Source of the DNA: a virus
Length of the DNA stretch: 40,073 nucleotides
Virus record (IMG/VR): IMGVR_UViG_3300046360_000073
Location: 1 to 40,073 of that record
Reading direction: 5' to 3' (one strand)
The notes under the pieces are model-generated. The model did not search any database. It had not been told where the DNA came from and worked only from the letters and a program-made list of their open reading frames with translations. This document shows, one piece after another, positions 1 to 40,073 of the stretch (positions are counted from its first letter, which is position 1; every line of letters starts with the position of its first letter). A program made the position numbers and the translations under genes.

Positions 1-132
1 AGCGTGTGATGGAATTAATGCAGCAGAAGCAGTTAGAAGATGAGCGTAAGCGTGAAACTGATCAGCTAGAACAGGAAGTGCAGCAAGTGGCTCAACAGTA
101 CTTCGGTAAGATGGCTCAAGGTAAGGATATGT
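1..132. repeat. Terminal redundancy of the contig (left copy)
   Basis: Bases 1-132 recur at 39942-40073 with one difference (A at 127, T at 40068). The reading frame of the scaffold-like gene continues exactly across the join. This is the signature of a circular or circularly permuted molecule cut at an arbitrary point, not of a defined direct terminal repeat, because the cut lies inside a gene. Joined, the genome is 39,941 bp. Confidence 0.93.
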
Positions 133-473
133 TCGAAGACTTTGAAGCTATCACGGCAGATTTTAATCCTGCTGAATTTCCCCAATTAGTATTCTTAGCT
201 AACCAGATGGATAACACCCCAGCTATCATTTACGAGCTGCGGAAGAATCCTGGCAAGTTAGCGGATTTAGCTGTGCTGGTGGAGAAATCCCCGAACATGG
301 CTAGAAGTGAGCTTAATAAGCTTTCCGAGTCAATTAAACGGAATGACGAAGCTAAGCGCACCTTGCAAGAAGCTCAAGACCCCTTAAGCCGTCTGAAACC
401 TTCGCCAGTGGGGACAGACAATGGTACGAAAACCGTACGAGATTTCAAGGGTGCCTCCTACTTACGAGGCTAG
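1..473 (+). CDS. Scaffold-like protein, C-terminal part (starts at 39659)
   Basis: This is the continuation of the frame opened at 39659. The segment begins with a Gln/Glu/Lys-rich helix, then has a more globular stretch and a Lys-rich end. A basic C-terminus is the coat-binding element in P22-type scaffolds, so the polarity fits. A GTG at 6 and ATGs at 9 and 18 lie inside the continuous frame and are not true starts. The coat gene begins 61 bases downstream, as expected for co-expression. Confidence 0.8.
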   Translation, partial: RVMELMQQKQLEDERKRETDQLEQEVQQVAQQYFGKMAQGKDMFEDFEAITADFNPAEFPQLVFLANQMDNTPAIIYELRKNPGKLADLAVLVEKSPNMARSELNKLSESIKRNDEAKRTLQEAQDPLSRLKPSPVGTDNGTKTVRDFKGASYLRG

Positions 474-533
474 AAATCTTACTGAACTGGTCATGTCTGT
501 CCCTCTTATAAGGATATTATCGGAGATTATGAC

Positions 534-1772
534 ATGGCCGTTCCAAACAATATTGTGCAACAGGTTCAGACCTACCAGCTATCTAACTTAGCTTACTTAC
601 AGAACTTAAACTGCTTCGTAGCTACAGCTAATACAAGATTTAAGAATTTTGAGAAAATGACTGCCAATCTTGGCGACACAGTCACGTTCGATTTGCCACC
701 TAGATTCACAACTGCTGCGAGCTTAGTCGCTTCGTTCCAGTCCGCGGATCAAAGGGTAGAGAACTTAACTGTAGATAAAGCTATCAACGTGTCCTATGCC
801 TTCACAGCACAGCAATTCATCTTCAACGTAGAAGATTATATGGCACAATTTGGTAAAGCCGCTGTGATGGAGATGTCTGCCGAGATTGAAGCTGATATTG
901 CCACTGTGTGCGTAGAAGCGCCATTTAGATTTTATGGGGACGGAATCGTCCAAATTAATTCTTATGGTCAATTGGCCGCAGCACTCGCAATGTATCGCAA
1001 CTTTGGGGCAGCCAAGGATAATACTAAGTTTTACTTAAGTGATATTGCTCAATCTGCCATTGTGAATACAGGTCTTAACCAATTCGCTACAGACCGGAAC
1101 AATAAGTCTGCTAACTCATGGGATGTAGGTGATTTCGATCGAGCTGCATTCTATGTCTCCAACTTACTTCCAGTTCATACAGCCGGAACTATCGGTGAAG
1201 ATGGTACTACATTAACTGTAGTCTCCGTGGTCAAGAATTCTGATGACGCTGTAATTCAGATTGTATTCTCCGGTGCGGGAACTGATGCCGATGCCATTAA
1301 AGAATTCGATAAAGGTCAGTTCGTAGATGGTGTCTCAGGTCAGCCAAATCTACGCTACAGAACTTTCATTGGGCACAAAGTATCGAGCAACCCTGTGCAG
1401 TTCAGAGTTACAGCTGATGCGGCTTCCAGTGGTGGTAACGTTACAGTAGACGTATATCCTCCTTTGAAGGCTTCTGATGGCAATACACAGAACTTGAATT
1501 TCGCGATTGCTGCTGGCATGCAAGTTACTTTCCTACCTTCTCATAGAGCTGGGATGATCACTGCTGGCAACCCATTATTCTTAGGAATGCCTATGCTGCC
1601 TGAGGAAGTTCCATTCCCTACAGGTAATGAGGTCGACCCTGATACTGGCGTGTCATTGCGTATGTATTACGGTTCCCGGTTTGGCCAAAACCAACGTGGC
1701 ATGATTCATGATGCGATTTGGGGTAAGAAGTGTGTGCCCGAGTATGCGATGAGCGTGATCTTCCCATTATAA
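534..1772 (+). CDS. Major coat protein, P22 gp5-like
   Basis: The 412-residue protein is close to the 430 of P22 coat. The N-terminus (MAVPNNIVQQVQTYQLSNLA, then the ANLGDTVTFDLPPRF region) is typical of the P22 coat family, in which about 400 residues form an HK97-type fold with an inserted domain. It lies directly after the scaffold-like gene and is preceded by TATAAGGATAT and a GGAG Shine-Dalgarno before the ATG. A strong hairpin follows the stop codon. Family recognition is from sequence pattern and gene order. Confidence 0.88.
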   Translation: MAVPNNIVQQVQTYQLSNLAYLQNLNCFVATANTRFKNFEKMTANLGDTVTFDLPPRFTTAASLVASFQSADQRVENLTVDKAINVSYAFTAQQFIFNVEDYMAQFGKAAVMEMSAEIEADIATVCVEAPFRFYGDGIVQINSYGQLAAALAMYRNFGAAKDNTKFYLSDIAQSAIVNTGLNQFATDRNNKSANSWDVGDFDRAAFYVSNLLPVHTAGTIGEDGTTLTVVSVVKNSDDAVIQIVFSGAGTDADAIKEFDKGQFVDGVSGQPNLRYRTFIGHKVSSNPVQFRVTADAASSGGNVTVDVYPPLKASDGNTQNLNFAIAAGMQVTFLPSHRAGMITAGNPLFLGMPMLPEEVPFPTGNEVDPDTGVSLRMYYGSRFGQNQRGMIHDAIWGKKCVPEYAMSVIFPL

Positions 1773-1780
1773 GTCCATTT

Positions 1781-1800
1781 GGGGTACATGAATGTGCCCC
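1781..1800 (+). terminator. Hairpin after the coat gene, possible attenuator
   Basis: GGGGTACA and TGTGCCCC form eight pairs (one G-T) around a TGAA tetraloop nine bases after the coat stop. It is followed by CTTAATTCTAT, which is U-rich but interrupted. It could be a leaky terminator that lets coat outnumber downstream proteins, or an RNA-processing or 3'-end stability hairpin. Confidence 0.6.
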
Positions 1801-1823
1801 CTTAATTCTATAAGGATATTAAA

Positions 1824-2639
1824 ATGACTATATCTACACCTATCGTAAATGCCGGAACCATGTACATTAATGGCATGAGAATGGCTTTTGCTTCAACTAC
1901 TACTTTTACTGTTAGCCAAGGTCTATGCCGAAATTCTACTAATGTGAATGACATCATGATTGGTCTGCCATTAAATGTGGCTGCTACTCAAACTGGTGAG
2001 CTTCCCGTGGATGCTGGTGCTGGTGCTGTGACAGTTGACATCACGACTACTGGAGCAGGTGGCCTAGATAATGGCACTATAGCTGCTAGCACATTCTACG
2101 CTGTACATGCAGTGGGAGACAGCTTCGGGAATAACCCTGGGACTGTAGTAATTTCGACCAGCGTAACAGATCCCTTATTACCAGCAGGCTATAACATGTT
2201 CCGCAGAATTGGGTTCATTAAGACCTCGGCTGGCACATTAGTATTAGCTTTCCGCCAAGAAGGTGTGACTGCTGATAGATGGATGTGGTGGGATGTGGCC
2301 ATTGCAACCTCTATTACCGCAGGTGCGTCAGCCACTTTCGCTACGGTAGATTGCAGTGCCGGGATTCCAGCCATGGGTGTCGATAGTGATGCTAAATTCT
2401 TAGTGGCTTTCACTCCTACTGCTGCTGCGGATAAATTGGAATTACGTCCAGGATTATCCAGTGCTACCAATGGTTATGCGAGAGAGTCTGGTTCGGTAGC
2501 AGCTGTTGCTAAGACTACTATCATGGAATGCCCAATTGATACCCCGATGACTGATGCTGTGGATTATCTCGTCACAGGGTCGGCTGTTGCGATATCTGTT
2601 GCGGCGTACCTAGATCAGTTAGAACCACAATTGTCATAA
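1824..2639 (+). CDS. Virion-associated protein of unknown role (head region)
   Basis: A 271-residue protein rich in Ala, Thr, Gly and Val with predicted beta structure and no Walker, zinc or membrane motif. It is translated from its own site (TATAAGGATAT before the ATG). Located between coat and the gp4-like gene, it could be a head decoration, fibre or minor capsid protein. P22 has no gene at this place, so this is an addition to the P22 order. I do not recognise the family. Confidence 0.6.
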   Translation: MTISTPIVNAGTMYINGMRMAFASTTTFTVSQGLCRNSTNVNDIMIGLPLNVAATQTGELPVDAGAGAVTVDITTTGAGGLDNGTIAASTFYAVHAVGDSFGNNPGTVVISTSVTDPLLPAGYNMFRRIGFIKTSAGTLVLAFRQEGVTADRWMWWDVAIATSITAGASATFATVDCSAGIPAMGVDSDAKFLVAFTPTAAADKLELRPGLSSATNGYARESGSVAAVAKTTIMECPIDTPMTDAVDYLVTGSAVAISVAAYLDQLEPQLS

Positions 2640-2648
2640 GGATATGCC

Positions 2649-3353
2649 ATGGCCTACTCAACCTTGAAGTTGATTGATAATGCTTACTACGAATCCGGTA
2701 TTGTTTCTAGGGGCTTTGAGACAGTGGGAGGCCAACAGGCTATCGATGGACTTCAGTTCCTGAATGACATTATAGCGGATAAGACTGTCGAGAATGGTCT
2801 TATCCCCTATTACCAGCAGTATGATTTCACAGCCATTACCGGACAGGAAGCATATTTCATCCCAGATTTAATCGAGATTGATACCTTCGTCTTCTTTATC
2901 GATACTGTCAGATATCAGACGGAGAATAGAGCGAGACGCGAGTACTTCGGCTCATCTAGGGCGGACAATATCCAATCACTTCCAGGTAGCTGGCATATGG
3001 AGCGCTGCTTCGGAGGCGCTAATATTTACATCTACTTCAAGCCTAATACTACATACCCATTAACCTTATGGGGACAATTCAGGCTTCAGGAAGTGGTGAT
3101 TAACCAGGATTTATCACTTACGTTAGATAGATTCTATATTAACTATTTGAAGTTCGACCTAGCTGCGAGACTATGCGCAGAATATAACTATAATGTGCCA
3201 CCTGGAGTCGCTAAGCAGCTTGCAATCTATGAAGATAATATCTCTAAGAAGAGTGGTCCTATGGATTTACGCCTCATCAAGCTATCTACCTTGCAAAGAC
3301 GTGGTGGGATCAATTATGGACAAGTCAACATTGGCCATGGTTGGGTGACATAA
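2649..3353 (+). CDS. Head-to-tail adaptor, P22 gp4-like
   Basis: 234 residues. The N-terminus (TLKLIDNAYYESGIVSRGFE, then QQAIDGLQFLNDIIADK) has the helical start typical of the P22 gp4 tail-accessory family. In P22 twelve gp4 copies bind below the portal ring and close the DNA-filled head. Its place directly before a gp10-like gene agrees. It starts ten bases after the previous stop, within CATAAGGATATGCCATGG. Confidence 0.75.
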   Translation: MAYSTLKLIDNAYYESGIVSRGFETVGGQQAIDGLQFLNDIIADKTVENGLIPYYQQYDFTAITGQEAYFIPDLIEIDTFVFFIDTVRYQTENRARREYFGSSRADNIQSLPGSWHMERCFGGANIYIYFKPNTTYPLTLWGQFRLQEVVINQDLSLTLDRFYINYLKFDLAARLCAEYNYNVPPGVAKQLAIYEDNISKKSGPMDLRLIKLSTLQRRGGINYGQVNIGHGWVT

Positions 3354-3354
3354 T

Positions 3355-4950
3355 ATGATGATGACTCCAGGTGGCACCCAGATACCAGTCAAGATAGTAG
3401 GAAGCTCAATCTTCGGACGGCATCCTATTATCTCCGATGAGCGCACTTGGAATCTCTTTATATCCGATGAGTGGCTGATTAACTTCGCCGGATATAATCA
3501 GGCTGTCGATATATTACCTCTTCTAAATGAAGGTCGAGGCCTATTCCATTCTACTCGGGGTAATTTCATGCTGGCAGTTATTGCAGCTAACGTCTATCGA
3601 ATTAATTCTAATCTAGGATTTACATTCCTCTTCAGTCTGGATTCCAGTACTGGCGAGGTCTTCATGGATGAGAATCTCAGCTCGCAGATAGTGATTGTGG
3701 ATGGCACATCTATCGGATATATCTATAATTACACGACTGATACATTTGGCCTCATAGACTATGACTTCGGTGCCGGAGGAGTATCATTCATTCCGAATTA
3801 CGTCACTTACCATAATACCTATTTCATCTTCGGCAATGCGGCTCAAGACCCATCGGGTTCAAACTGGTTCGTCTATAAGACAGGATTCAATCCCACAAGC
3901 TTAGCCGACCCATTGAAGCTCGTATGGGTACAGACATTAGCGCTTCAAACTAAGCCTGACTTTGCTAAGGCTGTAATTAGAATTCCATCTCATGGTAATA
4001 ATATTTTGGTGCTTGGAACCACAGTAGGAGAGATTTGGGCGAATGTGGCAGGACTCCAGATTTACCAGAGGCAATCCTCTATCAACTTAGACTATGGTGT
4101 AGTATCTGTCTCGACCATTGCGGCTTCGGATGATATGGTCGCATGGCTTGGCCAGAATGAGAAGTCGAGTAAATCTATCATGGTTATGATGGGAGGCAGG
4201 GCAGAGAGGTTATCCACGGATGGCATCGATTACCTATTGAGCCGGGTGATACATCCAGACAAATCTACGGCTATGTTCTACCGTCAGGATGGGCATGTAT
4301 TCTATATCTTAAGCTTCATCCATGCAGATGATAACTTCAGCATAATGCATGACTTCACCACATCAAAGTTCTATGATATTACGGACTGGGACTTCACCTA
4401 TCATCCAGCGAGACAGATGGCCTTCTTCAATAATGAGGTTTACTTCGTATCATTGAAGCAGGGTAGTATTATGCGGCTTAGCAGTGACATCACTAGTATC
4501 TCCACAGATTTGCAGAATAATTATGAGATTCCCAGAATCAGAAAGACCGATACATATAGGCTTCCAGCAAGCGAGAGATATATCATCAATCAATTCGGCT
4601 TCACTATCGAGAATGGTGTGGAGCAGGATATAGACTTCCAGTTTGAGTGCGATGGTCACATCTTGGGTGAAATGAGTGGCGCAATCATGTATAGCGAGGA
4701 TGACCTTCCACTATTACTTGAGGGGGGTAGCTGCCAGATATACCGTCCTAGGATAGATGTTAACTTCTCGAAGAACGGTGGGCATACCTACGGCAATTCA
4801 GTTCCTTACTTCATGCATGCTACGGGTCAGTATAAGAATCAACCTAGGTTTAACCAGCTTGGTGAGGCGAATCAGATTACCTGTCAGATGAAATTTTGGG
4901 GATTCGGAGCGGTGGCGATTGCAGATGGATTCTATGAGGTGCGTCAATGA
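3355..4950 (+). CDS. Packaged-DNA stabilisation / tail hub protein, P22 gp10-like
   Basis: 531 residues, beginning with a segment containing GGTQIPVKIVGSSIFGRHPI. This 'pathway, then node' start (VKIVGSSxFGR, then a SxERTWNLFISD-like stretch) is characteristic of gp10-like proteins, which form the hexameric hub under gp4. The rest is beta-rich, consistent with a propeller-like fold. It starts one base after the preceding stop. P22 gp10 is shorter (472), so an extra C-terminal region is likely. Confidence 0.72.
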   Translation: MMMTPGGTQIPVKIVGSSIFGRHPIISDERTWNLFISDEWLINFAGYNQAVDILPLLNEGRGLFHSTRGNFMLAVIAANVYRINSNLGFTFLFSLDSSTGEVFMDENLSSQIVIVDGTSIGYIYNYTTDTFGLIDYDFGAGGVSFIPNYVTYHNTYFIFGNAAQDPSGSNWFVYKTGFNPTSLADPLKLVWVQTLALQTKPDFAKAVIRIPSHGNNILVLGTTVGEIWANVAGLQIYQRQSSINLDYGVVSVSTIAASDDMVAWLGQNEKSSKSIMVMMGGRAERLSTDGIDYLLSRVIHPDKSTAMFYRQDGHVFYILSFIHADDNFSIMHDFTTSKFYDITDWDFTYHPARQMAFFNNEVYFVSLKQGSIMRLSSDITSISTDLQNNYEIPRIRKTDTYRLPASERYIINQFGFTIENGVEQDIDFQFECDGHILGEMSGAIMYSEDDLPLLLEGGSCQIYRPRIDVNFSKNGGHTYGNSVPYFMHATGQYKNQPRFNQLGEANQITCQMKFWGFGAVAIADGFYEVRQ

Positions 4951-5234
4951 TTATCCCAACATTTCAGGCGGTAAAATTTGTCGATGAAGAAGGCTACCTG
5001 ACAACTCAGATGCAGATGTACAATGATGAGTTGAACAATATTCTGCGTAACGGATTATCTGACAATGGTTGGACGATTCCGAGTAATACGCAAGCTGATA
5101 TAACAGCTATAGCAGCATTTACAGGAGTGGATGCTATGCCCGATGGTACTGCCTGGTACGACAGCGATAATGAGCTGATGGTATTCAAGTTAGGTGGGGC
5201 GCTATTCACATTTACGCCAGTAGCATGGCCTTGA
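4947..5234 (+). CDS. Small virion-associated protein
   Basis: 95 residues whose ATG overlaps the previous stop (ATGA), so translation is probably coupled. A helical N-terminal half is followed by the motif AMPDGTAWYDSDNELMVFKL. Such 'xxG T xWYDxD' segments are common in phage fibre and head-fibre proteins just before a beta-strand end. It occupies the position of P22 genes 26/14 but is too short for a tail needle. Function unknown. Confidence 0.6.
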   Translation: MIIPTFQAVKFVDEEGYLTTQMQMYNDELNNILRNGLSDNGWTIPSNTQADITAIAAFTGVDAMPDGTAWYDSDNELMVFKLGGALFTFTPVAWP

Positions 5235-5247
5235 TAAGGAATTCATA

Positions 5248-5886
5248 ATGGGCTTACTAAGCAATTTATTCGGAGGCGGTCATAAGGATAATCCTGCGAA
5301 TTCCGCTATGCCATATCTTAATCAGATTCCACAGATAGGTCATGAGGCTTATGACCCTTACATCGAGCAAGGTAATGCTGCGGGTCAAAGAACCTCCGAT
5401 CAATATCAGCGATTACTTAGCGACCCTACATCTCTAATTAATGCGCTCATGAAAGGATATGAGCCGTCACAGGGATATCAATTCAAGAAGGATATCTTGA
5501 ATAAGGAGATGTCCAATACTGCAGCTGCTGGAGGAGTGGCTGGAACTCCCATGGATCAAATGAATCAGGCAGAAGGCGTTAATGGATTGCTTAGTACAGA
5601 TATGGAGCAGTTTCTCGCACATGCCTTGGGATTATATGGTGCTGGCTTGGAAGGTGAGCAAGGGATTGCCAATAAGGGATTTGAATCCTCCAAGGGTCTG
5701 GCTGATTTGCTTGGGAATAATGCCACATCTAAGGCAGGATTGGCGTTCCAGGGAAAATCTCAGCAGAATTCGAATAAGAGCGGCTTATTAGCTGGGTTAG
5801 CTAAAGCATTAGGGATTGGTGCCGGGGCAGTATTTGGTGGTGTACCAGGTGCTATCGCTGTCGGGTCTATATTCGGAGGCAAATAA
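5248..5886 (+). CDS. Ejection-type protein 1 (P22 gp7 position)
   Basis: 212 residues; P22 gp7 is 229. It has a small-residue N-terminus (GLLSNLFGGG), an amphipathic helical middle, and a glycine/alanine-rich hydrophobic C-terminus (GLLAGLAKALGIGAGAVFGG) that could insert in membrane. Those traits and its place as the first of three consecutive genes match the P22 7-20-16 set that leaves the virion and helps DNA cross the envelope. The stop overlaps the next start (TAATG). Confidence 0.65.
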   Translation: MGLLSNLFGGGHKDNPANSAMPYLNQIPQIGHEAYDPYIEQGNAAGQRTSDQYQRLLSDPTSLINALMKGYEPSQGYQFKKDILNKEMSNTAAAGGVAGTPMDQMNQAEGVNGLLSTDMEQFLAHALGLYGAGLEGEQGIANKGFESSKGLADLLGNNATSKAGLAFQGKSQQNSNKSGLLAGLAKALGIGAGAVFGGVPGAIAVGSIFGGK

Positions 5887-6986
5887 TGGCTATCAATTAC
5901 CCGAACTTCCTAGCGGCTCCAGTCCAGAAGTCACCATTTGAGAATCTATTCGAGAATGTCTTGAAGGGCTATGAGATGCAGCAGAAACCTGCTCAGATGA
6001 AAGAAGAGCAATCTGCGCGTCAGTTGGCTAATAAGCTTCGTGAGATGGAAGTGGAGCATAAACCTAAAGAGTACGAACTTAATGATAAGGGCAAAGAGTT
6101 TGCGAATGCACTTCAGAATAAGGCTAATCAGTATTATGAAGAGAAGTTCAGGCTAGATAGAGATTTGAAAAAAGCCCAAACCCAAAAGGCTCTTAGTCCC
6201 GGCAGTGCTGCGGCCAAAGCTAATGGAAAGTTGGCTAATTTTATGGTAAGTCACCCTAATGCCAGTCAAGAGGACATTACAGAATTTGCAGATAAGTTAT
6301 CCCAGGCAGAACTTAAACATTTAAATCAGACTACAGAGCGAAGCGAAGCCTTAAATAGGAATCAATACAAACGTGATGCTACAACGATAGTTAAGAAGCA
6401 TATTGAGCTAAAGGATATTGATTCCGGTAAATTGCCTGGAACAGATGTGAAGATTAGTGAAGATGAGCAAGCCGAATTAAGAAATGACTTACTTCTTTCT
6501 CTTGTCAAAGATGTTACTGACCCTAAAACTCGTGAAAAGCTGATAAATGCATCTAATATGAATATTACACTAGATACTATTGATCCAACTGCTTTGACAC
6601 AGTATTCGGGAGCGAAAGGTCGAATTAACAAGTTAGGTGATAGCATTATAGAGTCTGCAGGAAAAGGCTCTGAGGCATATAAGGATTACAGAAGAGAAAC
6701 TATTAAGGCATCAGCCGCAGCTAAGCAGATGAGACAATATTTAGGAGATTCTATTCAACCTACAGCACAGGAAAGACTTGACCATCTAACTAATCCAGAA
6801 GCTTGGAACGTTTCTCCTCAATTAGCTAAGGAGAATTTTGAATTTATTCGCGACTTATATAAGCGTGAAACTCAGACTCTTGTTAGGGCGGCAACTGACC
6901 CTAGTCTTTACACAGCGAAGGGAAATTCAGAAAATGAATCTCATGCTGGCAAGACTTACGACTTAGCTACAGGGAAATGGAAATAA
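5886..6986 (+). CDS. Ejection-type protein 2 (P22 gp20 position)
   Basis: 366 residues, strongly charged, predicted alpha-helical and coiled coil, rich in Lys, Glu, Ala and Gln, with no transmembrane segment. It begins in the TAATG overlap with gene 1 and ends in a TAATG overlap with gene 3. Length and fold type are compatible with a P22 gp20-like internal head protein, but I see no diagnostic motif, so the role is inferred from order. Confidence 0.6.
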   Translation: MAINYPNFLAAPVQKSPFENLFENVLKGYEMQQKPAQMKEEQSARQLANKLREMEVEHKPKEYELNDKGKEFANALQNKANQYYEEKFRLDRDLKKAQTQKALSPGSAAAKANGKLANFMVSHPNASQEDITEFADKLSQAELKHLNQTTERSEALNRNQYKRDATTIVKKHIELKDIDSGKLPGTDVKISEDEQAELRNDLLLSLVKDVTDPKTREKLINASNMNITLDTIDPTALTQYSGAKGRINKLGDSIIESAGKGSEAYKDYRRETIKASAAAKQMRQYLGDSIQPTAQERLDHLTNPEAWNVSPQLAKENFEFIRDLYKRETQTLVRAATDPSLYTAKGNSENESHAGKTYDLATGKWK

Positions 6987-9121
6987 TGGCTAAATTCAAT
7001 GTGAAGCTTAAGAATGGACAGGTCGTTCCTATGGAAGCACCTGATGACTGGTCTACCGAGCAGGTTCAAGAAGCTATTCATAAGAATTTCCCTGATGAGA
7101 GTTCTAATCAATCCCAGATACCTGAAACTCCATTCAATAATAGAGTAGCTCCAGAACCAGAGCGTACAGGAGTAGCAGGATTAGCAGGAGATGCAGCAGA
7201 TTTATTTGGCCAAGCATTAAAGTCAGGAACTCAATTCGTAGAAGATATTCCAGAGAATGCCAGTAAGATTGGACAGGATTTTAAGAAGGATCCAGTACAA
7301 GCTCTTGGCCACCATTTAGGGCAGCTTCACGCAAGTAATGCAAATCTTATGAAAGCTGCTGTTAACTCTCCTCACGACCTGCTCAAATATATGCTGAAGA
7401 AGCACCTGGCAATCGATATTCCTTTGGGAGGAAATTTCCCTAAGATTAATGACCTCACTGGAATCGAGCAGAAGCATGCACCTACCATGATGAGTGATTT
7501 AATTCCGCATATCCCAGAGGATACAGGGGTTGAGAAGGCTTTGGGATTAGAAGCTAAACCAGAAAGAGGCGATGAATTGACTCGGGCTATTCCTGCTATT
7601 GCAGCTCTTGGTTCTGGAGGTGCATCTGTAGTGAAGTCTCTTGTCAAGGCGCTCAAATCTCCAAGTAAAAAGAATTTATTCATAAGAGCTTTTGAAGAAA
7701 AGATTGCAGCGGCGAAGAAAGCCAAGGATATGAGCGAGAAAGACATTCAGACGCTGAAGGATACTCATGAGACTCTCTACTCAAATCAATTCAAGAAGCC
7801 ACTTGGTAGAACTTCGCCTACAGGCCAGAGGGTAAGTATTGATGTTAAGACAGGCAAGATGGAGAAGTTGCGTCCAGAAGCAGAGATACCCGAGGAGAAA
7901 GTAGGTGAGATTCCACATGAGCCGGATACTAAATCCATAATAGACGAGAAGAACTCCGTTGCTCAAGCTGCCCGTGAGAGAGCTGAAACGACTTTAGGTC
8001 TGCTTGATCATCCACGTCTTAAGGGTAGTGTTCCCATCAATAAGGCTATAGAGGATGTCCATAAGAGTAGCTCTGATCTCTATAATTCATCCAGGAAATT
8101 CTATGAAGATAAGCATGTTACTGCTGATAATTCTGCGGAGATAAAATCTATCACTAGCGATTTGGAGGCTATGAAGAAAGCGGATGATTTAGCTCCTGGA
8201 TATGGCTCAGGTTCCGAGACTCAGAAGGCTTTAGAATCACATTTAGAAGCTCTAAAAGGCGAGACGGTAGAGGCTAAAGATCTATTTGATCTTCAGAGAA
8301 CCTTGGAGAAAATGGCCAAGAATACTCGTGATAAGCAATATTCTAGCGGTAAATTAACTCAGATTGAACGCGATAGATTGGATAATATAGCTTCTAATTT
8401 CCAGAATCATGCGAGTGGCTTGGCAAAGCGGCTTGAATCCGTTGGCGGCAAAGAAGTTCAATCTATGATTAAGGAAGCTAATAAGGGTTGGAAGATTTAT
8501 AAGGATTTGAGTGAGAGGAATCCTATCGGTAAGGGTGCAATTGCTGGTGAAATTCCAGCCAGAACAATGATTGAGCTTGCTAAGAATCATCCTAGCAATG
8601 AATTTCTTAATGCCTTGGTGCAGTCCAATCCAGACTTGAAGAGATATGTACTTGCTTCGCATGTCGGGGAATCCAGCATCAATAAGCTCGTTAAGCCTGC
8701 TACACTTACCAAGCAATATCTTGCTGAACTACCAGAAGTCGAAGAGCATGTCATAGCCTTTAAGGAAGCCTTGGCCGATGTTAAGACTGGTGAGAGACAA
8801 GCTGCAAAGGTTAAGAAGGAGCACGACGCGCTAGTAACCTCCATGAAGGAAGCAGCTAATAGACAGAAGGCACGCCAATCAGCTATAGCCGAACGTGACA
8901 CTCTATCCAAGCAAATAAAATTCCATGAGAAATCTATTCCAGAGATAGAAGCTAAGATGAAGAAGTATGAGGCAGATAGTACCAAGCATGCTAAGCTACA
9001 GAAGGAACTTGACATGCATAAGCGCAATCTTCAGGAGAAGAATCATCTGTTGAAGAAGTTATTGAAGTCAATAGTTAATATTACTGGTCTATCTACAATA
9101 GCTCATAAGGTCGGGCTATAA
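6986..9121 (+). CDS. Ejection-type protein 3 (P22 gp16 position)
   Basis: 711 residues from the ATG at 6986, preferred over the in-frame ATG at 6977 because it forms TAATG with the previous stop and gives the start MAKFNVKLKNGQVVPMEAPD. That start plus EQVQEAIHKNFPDE is a short domain often found at the N-terminus of large phage internal proteins. A glycine/alanine-rich stretch around residues 190-220 could be membrane-active. The C-terminal third is long coiled coil. No transglycosylase motif is visible. It is the largest member of the presumed DNA-ejection set. Confidence 0.62.
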   Translation: MAKFNVKLKNGQVVPMEAPDDWSTEQVQEAIHKNFPDESSNQSQIPETPFNNRVAPEPERTGVAGLAGDAADLFGQALKSGTQFVEDIPENASKIGQDFKKDPVQALGHHLGQLHASNANLMKAAVNSPHDLLKYMLKKHLAIDIPLGGNFPKINDLTGIEQKHAPTMMSDLIPHIPEDTGVEKALGLEAKPERGDELTRAIPAIAALGSGGASVVKSLVKALKSPSKKNLFIRAFEEKIAAAKKAKDMSEKDIQTLKDTHETLYSNQFKKPLGRTSPTGQRVSIDVKTGKMEKLRPEAEIPEEKVGEIPHEPDTKSIIDEKNSVAQAARERAETTLGLLDHPRLKGSVPINKAIEDVHKSSSDLYNSSRKFYEDKHVTADNSAEIKSITSDLEAMKKADDLAPGYGSGSETQKALESHLEALKGETVEAKDLFDLQRTLEKMAKNTRDKQYSSGKLTQIERDRLDNIASNFQNHASGLAKRLESVGGKEVQSMIKEANKGWKIYKDLSERNPIGKGAIAGEIPARTMIELAKNHPSNEFLNALVQSNPDLKRYVLASHVGESSINKLVKPATLTKQYLAELPEVEEHVIAFKEALADVKTGERQAAKVKKEHDALVTSMKEAANRQKARQSAIAERDTLSKQIKFHEKSIPEIEAKMKKYEADSTKHAKLQKELDMHKRNLQEKNHLLKKLLKSIVNITGLSTIAHKVGL

Positions 9122-9273
9122 TGAATATATGCTATTCAGCAAGGTCATCCATTAGGCTTTGGATGCCGAAGTATAATATAACTAAATAAATTATTGTCAT
9201 CATAATAGTCCCCATGTCTGCAAAGTAAGCAGTATAATGGGTTGAAGGATATAAATCAAGCAAAGGATTTGCT
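9122..9273. other. Intergenic spacer before tail genes
   Basis: 152 bases, AT-rich. A hairpin CATCCA-TTAGGCTT-TGGATG lies near 9148-9167. A TATAAT-like hexamer lies at 9232-9237 (GCAGTATAATGGG), but no good -35 stands 16-18 bases upstream. A weak late promoter for the tail genes is possible. Confidence 0.4.
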
Positions 9274-11472
9274 ATGGCCATACCAATAGATTCGCACTAT
9301 ATACCCGCATTTAGCATCGAGACGGTAATTCTGGATAAAGATACTGGTGCGCCTTTATCTGGTGGCCTAGTCTACTTCGAGCAGGATAATAACCTTGGTG
9401 TATTGAAGCCTGTCTTTCAGATTACAGGTACATCTCCGAACTACACTTTCACTCAGCTTCCAAATCCCATGACACTGAGTGCAATTGGTACATTCGAGGA
9501 TTCGCTTAGTAATCCTGTGGTTCCGTATTTCTATCCCTACAATGCTTCACTAGGTGTTGAGCTATATTATGTGCGAGTGACCAGCGCTGATGATGTGCCT
9601 CAATTTACCCGTCAAGCTGTCCCCTTCATTGCAGGAAGCGGTGTAACTCCAGGTGAATCTAGCTCGATACTCAATGAGCTTAGCAATCCTCAATTTGCAG
9701 AAGTATTCTTCGATTCACCCACTACTTTAAACTTTAATGCGGCTGTGAGTGAGGTAGTAAGTATAGCTCCAGACTGGGATTTAGTGGTGTCAAGCTCAGG
9801 CGTGGCCACTGTTACACTCTCAATTGTGACTCCTACTGGTGCCCTTAATGATCTTACTAATCCAGGGACTATCTTAAGGATTAACTCTGGTGGCGTGACG
9901 ACTTTACTCTTACGTCAGCGTTTAACTGGCTCACCTAATCTTTGGGGTTCTGGATATCTCTCTGGAACATTTGTGGCTCGAACTGGAGCGGGTACATCTA
10001 AAGTCCTTACGCTGAGCTATAGTCAGTCTGACGGTGTAATAGTAGACCAGGTAATATCCACGGGTACGCTAGATGGTTCTGGTACTTATGCAGCTCATCC
10101 GGGAAGTGTCTTCATAGATGCCTCAACCAGTGCAGATTCATTCCCAGATGCTTACATAGATATATTCTTCAACGTCCCTGTATCTTCCGAGATAGATATC
10201 ACGAGTGTCATGGTGGCCTTCACTGATACCGTGAGTGTCCCAGATATCGTATATGATCAAGAGTCTAATGCTAGACAGATTGACCATCTATTCCACTACT
10301 ATAAGCCTGGGTTAGACTTCAAGCCTATTCCTAGTATGCTGGTAGGATGGGATTTCGCAACCAATCCTGCTCAGATATTCGGAGATAACGTTAGTCCTAA
10401 AGCCGTGGGAGCGAATAAATCTTACTATGCTTGGGATCAAACTATTATCTTCCAGACCGTGAATAATTCTATAACGATTGATAGGTCGGTGACAGATTTA
10501 AGCATGAATGTAGTAGCTACTACAGCAGGACAATTTGCATTAATTCAGTACCTCACGGGTAAGCAAGCCACAAAGATTTTCCTCAATATGGCTGATGATG
10601 GCGTTAGAGTTAGTGCGAATGCAGAAGTAGCATCTACTCCTGTAGCTCCCATGACCATATCGCTCTGGTGGTCGGCTAATCCATCGCTTCCAGATATGAA
10701 TTCCAATAACTCTCTCGTGACTGGCTTAGATGCCAATGGTTATCCCACAGTCGTAGGAGGCTGGACGGAAATTACGAGAGATAAAGCTTATTCCGGCCAA
10801 TTTGCCAACTCAGTAGCGAGCAAGTTAGAGAGCTTTGGATTCCCTAACTATAATGACGTAGCACCGTATCTGAATCCTGCAACATTATTCGCTATAGTGA
10901 TTGGGACTGCACCCTTGACTATTAACTCAGTGGTGCAGTTTCAATCCATATCATTAGTTCCTGGCTCAGTTCCCACAATTCCGGCACCTCAGACCCCTGA
11001 CGAAGTCTTAAGGGAATGCCAATATTACTATGAGATAAGCTATGAATCTGGAGACTTGATTGGTACGGCTTCTTTGCCAAGCGAATACTCCTATGCAATG
11101 CCTACAGTGGATGTGGTGACCGGAGCAAATTCTACTAATACATATTACGCTGATACTTTTAATATCAGATATAACACAGTGAAGGTTTCTAGGACGCCCA
11201 TAATAACTCTCTATTCCCCCGTGGCTCCAGTTTCCGCAGGGACAGTATTTGGACAGATGCAAGTCACTGGAGTTCCAGTCGGAACCAAAACAAGCGTTCT
11301 GACTGCTGCTACTTACTGGACGCAAGCAGGGTTAGGTTCTAAAGCAGCTACTTATGTAGCAACCGCTTTATCAGCTATATATACCACTACTCAGGCTGGT
11401 GCAGGCGCGCAGAAATCTAACGGATTGATAATCTTCCAGGCCACTATCGATGCTCGTTTAGGGATAGTTTAA
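9274..11472 (+). CDS. Tail appendage / fibre protein
   Basis: 732 residues. The N-terminal 110 residues (IETVILDKDTGAPLSGGLVY, then LYYVRVTSADDVPQFTRQ) form a beta-rich attachment module found in many phage tail-fibre proteins. A central beta-rich domain follows. The C-terminal 150 residues start with DEVLRECQYYYEISYESG, a segment recurrent in fibre ends of unrelated phages. It probably attaches below the hub and recognises the cell surface. AAAGGAT precedes the ATG. Confidence 0.72.
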   Translation: MAIPIDSHYIPAFSIETVILDKDTGAPLSGGLVYFEQDNNLGVLKPVFQITGTSPNYTFTQLPNPMTLSAIGTFEDSLSNPVVPYFYPYNASLGVELYYVRVTSADDVPQFTRQAVPFIAGSGVTPGESSSILNELSNPQFAEVFFDSPTTLNFNAAVSEVVSIAPDWDLVVSSSGVATVTLSIVTPTGALNDLTNPGTILRINSGGVTTLLLRQRLTGSPNLWGSGYLSGTFVARTGAGTSKVLTLSYSQSDGVIVDQVISTGTLDGSGTYAAHPGSVFIDASTSADSFPDAYIDIFFNVPVSSEIDITSVMVAFTDTVSVPDIVYDQESNARQIDHLFHYYKPGLDFKPIPSMLVGWDFATNPAQIFGDNVSPKAVGANKSYYAWDQTIIFQTVNNSITIDRSVTDLSMNVVATTAGQFALIQYLTGKQATKIFLNMADDGVRVSANAEVASTPVAPMTISLWWSANPSLPDMNSNNSLVTGLDANGYPTVVGGWTEITRDKAYSGQFANSVASKLESFGFPNYNDVAPYLNPATLFAIVIGTAPLTINSVVQFQSISLVPGSVPTIPAPQTPDEVLRECQYYYEISYESGDLIGTASLPSEYSYAMPTVDVVTGANSTNTYYADTFNIRYNTVKVSRTPIITLYSPVAPVSAGTVFGQMQVTGVPVGTKTSVLTAATYWTQAGLGSKAATYVATALSAIYTTTQAGAGAQKSNGLIIFQATIDARLGIV

Positions 11473-11489
11473 TTTAATAAGGATATGAC

Positions 11490-11879
11490 ATGGCTACTAT
11501 GTACAAATTACAGAAAGATGTTGCGGGATATAATGGATGGGGACTGCCTTTCACGGATTTGAAATACAGCGCGTCCCTAGCTATTACGACTGATACTACT
11601 CTTACGGTTCCTAGCAGCGGTTCGATAGGTTCTCCATTGAATCAGGTCAATCGCTTCTTGGCGATAATTACCGTTGAAGCAAATCTCTCGGTATGGTGCG
11701 CTGTAAATGCCACAGCAGCAGTCCCTGCTGGAACCACTTTCGCCTCTACTACCTCGGACTTAATTGTCGGCACGCAATATTATGCCAGAGAAGTGAAGGC
11801 CGCAGATGTATTACATTTCTTTGCTCCAGTAGCTGGTACGGACATTAGCGTTCTATTCTACGCATTGCCAGCAAGTTAA
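11490..11879 (+). CDS. Small tail-associated protein
   Basis: 129 residues with predicted beta structure, conserved-looking aromatic start (YNGWGLPFTDLKYS) and no catalytic motif. It lies between two fibre genes and carries the recurring ATAAGGATATGACATGG leader, so it is probably a structural partner, chaperone or capping protein of the fibres. Family not recognised. Confidence 0.6.
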   Translation: MATMYKLQKDVAGYNGWGLPFTDLKYSASLAITTDTTLTVPSSGSIGSPLNQVNRFLAIITVEANLSVWCAVNATAAVPAGTTFASTTSDLIVGTQYYAREVKAADVLHFFAPVAGTDISVLFYALPAS

Positions 11880-11906
11880 GGATTAATCGCACAGGGAGTG
11901 TGGATT

Positions 11907-14384
11907 ATGGCTTTAGTTCCAGATCAAAAGTTTAGTACCTTCCAGGATGGCGGGGACTTAGCGGTAGACGATATTATCGTAGGGTTACGCGGCGGGTTAA
12001 ATACTCGATTCAATTACACAGGAGAATTACCTCCAGGCGTAATTGTGCCGATAATCCAGGGAGGTACAGGGGCTACCACAGCTCTTGGTGCAAGAACCAA
12101 TCTTGGCTTGGGCACAATAGCGACCCAGGACTCAAATGCCATTGCAATCACTGGAGGCACTATAAGTGGCGTGACTCTAACCTCTGTGACCTTAGTTACT
12201 TCAGCTCTTGGTACACCGACTTCTGGGATTCTAACCAATTGCACTGGATTGCCTCTGACCACTGGAGTGACGGGTAACCTTCCTGTGACCAACCTTAATT
12301 CTGGGACTTCAGCCGGAGGTACTACTTTCTGGCGTGGAGATGGAACCTGGGCAGTCCCTGCTGGTACTGGAGTGACCTCAGTATCTGGGGCAGCCAATCG
12401 CATCACTTCCACAGGTGGCACAACCCCAGTAATCGATATCTCAGCAAGCTATGTAGGCCAATCCTCTATTACGACCTTGGGAACTATAGCGACCGGGGTA
12501 TGGCAAGGAACTCTTGTGGGAAGTACCTATGGGGGAACCGGAGTTAACAATGGGTCGAGCACGCTGACGATGGGTGGAAGTCATGTCCTTAGCGGAGCAT
12601 TCGCAAGTACCTTCACTTTCACCGGAATCACAGGTGTCACCTTCCCAACCTCAGGAACCTTGGCTACAACGGCTCAGATACCCACGGGTGCAGCTTTAAC
12701 GAAGACTGATGATACCAATGTCACGTTAACCCTGGGCGGCAGTCCAACTACGGCTTTGGTGAACGCAGCTTCACTGACCTTAGGTTGGACTGGCCAATTA
12801 GGGATATCGAGGGGTGGTACGAATGTATCCTCAGTGACCATAGCTCCGACAGCCACATCTTTTGCAGGCTGGGATGCTAATCTGAATTTATCAGCTAATA
12901 ATCATATTCAAGGCTATGCCACTACAGCTACGGCGGCAGCAATCACGACCCTAACCGTTGCGAGTCCATATCAGCAATTCTTTACAGGATCTACTACCCA
13001 GACTGTCAAGCTCCCTGTCACCTCAACACTAGTGTTAGGGCAATCATTTATGGTCGTAAATAACTCTTCTGGTGTAGTTACCGTGCAGTCATCCGGTGCC
13101 AATACTATTACTGCAATGGCAGCTACTACTGTGGCATTATTTACCTGCATCTTGACCTCAGGTACAACGGCAGCTTCCTGGAGTTCAGATTATAATTCAG
13201 CGGTAGCCGGGGTAACTAGTGTTACGGGGACGGCAAATAGGATTACCTCTACAGGGGGTTCTACGCCAGTAATAGACATCGATGCAGCCTATGTAGGTCA
13301 AGCCTCAATCACGACTCTAGGCACGATTGCCACTGGAACCTGGAGCGCAACCAATATTGCCTTAAATAAAGGTGGCACTAATGCTGCACTAACAGCATCA
13401 AATGGTGGAATATTCTACAGTACAGCTAGTGCCGGAGCTATCTTAGCAGGAACGGCCACTGCAAATCAGCTATTAATGTCTGGTGCAAGCACTACCCCTT
13501 TATGGTCTACATCTACTTACCCGACTACTAATGCAATTAATACACTCCTTTACGCTTCATCCGCAAACGTTATGGCGGCACTAGCGACAGCTAATAGCTC
13601 GGTACTTGTGACCTCGGGGGGAGGCGTGCCCAGCTTGAGTACGACACTTCCCTCTGGACTTACGGCAACCAATTTGACCCTTACCACGCCTGCGCTTGGA
13701 ACTCCTTCGGCTGGCGTTCTAACTAATACAACGGGTGGCGGAGGCCTGAGAAGTTTCCAGGTATTCACAACTGGAACAGCTGCCACGTATACGAAACCTG
13801 CAAATGTGACATCAGTATTGATTGAAGTCATTGGAGGCGGAGGCGGTAGTGGAGGAGTCGCAACTACAGGAGCTACGACATCAGGGGCTTCCGGAGGAGG
13901 TGGTGGTGGTGGCTATTCAATGTTATATGTTGCGTCGGCTGCATCGACCTATACTTATTCTGTTGGGGCTGGCGGGTTAGCTGGAACCGCTGGCAATAAT
14001 GCTGGCGGCACAGGTGGAACAACCAGTGTGAATGTAAGCTCATTACAAGCCACGGGTGGAGGAGGTGGGACAGGCGCGGCTGCCGTAGCTTCGACCATTG
14101 GTGGAGCAGTTTTAGGCGGTACGGTTGGCGTAGGAACAGGTGGAACTGTAAATTTAGCTGGAATGCCAGGTGGTGTTGGCCTCACTGTATTATTGACAGG
14201 CGTTTCAGGATACGGGGGAAATAGTGTCTTGGGAACGGGTGGTAGAGCGGTCACGAATGGTAATGTCGGTGGCGTAGGTACTACGTATGGTGGCGGAGCC
14301 TCAGGTTCTGCATTCACTAATGCGGCTGCTCAAACAGGGGCAGCGGGTGCGGCAGGACTCATTGTTTTCTGGGAATTCTCCTAA
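11907..14384 (+). CDS. Repetitive tail fibre protein with Gly-rich end
   Basis: 825 residues from the ATG at 11907, chosen because AGGGAG lies eight bases upstream; a GTG at 11898 overlaps that site. The start [20 protein letters not shown] is a known fibre N-terminal type. The body holds 'GGTGATT' and '[11 protein letters not shown]' modules common in phage fibres, and two near-identical 47-residue repeats (residues about 155-201 and 436-482). The last 190 residues are an extremely glycine-rich domain ([15 protein letters not shown]), like the polyglycine receptor-binding domains of T-even adhesins. Likely adhesin. Confidence 0.75.
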
Positions 14385-14414
14385 AAATTTAACTAACTCT
14401 ATAAGGATATAGAA

Positions 14415-15677
14415 ATGGGAATCTTAAATATTACATCTGGTCAGGTGGGGCTTGTAGGCGTATTACCTAGCTTAGCCTATATTCAGACCACTGATACTCT
14501 GGCAGAGATTTTAGTCACGGGCTATCTGAATAAGGAAGTGGCGAATGGCGTACAATTTAATCTGCCGTGTCTTGCTGAAGTAAGCACGCAAGAGACTCCG
14601 ACCTCAGCCTTTAGGGTTGGTCTATTTCAGGTCGCTCATGTAGGTGCCAACTGGTCATTAGTATCAGCTTCAAGTCCAGCGGCAGGAGTTGTAACCTTGC
14701 CTACCAAACTGAATCATATTGCAATTTACTCAGACACTAGTGGAACTCTGGCCGAAGATGCCTCAACTGCTATCAATGGCGGGAATATCCAAGCAGGATT
14801 TTCCGGCACAGCAGGATTTCTAGCATCCTTCCCAGCTACTTTGGCCAAAGGTTCTCTGAGACTTACAGCGGTTGCCAATACTGGTGATACTCTGGTAACC
14901 ATCAGTAATGCCCTACACGGTCAAGCTTCAGTGTATAGCATTCCAGACTCAGGAGCTTCGACTGCAAATATACTTATCTCCAAGCTCACTGGAACTCAGC
15001 ACATTACTGTAGGCGGATTACAGGTTGATGCAGGTGTAATCACCTCAGGTATAAGCACAGGTGGTCAGGTAGGTAGCTTCGTAGCTTTCCCAACCACTGC
15101 TAGTAAAGGCTCTCTGAAATGGACGGCAGCGGTCAATGCCACAGGTGACTTCTCCACGACAGTCTCTAATGCCACAGCAGTAGCTCAAAACCAGGTGATA
15201 AGCATTCCAGACTCAGGTGCAGCTACAGCTAATTTCGTGCTTGATACAGGTACTTCGGCTACTGGCTCCTTCACTAAATTAAGCTCAGGTGCAACTCCAG
15301 TTCCATTCGTAGACCCAGGTTCTTGCACGATCACAGCGGTGGCAGGAGCGGCTAATACCTCAACCATTACAGTTCAGCTTAAAGATGGTGCTGGTGTGAA
15401 TATCGCTCGCAAAGTAGGATTCACTGTCTACTCATCTTCGGCGGCTGATGGCTTGACATTGCAGACTGCGGCATCTACTGGTTACTCTGTGGCAAGTGGT
15501 GGATTAAGCCTGAACAATGGTGGAGCAATTACCACACAAATCAGGGCAATCACTAGTGCTTCAGGAGCTTGCGTCTTGAGTCTTCTCGATACTGCTAAGT
15601 TAACCAGCTATTTAGTCCTAGTTGTAGCCGAAGGCAGTAAGACTTCTGCTCAATTATCTGCTGGCAGCTATGGTTAG
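14415..15677 (+). CDS. Tail/virion structural protein with internal repeats
   Basis: 420 residues with predicted beta structure, Ser/Thr/Gly/Ala-rich. An internal duplication is visible: YSIPDSGASTANILIS near residue 175 and ISIPDSGAATANFVLD near residue 262, each preceded by a KGSL-(R/K)-(L/W)-TA strand. It sits at the end of the fibre block with its own CTATAAGGATATAGAAATG leader and a hairpin after its stop. A fibre-tip or accessory adhesin is likely; no catalytic motif is seen. Confidence 0.6.
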   Translation: MGILNITSGQVGLVGVLPSLAYIQTTDTLAEILVTGYLNKEVANGVQFNLPCLAEVSTQETPTSAFRVGLFQVAHVGANWSLVSASSPAAGVVTLPTKLNHIAIYSDTSGTLAEDASTAINGGNIQAGFSGTAGFLASFPATLAKGSLRLTAVANTGDTLVTISNALHGQASVYSIPDSGASTANILISKLTGTQHITVGGLQVDAGVITSGISTGGQVGSFVAFPTTASKGSLKWTAAVNATGDFSTTVSNATAVAQNQVISIPDSGAATANFVLDTGTSATGSFTKLSSGATPVPFVDPGSCTITAVAGAANTSTITVQLKDGAGVNIARKVGFTVYSSSAADGLTLQTAASTGYSVASGGLSLNNGGAITTQIRAITSASGACVLSLLDTAKLTSYLVLVVAEGSKTSAQLSAGSYG

Positions 15678-15694
15678 TATTGAAATTCTTATCG

Positions 15695-15715
15695 GGGAGT
15701 GATAGCGTCATTCCC
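15695..15715 (+). terminator. Hairpin after the fibre block
   Basis: GGGAGTGA and TCATTCCC pair over eight positions (one G-T) around TAGCG, 17 bases after the stop codon. It is followed by TGTTACACTTAATTTAATTCTTT, which is moderately U-rich. It resembles the post-coat hairpin at 1781-1800 in form and position. Confidence 0.6.
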
Positions 15716-15749
15716 TGTTACACTTAATTTAATTCTTTAAGGATGAGAA

Positions 15750-15947
15750 ATGGATTTAGAAGCGATGATAGCCAGAAAGGATGAGATTCAGAAGGCGATT
15801 GATAATGCCACTAATAGCGTATATATATTCAAGGGACATATGCAAGAACTTGATTATCAGATGGGATTAATGGCGGAGAAGAAAGCCAAGGATGAAGAGG
15901 AAGCTGCTAAAGCACTTGAATCTCCAGATGAAAATCCCATAGAATAG
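15750..15947 (+). CDS. Small coiled-coil protein
   Basis: 65 residues, a single predicted amphipathic helix followed by an acidic tail (EEEAAKALESPDENPIE). TTTAAGGAT precedes the ATG. Small helical proteins of this size often follow tail-fibre genes, but no function can be read from the sequence. Confidence 0.6.
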   Translation: MDLEAMIARKDEIQKAIDNATNSVYIFKGHMQELDYQMGLMAEKKAKDEEEAAKALESPDENPIE

Positions 15948-15950
15948 CCC

Positions 15951-16010
15951 CTCGGCGACTTACATACTTTGTTATTATACTCCTTCTCGCAAAGTATGTA
16001 GGTTGCTGAG
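15951..16010 (+). ncRNA. 21-bp RNA hairpin between two small genes
   Basis: The arms at 15951-15971 and 15990-16010 pair along all 21 positions as RNA, three of them G-U wobbles, around an 18-nt loop. In DNA the arms differ at exactly those wobble positions, so the fold, not the sequence, looks kept. No U-run follows, and the next gene's GAGGGGG ribosome site begins eleven bases after the stem. An RNase III processing site or translational control hairpin fits better than an intrinsic terminator. Confidence 0.7.
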
Positions 16011-16032
16011 CCAATTCTATGAGGGGGTTATA

Positions 16033-16332
16033 ATGGATATCAAGTTAGCAGAAGCATTATTAAGACGTAAAGAATTATCAGAAAAGTTAAATGTATTAAA
16101 GCATTTTAAAGATAATCAATTATTTTATGAAGTTCGTGGGCAGCGTGTAAAGGTAATGGAAGGCATTGAGAATGTAGATGCTAATTACCCCAAGCTTAAA
16201 GTGTCCCAAGTTACCGCAGAATATGACTATGTAGCTAAGCAATTACGCCTAGTCGATGCTCTAATTCAGCAAGCTAATTGGACTACCATATTGGAAGTAG
16301 ATCCGATGGTGATGGAAGCCTACAAAGAGTAA
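16033..16332 (+). CDS. Hypothetical protein, helical
   Basis: 99 residues from the ATG at 16033, with GAGGGGG six bases upstream; an upstream in-frame TTG lies within the hairpin and is unlikely. Predicted all-helical, charged, starting MDIKLAEALLRRKELSEKLN. No motif is recognised. It directly follows the 21-bp hairpin, which may control it. Confidence 0.62.
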   Translation: MDIKLAEALLRRKELSEKLNVLKHFKDNQLFYEVRGQRVKVMEGIENVDANYPKLKVSQVTAEYDYVAKQLRLVDALIQQANWTTILEVDPMVMEAYKE

Positions 16333-16355
16333 TACAGAATTACGATAGCTGAATG

Positions 16356-16432
16356 GTATGCGGAAGGCCGCTAGGAGCCTTAATCCTAAGCAATAGTGCT
16401 ATTGCGTCGCCAGAGCATGTCTGTAACATGCA
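16356..16432 (+). ncRNA. Run of four tight hairpins upstream of a tRNA
   Basis: Four perfect hairpins lie nearly end to end: 16360-16371 (GCGG/CCGC, loop AAGG), 16372-16388 (TAGGA/TCCTA, 7-nt loop), 16390-16405 (GCAATA/TATTGC, loop GTGC) and 16415-16431 (GCATGT/ACATGC, loop CTGTA). There is no reading frame here. This density points to a structured RNA, perhaps a degraded tRNA array or a non-coding RNA processed from the late transcript. Confidence 0.5.
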
Positions 16433-16504
16433 TTTACTGTAGCTCAATTGGTAGAGCAAAAGACTTATAATCTTTGTGTAATGGGTTCAAATCCCTCCGG
16501 TACA
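16433..16504 (+). tRNA. Degenerate tRNA, anticodon TAT by geometry (Ile-like)
   Basis: The D arm (GCTC/GAGC), the 5-bp anticodon stem (AAAGA/TCTTT) and a seven-base loop CTTATAA are perfect. The T loop is the canonical TTCAAAT. The acceptor pairs at six of seven positions, but the T stem has only its three inner G-C pairs, and no CCA is encoded. The loop gives anticodon TAT, which would read AUA. It may be functional but sub-canonical, or decaying. Confidence 0.6.
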
Positions 16505-16787
16505 TTCGATGAGAATGTAATTAATGAACTTAACTCCCAATACTTGAACTCTTTAAATCCGATGTGCCGAATGACCGATTAAGCTTAATCCTCCGTAGTG
16601 ACGACAGTGGAGGAAGCTGTAAGATCCGATTTCCGATTAACAGTATTCCGACTAACCAGCTCATAATTCAGCTATCCTTTATTTCCCAAAAATCAGTGGT
16701 ATACTTAAATTGATATCTCTGGTTTTCCTCTTCTCCTGATGAATCTTCCAGTTTTCCCAGAGGTATCGCCACCTAGGGAGATTGCGC
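16505..16787. other. Non-coding stretch before the endolysin
   Basis: 283 bases without a gene. It holds the palindrome GATTAAGCTTAATC at 16577-16590, a hairpin TCCTCC/GGAGGA at 16589-16614, and six or more CCGA-centred short repeats (CCGATT, CCGAAT, CCGACT) between about 16558 and 16660. A pyrimidine-rich segment then runs to the endolysin's AGGGAG site. I could not identify a convincing promoter. Confidence 0.45.
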
Positions 16788-17426
16788 ATGAAGACTTCAC
16801 GCACTACACTTCTTATCATAATATTTATTTCAGCCATTTCGGCCTGCGATAATCATACAGAACTAAAATTAGAACGAGGTTTATCCATGGAAGAGAACGA
16901 GGACAGATTTCAGCATTGTATCGCACCAATATTGCTGCATGAAGGTGGCTTAAGCAATGACCCTGAAGACCCAGGTGGCATTACCCAATGGGGAATATCA
17001 CTTAGATATCTTAGATCAATCGGATATGATGTCGATAAGGATGGTGATATAGATGCCCAAGACATCCTCGAATTGAACCAAATGAGTGCTATAGCTATCT
17101 ACCGTAAATATTGGTGGAATGCCTATCACTACGCTGATTTCAGAGATTTAATCGTAGTTGAAAAGGTCTTCGATCTGGCAGTTAATATGGGTGGTAAGGG
17201 AGCGCATAAGCTTCTACAGATAGCTATCAATCGTCTTAATGAGAAAGCTATTACGGTGGATGGAATTCTGGGTGACCAGACCATGGCAGCAGCTAATACA
17301 ACTGATGGCATCCTTCTACGTGAACAGCTTCGCCAATGTGCCAGACATAGATATATCGAGATACTGGCAGCCCATCCTCATATGGAAGTATTTCGCAATG
17401 GATGGCTAAGGAGAGCAGCGTGGTAG
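16788..17426 (+). CDS. Endolysin, GH108-type, with lipoprotein-like signal and internal start
   Basis: 212 residues from the ATG at 16788 (AGGGAG seven bases upstream). The motif HEGGLSNDPEDPGGITQWGI carries the catalytic Glu (residue 52) of glycosyl hydrolase family 108, which cuts peptidoglycan glycan strands. A C-terminal peptidoglycan-binding-3-like region follows (GILGDQTMAAANT). The N-terminus MKTSRTTLLIIIFISAISAC is a signal peptide ending in a lipobox. An internal ATG at 16887 has its own GAGG seven bases upstream and would give a 179-residue cytoplasmic form. Two products with different locations are therefore possible. No convincing holin or Rz pair stands beside it. Confidence 0.85.
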   Translation: MKTSRTTLLIIIFISAISACDNHTELKLERGLSMEENEDRFQHCIAPILLHEGGLSNDPEDPGGITQWGISLRYLRSIGYDVDKDGDIDAQDILELNQMSAIAIYRKYWWNAYHYADFRDLIVVEKVFDLAVNMGGKGAHKLLQIAINRLNEKAITVDGILGDQTMAAANTTDGILLREQLRQCARHRYIEILAAHPHMEVFRNGWLRRAAW

Positions 17427-17809
17427 AAAGGAATCATACTGAGTCTAACGAGCAGATAGCGGCCATGGATTGGCTGAGAGCACAGTATCCTCAGATAGCG
17501 CTCCATACCCTTCACATCGGTAATGAGCGTAAAGTATCTTATTATGCGGGATATATCATGAAGCGCATGGGAGTACTCAAGGGCGCAAGTGACCTCTTTA
17601 TGGCTTGGCCAGTGGCGGGATATCACGGACTATTCATCGAGGTGAAGTCTAAGATTGGAAAGCCAAGTGCAGAGCAAAAGGCTTTCATAAAGCGTATGGT
17701 GGATGTCGGATATTGCGCTAGAGTATGTTATGGCGCTGAAGATGTCATCCGCACAATAAAGGAATATCTGGCTTACCAGGGGACATCATCATCACCACCA
17801 TCTGCCTGA
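17420..17809 (+). CDS. VRR-NUC family nuclease
   Basis: 129 residues from the GTG at 17420, chosen because AAGGAG lies six bases upstream; the ATG at 17402 has no ribosome site. GASDLFMAWPVAGYHGLFIE followed by VKSKIGKPSAEQKAFI contains the D...ExK active-site pattern of VRR-NUC enzymes, PD-(D/E)XK nucleases found in phages and in FAN1, which act on branched or damaged DNA. It overlaps the endolysin stop (GTGGTAG). Its 3' end overlaps the convergent ssb gene by 37 bases. Confidence 0.82.
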   Translation: MVERNHTESNEQIAAMDWLRAQYPQIALHTLHIGNERKVSYYAGYIMKRMGVLKGASDLFMAWPVAGYHGLFIEVKSKIGKPSAEQKAFIKRMVDVGYCARVCYGAEDVIRTIKEYLAYQGTSSSPPSA

Positions 17810-18162
17810 TATTGCTTCTCTTCTGGTGCTTTCTTATGCTCCTTGCTCTTCGGCATCAATCTGATATCGCTCGCAATAATGATGAAATTTGTGCGCTCTT
17901 GACCGTCCTTGCTTGTGTACTTCTGGCTATCCATCTCTCCCTGGATATAGAGCAAGTCTCCTACATTCACATACTTCTCAGCGATTTCAGCGAGTTTCAT
18001 GAATAGCGTTATATTATGCCAGGTAATCTTCTCCTGCTTCTCTCCATTCTTAACATATTTCTTCGAAGTCACCATGCTAATGTTCGTAATCTTGGTGCCT
18101 GTAGAAGTGGTTCTAGTATCTATCTTACCCACACGGCCTAATACTTGCGCTAGATTAATCAT
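17773..18162 (-). CDS. ssb: Single-stranded DNA-binding protein
   Basis: 129 residues. The N-terminal OB-fold has the usual SSB features: MINLAQVLGRVGKIDTRTTS, then WHNITLFMKLAEIAEKYV, then GDLLYIQGEMDSQKYTSKDG. The disordered acidic tail ends DDDVPW, matching the DDDIPF-type tip by which SSB recruits partner proteins. It coats single strands during replication and recombination. It lies downstream of recT and exo on the same strand, nine bases from recT. Confidence 0.95.
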   Translation of the reverse strand: MINLAQVLGRVGKIDTRTTSTGTKITNISMVTSKKYVKNGEKQEKITWHNITLFMKLAEIAEKYVNVGDLLYIQGEMDSQKYTSKDGQERTNFIIIASDIRLMPKSKEHKKAPEEKQYQADGGDDDVPW

Positions 18163-18171
18163 CTTATATCC

Positions 18172-19095
18172 CTATAGCTTCAGTAATTGATTAATGAAAT
18201 GTATTCCAGATTCTGTAGTCAGAGCATCAATGCCCTCAACCTCGTAATACGCCAGAGCCTTCACCAATCTTTCTTCAGTAAATCCTTTCTCATCGATGAG
18301 TCTTCTAATTTGAGAATGGATTTCAGCTTCATCCTCTCTAGCGCTATCTTTATCTTCGGGTTCTTGGTCTTCTTCTGCCGTCTCAATAACCACAGAATGT
18401 ACCTCACTCTCAGATTGTTCAGGAACTTCTTCATGCTTAACCCTCCCTGTCTTAGTCAAATAATCTTTCTTCAAAAGCTCTGTCCTAGACAAGTCCTTAT
18501 CATCTACCATCTTGTAATCTGCGTCTATGTAATCTTCAACTTCTTCTCGAGGCTTAATCCCTTTAAGAGCGTCAGGGAATGCATCTCTGAGACTAAATCC
18601 TCTAGCTCTAAGCTTAAGCATTCTCTCTGGATATTTAGCCCAGGTGTCACCCCTGGCAAGTAGACCCGCTCTCTTAGCCATTTCCAGGGTGAACTTATTG
18701 ACCTTGTCTGCCATCCCCTTTCGCTTCACCGTGCAGGTATAGCCGAACACAGTATTATCTTTGAGCATGATAGGCTCTTCTACCATATCGATGAAATCCG
18801 GATGAGTCATGCAGAGTGCGAGCATATCGTCTCCCCACATAGCAGGCTTGCCATTAATTACCGCAATACATTGCATGGCTTGCTCAGGAGATAATCCTAC
18901 CTGATACCCCATAGCCCAGCAGATGAATAAGTCTTGCGGCTTCCCCCTAAATGATTTCGGCACCAATTCTGATGTAGCCAACTGTCCCGCAAGTTTCATG
19001 TAATGAGGCGCTAAATCCTTCGAGAACAGGCTGTCATCCAATCTTGAATTGCTAAGCTGCTTAGGTGGCATTACTGCTAATTCTGTATTATCCAT
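18172..19095 (-). CDS. recT: RecT-like single-strand annealing protein
   Basis: 307 residues from the ATG at 19095, with GAGGGA just upstream; the longer frame extends into exo and is not needed. The central region (QDLFICWAMGYQVGLSPEQA, then CIAVINGKPAMWGDDMLALC) is the hallmark of the RecT family, which anneals complementary strands. A Glu/Asp-rich linker joins it to a C-terminal helical tail. It pairs with the exonuclease upstream and SSB downstream as a complete recombination module. Confidence 0.9.
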   Translation of the reverse strand: MDNTELAVMPPKQLSNSRLDDSLFSKDLAPHYMKLAGQLATSELVPKSFRGKPQDLFICWAMGYQVGLSPEQAMQCIAVINGKPAMWGDDMLALCMTHPDFIDMVEEPIMLKDNTVFGYTCTVKRKGMADKVNKFTLEMAKRAGLLARGDTWAKYPERMLKLRARGFSLRDAFPDALKGIKPREEVEDYIDADYKMVDDKDLSRTELLKKDYLTKTGRVKHEEVPEQSESEVHSVVIETAEEDQEPEDKDSAREDEAEIHSQIRRLIDEKGFTEERLVKALAYYEVEGIDALTTESGIHFINQLLKL

Positions 19096-19102
19096 TATTC
19101 CC

Positions 19103-19936
19103 TCACTTAATATTAAGAACCCGATTACCCTTCTTAGTGCCCTTCCATGTGGCAAGCACTTCACCTTCTTGTCCGAGCATATACTCGGCATCTTTCATCA
19201 GCACCATAATATCCATCTTGCACTTATCTTCATCAATGGAGAGCGCTTTCAACTGGGCTTTAATTGCACTTAATTCCTTTAGTGACCGAGTTGAATTAAA
19301 GGTAGCCTCTACGACCTTCGCGGGATTTGATTTCTTGAATTTCAATCTGCAATCAGACGTACTAATCGGGTCTGGTTCAATTCTATTCTGAATTCTATGC
19401 CAGAAGTCTTTATCCGCTTCAATGATTAGAGCTTCAAGAGCCGCATCTCGCTCATAGACGAATTGCCTGTACTCCATGCCTCCAATGAGCACCGCACAAT
19501 ATCCTCTTGAGGCATCCGTAATGGCGCATTGCTTTGCAATCTGTATCAGATAAACTAGAGGAATTCCGTCAGATGCAGCCATATCCCATTGACTTCTCTG
19601 GAAACTATTTGCGCACTTACACTCTACTACAGCCTTCTCAGATTCAATCCATCCGTCAAGATTGGCGAAGATGTAAGGGTATTCTGGATGGTAAACGGTA
19701 TCTGGAAAGGTGACTTCTACTCCATTCTCTTCGCTAAATCTCTTGATAATTAGAGGCTCTAAGGCATTACCCCAGTATTGCTGCTCAGTGGGTTCCTCAT
19801 CCTCTTCACTTACTACCCCTGTCTTCTCTAAGTACAATTCATAAGGGGATTTATACGTAGAATATCCCATAATTATCGGCGATTCACTCGCTCCTATCCC
19901 ATTAATTCTGTCTAATCTTTGAGCTTCTGTTAGCAT
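19103..19936 (-). CDS. YqaJ-type recombination exonuclease
   Basis: 277 residues. The motifs GASESP (15-20), WGNALEP with E60, NLDGW with D94 and ECKCAN with E105 and K107 form the PD-(D/E)XK core of the YqaJ / lambda exonuclease family. The enzyme resects duplex ends 5' to 3' and hands the strand to RecT. It is the first gene of the leftward operon, seven bases before recT. The ATG is preceded by GGGAGG. Its promoter would overlap the operator at 19963-19980. Confidence 0.92.
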   Translation of the reverse strand: MLTEAQRLDRINGIGASESPIIMGYSTYKSPYELYLEKTGVVSEEDEEPTEQQYWGNALEPLIIKRFSEENGVEVTFPDTVYHPEYPYIFANLDGWIESEKAVVECKCANSFQRSQWDMAASDGIPLVYLIQIAKQCAITDASRGYCAVLIGGMEYRQFVYERDAALEALIIEADKDFWHRIQNRIEPDPISTSDCRLKFKKSNPAKVVEATFNSTRSLKELSAIKAQLKALSIDEDKCKMDIMVLMKDAEYMLGQEGEVLATWKGTKKGNRVLNIK

Positions 19937-19962
19937 TAATATCCTCCCTGGAAGACATCACT

Positions 19963-19980
19963 CTAGTTTAATATAACTAG
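19963..19980. promoter_or_regulatory. Palindromic operator in the divergent control region
   Basis: CTAGTT-TAATAT-AACTAG is a perfect 6+6+6 inverted repeat between the leftward recombination operon and the rightward cro-like gene. A related half (CTAGGGTTTAA, 20004-20014) lies in the rightward promoter spacer. It is the natural binding place for the Cro-like product. Confidence 0.6.
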
Positions 19981-19993
19981 TAATGCAATGAGC

Positions 19994-20022
19994 TGGAATT
20001 TCACTAGGGTTTAACATATAAT
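19994..20022 (+). promoter_or_regulatory. Rightward early promoter (PR-like)
   Basis: TGGAAT (19994-19999), a 17-base spacer and TATAAT (20017-20022) lie 22 bases before the ATG of the cro-like gene. The -10 is perfect and the -35 weak. The spacer includes a CTAG half-site related to the operator at 19963. Confidence 0.6.
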
Positions 20023-20044
20023 AGGGTATTTGAGCGGGGATATT

Positions 20045-20275
20045 ATGAAAGTCTATGAAGTAGAACTCTGGTTCGGAAATTTAAATCAGGCATGTATTAA
20101 GCTCGATATATCGTCCTCCAATATGACGAAGTGGAAGAGTCAGGGTTACATTCCGTGGAAGCAGCAATTTAAACTAGCTATAATCACAGAAGGTGCGTTA
20201 ATGCCCGATGAGGAAGACCCATATTTAGTGTGTAATCCGCGTGCACCTAGGGTTAGAAGAAGGAAGTCCGCATGA
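20045..20275 (+). CDS. cro: Cro-like repressor
   Basis: 76 residues from the ATG at 20045 (GCGGGGA upstream). The stretch WFGNLNQACIKLDISSSNMT followed by KWKSQGYIP and LAIITEGAL aligns by eye with P22 Cro (HFGTQRAVAKALGISDAAVS, then QWKEVIPEKDAYRLEIVTAGAL), including the helix-turn-helix at about residues 12-32. It is expected to dimerise on the nearby CTAG operators and lower early transcription. No CI-size partner lies opposite. Its basic tail ends in RRRK. Confidence 0.85.
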   Translation: MKVYEVELWFGNLNQACIKLDISSSNMTKWKSQGYIPWKQQFKLAIITEGALMPDEEDPYLVCNPRAPRVRRRKSA

Positions 20276-20472
20276 TGTGTTGGAGGGATAGATCATGGTG
20301 CGCTTCGCCAGGATGTACTAATGAATGTGGGCGCAAGATGTCAGACGAAGATAAGGCTCTGGCTATGCTCTCAACTCTGCCGATAGCTTACAGCTATTTC
20401 TGCGGAAATCCTGATGAAAAGTTTTTAGAGACAAGCAGTACTGATAGATCATATACTGCTGATATTGAATGA
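20272..20472 (+). CDS. Small Cys-rich protein
   Basis: 66 residues starting in the ATGATG that overlaps the cro stop. Five Cys occur early (CWRDRSWC, then CTNEC) and one later (YFC), a zinc-binding pattern of the 'C-RD-FC-S--C---C-R' type seen in many small early phage proteins. Its exact role is unknown. Confidence 0.65.
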   Translation: MMCWRDRSWCASPGCTNECGRKMSDEDKALAMLSTLPIAYSYFCGNPDEKFLETSSTDRSYTADIE

Positions 20473-20487
20473 AATTCTGAATTAAAT

Positions 20488-20706
20488 ATGGCTGAAATTA
20501 TAGATTTTTATTTGGAAGAAGCTATTATTCTGAACTATATTAGAAAATCTTTATGGTCCATGGATTATAATTTATTGATTAATAATTTATATCATAGGGA
20601 GTTTAGTAAGAAAGATTTTATCTATGATCGAGAAGTTGGGGCTAATCTCAATTATCAAGAGTCAGCCACTAAGCAAATGCGGAACCTTTTTTATCGGACT
20701 TTATAA
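20488..20706 (+). CDS. Hypothetical protein
   Basis: 72 residues, rich in Leu, Ile, Tyr and Asn, predicted helical, with lower GC than its neighbours. No Shine-Dalgarno of note precedes the ATG and no family is recognised. Position in the early operon between cro and the replication genes is the only support besides the open frame. Confidence 0.45.
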   Translation: MAEIIDFYLEEAIILNYIRKSLWSMDYNLLINNLYHREFSKKDFIYDREVGANLNYQESATKQMRNLFYRTL

Positions 20707-20791
20707 GATGTAAATTAGGGCATCCTGCCCTTAATAGGCTAACGTAATGCAATGATTTGACGGTCAACATTAACGTTATTTATACAACTTA

Positions 20792-20840
20792 GATTGAAAT
20801 CTACGTCATATCTATGTCAGATGGATTTCAATCTATGTCA
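20792..20840. repeat. Phased repeats and inverted repeat before the initiator gene
   Basis: ATCTAYGTCA occurs at 20799-20808, 20810-20819 and 20831-20840, spaced 11 and 21 bases (one and two helical turns). A 10-bp perfect inverted repeat GATTGAAATC / GATTTCAATC (20792-20801, 20824-20833) brackets the first two. They end 14 bases before the initiator ATG, so they could be an operator or initiator-binding sites. Confidence 0.65.
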
Positions 20841-20854
20841 CAAAGGGATTATAC

Positions 20855-21664
20855 ATGATAACTAACTTTAATAACAAACTTTTCTGCGATACTAAAGATG
20901 CTAATGTCGCAATCTTCATAGAAAACCTAGCTGGCTGGATCAAACTTAATTCAGGTAAGGACAAGCCAGAAGATAGAAATCATTTCGAAGGCCAATATTG
21001 GTCATACAACTCTTATTCTGAATTCTCCCGATATTTCGAAGGATGGAGCGTCAAAGTTATTCGCGCAATAGTAGCTAAATGTGTAAAGCTCGGATTAATC
21101 CTCATCAGCAATTTCAATAAGAAGCGATATGATAATACCAACTGGTATACCCTTACAGATAAGGCTCTGAGCTACTATCCGCAATTATCTGAAAGGTTTT
21201 CGCACACCCCTGCCCAAACGGGCAGTACCCCTGCCCAAACGGGCAGACCTATACCATCACTTCCTACACAAGATCTAAATAATACTACTAGCACTTCAGA
21301 ACCTTTAACCCCAGAAGTCCCCAGAGAAAAGCCATCTAAGCCGAAGCAGGTTACTCCACGAGAACTCATTGAGATTTATCGTGAAGAGTTTCCTAATAAC
21401 CCTCAACCTCATCCCAGATTGATATCTACGAGTTTACAGAAAGTGCTTAATACTCTTATCAAGCGTTGGCCAGAGATTGACCCTGAAGGTAAATCGCTTA
21501 CCCTCTATGCCTTCAGAACTTACTTATCATTCTTGAAGTCCAATGCACCTAAGTTCAGTTTAGGGGAATATTTCACTGAAGCTGGAAATAGGAAGAAGAA
21601 TGGCTTAGAGACATTCGCACGATGGAATACTATTGTGAAATTTCTGGAGAATCAGTATTCATGA
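20855..21664 (+). CDS. Replication initiator, lambda O-like
   Basis: 269 residues. The N-terminal 120 residues (GQYWSYNSYSEFSRYFEGWS, then VIRAIVAKCVKLGLI, then WYTLTD) read as a winged-helix domain of the kind found in phage O-type initiators. A Pro/Thr/Ser linker follows, encoded partly by two palindromic 21-bp repeats, then a helical C-terminal domain that would contact the helicase. In lambda and P22 the origin also lies inside this gene. The ATG follows AAAGGGATT, and the stop overlaps the helicase start (ATGA). Confidence 0.82.
   Translation: MITNFNNKLFCDTKDANVAIFIENLAGWIKLNSGKDKPEDRNHFEGQYWSYNSYSEFSRYFEGWSVKVIRAIVAKCVKLGLILISNFNKKRYDNTNWYTLTDKALSYYPQLSERFSHTPAQTGSTPAQTGRPIPSLPTQDLNNTTSTSEPLTPEVPREKPSKPKQVTPRELIEIYREEFPNNPQPHPRLISTSLQKVLNTLIKRWPEIDPEGKSLTLYAFRTYLSFLKSNAPKFSLGEYFTEAGNRKKNGLETFARWNTIVKFLENQYS
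21210..21246. other. Lambda-type replication origin iterons
   Basis: CTGCCCAAACGGGCAG occurs at 21210-21225 and 21231-21246, exactly 21 bases apart. Each is a perfect 6-4-6 inverted repeat with AAAC at its centre. Lambda iterons are also inverted repeats around an AAAAC-type centre, inside gene O, next to an AT-rich stretch. Here AT-richer DNA (TCTAAATAATACTACTAG) follows from about 21274. The repeats encode the doubled peptide TPAQTGS/TPAQTGR. Confidence 0.75.
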
Positions 21665-23016
21665 CAGATTTAAATTATTCGCATTTACTTGAGCAGCGTG
21701 TGCTTGAGAATCTCATGCACTTTGGTACGCATACGGCTCACAGAGCTCAAAAAGCTATGCTAGAACTATCGGGTGAATGCTTTTACAATCCTGATCATCA
21801 GGAGATATTCGGAATTATTTGGAAATCTTTCTATGATTCTGAAGGCTTTAACTTCTACGACATTCTGATGAAAATGCGTAGAAATTGCCCTTCAGAAGCT
21901 ACTTTGAACTGGATTACTGATAATCATCGTCAGCTTTGGGTAAATGCAGATAGCTTCGAATCTGACGTAGCGAAATTAATTATCACTGCTCAGCTTCGAA
22001 AGCAAATAGCTATTGCGAAGGATATGATAGTGCAGGTCGAGAATGCCATTTCTCCTAATGATGCTCGTGACATTCTCAATCGTCACATCTCCGAGATTTC
22101 TAGTCTGAATTTCACTAAATCCAAGGATGGGATATCTGAAATTGATCTAGCTGATGAATACCTTGAAGGAAATCTGCCTCCCGATATGAGGATTTCCACA
22201 ACTTCTAAGCAACTTAATCTTGCCCTAGGTGGTGGAGTTGTGCCTAAAAGTTTAATTACCATTGCGGCTGCGGCAGGAGTCGGTAAAACTGGTTTTGCTA
22301 TCTTTCTGCTAGATTCTATTGCACGCGCTGAACCCGGAAAGCATTCCTTATTTTTCAGCTTAGAGATGGAAGCCAAACATATCTGGATGCGTCATGTTGG
22401 CATCAAAGCTGGACGGTTATTCGATACAATTCCTAGCGATAAGATGATGGACTATATCGCCTCATGCTTAGAGATTCCTTTAACCATTTACGATACTAGC
22501 ATGTCCAGATCTACCGATGATATAGATTATATTCTAACCATGTCGCGCCTTAAATCTGCTGAGAAGCCCCTTTCAGTAATCGTGGTGGATTATCTAGGAT
22601 TGGTTAAGAATAAGGGAAATTTCGAACGCAATGACCTTCGACAAGCAGATATTACTAGCAAGCTCGCAAAACTAGCCCTAGAACTCAATTGCATAGTGAT
22701 AGCATTATCCCAAGTAAATCGGAATTCCTCTGGGCGCGAAGATAAATGTCCACGCCCCGAAGATGCCGCAGACTCCTCGGGTAGTCATCGATCTAGCGCA
22801 CTATGGCTGGGATTAGATAGACCAGGAGAATACCGTGATGAGCCAGATTTCAAGAATCAATTCATAGTGAAATGCCGGAAAAACCGATTCGGAAATTCTT
22901 TCGAGCTAATCTACGCATTCAACGATGGTACTTTTGGCGAAGTAAAGGAAGGTTATTTCAAGAAGCCATTTGCGAGGGTAAAGTCCTTCGAAGAAACATT
23001 GCTATCCAAAGATTAG
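21661..23016 (+). CDS. DnaB-like replicative helicase
   Basis: 451 residues from the ATG at 21661, which overlaps the initiator stop. An N-terminal helical domain (residues 1-110) is followed by a RecA-type motor: Walker A AAAAGVGKTG (about 202-211), Walker B VIVVDYLGLV (about 304-313), the ALSQVNR motif and a KCRKNRFG segment with the arginine finger. Length and order match P22 gp12, which loads without a host DnaB/DnaC pair. It unwinds the fork at the origin in the upstream gene. Confidence 0.93.
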   Translation: MTDLNYSHLLEQRVLENLMHFGTHTAHRAQKAMLELSGECFYNPDHQEIFGIIWKSFYDSEGFNFYDILMKMRRNCPSEATLNWITDNHRQLWVNADSFESDVAKLIITAQLRKQIAIAKDMIVQVENAISPNDARDILNRHISEISSLNFTKSKDGISEIDLADEYLEGNLPPDMRISTTSKQLNLALGGGVVPKSLITIAAAAGVGKTGFAIFLLDSIARAEPGKHSLFFSLEMEAKHIWMRHVGIKAGRLFDTIPSDKMMDYIASCLEIPLTIYDTSMSRSTDDIDYILTMSRLKSAEKPLSVIVVDYLGLVKNKGNFERNDLRQADITSKLAKLALELNCIVIALSQVNRNSSGREDKCPRPEDAADSSGSHRSSALWLGLDRPGEYRDEPDFKNQFIVKCRKNRFGNSFELIYAFNDGTFGEVKEGYFKKPFARVKSFEETLLSKD

Positions 23017-23036
23017 AGCATCAATCTCAAGACTTC

Positions 23037-23065
23037 TACCCTAGACAATGGTTAGGCCTAGGGTA
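23037..23065. terminator. Bidirectional terminator candidate
   Basis: TACCCTAG (23037-23044) and CTAGGGTA (23058-23065) form an eight-pair stem with a 13-base loop between the convergent helicase gene and the leftward small-gene train. ATAATTTAAATT follows on the + side. The AT-rich flank makes it a plausible terminator for the rightward operon. Confidence 0.55.
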
Positions 23066-23080
23066 ATAATTTAAATTGCC

Positions 23081-23314
23081 TTAAATCGCATTTACAGAGC
23101 TTTTAGAGGAATTGATCTCAATCATGATATTAGCTAGAAATCTGCGTAAATCTCGAAGTCTCTCACAGAAGTATTTGCCGCCGTGCAATTCTTCGCAGAA
23201 TGTGCAAGGTTCTGGTATATGGTCTGTATCATGATTATAGCGCACGAGAAAATTAATCTCTTCGTCAATTTGGCGCCTGAGTAAACCTAGGTATTCATCC
23301 TTGAAGTTAGACAT
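23081..23314 (-). CDS. Hypothetical protein with Cys/His cluster
   Basis: 77 residues from the ATG at 23314. A middle segment (CTFCEELHGGKYFC) has CxxC and a third Cys with His between, which may bind a metal. The rest is charged helix. It is the last gene of the leftward train and overlaps its upstream neighbour by eight bases. Family not recognised. Confidence 0.55.
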   Translation of the reverse strand: MSNFKDEYLGLLRRQIDEEINFLVRYNHDTDHIPEPCTFCEELHGGKYFCERLRDLRRFLANIMIEINSSKSSVNAI

Positions 23315-23600
23315 TCCCAAGCATCTCCGCTATGAATTGGTTAAATTGATTCTGTATTGCCAGAATATCGTTCTTAGCACTTGATTCCACGCCTGCTGAA
23401 GCTTCTTCGACAGTGGAGCTGAGTACATCGTCGCAAATTCTTAGCAAATTAGATGAAAGTACTATTACCAGGCCACCTAAAGCCCACTCTGCCGCCTTAT
23501 TCTTCGAATCGACTAGAGACAATTGTTTCCTTAATGCTGTGAGGGTTGCAATAGAATATTCACATGCCCGCATAATTCCATGTGTTTGAGCTTGATTCAT
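23307..23600 (-). CDS. Hypothetical small helical protein
   Basis: 97 residues, predicted helical, with a hydrophobic middle (ALGGLVIVLSSNLLRI) that is borderline for a membrane helix. Its ATG overlaps the stop of the gene upstream. Its size and hydrophobic pattern resemble the next gene in the train (23597-23884), so the two may be distant relatives. Function unknown. Confidence 0.55.
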   Translation of the reverse strand: MNQAQTHGIMRACEYSIATLTALRKQLSLVDSKNKAAEWALGGLVIVLSSNLLRICDDVLSSTVEEASAGVESSAKNDILAIQNQFNQFIAEMLGNV

Positions 23601-23884
23601 TGAACTGAGTCCTTATTGTTAAATTTTACCATACACGCTTCGAGGTCTATAACGCATTTCCTAAGCTGTTTAATCTCAATCTGAGTTAATATTTTGGCAG
23701 AGATGTAGTCCTCTGCAATCTCGGTAATTTCACGCATCACGCAGCCCACAAATTGAGTCATAATGCACTTAATAGAATCCGCGATATCATTATCCCCTGG
23801 TGTAGTTGAGGTCATAAATGCTAGTAGAAATCTTTGTGCTTCTAATCTTGCGTCGTATAATGCTTCAGTCATGTCGATCTTCAT
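23597..23884 (-). CDS. Hypothetical small helical protein
   Basis: 95 residues, predicted helical, with alternating hydrophobic and acidic positions. It overlaps its neighbours at both ends by four bases, implying coupled translation. No motif is recognised. Confidence 0.55.
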   Translation of the reverse strand: MKIDMTEALYDARLEAQRFLLAFMTSTTPGDNDIADSIKCIMTQFVGCVMREITEIAEDYISAKILTQIEIKQLRKCVIDLEACMVKFNNKDSVQ

Positions 23885-24102
23885 ACGATCCCTTCAAATA
23901 AAGTTTGCATATTAACGTTTAGTGCCCGAGCAATCTTGACTAGGCTTATTACCGTCACATTGCGCATCCCTCTATCAATGAATGCTAAATTGGTTCTATC
24001 AAGCCCCGTCTCCAGAGCTAAAGCTTCCTGCGATAATCCGCTTGCCAATCGATTCTTGCGTATATTAGCGCCTAATTGCGTGAGTGTGTCAAAATTATCC
24101 AT
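23881..24102 (-). CDS. Xre-family regulator (C-protein-like)
   Basis: 73 residues, almost entirely one HTH_3 domain: LGANIRKNRLASGLSQEALA, then LDRTNLAFIDRGMRNVT and LVKIARALNV. The pattern (GLSQEALA, then ER/DRGxRN) matches the small controller proteins of restriction-modification systems and other minimal Xre regulators. It could bind the shared TTACAYCCWGGTGTAA-type operator at 25567, 27186 and 28072. Its start overlaps the upstream stop by one base. Confidence 0.85.
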   Translation of the reverse strand: MDNFDTLTQLGANIRKNRLASGLSQEALALETGLDRTNLAFIDRGMRNVTVISLVKIARALNVNMQTLFEGIV

Positions 24103-24314
24103 CAGAACATCCCTCCAATATGAGCTAATATGGCCGCTAGAATTACGCCATAGGTTCCCAGGATGTAATTCGTAAAATTGTGATATTGTAGCTTTATGTT
24201 AGCATCGATAGAATCTAATCTGCGCTCGATTCTCTGCGTGCTTGCGCCCAATCCTGTTGTACTCTCCTTGAGCAATTCTATGTCTAACTGCTCTTGCGTG
24301 TAGGTTCTATTCAT
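24102..24314 (-). CDS. Small membrane protein, coiled coil plus one TM (XhlA-like)
   Basis: 70 residues. A polar helix (QRIERRLDSIDANIKL) is followed by a single C-terminal membrane helix (YILGTYGVILAAILAHIGG). This layout is that of the XhlA family, small proteins linked to lysis, and of other phage one-TM proteins. As no obvious holin is seen elsewhere, it is a candidate, but its place in an early leftward train argues against a late role. Confidence 0.6.
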   Translation of the reverse strand: MNRTYTQEQLDIELLKESTTGLGASTQRIERRLDSIDANIKLQYHNFTNYILGTYGVILAAILAHIGGMF

Positions 24315-24315
24315 A

Positions 24316-24600
24316 TCAATCCTTAATCACAAGTATACTGCATGGAAGTTTAGCCAGAAGACTATCGCGCTTCGTGGCATCATCCCCAATGTAGTCGGCG
24401 TATTCTGGCCTAGTGTCGTCTATTTCCTCATATTGCGAGCAGATAGCGACCACGTCCAAATGCCTATGAATCCCCATATTGAACTCTGATTCTGAGAGAT
24501 GTTTGTACAGAGCGTCCAGGGCTTCATAGCTGAAATCCGAGTCTCTGCCCATATATTTGAATGCCTCTCGAAATCGGCTGAAATTTACTTCTATGTACAT
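24316..24600 (-). CDS. Conserved-looking phage hypothetical protein
   Basis: 94 residues. FKYMGRDSDFSYEALDALYK and a later LDVVAICSQYEE segment form a pattern I associate with a widespread phage hypothetical family of unknown function. It starts in a one-base overlap (TAATG) with the gene upstream. Confidence 0.65.
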   Translation of the reverse strand: MYIEVNFSRFREAFKYMGRDSDFSYEALDALYKHLSESEFNMGIHRHLDVVAICSQYEEIDDTRPEYADYIGDDATKRDSLLAKLPCSILVIKD

Positions 24601-24806
24601 TACTTACACTCTCCTATCCATTTGCCCAATAATTCTAATTGCTCTATTAACATGTCATCACGTCCAGTTAATCGCCACCATTGCGGATCGTGCGCGCTTA
24701 GTCCTTGCTTGGCTTCCTTAGTAGCTGTCAAAGCCATATTGATTGCCTTCTGAAACTTGTCTATAGCCTCGAAATATCCCATTCGGTACGCATATTTGCA
24801 GGTCAT
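24600..24806 (-). CDS. Hypothetical protein
   Basis: 68 residues, predicted helical, beginning MTCKYAYRMGYFEAIDKFQK and ending WIGECK. It starts in the ATGA overlap with the 59-residue gene upstream. No motif is recognised. Confidence 0.55.
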   Translation of the reverse strand: MTCKYAYRMGYFEAIDKFQKAINMALTATKEAKQGLSAHDPQWWRLTGRDDMLIEQLELLGKWIGECK

Positions 24807-24982
24807 AATGATTTCACCTTGCGGTCATTCATGATATCCATAACGATATGGTGCAAGTCTATTAAATGGGCTTGCGGCAATACCTCTAAAGTCTCATAAA
24901 CTTCATTAGAGTCGGTCATATCTTCCAGCGCGAATAAGAGTCGCAAGGAATTTCTCGACAATCTGGTCATTTCTTCGTCCAT
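24803..24982 (-). CDS. Hypothetical protein, 59 residues
   Basis: The ATG at 24982 is preceded by GGGAG-type sequence (AGGGAGTATAAATAATGG). The frame runs 59 codons (MDEEMTRLSRNSLRLLFALE at the start) to the TGA at 24803-24805, which overlaps the next ATG. Predicted helical and acidic. It fills a 190-base gap in an otherwise tightly packed train, which supports it. Confidence 0.6.
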   Translation of the reverse strand: MDEEMTRLSRNSLRLLFALEDMTDSNEVYETLEVLPQAHLIDLHHIVMDIMNDRKVKSL

Positions 24983-24994
24983 TATTTATACTCC

Positions 24995-25165
24995 CTATTC
25001 TATCAATCTATCGGTTAAGATGGCATTAATCATCCTGCGCATATCATTCAGATTCTCGGTAGGTACTTCATCTAAGGCATCATAGACTATCTGAGCACAA
25101 CCCGCATTTCGCAAGGCCTCCATAATAGCCCATGATTCCTCACTTAATTCTGTACAATCTATCAT
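24995..25165 (-). CDS. Hypothetical protein
   Basis: 56 residues from the ATG at 25165, with GGGGGG just upstream. It starts MIDCTELSEESWAIMEALRN, predicted helical and acidic. The start lies two bases after the stop of the upstream gene. No family is recognised. Confidence 0.55.
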   Translation of the reverse strand: MIDCTELSEESWAIMEALRNAGCAQIVYDALDEVPTENLNDMRRMINAILTDRLIE

Positions 25166-25166
25166 A

Positions 25167-25445
25167 TTACCCCCCAAATACTGTATTCATTCTGCGGATA
25201 GTCATATTACTATACAGGCAATCGCTAAAGCAGGTTAGCAAGTCATTCCATGTCCATCTCGCACCATCGAAGCCAAAGAAGATGAATTGATCTGGATTAT
25301 CGACAGGGTGAGACGGTTCACCATTCCTTGAGCATATTAATAGCTCGATAGTCTGATTAGGCTGGATGCAATATAGTTTCCGATCACGCTTGAAGTAAGC
25401 TCGGACATTACCTCTATCGTATTCTTTGAATTTTAAGTCTGTCAT
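25167..25445 (-). CDS. Hypothetical protein
   Basis: 92 residues, mixed strand and helix, with a conserved-looking centre (IELLICSRNGEPSHPVDNPD) followed by an aromatic-rich GFDGARWTWNDLL. It starts in an ATGA overlap with a 25-residue frame upstream, which may be the remnant of another gene. Function unknown. Confidence 0.6.
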   Translation of the reverse strand: MTDLKFKEYDRGNVRAYFKRDRKLYCIQPNQTIELLICSRNGEPSHPVDNPDQFIFFGFDGARWTWNDLLTCFSDCLYSNMTIRRMNTVFGG

Positions 25446-25519
25446 CCTCTTGGACTCCCCGAAAGCTCATTAATCTGAGATACCTGTAATTCTAAATCTT
25501 TTATGGTAATTCTGTTCAT
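25442..25519 (-). pseudogene. 25-residue leader peptide or gene remnant
   Basis: MNRITIKDLELQVSQINELS plus five more residues, from the ATG at 25519 with AGGGGTAGGA upstream, stopping in the next gene's ATGA. The sequence resembles the first 25 residues of a common phage hypothetical protein ('LExQVxxINELTGSP'), so the rest has probably been lost or replaced by the next frame. It is the first frame behind the promoter at 25561-25589. Confidence 0.5.
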
Positions 25520-25544
25520 ATCCTACCCCTTCTCAAGTTAGTCT

Positions 25545-25562
25545 CTGTGTATATATGCACAG
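25545..25562. promoter_or_regulatory. 18-bp imperfect palindrome at a leftward transcript start
   Basis: CTGTGTATATATGCACAG differs from its reverse complement at only one symmetric pair of positions. It overlaps the -10 and expected start of the leftward promoter, a typical repressor position. The same DNA reads into a second AT-rich region on the other side. Confidence 0.5.
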
Positions 25563-25589
25563 TATATTAGCCCTGGGTGTAACAGTCAA
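25561..25589 (-). promoter_or_regulatory. Leftward promoter with operator in the spacer
   Basis: On the minus strand TTGACT, a 17-base spacer and TATACT form a near-consensus promoter for the 25.5-23.1 kb gene train. The spacer is filled by TTACACCCAGGGCTAA, an inverted repeat shared with promoters at 27180-27208 and 28065-28093. Confidence 0.75.
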
Positions 25590-25665
25590 GTATTAATTTA
25601 CATTATTATTAAAATATTTATGATAGTGTTAATATAGATTAATAATTGAACTTAAGGATAAGCTG

Positions 25666-25989
25666 ATGACTGATAGAATGCGGTGCCCAAATTGTAGGGG
25701 TGCTAAGAAAGTGGCGAAGTTAGGCGGAATGATTGGTGAGTGTAATACTTGCGAGGGTAAGGGTACGATATTATCGTCTGAGCTGGTGAGGCCAGTAACT
25801 GCGGTAGTCGAGGAAGTGAAAGTCGCGGATATTGTCAAGGCTGTGAGTGAAGCTATCCCGACTAAAATTAATTGCGCTATCCCCATTAAAGCTGAGACCC
25901 CTTGGATTAATGATATCGTGACGGCTAGTGAGCCTAGTGTGAAGGTAGATCCGAAGCGTGTTCTATATCGCAAGAAAAAGGAGACATAA
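25666..25989 (+). CDS. Zinc-ribbon protein
   Basis: 107 residues. CPNCRGAKKVAKLGGMIGEC followed by NTCEGKG has two CxxC pairs of DnaJ-type zinc-ribbon spacing. An Ala/Val/Glu-rich linker and a basic tail (RVLYRKKKET) follow. AAGGAT precedes the ATG. It is two bases from the small-terminase candidate and forms a two-gene rightward unit with it, so a DNA-binding helper role is possible. Confidence 0.7.
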   Translation: MTDRMRCPNCRGAKKVAKLGGMIGECNTCEGKGTILSSELVRPVTAVVEEVKVADIVKAVSEAIPTKINCAIPIKAETPWINDIVTASEPSVKVDPKRVLYRKKKET

Positions 25990-25991
25990 TC

Positions 25992-26357
25992 ATGACTGAA
26001 TTTAATGCGCATGTACCGAATCGAGATATTCGCCAAAGGGTAAGTGACTTGGCTATTGCTGGAATTCCTAAGTACCTCATTGCTAAGATTGTGAAGCTCG
26101 ATGATGAGACGCTGAATAAGTATTACGAGTATGAATTGTCTTGCGCTCAAGCTGAGTGTGTCGAGCGAATTGGCAAAGTGCTGGCTATTCAGGCTCAAGA
26201 GGGCGATATCAAGGCTATGAGTCTGTACTTAAAGACCCAAGGAGCCAAGTTCGGGTTTGTTGAGAAGCAGGTAGTCGAGACAGTTAATAGTGATGATACA
26301 CTTGCATTAAAAGATAAGATTAAAGAACTAGAGGGGAAATTTGATAGGGATTATTAG
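25992..26357 (+). CDS. terS: Small terminase subunit candidate
   Basis: 121 residues. The N-terminal half (VSDLAIAGIPKYLIAKIVKL, then DDETLNKYYEYEL) reads as the helix-turn-helix of small terminases ('LA--GIP---IA-I-GI---TL--HY--EL'). A helical oligomerisation segment follows, with AxEGDIKAMSLYLKTQGAKFGF, close to the 'A--G---A--FWLKTR-GW' signature of the same family. It would recognise the packaging start site and hand DNA to TerL, although terL lies 9 kb away. Confidence 0.65.
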   Translation: MTEFNAHVPNRDIRQRVSDLAIAGIPKYLIAKIVKLDDETLNKYYEYELSCAQAECVERIGKVLAIQAQEGDIKAMSLYLKTQGAKFGFVEKQVVETVNSDDTLALKDKIKELEGKFDRDY

Positions 26358-26641
26358 TCCCTATCTCTAGCCCTTCGCCGTGAATGTTGCTGATAATGCT
26401 TTCTACAAAGTCCTTTGCATTTCACGGGAAGATCACATTCAATGAAAATGCAGTGCTCATTTATCCAATGACCTTTTGCTTCCCTTGTCTTAATCAGGGG
26501 ATCACCGTGCCTTCTCCATGCCATATAGTGAGGCCTGCAATATCCTTTACCCCAGGATATCTCAGTACATCCATTAACCATGCATACTTTCACCTTAGCC
26601 TCACTCCTATTCCACACCACATAATCTTCAAATTCATTCAT
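26354..26641 (-). CDS. Cys/His-rich zinc-binding protein
   Basis: 95 residues with two similar knuckles: CMVNGCTEISWGKGYCRPHY and CIFIECDLPVKCKGLCRKHY. Each has the C-x4-C-x9-10-C-x2-H form found beside HNH domains in phage proteins, but no HNH motif is present, so this is a duplicated zinc-binding module. The end is very basic (SRRRARDRD). It overlaps the convergent terS candidate by four bases. Confidence 0.7.
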   Translation of the reverse strand: MNEFEDYVVWNRSEAKVKVCMVNGCTEISWGKGYCRPHYMAWRRHGDPLIKTREAKGHWINEHCIFIECDLPVKCKGLCRKHYQQHSRRRARDRD

Positions 26642-26705
26642 TGTCTTGTCCTCTGCCTACCCCGATTCCCGCGAGAAAGATTATTAGTGCGAGTAAAAAG
26701 ATCAT
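26634..26705 (-). CDS. 23-residue membrane peptide
   Basis: MIFLLALIIFLAGIGVGRGQ plus DNE: one hydrophobic helix and a short charged tail. GGGAG lies about nine bases before the ATG at 26705, and the stop overlaps the next gene's start (ATGAATGA). Size and layout fit a minimal phage membrane peptide. Confidence 0.55.
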   Translation of the reverse strand: MIFLLALIIFLAGIGVGRGQDNE

Positions 26706-26721
26706 GGCAATATCTCCCGTA

Positions 26722-26784
26722 TTATTTAAGCCATTTAAATATTACTTTGATGAAGATTACCAAGGCTATTAGTGCGATTATCAT
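26722..26784 (-). CDS. 20-residue membrane peptide
   Basis: MIIALIALVIFIKVIFKWLK: a hydrophobic helix ending in Lys/Trp. The ATG at 26784 overlaps the stop of the upstream gene (ATGA), and GGTGG precedes it. It lies 16 bases from a second membrane peptide, suggesting a pair. Confidence 0.5.
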   Translation of the reverse strand: MIIALIALVIFIKVIFKWLK

Positions 26785-26990
26785 GCTGCCACCTTCCAAA
26801 TATATCCAAAATTCTCAATCAAAATGTCTCGAACCATTTCACGGTCAAGCGTATCTCCATCAAAATCTATATCTTTTCTTAGAGCAAGGCGCATTCCAGT
26901 TGCCAGCAATACGTCATCCCGGCTCACACCCATATCGTACATCTCACCGTGGCCGTAGAAGCTCAGCACGTACTCTATAAATTCATTCAT
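26781..26990 (-). CDS. Hypothetical protein
   Basis: 69 residues: MNEFIEYVLSFYGHGEMYDM at the start, then a helical segment with VSRDDVLLATG, ending FGYIWKVAA. It has the look of a small conserved phage protein but no known motif. It begins in an ATGA overlap with the broken frame upstream. Confidence 0.6.
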   Translation of the reverse strand: MNEFIEYVLSFYGHGEMYDMGVSRDDVLLATGMRLALRKDIDFDGDTLDREMVRDILIENFGYIWKVAA

Positions 26991-27150
26991 AATGCCACCA
27001 CCTCATTAGCAGACGCATATAGGTAGGTCAAAGCCTTATCGACTATCTGCTCTAATACTTCACGTTGTTCCGCTATTATGTCCCCTAATAGGCTGGCCGC
27101 TACACTAAGCTTTCTGCCCTCATTGTCAAGTATCGTTGTAATGCATTCAT
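26987..27150 (-). pseudogene. Frame-broken small gene
   Basis: The ATG at 27150 has AAGGAG seven bases upstream and is the first start behind the promoter at 27180-27208, but its frame stops after 16 codons. A second frame, open from before this ATG to the TGA at 26987-26989, encodes a plausible helical protein (TILDNEGRKLSVAASLLGDI, then IAEQREVLEQIVDKALTYLY) and ends in the usual ATGA overlap, yet has no start codon of its own. A one-base change near 27140-27150, or a programmed shift, would join the two. Confidence 0.55.
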
Positions 27151-27179
27151 TTCTATACTCCTTCTAGTTAAGTAACCCC

Positions 27180-27208
27180 ATTATGTTACACCAGGATGTA
27201 ACTGTCAA
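27180..27208 (-). promoter_or_regulatory. Leftward promoter with operator in the spacer
   Basis: Minus strand TTGACA, 17-base spacer, CATAAT. The spacer contains TTACATCCTGGTGTAA, nearly a perfect inverted repeat. It would drive the 27.15-26.35 kb small genes; the first ATG lies about 30 bases downstream of the -10. Confidence 0.78.
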
Positions 27209-27286
27209 GGGTTATCTAAGTAATAATGTAGATTAGTTGGTTAGCCCGTGGATTAACTACTTGAGTCTACGAGCTAGTGATATTGT

Positions 27287-27306
27287 AGTGTCAAAATATT
27301 GACACT
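27287..27306. repeat. Perfect inverted repeat downstream of the recombinase gene
   Basis: AGTGTCAA-AATA-TTGACACT, 8+4+8. The TGTC...GACA core has the layout of a serine-recombinase half-site pair, but is shorter than known res sites. It could also be a regulator site or a terminator stem. Confidence 0.55.
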
Positions 27307-27346
27307 TAGTTGGAGGGATAGGTTTGGCTTATATAGTATGTGTCGG

Positions 27347-27901
27347 TTAAGATAGGAGCTTGTAAATTGATGCCCGTGATAATTTCATGAGCAAGGCTAT
27401 TTGGGATATATTATTACCTTGCTTGCTATATTCTATAGCCTCGGGACGCCTATTATAGTCTAAGGGTTGCTTGCCAAATGGCTTGCCGGACTTGGTACCT
27501 CTTTCTTTTGATATGGCAATTCCTTCACGTTGGCGTTCCTTTGACATAGCACGTTCTAATTGGGCGAAGGCAGTCATTACATGTACCATACACATCGCGA
27601 ACATATCGTCTTTATGACCTGATAGGCTCATTCCCTCTTTGACTAATTGTATCTTAGCGCCGGACTTAACTACTTGCTCCACTATCTCTATTAGGTCACG
27701 TACTGATCTACTTAGTCTATCCACGCTATGTATATATAGTATATCACCTTCACGTAAAACGTCTAAACAAACTTTAAGTTGAGGCCTATCCTTAGTAGCT
27801 CCACTCACGTGATCCTCATACACACGGTCTAACTGTATACCATCTAACTGCCTTGCAGTAGATTGCTCCTTAGTGCTCACTCTCTTATAACCTATGTTCA
27901 T
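27347..27901 (-). CDS. Serine recombinase (resolvase/invertase family)
   Basis: 184 residues. The N-terminal catalytic domain has the nucleophile Ser9 in GYKRVST, followed by the YIHSVDRLSRSVRDLIEIVE segment with the conserved D-R-L-x-R motif and MFAMCMVHVMTAFAQLERAM, the long E-helix start. The C-terminal 45 residues are a Hin-type helix-turn-helix (ISQIALLMKLSRASIYKLLS). It is complete and of normal length. It is too small for a large-serine phage integrase, so it is expected to invert or resolve DNA between two short sites. Confidence 0.93.
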   Translation of the reverse strand: MNIGYKRVSTKEQSTARQLDGIQLDRVYEDHVSGATKDRPQLKVCLDVLREGDILYIHSVDRLSRSVRDLIEIVEQVVKSGAKIQLVKEGMSLSGHKDDMFAMCMVHVMTAFAQLERAMSKERQREGIAISKERGTKSGKPFGKQPLDYNRRPEAIEYSKQGNNISQIALLMKLSRASIYKLLS

Positions 27902-27930
27902 ACTATAGTCTCCTAGTTAGTTGGACTTAT

Positions 27931-27960
27931 ATTCTACATAGCTTATGCGACATATGTCAA
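27931..27960 (-). promoter_or_regulatory. Recombinase promoter overlapped by GACATATGTC
   Basis: Minus strand TTGACA (27955-27960) and TAGAAT (27931-27936), spacer 18. The perfect palindrome GACATATGTC (27949-27958) covers the -35, so a dimeric protein, perhaps the recombinase itself, could control it. Confidence 0.5.
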
Positions 27961-28013
27961 TAGAAGTCATATACATTAATAGCAACACTATCTATCAGGG
28001 GTGTAGCAATGCT

Positions 28014-28029
28014 TATACTTAGAAGTATA
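28014..28029. promoter_or_regulatory. 16-bp perfect palindrome
   Basis: TATACTT-AG-AAGTATA is a 7+2+7 inverted repeat just upstream of two tandem rightward promoters and between them and the recombinase gene. It is a likely operator. Confidence 0.5.
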
Positions 28030-28031
28030 CT

Positions 28032-28060
28032 TTGACGACACAGTAAATTAATATTAAATA
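28032..28060 (+). promoter_or_regulatory. Rightward promoter, upstream of a tandem pair
   Basis: TTGACG, a 17-base spacer and TAAATA. A second, better promoter starts five bases further on. Confidence 0.5.
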
Positions 28061-28064
28061 AGTA

Positions 28065-28093
28065 TTGACAGATAATCCCAGGTGTAATACTAT
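28065..28093 (+). promoter_or_regulatory. Rightward promoter with the shared operator
   Basis: TTGACA, a 17-base spacer and TACTAT. The spacer's ATAATCCCAGGTGTAA is related to the operator inside two leftward promoters. No convincing gene follows for 800 bases, so its product is probably an RNA. Confidence 0.7.
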
Positions 28094-28243
28094 AGCCATA
28101 TGACATCATGACTCGCAGTCATAGAGGCCATAGGACATCACTAGCTCCATGCTGTGGGGCACCTAGCCTACCATGCCATAGACTTCGTAGGGGGTATGCC
28201 CCGCTACAGAGGCACCCCTTCGCATGTCATGGAGCCCCTCCCA
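28094..28243 (+). ncRNA. Structured RNA behind the tandem promoters
   Basis: Starting at the promoter, a hairpin ATGACT-CGC-AGTCAT lies at 28109-28123. An 8-bp helix GCTCCATG/CATGGAGC (28144-28151, 28228-28235) then encloses a GC-rich hairpin GTAGGGG-GTATG-CCCCGCTAC (28187-28207). The base composition is GC-rich compared with the flanks. An open frame of 81 codons overlaps it but has no ribosome site and an unlikely Cys/Pro/His composition. A small regulatory RNA is the simplest reading. Confidence 0.5.
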
Positions 28244-28892
28244 ACTCACCCCTACCACATTTTTGCAGATCTTCCTCTAGTGCCTATATTTTATCCATAA
28301 CTTTATTCCCTCAAATTGCGGCTCCCTATATCTGTCCAAAATTATTACAATAATATCCTCCCACCACACAACTTTTCAAGCACCAGTATAATTTTTATAC
28401 TAAATATATATCTCACCCAGGGGCAAGAGCGGCCTCCCCTATGTCAGTACAATTTCTGCACACACATATACTTTCCCCTTAACCCTTCTCAAGACCATAA
28501 TATTTATGAGCACTATGTCTAATTAGAGTTACCCCATATATTCCCCCAAAATTTCAGCATAACCAACCCTTATACCTAATATATATGTAACTCTGAGGGA
28601 AACCTTCTCACCAACATATATTTTCTGAACATAGTGTTCACCGTCCCAATATTTCATACTATATATATGGGTGCTATAAAATTTCTGGGAAAAATTCCAG
28701 GATCGTGTGACTGCTCTCGGCAAGACGATATACCTTCCCAACAATTTCCATAATGGAAACACTTGACCATATTCCTAACTCCGGCGAAATGGTTCTGGTG
28801 GATAGGGTCAGAATTGGCGGAAAATGATAAGATTTTCCCGGTGACAATTTATGGGAGAAGGTATTACGGTTAATAGATGAGGGGATAGATAG
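28244..28892. other. Non-coding, palindrome-dense region
   Basis: About 650 bases without a convincing gene, pyrimidine-rich on this strand with AT runs. Perfect short inverted repeats lie at 28340-28353 (ATTATT/AATAAT), 28385-28401 (AGTATAA/TTATACT), 28496-28508 (CATAA/TTATG), 28626-28640 (TGAAC/GTTCA), 28746-28760 (TTTCCA/TGGAAA) and 28819-28838 (GGAAAAT/ATTTTCC). A 77-codon minus-strand frame (28529-28762) exists but has no clear ribosome site. Confidence 0.55.
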
Positions 28893-29123
28893 ATGAGTGA
28901 ATTCAATATCGGAGATTTAGTCTGGCTAACTAATATGGTTCATGTGAGAAGAGGAATCATTACAGGGGTAGATGAGACAGATTATTATACATATTATGGT
29001 GTGAATGATATGTATAATGTCCGAGAATATTGTGTATTCAGAACCAAGATCGAAGCATTAGAAAGTGCTTACAGAAGATTTCATAGCTTTACTAGAGGCG
29101 AAGAGGTTCCTGAATGGAACTAA
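28893..29123 (+). CDS. Small beta-barrel-like protein, paralogue A
   Basis: 76 residues. The start MSEFNIGDLVWLTNMVHVRR, then GIITGVDE, YYGVNDMYNVREYCVFRTKI and EALESAYRR, aligns with the neighbour at 29154 (MSDFKIGDTVWL...GIDKI...FRTNIEAYEEANRR). The 'IGDxVWL...I.GID' opening is that of an SH3/KOW/Tudor-like barrel. GAGGGG precedes the ATG. Role unknown. Confidence 0.7.
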   Translation: MSEFNIGDLVWLTNMVHVRRGIITGVDETDYYTYYGVNDMYNVREYCVFRTKIEALESAYRRFHSFTRGEEVPEWN

Positions 29124-29153
29124 ATATAGAGGCTGGAGTTATAGGGGGAAATA

Positions 29154-29528
29154 ATGAGTGACTTCAAAATAGGCGACACAGTCTGGTTAATCTATGAGAG
29201 TAATATATGGCAGGTATCAATTGCAGGGATTGATAAGATAGGTGGGCAACCTAAATACTGGCTCGATGATCACTTCGGTTATTTCGACAAGTCGTCTCTA
29301 TTCAGGACTAATATAGAAGCCTATGAAGAGGCGAATAGAAGATGGGCTGCTTCCAATACCAATGCGTTGAAGTCGGAGGAGGATATGGCCTTCAAGAAAT
29401 CTATGAAGCAGAAAATTATAGATAAGTTTATCCAGAAGAATATTGAATCAACTCCTACATATCATTTCAATCAAGGCTACAAGGCAGCGATGCAGGAAGT
29501 CCTAATAATGATAAATGCTGAGAAATAA
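29154..29528 (+). CDS. Small beta-barrel-like protein, paralogue B with helical tail
   Basis: 124 residues. The first 65 match paralogue A; the additional C-terminal part is a Lys-rich helix (FKKSMKQKIIDKFIQKNIES) and a short NQGYKAAMQEVLIMI helix. A tandem duplication followed by tail gain or loss explains the pair. AGGGGG precedes the ATG. Confidence 0.7.
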   Translation: MSDFKIGDTVWLIYESNIWQVSIAGIDKIGGQPKYWLDDHFGYFDKSSLFRTNIEAYEEANRRWAASNTNALKSEEDMAFKKSMKQKIIDKFIQKNIESTPTYHFNQGYKAAMQEVLIMINAEK

Positions 29529-29797
29529 TAATAGGAGGACAGTTATCCCCGGATAGCTTCCCTGCTTATATATTATAGATCTAATATATATATCTAATGA
29601 TAATTATTACTGAGGGATAAATCTGTGGGTAAAGTCGTATTACTGAGATATAATGCGGGTTATACTGAGTTGAAACTCCTCTGATTCCTCGGTATATCTC
29701 AGGGATAGTTTGGGGATAACTCGTAGGGTTAGTATTATCATCAGATTATACAGAGGTTATGCTAGGGTTTATCCACTGAAATTGGGGGTAAAAATTG
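29529..29797. other. DnaA-box cluster with AT-rich segment, possible origin
   Basis: TTATCC-type boxes lie at 29543-29551 (TTATCCCCG), 29612-29620 (complement, TTATCCCTC), 29711-29719 (complement, TTATCCCCA) and 29769-29777 (TTATCCACT). The last two match the TTATCCACA consensus at eight of nine positions. A segment at about 29565-29610 is almost pure A/T and holds ATATTA-TAGATC-TAATAT. The layout is that of a host-DnaA-dependent origin or a DnaA-regulated region. Confidence 0.5.
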
Positions 29798-30037
29798 ATG
29801 ATTAAAGCTAGGATTCAGCGTGAGATTTCAGATATACATGATTGGCTGGAAGCGAGGCCATCAGCATCTATGGATCCTGCCATAGAGACGAGGATTCAAA
29901 AGCTCGCGAGGTTAAGAGAGTTGAACTCCATGAAGAAGCAAATATTTCGCGCTGAGAGTTCCATGATGACAGCTCAGAATGCTATTCAGCCAGAATATGA
30001 TATTGATGAAAAGTCTAATTGGGAGAGAATAGCATGA
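29798..30037 (+). CDS. Hypothetical helical protein
   Basis: 79 residues from the ATG at 29798 (an in-frame TTG precedes it), with GGGGG upstream. Predicted all-helical and charged: MIKARIQREISDIHDWLEAR, then TRIQKLARLRELNSMKKQIF. It ends in an ATGA overlap with the next gene. No family is recognised. Confidence 0.58.
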   Translation: MIKARIQREISDIHDWLEARPSASMDPAIETRIQKLARLRELNSMKKQIFRAESSMMTAQNAIQPEYDIDEKSNWERIA

Positions 30038-30234
30038 GTGACCTAGTTGAGCTAGAAAGCTACCTACGTAAGCGGATAGAGGAATTAACCGTGATAAATT
30101 CGTCAAGGATTATGCCAGGAGAACTTGATAGCATTGAGTATCAGCAAGTCCGTGGAAGATTGATGGAAGATATTCTAACGCTTTCTGTAGTGAAAGACCT
30201 TAAAGATGGTGGGTATAATTTAAAGGAGACATGA
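30034..30234 (+). CDS. Hypothetical helical protein
   Basis: 66 residues from the ATG at 30034, which overlaps the previous stop. Helical and charged (MSDLVELESYLRKRIEELTV at the start). The stop overlaps the next ATG. No motif is recognised. Confidence 0.58.
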   Translation: MSDLVELESYLRKRIEELTVINSSRIMPGELDSIEYQQVRGRLMEDILTLSVVKDLKDGGYNLKET

Positions 30235-30527
30235 TGCAATTTTCGATGAGAGAATGGAGAAGGATGTACAATAACGTTCATAGGCTTGGCAAGATTCTGA
30301 AGAATAGCCGACCTGACTACGATGGAAATCCAGCATTACATGCCCTAAGTATTAGTTCTCAGCTTAATGTTGAGGCCGAGATTAAGGACTGCCTTAACAA
30401 GACAAGTAATTATCTTGATGGATGTGGGCTAACTCTCTCGAAGACGAGATGGAATTACGATCCTAAAGACACCACTACATGGATATCTCATGACTCATTT
30501 GAGTTTGACCATTTAGTGAAGTACTGA
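30231..30527 (+). CDS. Hypothetical protein
   Basis: 98 residues with AAGGAG upstream of the ATG. Helical start (FSMREWRRMYNNVHRLGKIL), then a mixed C-terminal part rich in Asp, Thr and Trp. It is the last gene before a 210-base RNA-rich gap. Function unknown. Confidence 0.58.
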   Translation: MMQFSMREWRRMYNNVHRLGKILKNSRPDYDGNPALHALSISSQLNVEAEIKDCLNKTSNYLDGCGLTLSKTRWNYDPKDTTTWISHDSFEFDHLVKY

Positions 30528-30532
30528 GTTAT

Positions 30533-30605
30533 GGCCTATAGCAGTCTAGCGGTTGGGGACTTACCTGTACCCGATTGGCGCAGCGGTTAACCCTATAGGC
30601 CACCA
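30533..30605 (+). ncRNA. tRNA-like element ending in CCA
   Basis: GGCCTAT (30533-30539) and ATAGGCC (30595-30601) form a perfect 7-bp helix followed by A-CCA; total length 73 including CCA, exactly tRNA size. A D-arm-like hairpin AGTC/GACT with GG in its loop lies at 30543-30561. No canonical T arm or anticodon stem is visible. It could be a degenerate tRNA or a tRNA mimic. Confidence 0.4.
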
Positions 30606-30628
30606 TTAAGTGAAGTACTAAGATTATG

Positions 30629-30721
30629 GTGGTTGCGGCATGGAGTTCAGGCAGCCTAGAGCTAGTACTGCTTTCATAAGCTAGAAAGGTGAAGCCGGAG
30701 GTGCAACTCCTCCCAACCATG
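30629..30721 (+). ncRNA. tRNA-like element with perfect T arm
   Basis: GTGGTTG (30629-30635) pairs with CAACCAT (30714-30720; one G-T). Directly before the latter is GGAGG-TGCAACT-CCTCC, a 5-bp stem with a 7-base loop in which only the second base departs from the TTCRANY T-loop. Size (about 93) fits a long-variable-arm tRNA. AGAGC-TAGTACT-GCTTT could be the anticodon arm but lacks U33. An alternative 7-bp closing helix is GGCATGG/CCATGCC. Confidence 0.45.
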
Positions 30722-30739
30722 CCTATTAAGGACAGAGGA

Positions 30740-31000
30740 ATGAATATAACTGCTCCATGGTGCGTGATATGTAATTCGTCACATTGCAGTCACATTATTT
30801 ATAATGAATATCTTAAGGATAAGCAGCGGCCTGAGCTTATCAATGGCATAACTTCTACGTCATTAGTACTGAAAGCTGCTTCTACCATAGCACCCGTATG
30901 GTTTACTGGAACTACGCTACCTCTGAAAGAAGGTGAGAGTGCGTTGCAACCACACATCGCACAGAACAAGAAATTATTACTACTACGGAGAGCAATATGA
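30740..31000 (+). CDS. Small Cys/His protein
   Basis: 86 residues from the ATG at 30740, chosen because AAGGA lies eight bases upstream and the earlier in-frame starts lie in the tRNA-like element. CVICNSSHCSH near the start may bind zinc. The remainder is mixed, ending in a Lys/Leu/Arg-rich helix. The stop overlaps the next ATG. Confidence 0.55.
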   Translation: MNITAPWCVICNSSHCSHIIYNEYLKDKQRPELINGITSTSLVLKAASTIAPVWFTGTTLPLKEGESALQPHIAQNKKLLLLRRAI

Positions 31001-31281
31001 GTTTATTGAGATATAAAGATTTACTAATCCTCTGCAAGGAGAAGGTTCAGGAAGCTATGGCACCTTTACGAGCCAGAGAGATGAGGAAGAAAGGTGAACT
31101 TGAAGTCTGTAAGCTTGAGAGCCTAATCGCTGAGAAAGAGCAGAAAGTTCAGGAATATGCCTCAAAGTACCCTATAGATTATGATAGGCTGATAGATGCG
31201 CTTGATGAGCTAGAGCTTACTAAGAGACGCAAGGAGCAGTTCGAGAGTATTATAGGTGAGCTATTTGGGGAAGACGTATGA
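30997..31281 (+). CDS. Coiled-coil protein
   Basis: 94 residues, almost all predicted coiled coil (CKEKVQEAMAPLRAREMRKK, later LDELELTKRRKEQFESIIGE). Its start and stop both sit in ATGA overlaps, so it is translationally coupled on each side. No family is recognised. Confidence 0.6.
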   Translation: MSLLRYKDLLILCKEKVQEAMAPLRAREMRKKGELEVCKLESLIAEKEQKVQEYASKYPIDYDRLIDALDELELTKRRKEQFESIIGELFGEDV

Positions 31282-31355
31282 CTCTGGTTCAGGGAATTGT
31301 ACTCGGATGTGTCCTAGGCATTGTAGGTGGATGCCTACTTATATGGATGGCTTGA
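31278..31355 (+). CDS. 25-residue membrane peptide
   Basis: MTLVQGIVLGCVLGIVGGCL plus LIWMA, a single hydrophobic helix with two GxxxG-like patterns that favour helix packing. The ATG overlaps the previous stop (ATGA) and the next gene starts two bases after its stop. It is too short for automated callers. Confidence 0.55.
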   Translation: MTLVQGIVLGCVLGIVGGCLLIWMA

Positions 31356-31356
31356 T

Positions 31357-31578
31357 ATGTTTACCGAGAAAAGACCTAGAAAGCTTGTTGCTGAGAGAGA
31401 ATCCTGGCGCATGGATATTCAAAGCGGTAATTTCTTCGTGCATGAACTCTATGAAGACTATGTGCTTAATCGCAATTCAGAGCTATGGAGAAGTACGCGC
31501 CAATTGGAGAGGTTATTCGAGTATATAATGTATCTTGAAGACAAGGTCACTCATCAAGAAGGCCGAACCGAGCTCTAA
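31357..31578 (+). CDS. Hypothetical charged protein
   Basis: 73 residues from the ATG at 31357; the longer frame upstream overlaps the membrane peptide and is not favoured. Predicted helical (RKLVAERESWRMDIQSGNFF, then LERLFEYIMYLEDKVTHQEG). No motif is recognised. Its 3' end overlaps a convergent minus-strand frame. Confidence 0.55.
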   Translation: MFTEKRPRKLVAERESWRMDIQSGNFFVHELYEDYVLNRNSELWRSTRQLERLFEYIMYLEDKVTHQEGRTEL

Positions 31579-31771
31579 ATATGGATAGAGATTTCTGTAT
31601 ATCAGTGTCAGATATCTCATCGATATTAAGAGCGTAAATTGTATCTCCTATACGATAAGAGTTAATGCTAGTCAGCAGCTTAGGTTCTAATCCTTCCTTG
31701 GCTCGTCTGACTAGCTCACCCACAAGATTATCAGTAGTCACTTCACTCAACATCATCTTATTAATCTCCAT
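31547..31771 (-). CDS. Hypothetical protein on the opposite strand
   Basis: 74 residues: MEINKMMLSEVTTDNLVGEL, then VRRAKEGLEPKLLTSINSYR and an acidic end. The 'LVGELVRRAKEGLEP' segment reads like a real protein rather than a shadow. It is alone on the minus strand here, overlaps its neighbour by 32 bases and has only a weak ribosome site. Confidence 0.45.
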   Translation of the reverse strand: MEINKMMLSEVTTDNLVGELVRRAKEGLEPKLLTSINSYRIGDTIYALNIDEISDTDIQKSLSIFRARFGLLDE

Positions 31772-31843
31772 TTAGCATTAAACTCTAGTGTAACATTAAT
31801 ATTATTTCATATATACTGGATTTCCAATATAGGAGGGAATCAA

Positions 31844-32005
31844 ATGTCGGATCAAGATATAAATATAATGATAGATATTCTGGATCACCTGGACGGTGCT
31901 TCAGAGAAACTCAATAAGCTATCATTCAGAGATACCAGGACTGACCAATGGCGTCAGAAGATAGATAATATTTATGCAGTTATTGAGGGTCAAATTAATG
32001 GATGA
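31844..32005 (+). CDS. Hypothetical protein, 53 residues
   Basis: ATG at 31844 with AGGAGG eight bases upstream, the best ribosome site of this region. The protein starts MSDQDINIMIDILDHLDGAS and is helical and charged. A TATACT hexamer at 31812-31817 may belong to a local promoter. The stop overlaps the next start by eight bases. Confidence 0.62.
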   Translation: MSDQDINIMIDILDHLDGASEKLNKLSFRDTRTDQWRQKIDNIYAVIEGQING

Positions 32006-32210
32006 GAATCTATACGAGATATATAAGATGAATCATGCCATCTTGAATGTAAAAGATAGCACCTTTACCGAAGACGAGTTGAGCTTCCAGGCAGATCTTA
32101 AGATGATTATGGCTCTCATCGATATCAGGCAGCCTGAATATATGGAGCGATATAGCCTTGAAATGGCTCAGAACTCACCCACCGAAGATAAATTTGACTC
32201 CGTAAGTTAA
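31998..32210 (+). CDS. Hypothetical protein
   Basis: 70 residues from the ATG at 31998 (ATGGATGA overlap with the previous stop). Helical and acidic (MDENLYEIYKMNHAILNVKD at the start). No family is recognised. Confidence 0.58.
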   Translation: MDENLYEIYKMNHAILNVKDSTFTEDELSFQADLKMIMALIDIRQPEYMERYSLEMAQNSPTEDKFDSVS

Positions 32211-32248
32211 ACCGTGTTGTAATTCGCTAATTACTGAGGAGAACAAGG

Positions 32249-32455
32249 ATGAAGGATTTCGAGTTGCAGGAGATTAAGGACTACTGGGCAGAGAAATATC
32301 CAGCAATCTTTATCTCCTTATCAGGTAATGAGGATGGCACTAAGTTTTATGGACGTATGTCGATTAAGGAAGAGAGTATAGATTTAGCCGCTGATACTAT
32401 AGGTGAGCTGATTGGTCAAGGTGAGAATTTTTTGAGAAAGGTTACTAAGGTATGA
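32249..32455 (+). CDS. Hypothetical protein
   Basis: 68 residues with GAGGAGAACAAGG before the ATG. A short alpha-beta pattern is visible: LQEIKDYWAEKYPAIFISLS, then TKFYGRMSIKEE. It directly precedes the IS66-like pair with an ATGA overlap, so it may be part of the same unit. Function unknown. Confidence 0.58.
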   Translation: MKDFELQEIKDYWAEKYPAIFISLSGNEDGTKFYGRMSIKEESIDLAADTIGELIGQGENFLRKVTKV

Positions 32456-33060
32456 GCGTATATAAGTCAAGTTACTCCGATGAGGAATTGTGGTTCTGGT
32501 ATTGTCAAGTTGAAGCATGTGAAGGTTCCAAGAGTATGCATAGCAAGTATGCAGAGGCGAATGGCTTGGACAAGTATAAATTCGCCTTCATGAAGTATAG
32601 GTTTCATTACAAGAAGTATACTAATCCAGAAGAATATTATCGGGTTCTTCCCATCGGTCAGGCTTATATTAATTCAGATCTTAGTAAACCCAAGTTCCTA
32701 AATAAGTATGCGTATGATATTCAGACAAGTATCCTTACCGCAGTCGGTTCGCATGTGAATCATCTGAATATTATAGAGCGCATCAAGCGCGAGAAGGGAT
32801 TGGCCTTGGATGATGAGACACCTATTCCGCCTCCTGCGCCTATACAATCTGAACCAGATTCTAAAGGGATGTCTTTCTATCAGGTGCCATCATCTAAAGC
32901 TATTGCTGAGCATGTTGAGCTAGAACCCGATCATGCCGAGATTCTCCAGAAGCAGAATGAGATTGAGATTACTATTAATCAGGGTGTGAAGGTAATTGTA
33001 TCGCCCCATATCGATTCTATGAAGATTATTAAGATTATTAATTTACTAAAGGACTTATGA
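32452..33060 (+). CDS. IS66 Orf1 (TnpA)-like protein
   Basis: 202 residues. The N-terminal part (SYSDEELWFWYCQVEACEGS, then HSKYAEANGLDKYKFAFMKY) has the look of a helix-turn-helix of the IS66 Orf1 type. The C-terminal IEITINQGVKVIVSPHIDSM followed by IKIINLLKDL matches the closing 'IEI-L-NGV-V-V---VD---L---L--L' of IS66 Orf1. A Pro-rich linker joins them. It overlaps the Orf2-like gene by four bases, the same order as in IS66. The overall match is weaker than for Orf2. Confidence 0.62.
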   Translation: MSVYKSSYSDEELWFWYCQVEACEGSKSMHSKYAEANGLDKYKFAFMKYRFHYKKYTNPEEYYRVLPIGQAYINSDLSKPKFLNKYAYDIQTSILTAVGSHVNHLNIIERIKREKGLALDDETPIPPPAPIQSEPDSKGMSFYQVPSSKAIAEHVELEPDHAEILQKQNEIEITINQGVKVIVSPHIDSMKIIKIINLLKDL

Positions 33061-33419
33061 TGTTAATTCCGTATGAGAATAAGAATATCTTTATCGCGAC
33101 AAAGCCCACTGACTTTAGAATGTCTATAGATGGTTTGGCGAATTTCATTCAGCGAGAGAAGAACGCGCATCTCCACGATGGCAGTATATACGTCTTCTAT
33201 AATAAGCATCGGGATAAAATCAAGTGTCTCTTCTGGGATAGGAATGGTTTCGTGCTGTATTATAAGCGGCTAGATAAATGTAAGTTCAAGCTGAAAGATC
33301 GGTTGCATGAGATTGAGAGTATGACGGCTGAGGAATTGGAGGTTCTTCTCTCAGGATTTGAGCTTCAGAATGCAGAGAGAAAAGAATGTAAGGGTATATT
33401 GCTGGAGCATAAGAGATGA
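33057..33419 (+). CDS. IS66 Orf2 (TnpB)-like protein
   Basis: 120 residues. IPYENKNIFIATKPTDFRMS, then IDGLANFIQRE, GSIYVFYNKHRDKIKCLFWD, GFVLYYKRLDKCKF and LTAEELEVLLSGFEL track the IS66 Orf2 family closely ('TD-RKG-DGLA-LV', 'G-LFVFR-RR-DRIK-L-WD--G--L-YKRLE-G-F'). The protein is full length and undamaged. No IS66 transposase (TnpC, DDE) or terminal repeats accompany it, so it has probably been recruited by the phage. Its normal biochemical role in IS66 is not settled. Confidence 0.82.
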   Translation: MMLIPYENKNIFIATKPTDFRMSIDGLANFIQREKNAHLHDGSIYVFYNKHRDKIKCLFWDRNGFVLYYKRLDKCKFKLKDRLHEIESMTAEELEVLLSGFELQNAERKECKGILLEHKR

Positions 33420-33604
33420 CGGATGAAGATGTTAGGGAATTAGTAGGTAAGTTGAATCATATGGCTTTCCTTCTAGGGCATGTAGTGGGAAGCTTATCCG
33501 CGATAACGTGCGGAGACCCTCATATGTGCCACAATGAGCAGATAAAGATATTGCTTGATAGAGTATTAAATGGATTGGATATAGATGGAGTGCCAGAGAG
33601 ATGA
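33416..33604 (+). CDS. Hypothetical protein
   Basis: 62 residues, helical with one hydrophobic stretch (MAFLLGHVVGSLSAI) and a Cys/His segment (CGDPHMCHNE). Start and stop overlap neighbours (ATGA each side). It follows the IS66-like pair directly. No family is recognised. Confidence 0.55.
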   Translation: MTDEDVRELVGKLNHMAFLLGHVVGSLSAITCGDPHMCHNEQIKILLDRVLNGLDIDGVPER

Positions 33605-33810
33605 CTACTGTACTGTGCAGCATATTAACTTTTGGTCTATCATTGAGCGTCCTGAGTGGGTGCGTCAGCATATACCTATTAGGGAAATCATTTGGCAGAA
33701 TTCCTTTACTAGAGGCGAGACTTACTTTGGTAGAACTGCGCCTACTACGGTTCGTTCAAGAGCATGATGGTAGCCAGACTTGCTATCCTAAAGGGACTCT
33801 AGATAGTTAG
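33601..33810 (+). CDS. Small membrane protein with LSGC motif
   Basis: 69 residues. A hydrophobic N-terminus (VLCSILTFGLSLSVLSGCVS) contains LSGC, formally a lipobox, but there is no positive charge before it, so a membrane anchor is as likely. A basic/Leu-rich helix (LTLVELRLLRFVQEH) follows. It could be a spanin-like or membrane accessory protein; that is only a suggestion. It is the last gene before the structured RNA region. Confidence 0.55.
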   Translation: MTTVLCSILTFGLSLSVLSGCVSIYLLGKSFGRIPLLEARLTLVELRLLRFVQEHDGSQTCYPKGTLDS

Positions 33811-33822
33811 CTTAAACTTAAG

Positions 33823-33828
33823 TATAAT
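33823..33828 (+). promoter_or_regulatory. -10 element before the structured RNA region
   Basis: TATAAT in AAGTATAATTC, 13 bases after the last stop codon and just before the structured region. No strong -35 stands at the right distance, so an activated or weak promoter. Confidence 0.4.
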
Positions 33829-33834
33829 TCTTAT

Positions 33835-34031
33835 GCGTGTCGCTTCTTGTCGAGCGGTTCCATTGTAGCAGCCCTCTACAGCGCTAATGGGCACTTACTT
33901 AGATAAGTGCGGCTGTAAAAGCAGATAGTACTTTCAAGGCCTGAGCTATATTCTGTGAAGTCCGAGACCTGGCCACGAGTTGCGGTGTGAAACTTCACCT
34001 AAGCTGAGATGCTTACACTTATCACCATTTT
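33835..34031 (+). ncRNA. Structured RNA with pseudoknot and a CCA-ended, closed element
   Basis: CCATT/AATGG (33860-33864, 33886-33890) encloses hairpin GTAG-CAGCCCT-CTAC, whose loop CAGCC can pair with GGCTG at 33911-33915, a pseudoknot. GATAAGTG (33902-33909) pairs perfectly with CACTTATC (34016-34023), which is followed directly by ACCA. Stacked on that helix with no gap is TAAGC-TGAGAT-GCTTA (34000-34015), and GTGAAGT/ACTTCAC (33955-33961, 33992-33998) lies one base further in. This is a tRNA-like plan in a 126-nt element. A local hairpin GCACTTA/TAAGTGC competes with the closing helix. Confidence 0.6.
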
Positions 34032-34122
34032 AGCGGGATATTTTGGCTGACGATACTTGCGCACGATAAGCTCACGATGAGTCATATGCTCCTCAGGATA
34101 GCAGGGAAAATAGGCCACCAAT
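34032..34122 (+). ncRNA. tRNA-sized element between ACCA ends (degenerate tRNA?)
   Basis: This 89-nt block starts AGCGGGATATTTT, the same as the 5' end of the CAT tRNA at 34202, and ends ATAGGCCACCA two bases before tRNA-Asn. TATTTT (34039-34044) can pair with AAAATA (34107-34112). The end ATAGGCCACCA also occurs at 30595-30605. It occupies a slot of a tRNA array but has no normal cloverleaf. Confidence 0.45.
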
Positions 34123-34197
34123 TCCGAGGTAGTTCAGAGGTAGAACGGAAGACTGTTAATCTTTATGTCGAAGGTTCGACTCCTTCCCTCGGAGCCA
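34123..34197 (+). tRNA. tRNA-Asn(GTT), CCA encoded
   Basis: A fully canonical cloverleaf: acceptor TCCGAGG/CCTCGGA, D arm GTTC/GAAC, anticodon stem GAAGA/TCTTT with loop CTGTTAA (anticodon GTT), T arm GAAGG-TTCGACT-CCTTC, discriminator G and encoded CCA (34195-34197). Confidence 0.97.
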
Positions 34198-34201
34198 TTT
34201 T

Positions 34202-34276
34202 AGCGGGATATTTCAATGGTAGAAAGCTGGTTTCATACGCCAGATGTCCTAGGTTCGAATCCTAGTCCCGCACCCA
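34202..34276 (+). tRNA. tRNA with CAT anticodon (Met or Ile2), CCA encoded
   Basis: Acceptor AGCGGGA/TCCCGCA (A1-A72 unpaired), D arm TTTC/GAAA, anticodon stem CTGGT/GCCAG with loop TTCATAC (anticodon CAT), T arm CTAGG-TTCGAAT-CCTAG, then C and CCA. It lacks the three G-C pairs of initiator tRNA, so it is an elongator Met or, if C34 is modified to lysidine, an AUA-reading Ile tRNA. The open 1-72 pair is unusual outside initiators. Confidence 0.92.
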
Positions 34277-34560
34277 GAATTCTACAACTGCAGAAGGTAG
34301 GATGGTGCGCTATCAGCATCTGAATAGAATCAACTGATACCGTAATGGATGAGGTCAATGTTCTATAGATAGCAGGCACTGGAGTGCAGGCATGTACTTT
34401 AGAGGGCGGTGAAAGTCCGCCACCAGAATTCAATCTACCTAGGTAAGGGTTGAAAGGTGAATCCCCACCATCCATAAGTAGAGGCTGTGGAACGTCTTGA
34501 GGGGCTGCAAGGTCGGCAGTACTAGAGATTGGGGTCGGTGAAAGCCCGATATAATTATAG
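34277..34560 (+). ncRNA. Structured RNA with T-loop hairpins, 3' of the tRNAs
   Basis: No gene in 290 bases. Long-range helices: GAATTCT/AGAATTC (34277-34283, 34425-34431) and GGATGGTG/CACCATCC (34300-34307, 34466-34473); these two cross, so they form a pseudoknot or alternative folds. Hairpins: TATCAG/CTGATA (34311-34339 region), GGCGG-TGAAAGT-CCGCC (34405-34421) and GTCGG-TGAAAGC-CCGAT (34534-34550). The two 7-base loops fit the T-loop motif (U...A reverse-Hoogsteen). It begins directly at the CCA of the second tRNA. Confidence 0.6.
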
Positions 34561-34567
34561 GACTTAA

Positions 34568-34972
34568 ATGACAGATATATTCGTATTCGGAAGTAACCTG
34601 ATGGGCATCCATGGTGCTGGAGCTGCTCGTTATGCGAATCTTCATCATGGAGCAGTTATGGGGAGAGGAATAGGTCTTGAAGGAACTTCCTATGCTATCC
34701 CGACTAAGGCTCATCCATTTAGAACCCTACCACTCTTCGATATTAATAAGTATGTGGCTGATTTCCTAATCTGCGCTAAGTTATCTCCAGAATACACTTA
34801 CTTAGTAACCAAGATTGGCTGCGGACTTGCCGGATATACGCCTTCAGATATTGCCCCAATGTTCCATCTCGTGAAGCATTTAAATAATGTTAAGCTCCCC
34901 AAGGAATTCTTCGAATATCTCCCTCAAATAGATTTTAACCCCAACATGGTCGCAACTTTCCCCAACTTCTAG
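34568..34972 (+). CDS. Macro-domain-like protein (A1S_2505-type phage family)
   Basis: 134 residues. MTDIFVFGSNLMGIHGAGAA, then HHGAVMGRGIGLEGTSYAIP, and VTKIGCGLAGY define a family common in phages that resembles macro domains: the GSN-L-G-HG-GAA loop and the GCGLAGY loop would hold ADP-ribose or a related nucleotide. It could act in anti-defence by clearing ADP-ribose signals or modifications, which is inference. It starts directly after the structured RNA region and stands alone before the terminase operon. Confidence 0.78.
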   Translation: MTDIFVFGSNLMGIHGAGAARYANLHHGAVMGRGIGLEGTSYAIPTKAHPFRTLPLFDINKYVADFLICAKLSPEYTYLVTKIGCGLAGYTPSDIAPMFHLVKHLNNVKLPKEFFEYLPQIDFNPNMVATFPNF

Positions 34973-35082
34973 AACTTTTCGATCCATTTCCTAGTATATT
35001 TCGGAATTCTTGTGCTATTTTGAATATGAAGTACTTCTAAAGGCTTGCAGGACGCATAATTGGCTAAGGATAGCCCCTTTAC

Positions 35083-36639
35083 ATGGATAAGGCGACACAG
35101 GTTAAGCTTGAGAACGCTGAAATAGCGGCCAAGCTCAAGGGTAGCTTACTACTCTTTATTCAAGCATTCTTTCCCATACTCACTGGGCGAGAATTTATTA
35201 TCTCCCGTCCTATCGGGCGCGAAAGCCATTTCATATCGATTTGCAGGGCATTAACTCGCTGCACCAGATTAGAATCTCTGAGGTTACTCATCAATGTACC
35301 TCCAGGGCATGGGAAATCTGTAATAGTAAGCTTCTGGATTGCATGGTGCTATGCGAGATGGCCAGACAGCAATTTCCTGTATATATCCTACGCCAAGACA
35401 TTAGCATCGACCCATACAGATACGGTTAAGCGTCTGATGTCGCTGTCCCAATATAAGGTCTTATTCGATGTACATCTTAGAGACGACTCCCAAGCTAAGG
35501 ATGCTTTTACTACAGAAAGTGGAGGAACAGTATCTGCCTTCGGTTCAGCAGGTGCTATTACTGGGCGAAATGCGGGTCTTCCTGGACTTGACAGGTTCAG
35601 TGGAGCGGTGGTTATCGATGACTCCCACAAGCCAGACGAAGTTCACTCCGATCTTATCCGTGAAAGCGTAATTACGAATTTCCGTGAAACCATCCAGCAG
35701 AGACCAAGGGGAATCAATGTACCCATCATCTTCATAGGACAGAGGCTTCACGAACAAGACTTACCAGCTTACTTCCTTGCTGGTGAGGATGGCTATACGT
35801 GGGATTCAGTCATACTGAAATCATTAGATGAAGCAGGTAATGCACTGTATCCCGAGGCCTTCCCGCTAGATATGTTGAAGATTAGGCAGGACAAAGATAG
35901 ATATGTATTTGCAGCGCAGCATCAGCAAGACCCGCAACCAGCTGGAGGTGGACTCTTCTTGCCGGAGGATTTCCCGTTGTTAGCGGAGGAACCTCAATTC
36001 CTTACGACATTTATCACGGCTGATACGGCAGAGACTGAAGACCCGAGGAATGATGCCACGGTATTCTCGTTCTGGGGACTTTATAGCATTGAAGTAGAAG
36101 GCCGAAAGATAGGTGTACAAGGATTGCACTGGATAGCTTGTCGAGAGATGAGGGTAGAGCCAAAGCATTTGGAGCGTGAATTCTTAGATTTCTGGCAGGA
36201 TTGTGCGAGGCATGAGAAGCCGCCATTAACTGCATTTATCGAGAAGAAATCCACTGGTGTGACGTTGATATCGATTCTGAATGGTATGAGAGGATTAAAG
36301 GTTCGAGAGATTGAGCGCACGAGGAAGTCTGGTTCTAAAGCTCAGAGGTTTATCGACATTCAGCCCTATATAGCTTCAAAGCAAGTATCTCTGCCATCTC
36401 ATGGTGCGCATACAGAGATGTGTATCAATCACATGAAGAAGATTACGAATAATGATAGCCACGCGCATGATGACATAGCGGATACATGCTCAGATGCGGT
36501 TCGTATAGGTTTAATTGAGAAGTTACTTTCACACATTATCTATAAGGACGCTTTATTCAGGAACCCTGCTAAGGAGGCGACCGAGAGATTTAAGAAGCTA
36601 ACGGCGCTCAAGAAGAAAGCTTATGAGAAAAGGATTTGA
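35083..36639 (+). CDS. terL: Large terminase subunit
   Basis: 518 residues. Walker A VPPGHGKS (about 72-79), Walker B AVVIDDSH (about 175-182), a motif III-like IFIGQRLHE, and a C-terminal RNase H-like nuclease with acidic residues in TADTAETEDPRND and HDDIAD (about 462). This is a complete motor and nuclease that drives DNA into the procapsid and cuts it. CTAAGGATAGCC precedes the ATG. The stop overlaps the portal leader by a few bases. By neighbours a headful enzyme is expected. Confidence 0.95.
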   Translation: MDKATQVKLENAEIAAKLKGSLLLFIQAFFPILTGREFIISRPIGRESHFISICRALTRCTRLESLRLLINVPPGHGKSVIVSFWIAWCYARWPDSNFLYISYAKTLASTHTDTVKRLMSLSQYKVLFDVHLRDDSQAKDAFTTESGGTVSAFGSAGAITGRNAGLPGLDRFSGAVVIDDSHKPDEVHSDLIRESVITNFRETIQQRPRGINVPIIFIGQRLHEQDLPAYFLAGEDGYTWDSVILKSLDEAGNALYPEAFPLDMLKIRQDKDRYVFAAQHQQDPQPAGGGLFLPEDFPLLAEEPQFLTTFITADTAETEDPRNDATVFSFWGLYSIEVEGRKIGVQGLHWIACREMRVEPKHLEREFLDFWQDCARHEKPPLTAFIEKKSTGVTLISILNGMRGLKVREIERTRKSGSKAQRFIDIQPYIASKQVSLPSHGAHTEMCINHMKKITNNDSHAHDDIADTCSDAVRIGLIEKLLSHIIYKDALFRNPAKEATERFKKLTALKKKAYEKRI

Positions 36640-36641
36640 CC

Positions 36642-38798
36642 ATGAGTACAATTGCTAGGAAGCACACCTCTCAGCTAGAGAAGATTAAGCAGTCGGTAGA
36701 AGGGGCTTACACATATTTCCGTCCGAATTATGATAGGTTCCATCAATTTATGCGTTTCGTATATAAATCTACTTTGACGGAAGATGATATCTCTGTTCTG
36801 GCAACATTGGGCAGGCCTCAAATAGAGTTCAATATGATGGAGGCATATCTATCGAGGCTTCGAGGTGAGTTCTCAAGGATGGAGCCAGGATTTGTAATTA
36901 GAGCGCAGGATGGATATGACATTGGAGATCCAATGCTAATTGAAATCTTGGAGGCTCACTTCAGGGCAATCCTTAACGATTCAGATAATGATGGCTTCAG
37001 CTATGACGTCTATACCGATTTACTAGTGGGTGGATTCTCAGTCGTAGAGGTTTATACAGATTACATCTCCTCCATGTCAATGGATCAGAAGATTTGTGCA
37101 GAGCGTGTATTCGACCCAACTTTATGTGGCTTCGACCCATTGGCTAGAAAGTCTCATAAAGGTGACGGTAATTTCTGCTTCCAATTATTCCCCAAGGAAG
37201 CTGACGATGTAGAGCGTGAATATGGGTCAAATGCTCTCAAAGGTCTTAAGTACGCCAGAAGTTTCTCAGGATTCAATTGGTCATATAGAGCGGCGAAGAA
37301 GGATATCGTTCTCATGTGTCAGTATGACCATAAAGAGTTCAAGAAGCAGAAGATTACGAAGCTCTCCAATGGCCGTACAATTGGTGTGAAGCATTATGAA
37401 GAATTGCTAGCTATGTGGGAGGAAGCCGGACATATAGAGCAACCGCCTATTCCCATTGGCAAGACTCGCGAGACGATGCTTGAAGAGATTACGAGGTACA
37501 CCTTCTCAGGAGCAGAATTACTGACGGTCGAGAAGACGAGCTTTAAGATGCTGCCACTAATATTCTTCGATGGTAATTCAGCGGTACTACGGGATAACAG
37601 TGATTCTACCGCTCAGCAGATGACGCGGCCTTACATCTATAATGTGAAAGATGCTCAGAGGTTGAAGAACTACGCAGGTCAATCCTTGGCGAATGAGCTT
37701 GAGAATACGGTCGAACATAAGTTCATAGCTTCTGTTGAATCTATTCCTGAGGATTATTTGGATTCTTACATAGATATTCAGAAGCCTGGAACCCTGCTAT
37801 ATAACGCATTCCATGATGGTAATCCCGAAATCCAATTAACTCCTCCCAGAGAATTGGTTCGAACTCCAATTCCTCCGCAAATTAGCGAGACTTTCCAGAT
37901 GGCGGATAATCTCATTCAGGGAATTCTTGGGAGCTATGATGCGGCTTTAGGAATCCAGAATAATGAGTTATCAGGTGTGGCTATTATGCAGGGCGCTATG
38001 CACTCTAATGCTGCGGCGATGCCCTATACTGTGGGATTCATGAAGGGCTGGAATAGAGTTTGCCAGCAGATGCTAGATTTAATTCCAAAGTACTATGTTA
38101 CGCCAAGAAGTCTGCCAATCGTTCAGCCAGATGGGAAGCGGTCATATCAGGTGGTGAATAAGCCTGGTAATCCCTATATGAATTATGACCCGATGAGCCT
38201 GGAGGTTAAAGTAGAGCCAGGAGTTAACTTTGCGGTACAGAAGCAGATTAGTCTTGAGACTATAATTCAATTGATGCAGACTTCAGAGACATTTGCAGCT
38301 TTCATTAATACTAAGGGCTTGGGCATTCTTCTGGATAATATTGAAATTAGAGGAATTGACGGGTTACGTAAAGCTGCGGCAGAATTTATGGAGGAAACTC
38401 AACAGAAGCAAACTCAGGCCGAACAAATGGCTATGCAGCAAGCTCAGCAGCAATTAGATCCTAAACAGGTTATGGCTATGCAGGCTCAGGCTGAGATGGC
38501 TAAGGTTCAGCAGAAGACTGAAGCTCGTGAGCAGGAGACTCAGGTTCAATTGACTAAGATTGCCACTGATGATGCTGTTAAGAATAAGCTTGCAGATATT
38601 GAGATGATTAAGGTTCTAGCTGATATGGAAGGCGCTAAAGTCGACCAGGCTTTGAAGCAGGAGAAGACTGATGCTGAGAATGCGAGGACAGCGGTAGACA
38701 TGGCTATTAATGTGAGTTCGCACCATCATGAGGTGAAGCATGCTGATAGGGAGCATGAATTGAAGAAGACGGTAGCTAATAAAGCTAAGGAGAATTAA
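36642..38798 (+). CDS. Portal protein, P22 gp1-like
   Basis: 718 residues from the ATG at 36642 (AAGGAT eight bases upstream; an in-frame TTG at 36636 overlaps the terL stop). P22 portal is 725 residues. The start with RFVYKSTLTEDDISVLATLG and RPQIEFNMMEAYLSRLRGEF is the P22-portal type. The C-terminal 130 residues are a Gln-rich coiled coil (AEQMAMQQAQQQLDPKQVMA), like the P22 portal barrel. It forms the DNA channel and seeds head assembly. Confidence 0.92.
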   Translation: MSTIARKHTSQLEKIKQSVEGAYTYFRPNYDRFHQFMRFVYKSTLTEDDISVLATLGRPQIEFNMMEAYLSRLRGEFSRMEPGFVIRAQDGYDIGDPMLIEILEAHFRAILNDSDNDGFSYDVYTDLLVGGFSVVEVYTDYISSMSMDQKICAERVFDPTLCGFDPLARKSHKGDGNFCFQLFPKEADDVEREYGSNALKGLKYARSFSGFNWSYRAAKKDIVLMCQYDHKEFKKQKITKLSNGRTIGVKHYEELLAMWEEAGHIEQPPIPIGKTRETMLEEITRYTFSGAELLTVEKTSFKMLPLIFFDGNSAVLRDNSDSTAQQMTRPYIYNVKDAQRLKNYAGQSLANELENTVEHKFIASVESIPEDYLDSYIDIQKPGTLLYNAFHDGNPEIQLTPPRELVRTPIPPQISETFQMADNLIQGILGSYDAALGIQNNELSGVAIMQGAMHSNAAAMPYTVGFMKGWNRVCQQMLDLIPKYYVTPRSLPIVQPDGKRSYQVVNKPGNPYMNYDPMSLEVKVEPGVNFAVQKQISLETIIQLMQTSETFAAFINTKGLGILLDNIEIRGIDGLRKAAAEFMEETQQKQTQAEQMAMQQAQQQLDPKQVMAMQAQAEMAKVQQKTEAREQETQVQLTKIATDDAVKNKLADIEMIKVLADMEGAKVDQALKQEKTDAENARTAVDMAINVSSHHHEVKHADREHELKKTVANKAKEN

Positions 38799-38933
38799 AT
38801 GCCACTAGTTAAGGGTAAGAAGGCCAAGACGAAGAAGGGGTTTAGCGAGAATGTGAAGCGTGAAATGGAGGCAGGTAAGCCCCAGAAGCAGGCTGTAGCT
38901 ATCGCCTATTCGGTTGCACGTAAGGGTAAGTAA
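38799..38933 (+). CDS. Small basic conserved phage protein (DUF6496-like)
   Basis: 44 residues: MPLVKGKKAKTKKGFSENVK, then REMEAGKPQKQAVAIAYSVA and RKGK. 'SxNVKxEMxAGKPQKQAVAIAxxxAR' is a very common small phage protein near portal and terminase genes, of unknown role. AAGGAG precedes the ATG, and the gene starts right at the portal stop. Confidence 0.85.
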   Translation: MPLVKGKKAKTKKGFSENVKREMEAGKPQKQAVAIAYSVARKGK

Positions 38934-38936
38934 GAT

Positions 38937-39233
38937 TTGAAAGATATTAATAGAATGCGACTCGGACTGCTAAGAGAGTTTAAGAATCTTAGGAAGTTCT
39001 TCGATAGCATGGAGGCGGGAGTAAAATCTCGTGACCCTGCTAAGATTTATCCAGCATATGCTTTCATGCAGACATTGGTGAGGCATATGAATGAAGGCGA
39101 CTTAACTCCTATATCTATAGAGTTACATCAGGAGTTAACATATTTCTTTGAGAATAATTTGGATATAAATATAGGAGATAGAGATGAAGTCAGCACAGAA
39201 GATGAAGTTAGAGAAGTCCAAGAAGGTAACTGA
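38937..39233 (+). CDS. Hypothetical helical protein
   Basis: 98 residues from a TTG three bases after the previous stop; an ATG at 38955 is the alternative. Predicted helical (RLGLLREFKNLRKFFDSMEA), then mixed, with an acidic end. It lies between portal and scaffold, so a procapsid role is possible but not shown. Confidence 0.55.
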   Translation: MKDINRMRLGLLREFKNLRKFFDSMEAGVKSRDPAKIYPAYAFMQTLVRHMNEGDLTPISIELHQELTYFFENNLDINIGDRDEVSTEDEVREVQEGN

Positions 39234-39351
39234 ACCTAGGAAGCTTAAGACTGGTGCTAAGCTTAAGTCAGAACGTACTTCTGAGACCAATGAGCGCGAG
39301 AAAGAGGGAAATGGTCGAGTAGTTAAGTCTAAGATGAATGTTAAGTGTTAG
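39184..39351 (+). CDS. Small Lys-rich protein, 55 residues
   Basis: ATG at 39184 with AGGAG seven bases upstream; overlaps the 3' end of the previous gene by 50 bases. The sequence is extremely basic (MKSAQKMKLEKSKKVTEPRK at the start). The second of three tiny basic proteins before the scaffold, perhaps DNA- or RNA-binding, or packaged into heads. Confidence 0.6.
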   Translation: MKSAQKMKLEKSKKVTEPRKLKTGAKLKSERTSETNEREKEGNGRVVKSKMNVKC

Positions 39352-39362
39352 GGGAAATCAAA

Positions 39363-39476
39363 ATGAGAGATAAGCCTAAAGGTGGTATGCGGCAGAAAGT
39401 TAAGAAGCGCCAAACTGATGCCAGAGATGATAAGAAGATGGTGAGGAAGATGGTTAAGAAGGACTGCATTAAGTGA
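39363..39476 (+). CDS. Small Lys/Arg-rich protein, 37 residues
   Basis: ATG at 39363 behind TAGGGGAA. MRDKPKGGMRQKVKKRQTDA continues into DDKKMVRKMVKKDCIK. Highly basic with a helical end, similar in character to the 44- and 55-residue neighbours. It ends just before the promoter-like sequence and leader of the scaffold gene. Confidence 0.55.
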   Translation: MRDKPKGGMRQKVKKRQTDARDDKKMVRKMVKKDCIK

Positions 39477-39498
39477 AAGTTACACTCTTTGTTAGCCA

Positions 39499-39529
39499 TT
39501 GTTCCAATTAGGTTGAATGTTGATATACT
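39499..39529 (+). promoter_or_regulatory. Candidate late promoter, extended -10
   Basis: TGATATACT (39521-39529) is an extended -10. TTGTTC (39499-39504) stands 19 bases upstream, a long spacer that an extended -10 can tolerate. It would start a transcript near 39536 for the scaffold, coat and tail genes. Confidence 0.5.
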
Positions 39530-39535
39530 GAGATC

Positions 39536-39658
39536 AAAGTTATACGTGACTAGCCACGATGGATGCTAGGCCATATACGCAGCTATGCGGGATAAATAGC
39601 CCGAAACTACGACGGATCGTAGGTGATCACGGTCACACCGGGAACAGTGAGGTTTTAG
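39536..39658 (+). ncRNA. Structured leader of the scaffold gene
   Basis: CTAGC/GCTAG (39550-39569), CGCA-GCTA-TGCG (39578-39589), CTACGA-CGGA-TCGTAG (39607-39622) and GTGATCAC/CGGTCACACCG hairpins follow each other with little spacing and end nine bases before the ribosome site. No gene fits here. A regulatory 5' leader or a processed RNA is likely. Confidence 0.55.
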
Positions 39659-40073
39659 ATGGATGCAAAGGATATTGCAGAAGAATTGCAAGATACTAAC
39701 GTGGTGGAATCTGAAGAGCTTAAACAGCCTGATGATGCACCTCCTGAGAAAATGCTATCTGTCTCCCGAGTGAATGAGCTTGTAAAGAAGGCTAAACGCG
39801 ATGGAGAACGGAAGATGCAAGAGCAATTAGATGCCGCAAAGGCTCGGATAGAACAGCTTCAGGCTCAAGGCCAGCAGCAAGCTCCTAATCAGCAGCAAGC
39901 AGTACCACAGCAACAAGGTGCCAATGCCGAGATGATTCAGCAGCGTGTGATGGAATTAATGCAGCAGAAGCAGTTAGAAGATGAGCGTAAGCGTGAAACT
40001 GATCAGCTAGAACAGGAAGTGCAGCAAGTGGCTCAACAGTACTTCGGTAAGATGGCTCAAGGTAAGGTTATGT
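39659..40073 (+). CDS. Scaffold-like protein, N-terminal part (continues at base 1)
   Basis: The ATG at 39659 follows GAGG six bases upstream and opens a frame that leaves the window and continues at base 3 in the same frame to the TAG at 471-473, giving 251 residues in all. The protein is highly charged and predicted coiled coil: an acidic start, a Lys/Arg-rich helix, then a Gln-rich stretch. Its position between portal and coat matches P22 gene 8, whose product guides coat assembly and then leaves the procapsid. The assignment rests on position and composition; no sequence motif proves it. A structured leader of about 120 nt lies directly upstream. Confidence 0.8.
   Translation, partial: MDAKDIAEELQDTNVVESEELKQPDDAPPEKMLSVSRVNELVKKAKRDGERKMQEQLDAAKARIEQLQAQGQQQAPNQQQAVPQQQGANAEMIQQRVMELMQQKQLEDERKRETDQLEQEVQQVAQQYFGKMAQGKVM
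39942..40073. repeat. Terminal redundancy of the contig (right copy)
   Basis: Right copy of bases 1-132. The single mismatch at 40068 changes an Asp codon (left copy, GAT) to Val (right copy, GTT) in the scaffold-like gene. It may be a read-end error or a true polymorphism. Confidence 0.93.

Follow-up and report, generated by a model that had tools for sequence, protein, structure and literature searches.

An IS66-type TnpA-TnpB gene pair that phages carry without a transposase

Why would a phage carry two accessory genes of a transposon without the transposase? The window (by which we mean the whole 40,073-nucleotide stretch of DNA that was analyzed, IMG/VR virus record IMGVR_UViG_3300046360_000073) raises this question. 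On its plus strand, it encodes Orf1, a protein of 202 amino acids (32452-33060), and then Orf2, a protein of 120 amino acids (33057-33419). A reading of the sequence alone had taken these to be the accessory pair of IS66, exapted by the phage. IS66 is a widespread family of insertion sequences, and we know of no established role for its TnpA or TnpB proteins. In one published account, TnpC, the last of the three genes, is presumed to be the active transposase (PMC6778807). A natural TnpA-TnpB pair without TnpC separates the accessory function from catalysis, so that it is open to simple assays. We argue that the pair is almost certainly a transposase-free module derived from IS66, and we consider what it might do for the phage.

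The locus, its neighbors, and the missing transposase

The reading frames of Orf1 and Orf2 are open and intact and overlap by ATGA, and further ATGA overlaps join the flanking ORFs to the pair on both sides. The sequence-only reading was right about the coordinates, the overlap, the lack of damage, and the coupled run of genes. Just upstream, the 68-amino-acid ORF that is coupled to Orf1 (32249-32455, plus strand, function unassigned) has tblastn matches in 10 other contigs. It is the usual gene upstream of the pair in the close clade, and it persists in several genomes that lack the pair. Downstream, the 62-amino-acid ORF that is coupled to Orf2 (33416-33604, plus strand) has no convincing relative among the contigs that we searched. 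Next comes a 69-amino-acid ORF (33601-33810, plus strand) that looks like a single-pass membrane protein, with the membrane segment placed by eye; small ORFs of similar appearance come after Orf2 in several relatives. The likely ribosome-binding site of Orf2 is AAAGGA (33048-33053, plus strand), which lies within the codons for LLKDL, the conserved end of Orf1. The site has this location across the family, and in most members it reads AAAGGA. Orf2 starts in the relatives at the second ATG, which is position 33060 in the window, and the window's Orf2 may start there as well instead of at 33057.

Orf2 is a typical member of its family, as had been claimed: it matches PF05717 (E = 6.8e-31, 106.6 bits as compared to a cutoff of 26.6) and the NCBIfam equivalog NF033819, IS66_TnpB (96.7 bits as compared to a cutoff of 50). 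The mean pairwise identity of the phage Orf2 proteins is 72%, and they are under strong purifying selection (median pN/pS of 0.19 across 78 pairs from 13 sequences). A sequence search found no relative of Orf2 with a solved structure, and its structure model is poor (pLDDT 66). This low-confidence model weakly resembles YTH/PUA-like domains: in the VIA comparison, YTH domains come out on top (Z 4.7, rmsd 4.3, 96 residues aligned), together with SH2 (Z 4.6, rmsd 3.4, 72 aligned). We base nothing on these likenesses. There was no useful match in BFVD.

The window contains no TnpC, either by PF03050 or by tblastn with two TnpC proteins at E ≤ 1, and no degraded TnpC was found near the pair. The ends of the window repeat 132 bases with 131 matches (1-132 versus 39942-40073), which gives a genome of about 39.9 kb; because the window is a closed circular assembly, such absences hold for the whole genome. 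The relatives lack TnpC as well. PF03050 is absent from 27 of 28 records, and the single match is the genuine IS66 of locus L027. With the same two TnpC queries at E ≤ 1, tblastn found nothing in 25 contigs and recovered both controls. In total, we know of 35 phage-type loci (including the window), and the pair lacks TnpC in 32 of the 32 that are covered by these tests; the loci of L151, L337, and L342 lie outside this count. In bacterial genomes, TnpC lies within 2.5 kb downstream at 70 of 80 TnpB loci; of the 10 without it, 7 run out within 900 bases.

Nor are there any ends of an element. IS66 elements duplicate 8 bp of their target, and they have terminal inverted repeats. Our repeat scan found none of the IS66 type around the pair in this region of the window, while in two genuine IS66 elements, it found clean terminal repeats that begin with GTAAGCG, 22 bp long in one and 24 bp in the other. 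This motif occurs in the window at chance level (4 found as compared to 2.6 expected, and 2 of the 4 are one site that is counted twice via the terminal repeat). Furthermore, since the pair overlaps its neighbors by ATGA at either side, there is no space for ends directly beside its genes. So, of the components of a complete IS66, the window has TnpB and, by family, TnpA, but neither TnpC nor terminal repeats, and the earlier claims that these two are missing were correct.

Orf1 as a remodeled TnpA

The assignment of Orf1 is less direct. Searched on its own, the window's Orf1 has no convincing match in Pfam, PHROGs (one row at chance level), NCBIfam, or PADLOC, no tblastn match in 50,697 phage records, and no match in a pattern scan of viral contigs. 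So Orf1 cannot be identified from the window's sequence alone, and its family came to light solely through the genes that adjoin Orf2. NF047593 (IS66 TnpA) matches 17 of the 22 aligned members of this family at E ≤ 0.01. Of five phage relatives that were scanned singly, four pass the 28-bit cutoff of NF047593 (37.1, 43.8, 31, and 35.4 bits), and L025 falls below it at 12.3 bits. Finally, a profile of the Orf1 family aligns to a profile of 22 genuine IS66 TnpAs (alignment A3) with P = 3.8e-11 overall. (Alignment A1 of Orf1 has 22 rows, the window and 21 others, and omits L003, L010, and L024, which are incomplete, as well as L005 and L021, which are near-duplicates; alignment A2 has 24 rows and omits L003, L005, and L021.) The IS66 relation that was proposed for 32452-33060 therefore stands by way of the relatives and the profile comparison, although the window's Orf1 by itself matches nothing.

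The profile comparisons and an AlphaFold2 model (pLDDT 83) divide Orf1 into four parts, all on the plus strand. Helix-turn-helix (HTH) unit 1 (residues 10-52, 32479-32607) has three helices and matches IS66 TnpA with P = 4.4e-10 and a probability of 97% from hhalign. HTH unit 2 (residues 59-114, 32626-32793) matches the same region of TnpA (P = 3e-6, 89%) and is a duplicate of unit 1 (P = 2.6e-7, 94%). Both of these three-helix units are modeled mostly at pLDDT above 90, and neither matches the C-terminus of TnpA (probability 0). A linker follows (residues 115-165, 32794-32946; pLDDT mostly 50-68), with an SFxxV motif, and then a conserved strand-strand-helix, the C-tail (residues 166-202, 32947-33057), which is collinear with the C-terminus of TnpA. 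The genuine TnpAs that we examined are 98-120 amino acids long with a single HTH unit of about 50 amino acids. Orf1 does not fit this short form: the HTH is there, but it is duplicated, in a protein of 202 amino acids. The profile comparison thus makes Orf1 a TnpA that has gained a second copy of its N-terminal HTH domain. The sequence-only reading had noticed a C-terminus like that of IS66 Orf1, and the C-tail does align to the TnpA C-terminus from end to end, but the match is weak when taken alone (P = 9e-4, probability 18%). Orf1 has two HTH units and not one; this duplication was out of reach of the sequence-only reading, as were the Legionella-type origin, the exchange between groups of phages, and the integrase or ParA of relatives that lack the pair, all of which are described below.

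Comparisons of the Orf1 model to the PDB gave nothing strong (best E of 1.3 from Foldseek and best Z of 3.4 from VIA). The top VIA neighbors are mostly HTH proteins, all of them weak: LsrR (Z 3.4), ArdK (Z 3.3), and CENP-B (Z 3.2). There was no match in BFVD.

The two ends of Orf1 are conserved to different extents. Mean pairwise identity is 24% for each of the two HTH units and 56% for the C-tail, while in genuine IS66 TnpAs, the HTH (36%) and the C-terminus (32%) are alike. We infer that this contrast would suit a DNA reader that varies in specificity and yet retains its interface with a constant Orf2. The median pN/pS of Orf1 is 0.55 (from the same 13 sequences), with sites that are nearly saturated, so diversification of the heads looks the same as relaxed constraint. 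Also, the ribosome-binding site of Orf2 that is embedded in the C-tail may account for part of the C-tail's conservation.

We also considered whether Orf1 could be a small terminase that recognizes the pac site. It lies 2 kb upstream of the large terminase gene, TerL, and it has HTH heads. But there is a separate TerS-like gene at 25992-26354 (identified by its look, and remote from TerL), which is found in all 9 of the pair-bearing close genomes (including the window), in all 4 that lack the pair, and in G030. Also, the genomes that lack the pair use the same TerL (84-88% identical). We rejected this idea, which seems extremely unlikely. In many relatives, the gene directly before TerL encodes a phrog_2072 protein of unassigned function; in the window, this is a 134-amino-acid protein at 34568-34972.

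Origin and exchange of the pair

A scan of IMG/VR with the Orf2 protein yielded 27 loci, of which L027 stands apart at 35% identity and the other 26 lie at 59-83%. An Orf1-type gene lies directly before Orf2 in all 26 of these first loci (3 are incomplete). A profile scan brings the phage-type contigs from IMG/VR to 31, and a search anchored on the terminase adds G034 and G043, with Orf2 at 54% and 42% identity. Among the 80 matches listed from the 84,980 species genomes of GTDB, there is one phage-type locus, and it is a whole phage contig: 41 kb, with the same phage genes, within a metagenome-assembled genome of Desulfosporosinus. This contig (G061:C214, L365-L367) is one of these phages, and it is probably a binning error and not an indication of the host.

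In a tree of 79 TnpB sequences, all 32 rows of the phage type fall into a single clade (support 99/96). Its sister is the TnpB of an IS66 element on a plasmid of Legionella israelensis (support 98/90), and that plasmid, NZ_CP038274, also has the best TnpB match among 72,556 plasmids (48% identity). Because long branches meet in this part of the tree, we are more confident in the single clade than in the identity of its sister. The single clade implies one old capture and not a recent insertion. Together with the retention of the pair without TnpC and the purifying selection on Orf2, it points to exaptation or long retention; the earlier suggestion of exaptation is thus well supported, by 32 TnpC-free loci, the one clade, and the low pN/pS of Orf2.

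Could the pair instead be the remnant of a recent or decaying IS66 insertion? Membership in the family is all that speaks for this. Against it, synonymous changes have reached saturation in most pairwise comparisons even as the proteins are conserved, the phage genes form one deep clade, and there is no TnpC and no ends. Also, the GC content of the pair (40.1%) equals that of its flanks (40.2%), unlike that of the two IS66 elements (44.6% and 48.2%). Given the conservation and the single clade, we rejected this explanation, which strikes us as barely credible.

The pair has not stayed with one lineage of phages. In G013, G018, and G024, no relative of the window's TerL is detectable and the portal is just 22-26% identical, yet Orf2 is 64-74% identical to the window's. 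Conversely, TerL of G034 and G043 is 86% and 81% identical to the window's, and Orf2 just 54% and 42%. So Orf2 does not track the phage backbone, and the comparisons show that the pair has moved between distantly related phages. In G043 and G023, the pair is located elsewhere in the genome. In G033 and G047, neither of which has the pair, another small ORF comes after the 68-amino-acid ORF, which implies that the pair is gained and lost cleanly. In G030 (L175-L177), Orf1 is cut after the HTH units and Orf2 is gone; unless this is a fault of the assembly, at least one genome would seem to manage without the pair. Either natural loss or an assembly fault could explain the break in G030. A short GC-rich stretch lies there between the cut Orf1 and the missing Orf2 region, at the closure of the contig.

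A mobile module raises the possibility of a non-autonomous element that is moved in trans by the TnpC of a host IS66, or of a phage that integrates by means of a borrowed TnpC. TnpA and TnpB are kept intact, they are found in varied phage backgrounds and positions, and the nearest IS66 comes from a plausible group of hosts. But our scan finds no IS66-type ends around the pair, although it detects them in two real IS66 elements, and the ATGA junctions leave them no room beside the genes. Also, a single phage-type locus appears in the 80 matches listed from GTDB, and it lies on a whole phage contig. We consider this explanation to be quite improbable.

What the pair might do, and how it compares to known systems

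A hint as to function comes from close relatives that lack the pair. Among the genomes whose TerL is 78-88% identical to the window's, just two, G033 and G035, have a tyrosine integrase, and just one, G047, has ParA; all three lack the pair. Neither gene is found in any of the 9 pair-bearing genomes (the window, G007, G008, G011, G015, G021, G034, G043, and C214, which was checked for ParA by tblastn with the G047 protein only). This contrast between 3 of 4 pair-lacking genomes (G033, G035, G038, and G047) and 0 of 9 has p = 0.014 by Fisher's exact test, for a pattern that we spotted post hoc in a small sample of relatives that are not independent. G030, with its broken pair, was kept apart from this count; if it is counted as lacking the pair, then it is 3 of 5 versus 0 of 9 (p = 0.027, computed by hand). 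The count leaves out the fragments G042 and G058, which have the pair and neither integrase nor ParA, as well as distant genomes. Terminal repeats mark the contigs as closed for the window, G007, G011, G021, G043, G033, G038, G047, and G030; we found no such repeats in G008, G015, G034, G035, or C214. The pattern has exceptions: G038 and G030 are alike in lacking the pair, integrase, and ParA, and three distant genomes without the pair (G050, G054, and G057) have neither integrase nor ParA.

In G047, ParA is directly upstream of the 68-amino-acid ORF. In G033, the integrase is upstream of that ORF with one small ORF intervening. In G035, the integrase and one kinase occupy the place where others have the pair. 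A serine recombinase (PF00239) occurs in both pair-bearing and pair-lacking records (14 of 27 in all) and hence does not account for this contrast.

We also noticed several other features of these genomes. G035 (L181-L183, record 2660238140) is prophage-like: besides the integrase, it has host-like genes and two hybrid sensor kinases, both of them large. Judging by the appearance of its flanks, our guess is that its host is Legionella-like. The window's own serine recombinase (27347-27901, minus strand) matches PF00239 and a PHROG for DNA invertases. A replication-initiation-like gene (20855-21664) contains two perfect 21-bp tandem copies (21206-21246), which we take to resemble a lambda O-type origin. 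An Rfam scan of the window found two tRNAs only, and an exact 19-bp direct repeat (34025-34043 and 34195-34213) flanks the gene for tRNA-Asn. This repeat is possibly the trace of a change in a tRNA array or of an attachment site.

On balance, we lean towards the following explanation, if only by a little. A phage captured an IS66 TnpA-TnpB module once, probably from a Legionella-type IS66; the module lost its transposase and its ends, and the HTH domain of TnpA was duplicated. Orf1 would read DNA through its two HTH heads, with a specificity that differs from phage to phage, while its C-tail docks on a nearly constant Orf2. Judging from their sequences, Orf1 and Orf2 probably do form a DNA-binding complex of two proteins. 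The complex would work at sites within the genome of the phage itself and control or maintain that genome in the cell, through regulation of lysogeny or through segregation or retention of an episomal form. This last step is the most tentative: we suggest a role in maintenance or lysogeny because close relatives without the pair carry integrase or ParA, and while it is the role that we consider most likely, we would not bet on it. Speaking against the explanation, we found neither an iteron-like array nor a conserved site next to the pair. Scans for promoters and terminators were at chance level. A bolder version, in which a dual-HTH reader and a constant TnpB clamp make up a new genome-maintenance module that replaces integrase or ParA, with each phage having its own site, is speculative and rather unlikely. 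It would give TnpA and TnpB a job outside of transposition, and it would suggest that in IS66 itself, the two proteins make up a complex for the recognition or pairing of ends.

A plain transcription regulator is nearly as likely. The complex might run an early-to-late switch or provide immunity to superinfection, with no part in maintaining DNA. The tandem HTH fold fits such a regulator, HTH proteins make up most of the top structural neighbors of Orf1, all of them weak, and divergent heads with a constant partner would fit a set of immunity types. On the other hand, a regulator does not by itself explain the swap with integrase or ParA, and we found no operator-like repeats beside the pair. 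A plain regulator seems possible but doubtful.

The pair could also be a dominant-negative decoy that blocks the transposition of a host IS66 into the phage, or that counters a host defense. Its mosaic distribution and horizontal exchange are typical of accessory modules, and the pair has retained its partner interface but not the transposase. However, PADLOC matches neither the pair nor its neighbors, and a decoy has no need of a duplicated HTH or of divergent heads. This seems improbable to us. If the maintenance reading is correct, then these phages have a new way of persisting.

How does the pair compare to known systems? In a full-text search, for which most subscription journals are outside of the coverage, we found no description of an IS66 TnpA-TnpB pair that is kept by phages without the transposase. 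Phages do carry genuine copies of IS66. L027 is one, in a phage record: it has TnpB, but unlike the phage pair, it has its own TnpC and perfect 24-bp repeats. The Leptospira phages KF114880 and KF114877 carry genuine IS66 copies according to their annotations. In INPHARED, IS66 TnpB is found in 15 records, at 24-37% identity to the window's Orf2, and several of these are annotated as parts of IS66. The tyrosine integrase and ParA partition modules of G033, G035, and G047 lie in the same region of the genome as the pair does in others, but they have no sequence relation to it.

The closest known system is the IS66 element of the L. israelensis plasmid NZ_CP038274, with TnpA at 8342-8683, TnpB at 8683-9036, and TnpC at 9130-10719. 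Its TnpB, the nearest IS66 TnpB that we found, aligns to Orf2 over 104 residues. The order of tnpA and tnpB and their overlap at the stop codon are as in the phages. In contrast to the phage pair, this element has TnpC and 22-bp terminal repeats, and its TnpA has 113 amino acids and one HTH instead of 202 amino acids and two. Thus, Orf1 and Orf2 belong to the same families as the accessory proteins of IS66 (NF047593 for TnpA; PF05717 and NF033819 for TnpB), and they differ from them in the duplication of the HTH, in the divergence of the heads, and in having no TnpC as a partner. Exaptation is itself a known phenomenon, and this pair is a clear case of an old and repeatedly exchanged exaptation of a transposon's accessory genes.

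Follow-up and report, generated by a model that had tools for sequence, protein, structure and literature searches.

A phage tRNA cluster that probably carries two uncatalogued families of small structured RNA, one built on a tRNA body and one with a self-complementary loop

The stretch of DNA analyzed here (the window) is a 40,073-base IMG/VR virus record, and the locus of interest lies between a short ORF that ends at 33810 and an ORF that starts at 34568. No convincing protein gene is present in the intervening region (33811–34567), in agreement with the initial annotation; the ORFs listed there are short and overlap the tRNAs. ARAGORN, and Rfam at its gathering score, identify tRNA-Asn (GTT; 34123–34197, plus strand, 70.7 bits against the Rfam tRNA model) and tRNA-Met (CAT; 34202–34276, plus strand, 58.7 bits) as the only genes in this gap, and the remaining Rfam matches at E ≤ 5 are at chance level or overlap the tRNAs. 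Just upstream of the cluster, the ORF at 33057–33416 matches IS66 Orf2/TnpB (Pfam PF05717, 6.8e-31; PHROG transposase). The initial annotation had interpreted the region as a single structured RNA of ∼730 nt surrounding the two tRNAs. The entire region folds with an energy no better than that of shuffled sequence (z = −0.04), and its many apparent helices are therefore not evidence on their own; homologs must decide. Helices, pseudoknots and T-loop hairpins do covary in related phages, and the initial annotation thus withstood its own refutation test, a lack of covarying helices in homologs. This bears out the view of structured RNA beside phage tRNAs and the plausibility of a new class, but the homologs carry the parts separately, reordered or without tRNAs, and the proposed size and unity of the RNA were abandoned.

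As far as the sequences tell, 33902–34560 is a row of separate structured RNA genes tiled nearly end to end, in the order RNA-A, a probable tRNA-like element, tRNA-Asn, tRNA-Met, RNA-B copy 1, and RNA-B copy 2. No conserved counterpart was found for the leader of ∼90 bases that precedes them (33811–33901). The probable tRNA-like element (TGGCTGACGATACT...GGGAAAATAGGCCACCA; 34044–34120, plus strand) is a weak assignment, its two termini recurring in a single relative (L063, near 3540–3630). An exact 19-base repeat, CCATTTTAGCGGGATATTT, occurs at 34025–34043 and 34195–34213, such that the start of tRNA-Met recurs directly after RNA-A; this arrangement suggests that a cassette bearing tRNA-Asn may have been inserted between RNA-A and tRNA-Met.

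Relatives of the window were gathered through the large terminase subunit (49 loci). A blast comparison of the region with these relatives showed that ∼125 bases near 33902–34027 are retained at 80–88% identity in six of them, where they are flanked by unrelated sequence and occupy differing places relative to the tRNAs. Pattern scans and a covariance model (R1) brought the total for this element, RNA-A, to 16 copies on 15 contigs, the window included; it occurs in eight of the 49 phage records searched with R1 (48 obtained via terminase and one via a pattern). Contigs L066 and L067 and contigs of Nostoc and Ruminococcus fit the RNA-A pattern without a model match and were rejected. A scan of genome contigs found no RNA-A, and annotated phages and plasmids yielded no convincing homolog of RNA-A or of RNA-B.

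RNA-A (33902–34027, plus strand) is 126 nt long, and its structure was drawn by hand from the alignment, after which pairs were counted against it. The 5′ strand of an acceptor-like stem P1, GATAAGTG (33902–33909), pairs with 34016–34023; five of the eight pairs change on both sides, and 100% of cells are paired in the first nine sequences. The D-arm-like hairpin that follows (33912–33922; 33912–33914 with 33920–33922) has two of three pairs that change on both sides and an A-C mismatch at the third pair in five of nine sequences. The segment GGCC (33938–33941) forms a pseudoknot with 33971–33974 in the P4 loop, with compensatory changes at all four pairs and 98% of cells paired (14 sequences, MAFFT). 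The P3/P4 arm (33955–33998) is composed of the pairings 33955–33961/33992–33998, 33962–33964/33983–33985, and 33966–33968/33979–33981; seven of its 13 pairs show changes in both partners, every cell is paired (100%), and a G-U pair in P4 is invariant (14/14). A T-arm-like hairpin of 5 bp with the loop TGAGAT (34000–34015; three of five pairs change on both sides) abuts P1, whose 3′ strand CACTTATC leads into ACCA (together 34016–34027). Most homologs end in NCCA, and their T-like loops read TGNRAT, TGCAATT, or TTCGATT.

Over the first nine RNA-A sequences 98.0% of cells pair and 17 of the 33 pairs vary in both partners; none of 500 shuffles reaches any of these measures, and slid controls give 33–41%. 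The widest MAFFT alignment holds 14 of the 16 copies. For some homologs of both families the alignment came from models of their relatives, a procedure that favors the structure; the nine- and 14-sequence counts for RNA-A and the eight-sequence count for RNA-B given below are free of this bias. E-values from the purpose-built models R1 and R2 are rough. RNAalifold, run without a given structure, recovers the D-like hairpin for the most part, along with P1, P3, and the T-like hairpin; it places other pairs at the position of P4 and is a method that cannot display the pseudoknot. The minimum-energy fold of the window RNA-A alone, a procedure whose scope likewise excludes pseudoknots, replaces P3 and P4 with other pairings.

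By these features RNA-A is built as a tRNA body in which a conserved pseudoknotted domain takes the place of the anticodon arm. P1 and the T-like hairpin covary, and NCCA is present in most copies; the window RNA-A has no anticodon arm and is called neither a tRNA nor a tmRNA by ARAGORN or Rfam, its T-loop usually departs from the tRNA consensus across the family, and its D-like stem is short. The copy in L093 (minus strand, 6044–5910) is more canonical: a D-arm CCGC-AGTTGGGTTA-GCGG is found around the same central domain, accompanied by the T-arm GTAGG-TTCGATT-CCTAC and ACCA, and the copy scores 22.7 bits against the Rfam tRNA model (cut-off 29), its alignment having 68 inserted bases at the anticodon. 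The central domain is conserved at 91%, as against 66% and 71% for the arms, and therefore looks like the functional part of RNA-A. This difference is what would be expected if the tRNA body were a replaceable chassis and the domain the working part. A descriptor scan for sequences with an acceptor stem, T-arm, and CCA that are not called as tRNAs gave 22 matches on the tRNA strand and two on the opposite strand; several other recurring types are among them, and RNA-A therefore belongs to a wider set.

Several further RNA-like elements were observed in the window and its relatives. At 30533–30605 the window has a tRNA-sized element closed by GGCCTATAG/CTATAGGCC and followed by ACCA, and its homologs in L024 (∼531–599) and L018 (645–713) keep the core while the closing stem has changed in a compensatory manner; at 30629–30724 lies a tRNA-like element that is not called as a tRNA (GTGGTTG...GGAGG-TGCAACT-CCTCC-CAACCAT). 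An element of 122–123 nt, nearly identical in two phages (L002, 1845–1970; L030, 3020–3146), has a canonical acceptor stem (CGGGGTA/TACCCCG), a T-arm, and ACCA around a middle that is not tRNA. Recurring elements of very different inner length are found at L009 4921–5118, L011 4598–4701, L035 2549–2709, and L039 1847–2049. They share the T-arm loop TGCAATT and are closed by GACAATC/GATTGTC (ACAATCG/CGATTGT in L011), and the L009 element encloses a tRNA-like sequence. L027 (2068–2151, directly after RNA-A) and L029 (∼4806–4887) have in common an element GACAATC...GATTGTC-GCCA. A structured stretch, GAAGAGCGCCTCATT ... GAGGTAGGTGC with a T-loop hairpin, is common to L027 (2155–2375), L029 (4990–5205), and L031 (1055–1165), its closing stem varying by phage. 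Two unrelated phage contigs, L051 (1551–1712) and L055 (4420–4482), share GGGCGTAGGCTGCGGCGGTGAAAGTCCGCCGCCCCATGAGCAGCC, which is followed in L051 by a type II hammerhead ribozyme. When the T-loop hairpin GGCGGTGAAAGTCCGCC was used as a scan pattern, the contigs recovered gave no RNA-A or RNA-B matches where searched, and an Rfam scan of these contigs detected only a hammerhead.

The second family, RNA-B, is 105–150 nt in length. Blast gave the first, weak matches to it in L031 and L029; inspection by eye added L004, L093, and L095, and patterns together with a second covariance model (R2) brought the census to 19 R2 matches, 18 of them distinct, plus a divergent copy in the window. R2 matches in G005/G006 (15 bits) were discarded, as they lack the RNA-B signature motifs. 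Copy 2 in the window (34425–34554, plus strand; 106.5 bits, in the R2 training set) has 18 further matches. It opens with hairpin H1 (34429–34454), whose loop contains the palindrome CCTAGG (34438–34443), a candidate self-kissing loop. CCCC (34463–34466) pairs with GGGG (34501–34504) in a pseudoknot that was absent from the model and for which four of five pairs show compensatory changes among 18 sequences. Hairpin H3 (CTGC-AAGGTCG-GCAG, 34505–34519) follows, with both sides changing at four of four pairs and 100% of cells paired, and then the T-loop hairpin H4 (GTCGG-TGAAAGC-CCGAT, 34534–34550), in which three of five pairs change on both sides. The first eight RNA-B sequences have 93.9% of cells paired and 14 of 20 pairs changing on both sides; for the 18 sequences fitted to the model the values are 95.7% and 20 of 25, and G-U pairs are numerous. 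Copy 1 (34276–34425, plus strand) is divergent; R2, which was not trained on it, matches it weakly at 18 bits (E 0.02 over the 40-kb record). It begins on the last base of tRNA-Met and has a hairpin with the loop palindrome CTGCAG (34288–34293), a T-loop hairpin (34405–34421), and an ACCA end that meets the start of copy 2.

The twister-sister ribozyme (Rfam RF02681) gives sub-threshold scores of 15.9 and 21.4 bits against a gathering score of 34, the higher of which falls in the 3′ part of RNA-B (GCAAGG...GGTGAAAGCCC). Because that strand forms H3, in which all pairs covary, as is not expected from the twister-sister fold, this assignment was rejected. The T-loop hairpins of the two RNA-B copies bear out the T-loop-like hairpins of the initial annotation. 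It had also drawn a pseudoknot between CAGCC and GGCTG, a pairing that comparison does not support: GGCTG falls within the D-like hairpin of RNA-A, for which covariation favors another pairing, and CAGCC lies in the unconserved leader. Its expectation of at least one pseudoknot nevertheless holds, with two others supported (33938–33941/33971–33974 and 34463–34466/34501–34504), and the latter may be one of the two crossing helices that it placed 3′ of the tRNAs.

The H1 loop hexamer is a palindrome in 16 of 18 distinct RNA-B sequences. CCTAGG is present in most and CCATGG in three, and CGTACG, CCCGGG, and GCTAGC also occur; the loops of L108 (CCCAGG) and L134/L135 are not palindromic. Shuffling the loops with their composition kept gives a chance product of ∼2e-6 for six distinct palindromes, a rough figure given that the sequences are related and the boundaries were set by hand. 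Adjacent nucleotides within one loop cannot pair with themselves, and changes that preserve the palindrome therefore point to pairing between two molecules, an argument that has likewise been made from palindrome covariation for OLE and GOLLD (PMC12286853). RNA-B thus probably pairs with a copy of itself via this loop. The two copies in the window differ in their palindromes, and each would pair with its own kind.

RNA-A and RNA-B are carried by partly different sets of phages. Both are present in at least the window, L031, L063, L093, L095, and L125; several records of 37–42 kb lack RNA-A, RNA-B, or both, and many records are fragmentary, such that absence is uncertain for the short ones. The two RNAs are located before, between, or after tRNAs, or distant from any called tRNA, their orientation is constant with that of neighboring tRNAs, and several RNA-B copies start at the terminal CCA of a tRNA or RNA-A. 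Where detected, terminases of the carriers are 54–89% and portals 38–44% identical to those of the window. RNA-A and RNA-B thus appear to behave as optional cargo, with which some close relatives are provided and others are not. In L013, the gene directly after RNA-A (653–1864) encodes an RtcB RNA ligase (Pfam RtcB, E 6e-117).

Other explanations for the locus were weighed against this body of data. A single ornate RNA of ∼730 nt in the manner of GOLLD or ROOL, with the tRNAs lying inside it, would fit the location, the pseudoknots, and the covarying palindromic loop, and GOLLD can indeed hold tRNAs in a linker (PMC12286853). The membership in these classes that the initial annotation had considered finds no Rfam match, either at the gathering threshold or at E ≤ 5; a single large RNA with conserved order is not what the relatives show, since RNA-A and RNA-B are found apart, reordered, and without tRNAs, and the whole region has the unremarkable fold energy given above. 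We consider this reading largely refuted. tRNA genes in decay, or tRNAs split by small introns, would account for the tRNA-like ends, the CCA, the L093 copy that fits the tRNA model apart from its anticodon insert, and the fluidity of phage tRNA clusters to which the exact repeat at 34025 and 34195 attests. However, decay would erode the central domain of RNA-A, which is the best conserved part and covaries; copies other than that of L093 have no conserved anticodon stem around it; and its ∼75 nt would be little for a self-splicing intron of group I or II, none of which was found by Rfam. Tattered or interrupted tRNAs are accordingly a very unlikely source of these helices. We judge it equally improbable that RNA-A is a translation device akin to tmRNA, in which a tRNA body and pseudoknots serve ribosome rescue. 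The CCA end and T-like arm are in its favor, but ARAGORN makes no call, Rfam returns no tmRNA match at E ≤ 5, the length of the central domain varies by one base (L011, L062), which speaks against a conserved tag reading frame, and every copy has C-G or U-A as the third pair of P1, so that no G3-U70-like alanine signal is present.

The position of the unit, 0.5–1.2 kb upstream of the gene for the large terminase subunit, and the probable self-pairing of RNA-B raise the idea of a packaging RNA like that of phi29, which would form rings by loop-loop contacts and serve the neighboring terminase. RNA-B is missing, though, from most relatives with near-identical terminases, the distance to the terminase gene is ∼4 kb in L031 and ∼8 kb in G034, Rfam pRNA is unmatched at E ≤ 5, and the loops of phi29 pRNA are, to our knowledge, not palindromic; a packaging role is highly improbable. 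Scarcely more credible is that the hairpins act as DNA, as recombination or integration sites or as mobile cassettes. Cassettes do shift position between phages, DNA sites often feature palindromes and hairpins, and a transposase-like ORF is nearby (33057–33416), but the invariant G-U pair in P4 of RNA-A (14/14), the many G-U pairs of RNA-B, the T-loop sequences, and the constant orientation relative to neighboring tRNAs all argue for function as RNA.

We therefore return to separate RNA genes and consider it likely that the locus is a phage tRNA-cluster transcription unit with two tRNAs and members of two uncatalogued RNA families, one of scaffold type and one self-pairing, carried as optional cargo. 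The structures and the patchy spread of both families are well supported by the homologs, as is the tRNA-like build of RNA-A. The unit would be transcribed together with its tRNAs, and tRNA enzymes would release the pieces. Its tRNA body probably makes RNA-A a substrate for tRNA-processing enzymes, by which it would be cut, finished, and stabilized; RNA-A would then persist as a tRNA-shaped, non-decoding molecule that presents its central domain to do the work, and RNA-B would form a homodimer. The likeliest role would be to bind and divert a host factor involved in tRNA or ribosome handling, such as a tRNA-cutting defense enzyme, the target being a guess. A role in conflict over tRNAs fits because of the patchy presence of the RNAs, their position in tRNA clusters, and the neighboring RtcB, and phage tRNAs have been proposed to counter tRNA-cutting defenses (PMC10264068). 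We nonetheless put this counter-defense reading forward tentatively, as one that may well prove wrong. An equally speculative extension, to which we attach a similarly low probability, is that the tRNA body could be a general phage chassis that bears non-decoding RNAs as interchangeable cargo beside tRNAs, RNA-repair genes, and a self-dimerizing RNA in an RNA-based counter-defense island.

The recurrent designs seen here are a tRNA body that bears another domain and a compact RNA that possibly dimerizes via an evolving palindrome. Both families have enough homologs to fix their structures by covariation, which opens the way to defined transcripts, loops, and mutants. RNA-A and its kin escape tRNA callers, and more such RNAs are likely hidden in phage tRNA clusters.

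Neither RNA-A nor RNA-B matches a family in Rfam 15, and the two appear to be previously uncatalogued small RNA families, with an earlier description possible given that the literature was covered in part. tmRNA possesses a tRNA-like domain and pseudoknots that stand in for the anticodon arm, and RNA-A shares this arrangement; it is unlike tmRNA in its length of 126 nt, its lack of a conserved frame, the retention of a D-like stem, and the absence of an Rfam or ARAGORN call. GOLLD and ROOL are found in phages near tRNA islands and engage in intermolecular kissing loops (PMC12286853). Their likeness to the RNAs described here is one of kind only, in the location in a tRNA cluster and in the palindromic RNA-B loop that covaries as a palindrome; they are far larger, many GOLLD members exceeding 800 nt.

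The closest known kind is represented by rnaC (species 1) and rnaD (species 2) of T4, likewise small RNAs in a phage tRNA cluster, of 139 and 119 nt, respectively; a canonical T-arm is present in rnaC, and the 3′ end of rnaD is ACCA. Both are stable, transcribed RNAs of unknown role (PMC3014915, PMC9697503), and the roles of other non-tRNA RNAs in phage tRNA clusters have also remained unknown. Homology is not indicated: on the T4 tRNA cluster the best R1 score is 9.5 bits (E 0.43) and the best R2 score is 11.3 bits, outside rnaC and rnaD. What is shared is the setting: in the window and in several relatives, too, a phage tRNA cluster houses a small RNA gene that is not a tRNA. In design, RNA-A corresponds to the engineered tRNA scaffold, in which the acceptor stem and the D and T arms are kept and the anticodon arm is exchanged for another structured RNA for the sake of processing and stability (PMC3753655). 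The scaffold is man-made, whereas RNA-A may be its natural version, evolving in phages.
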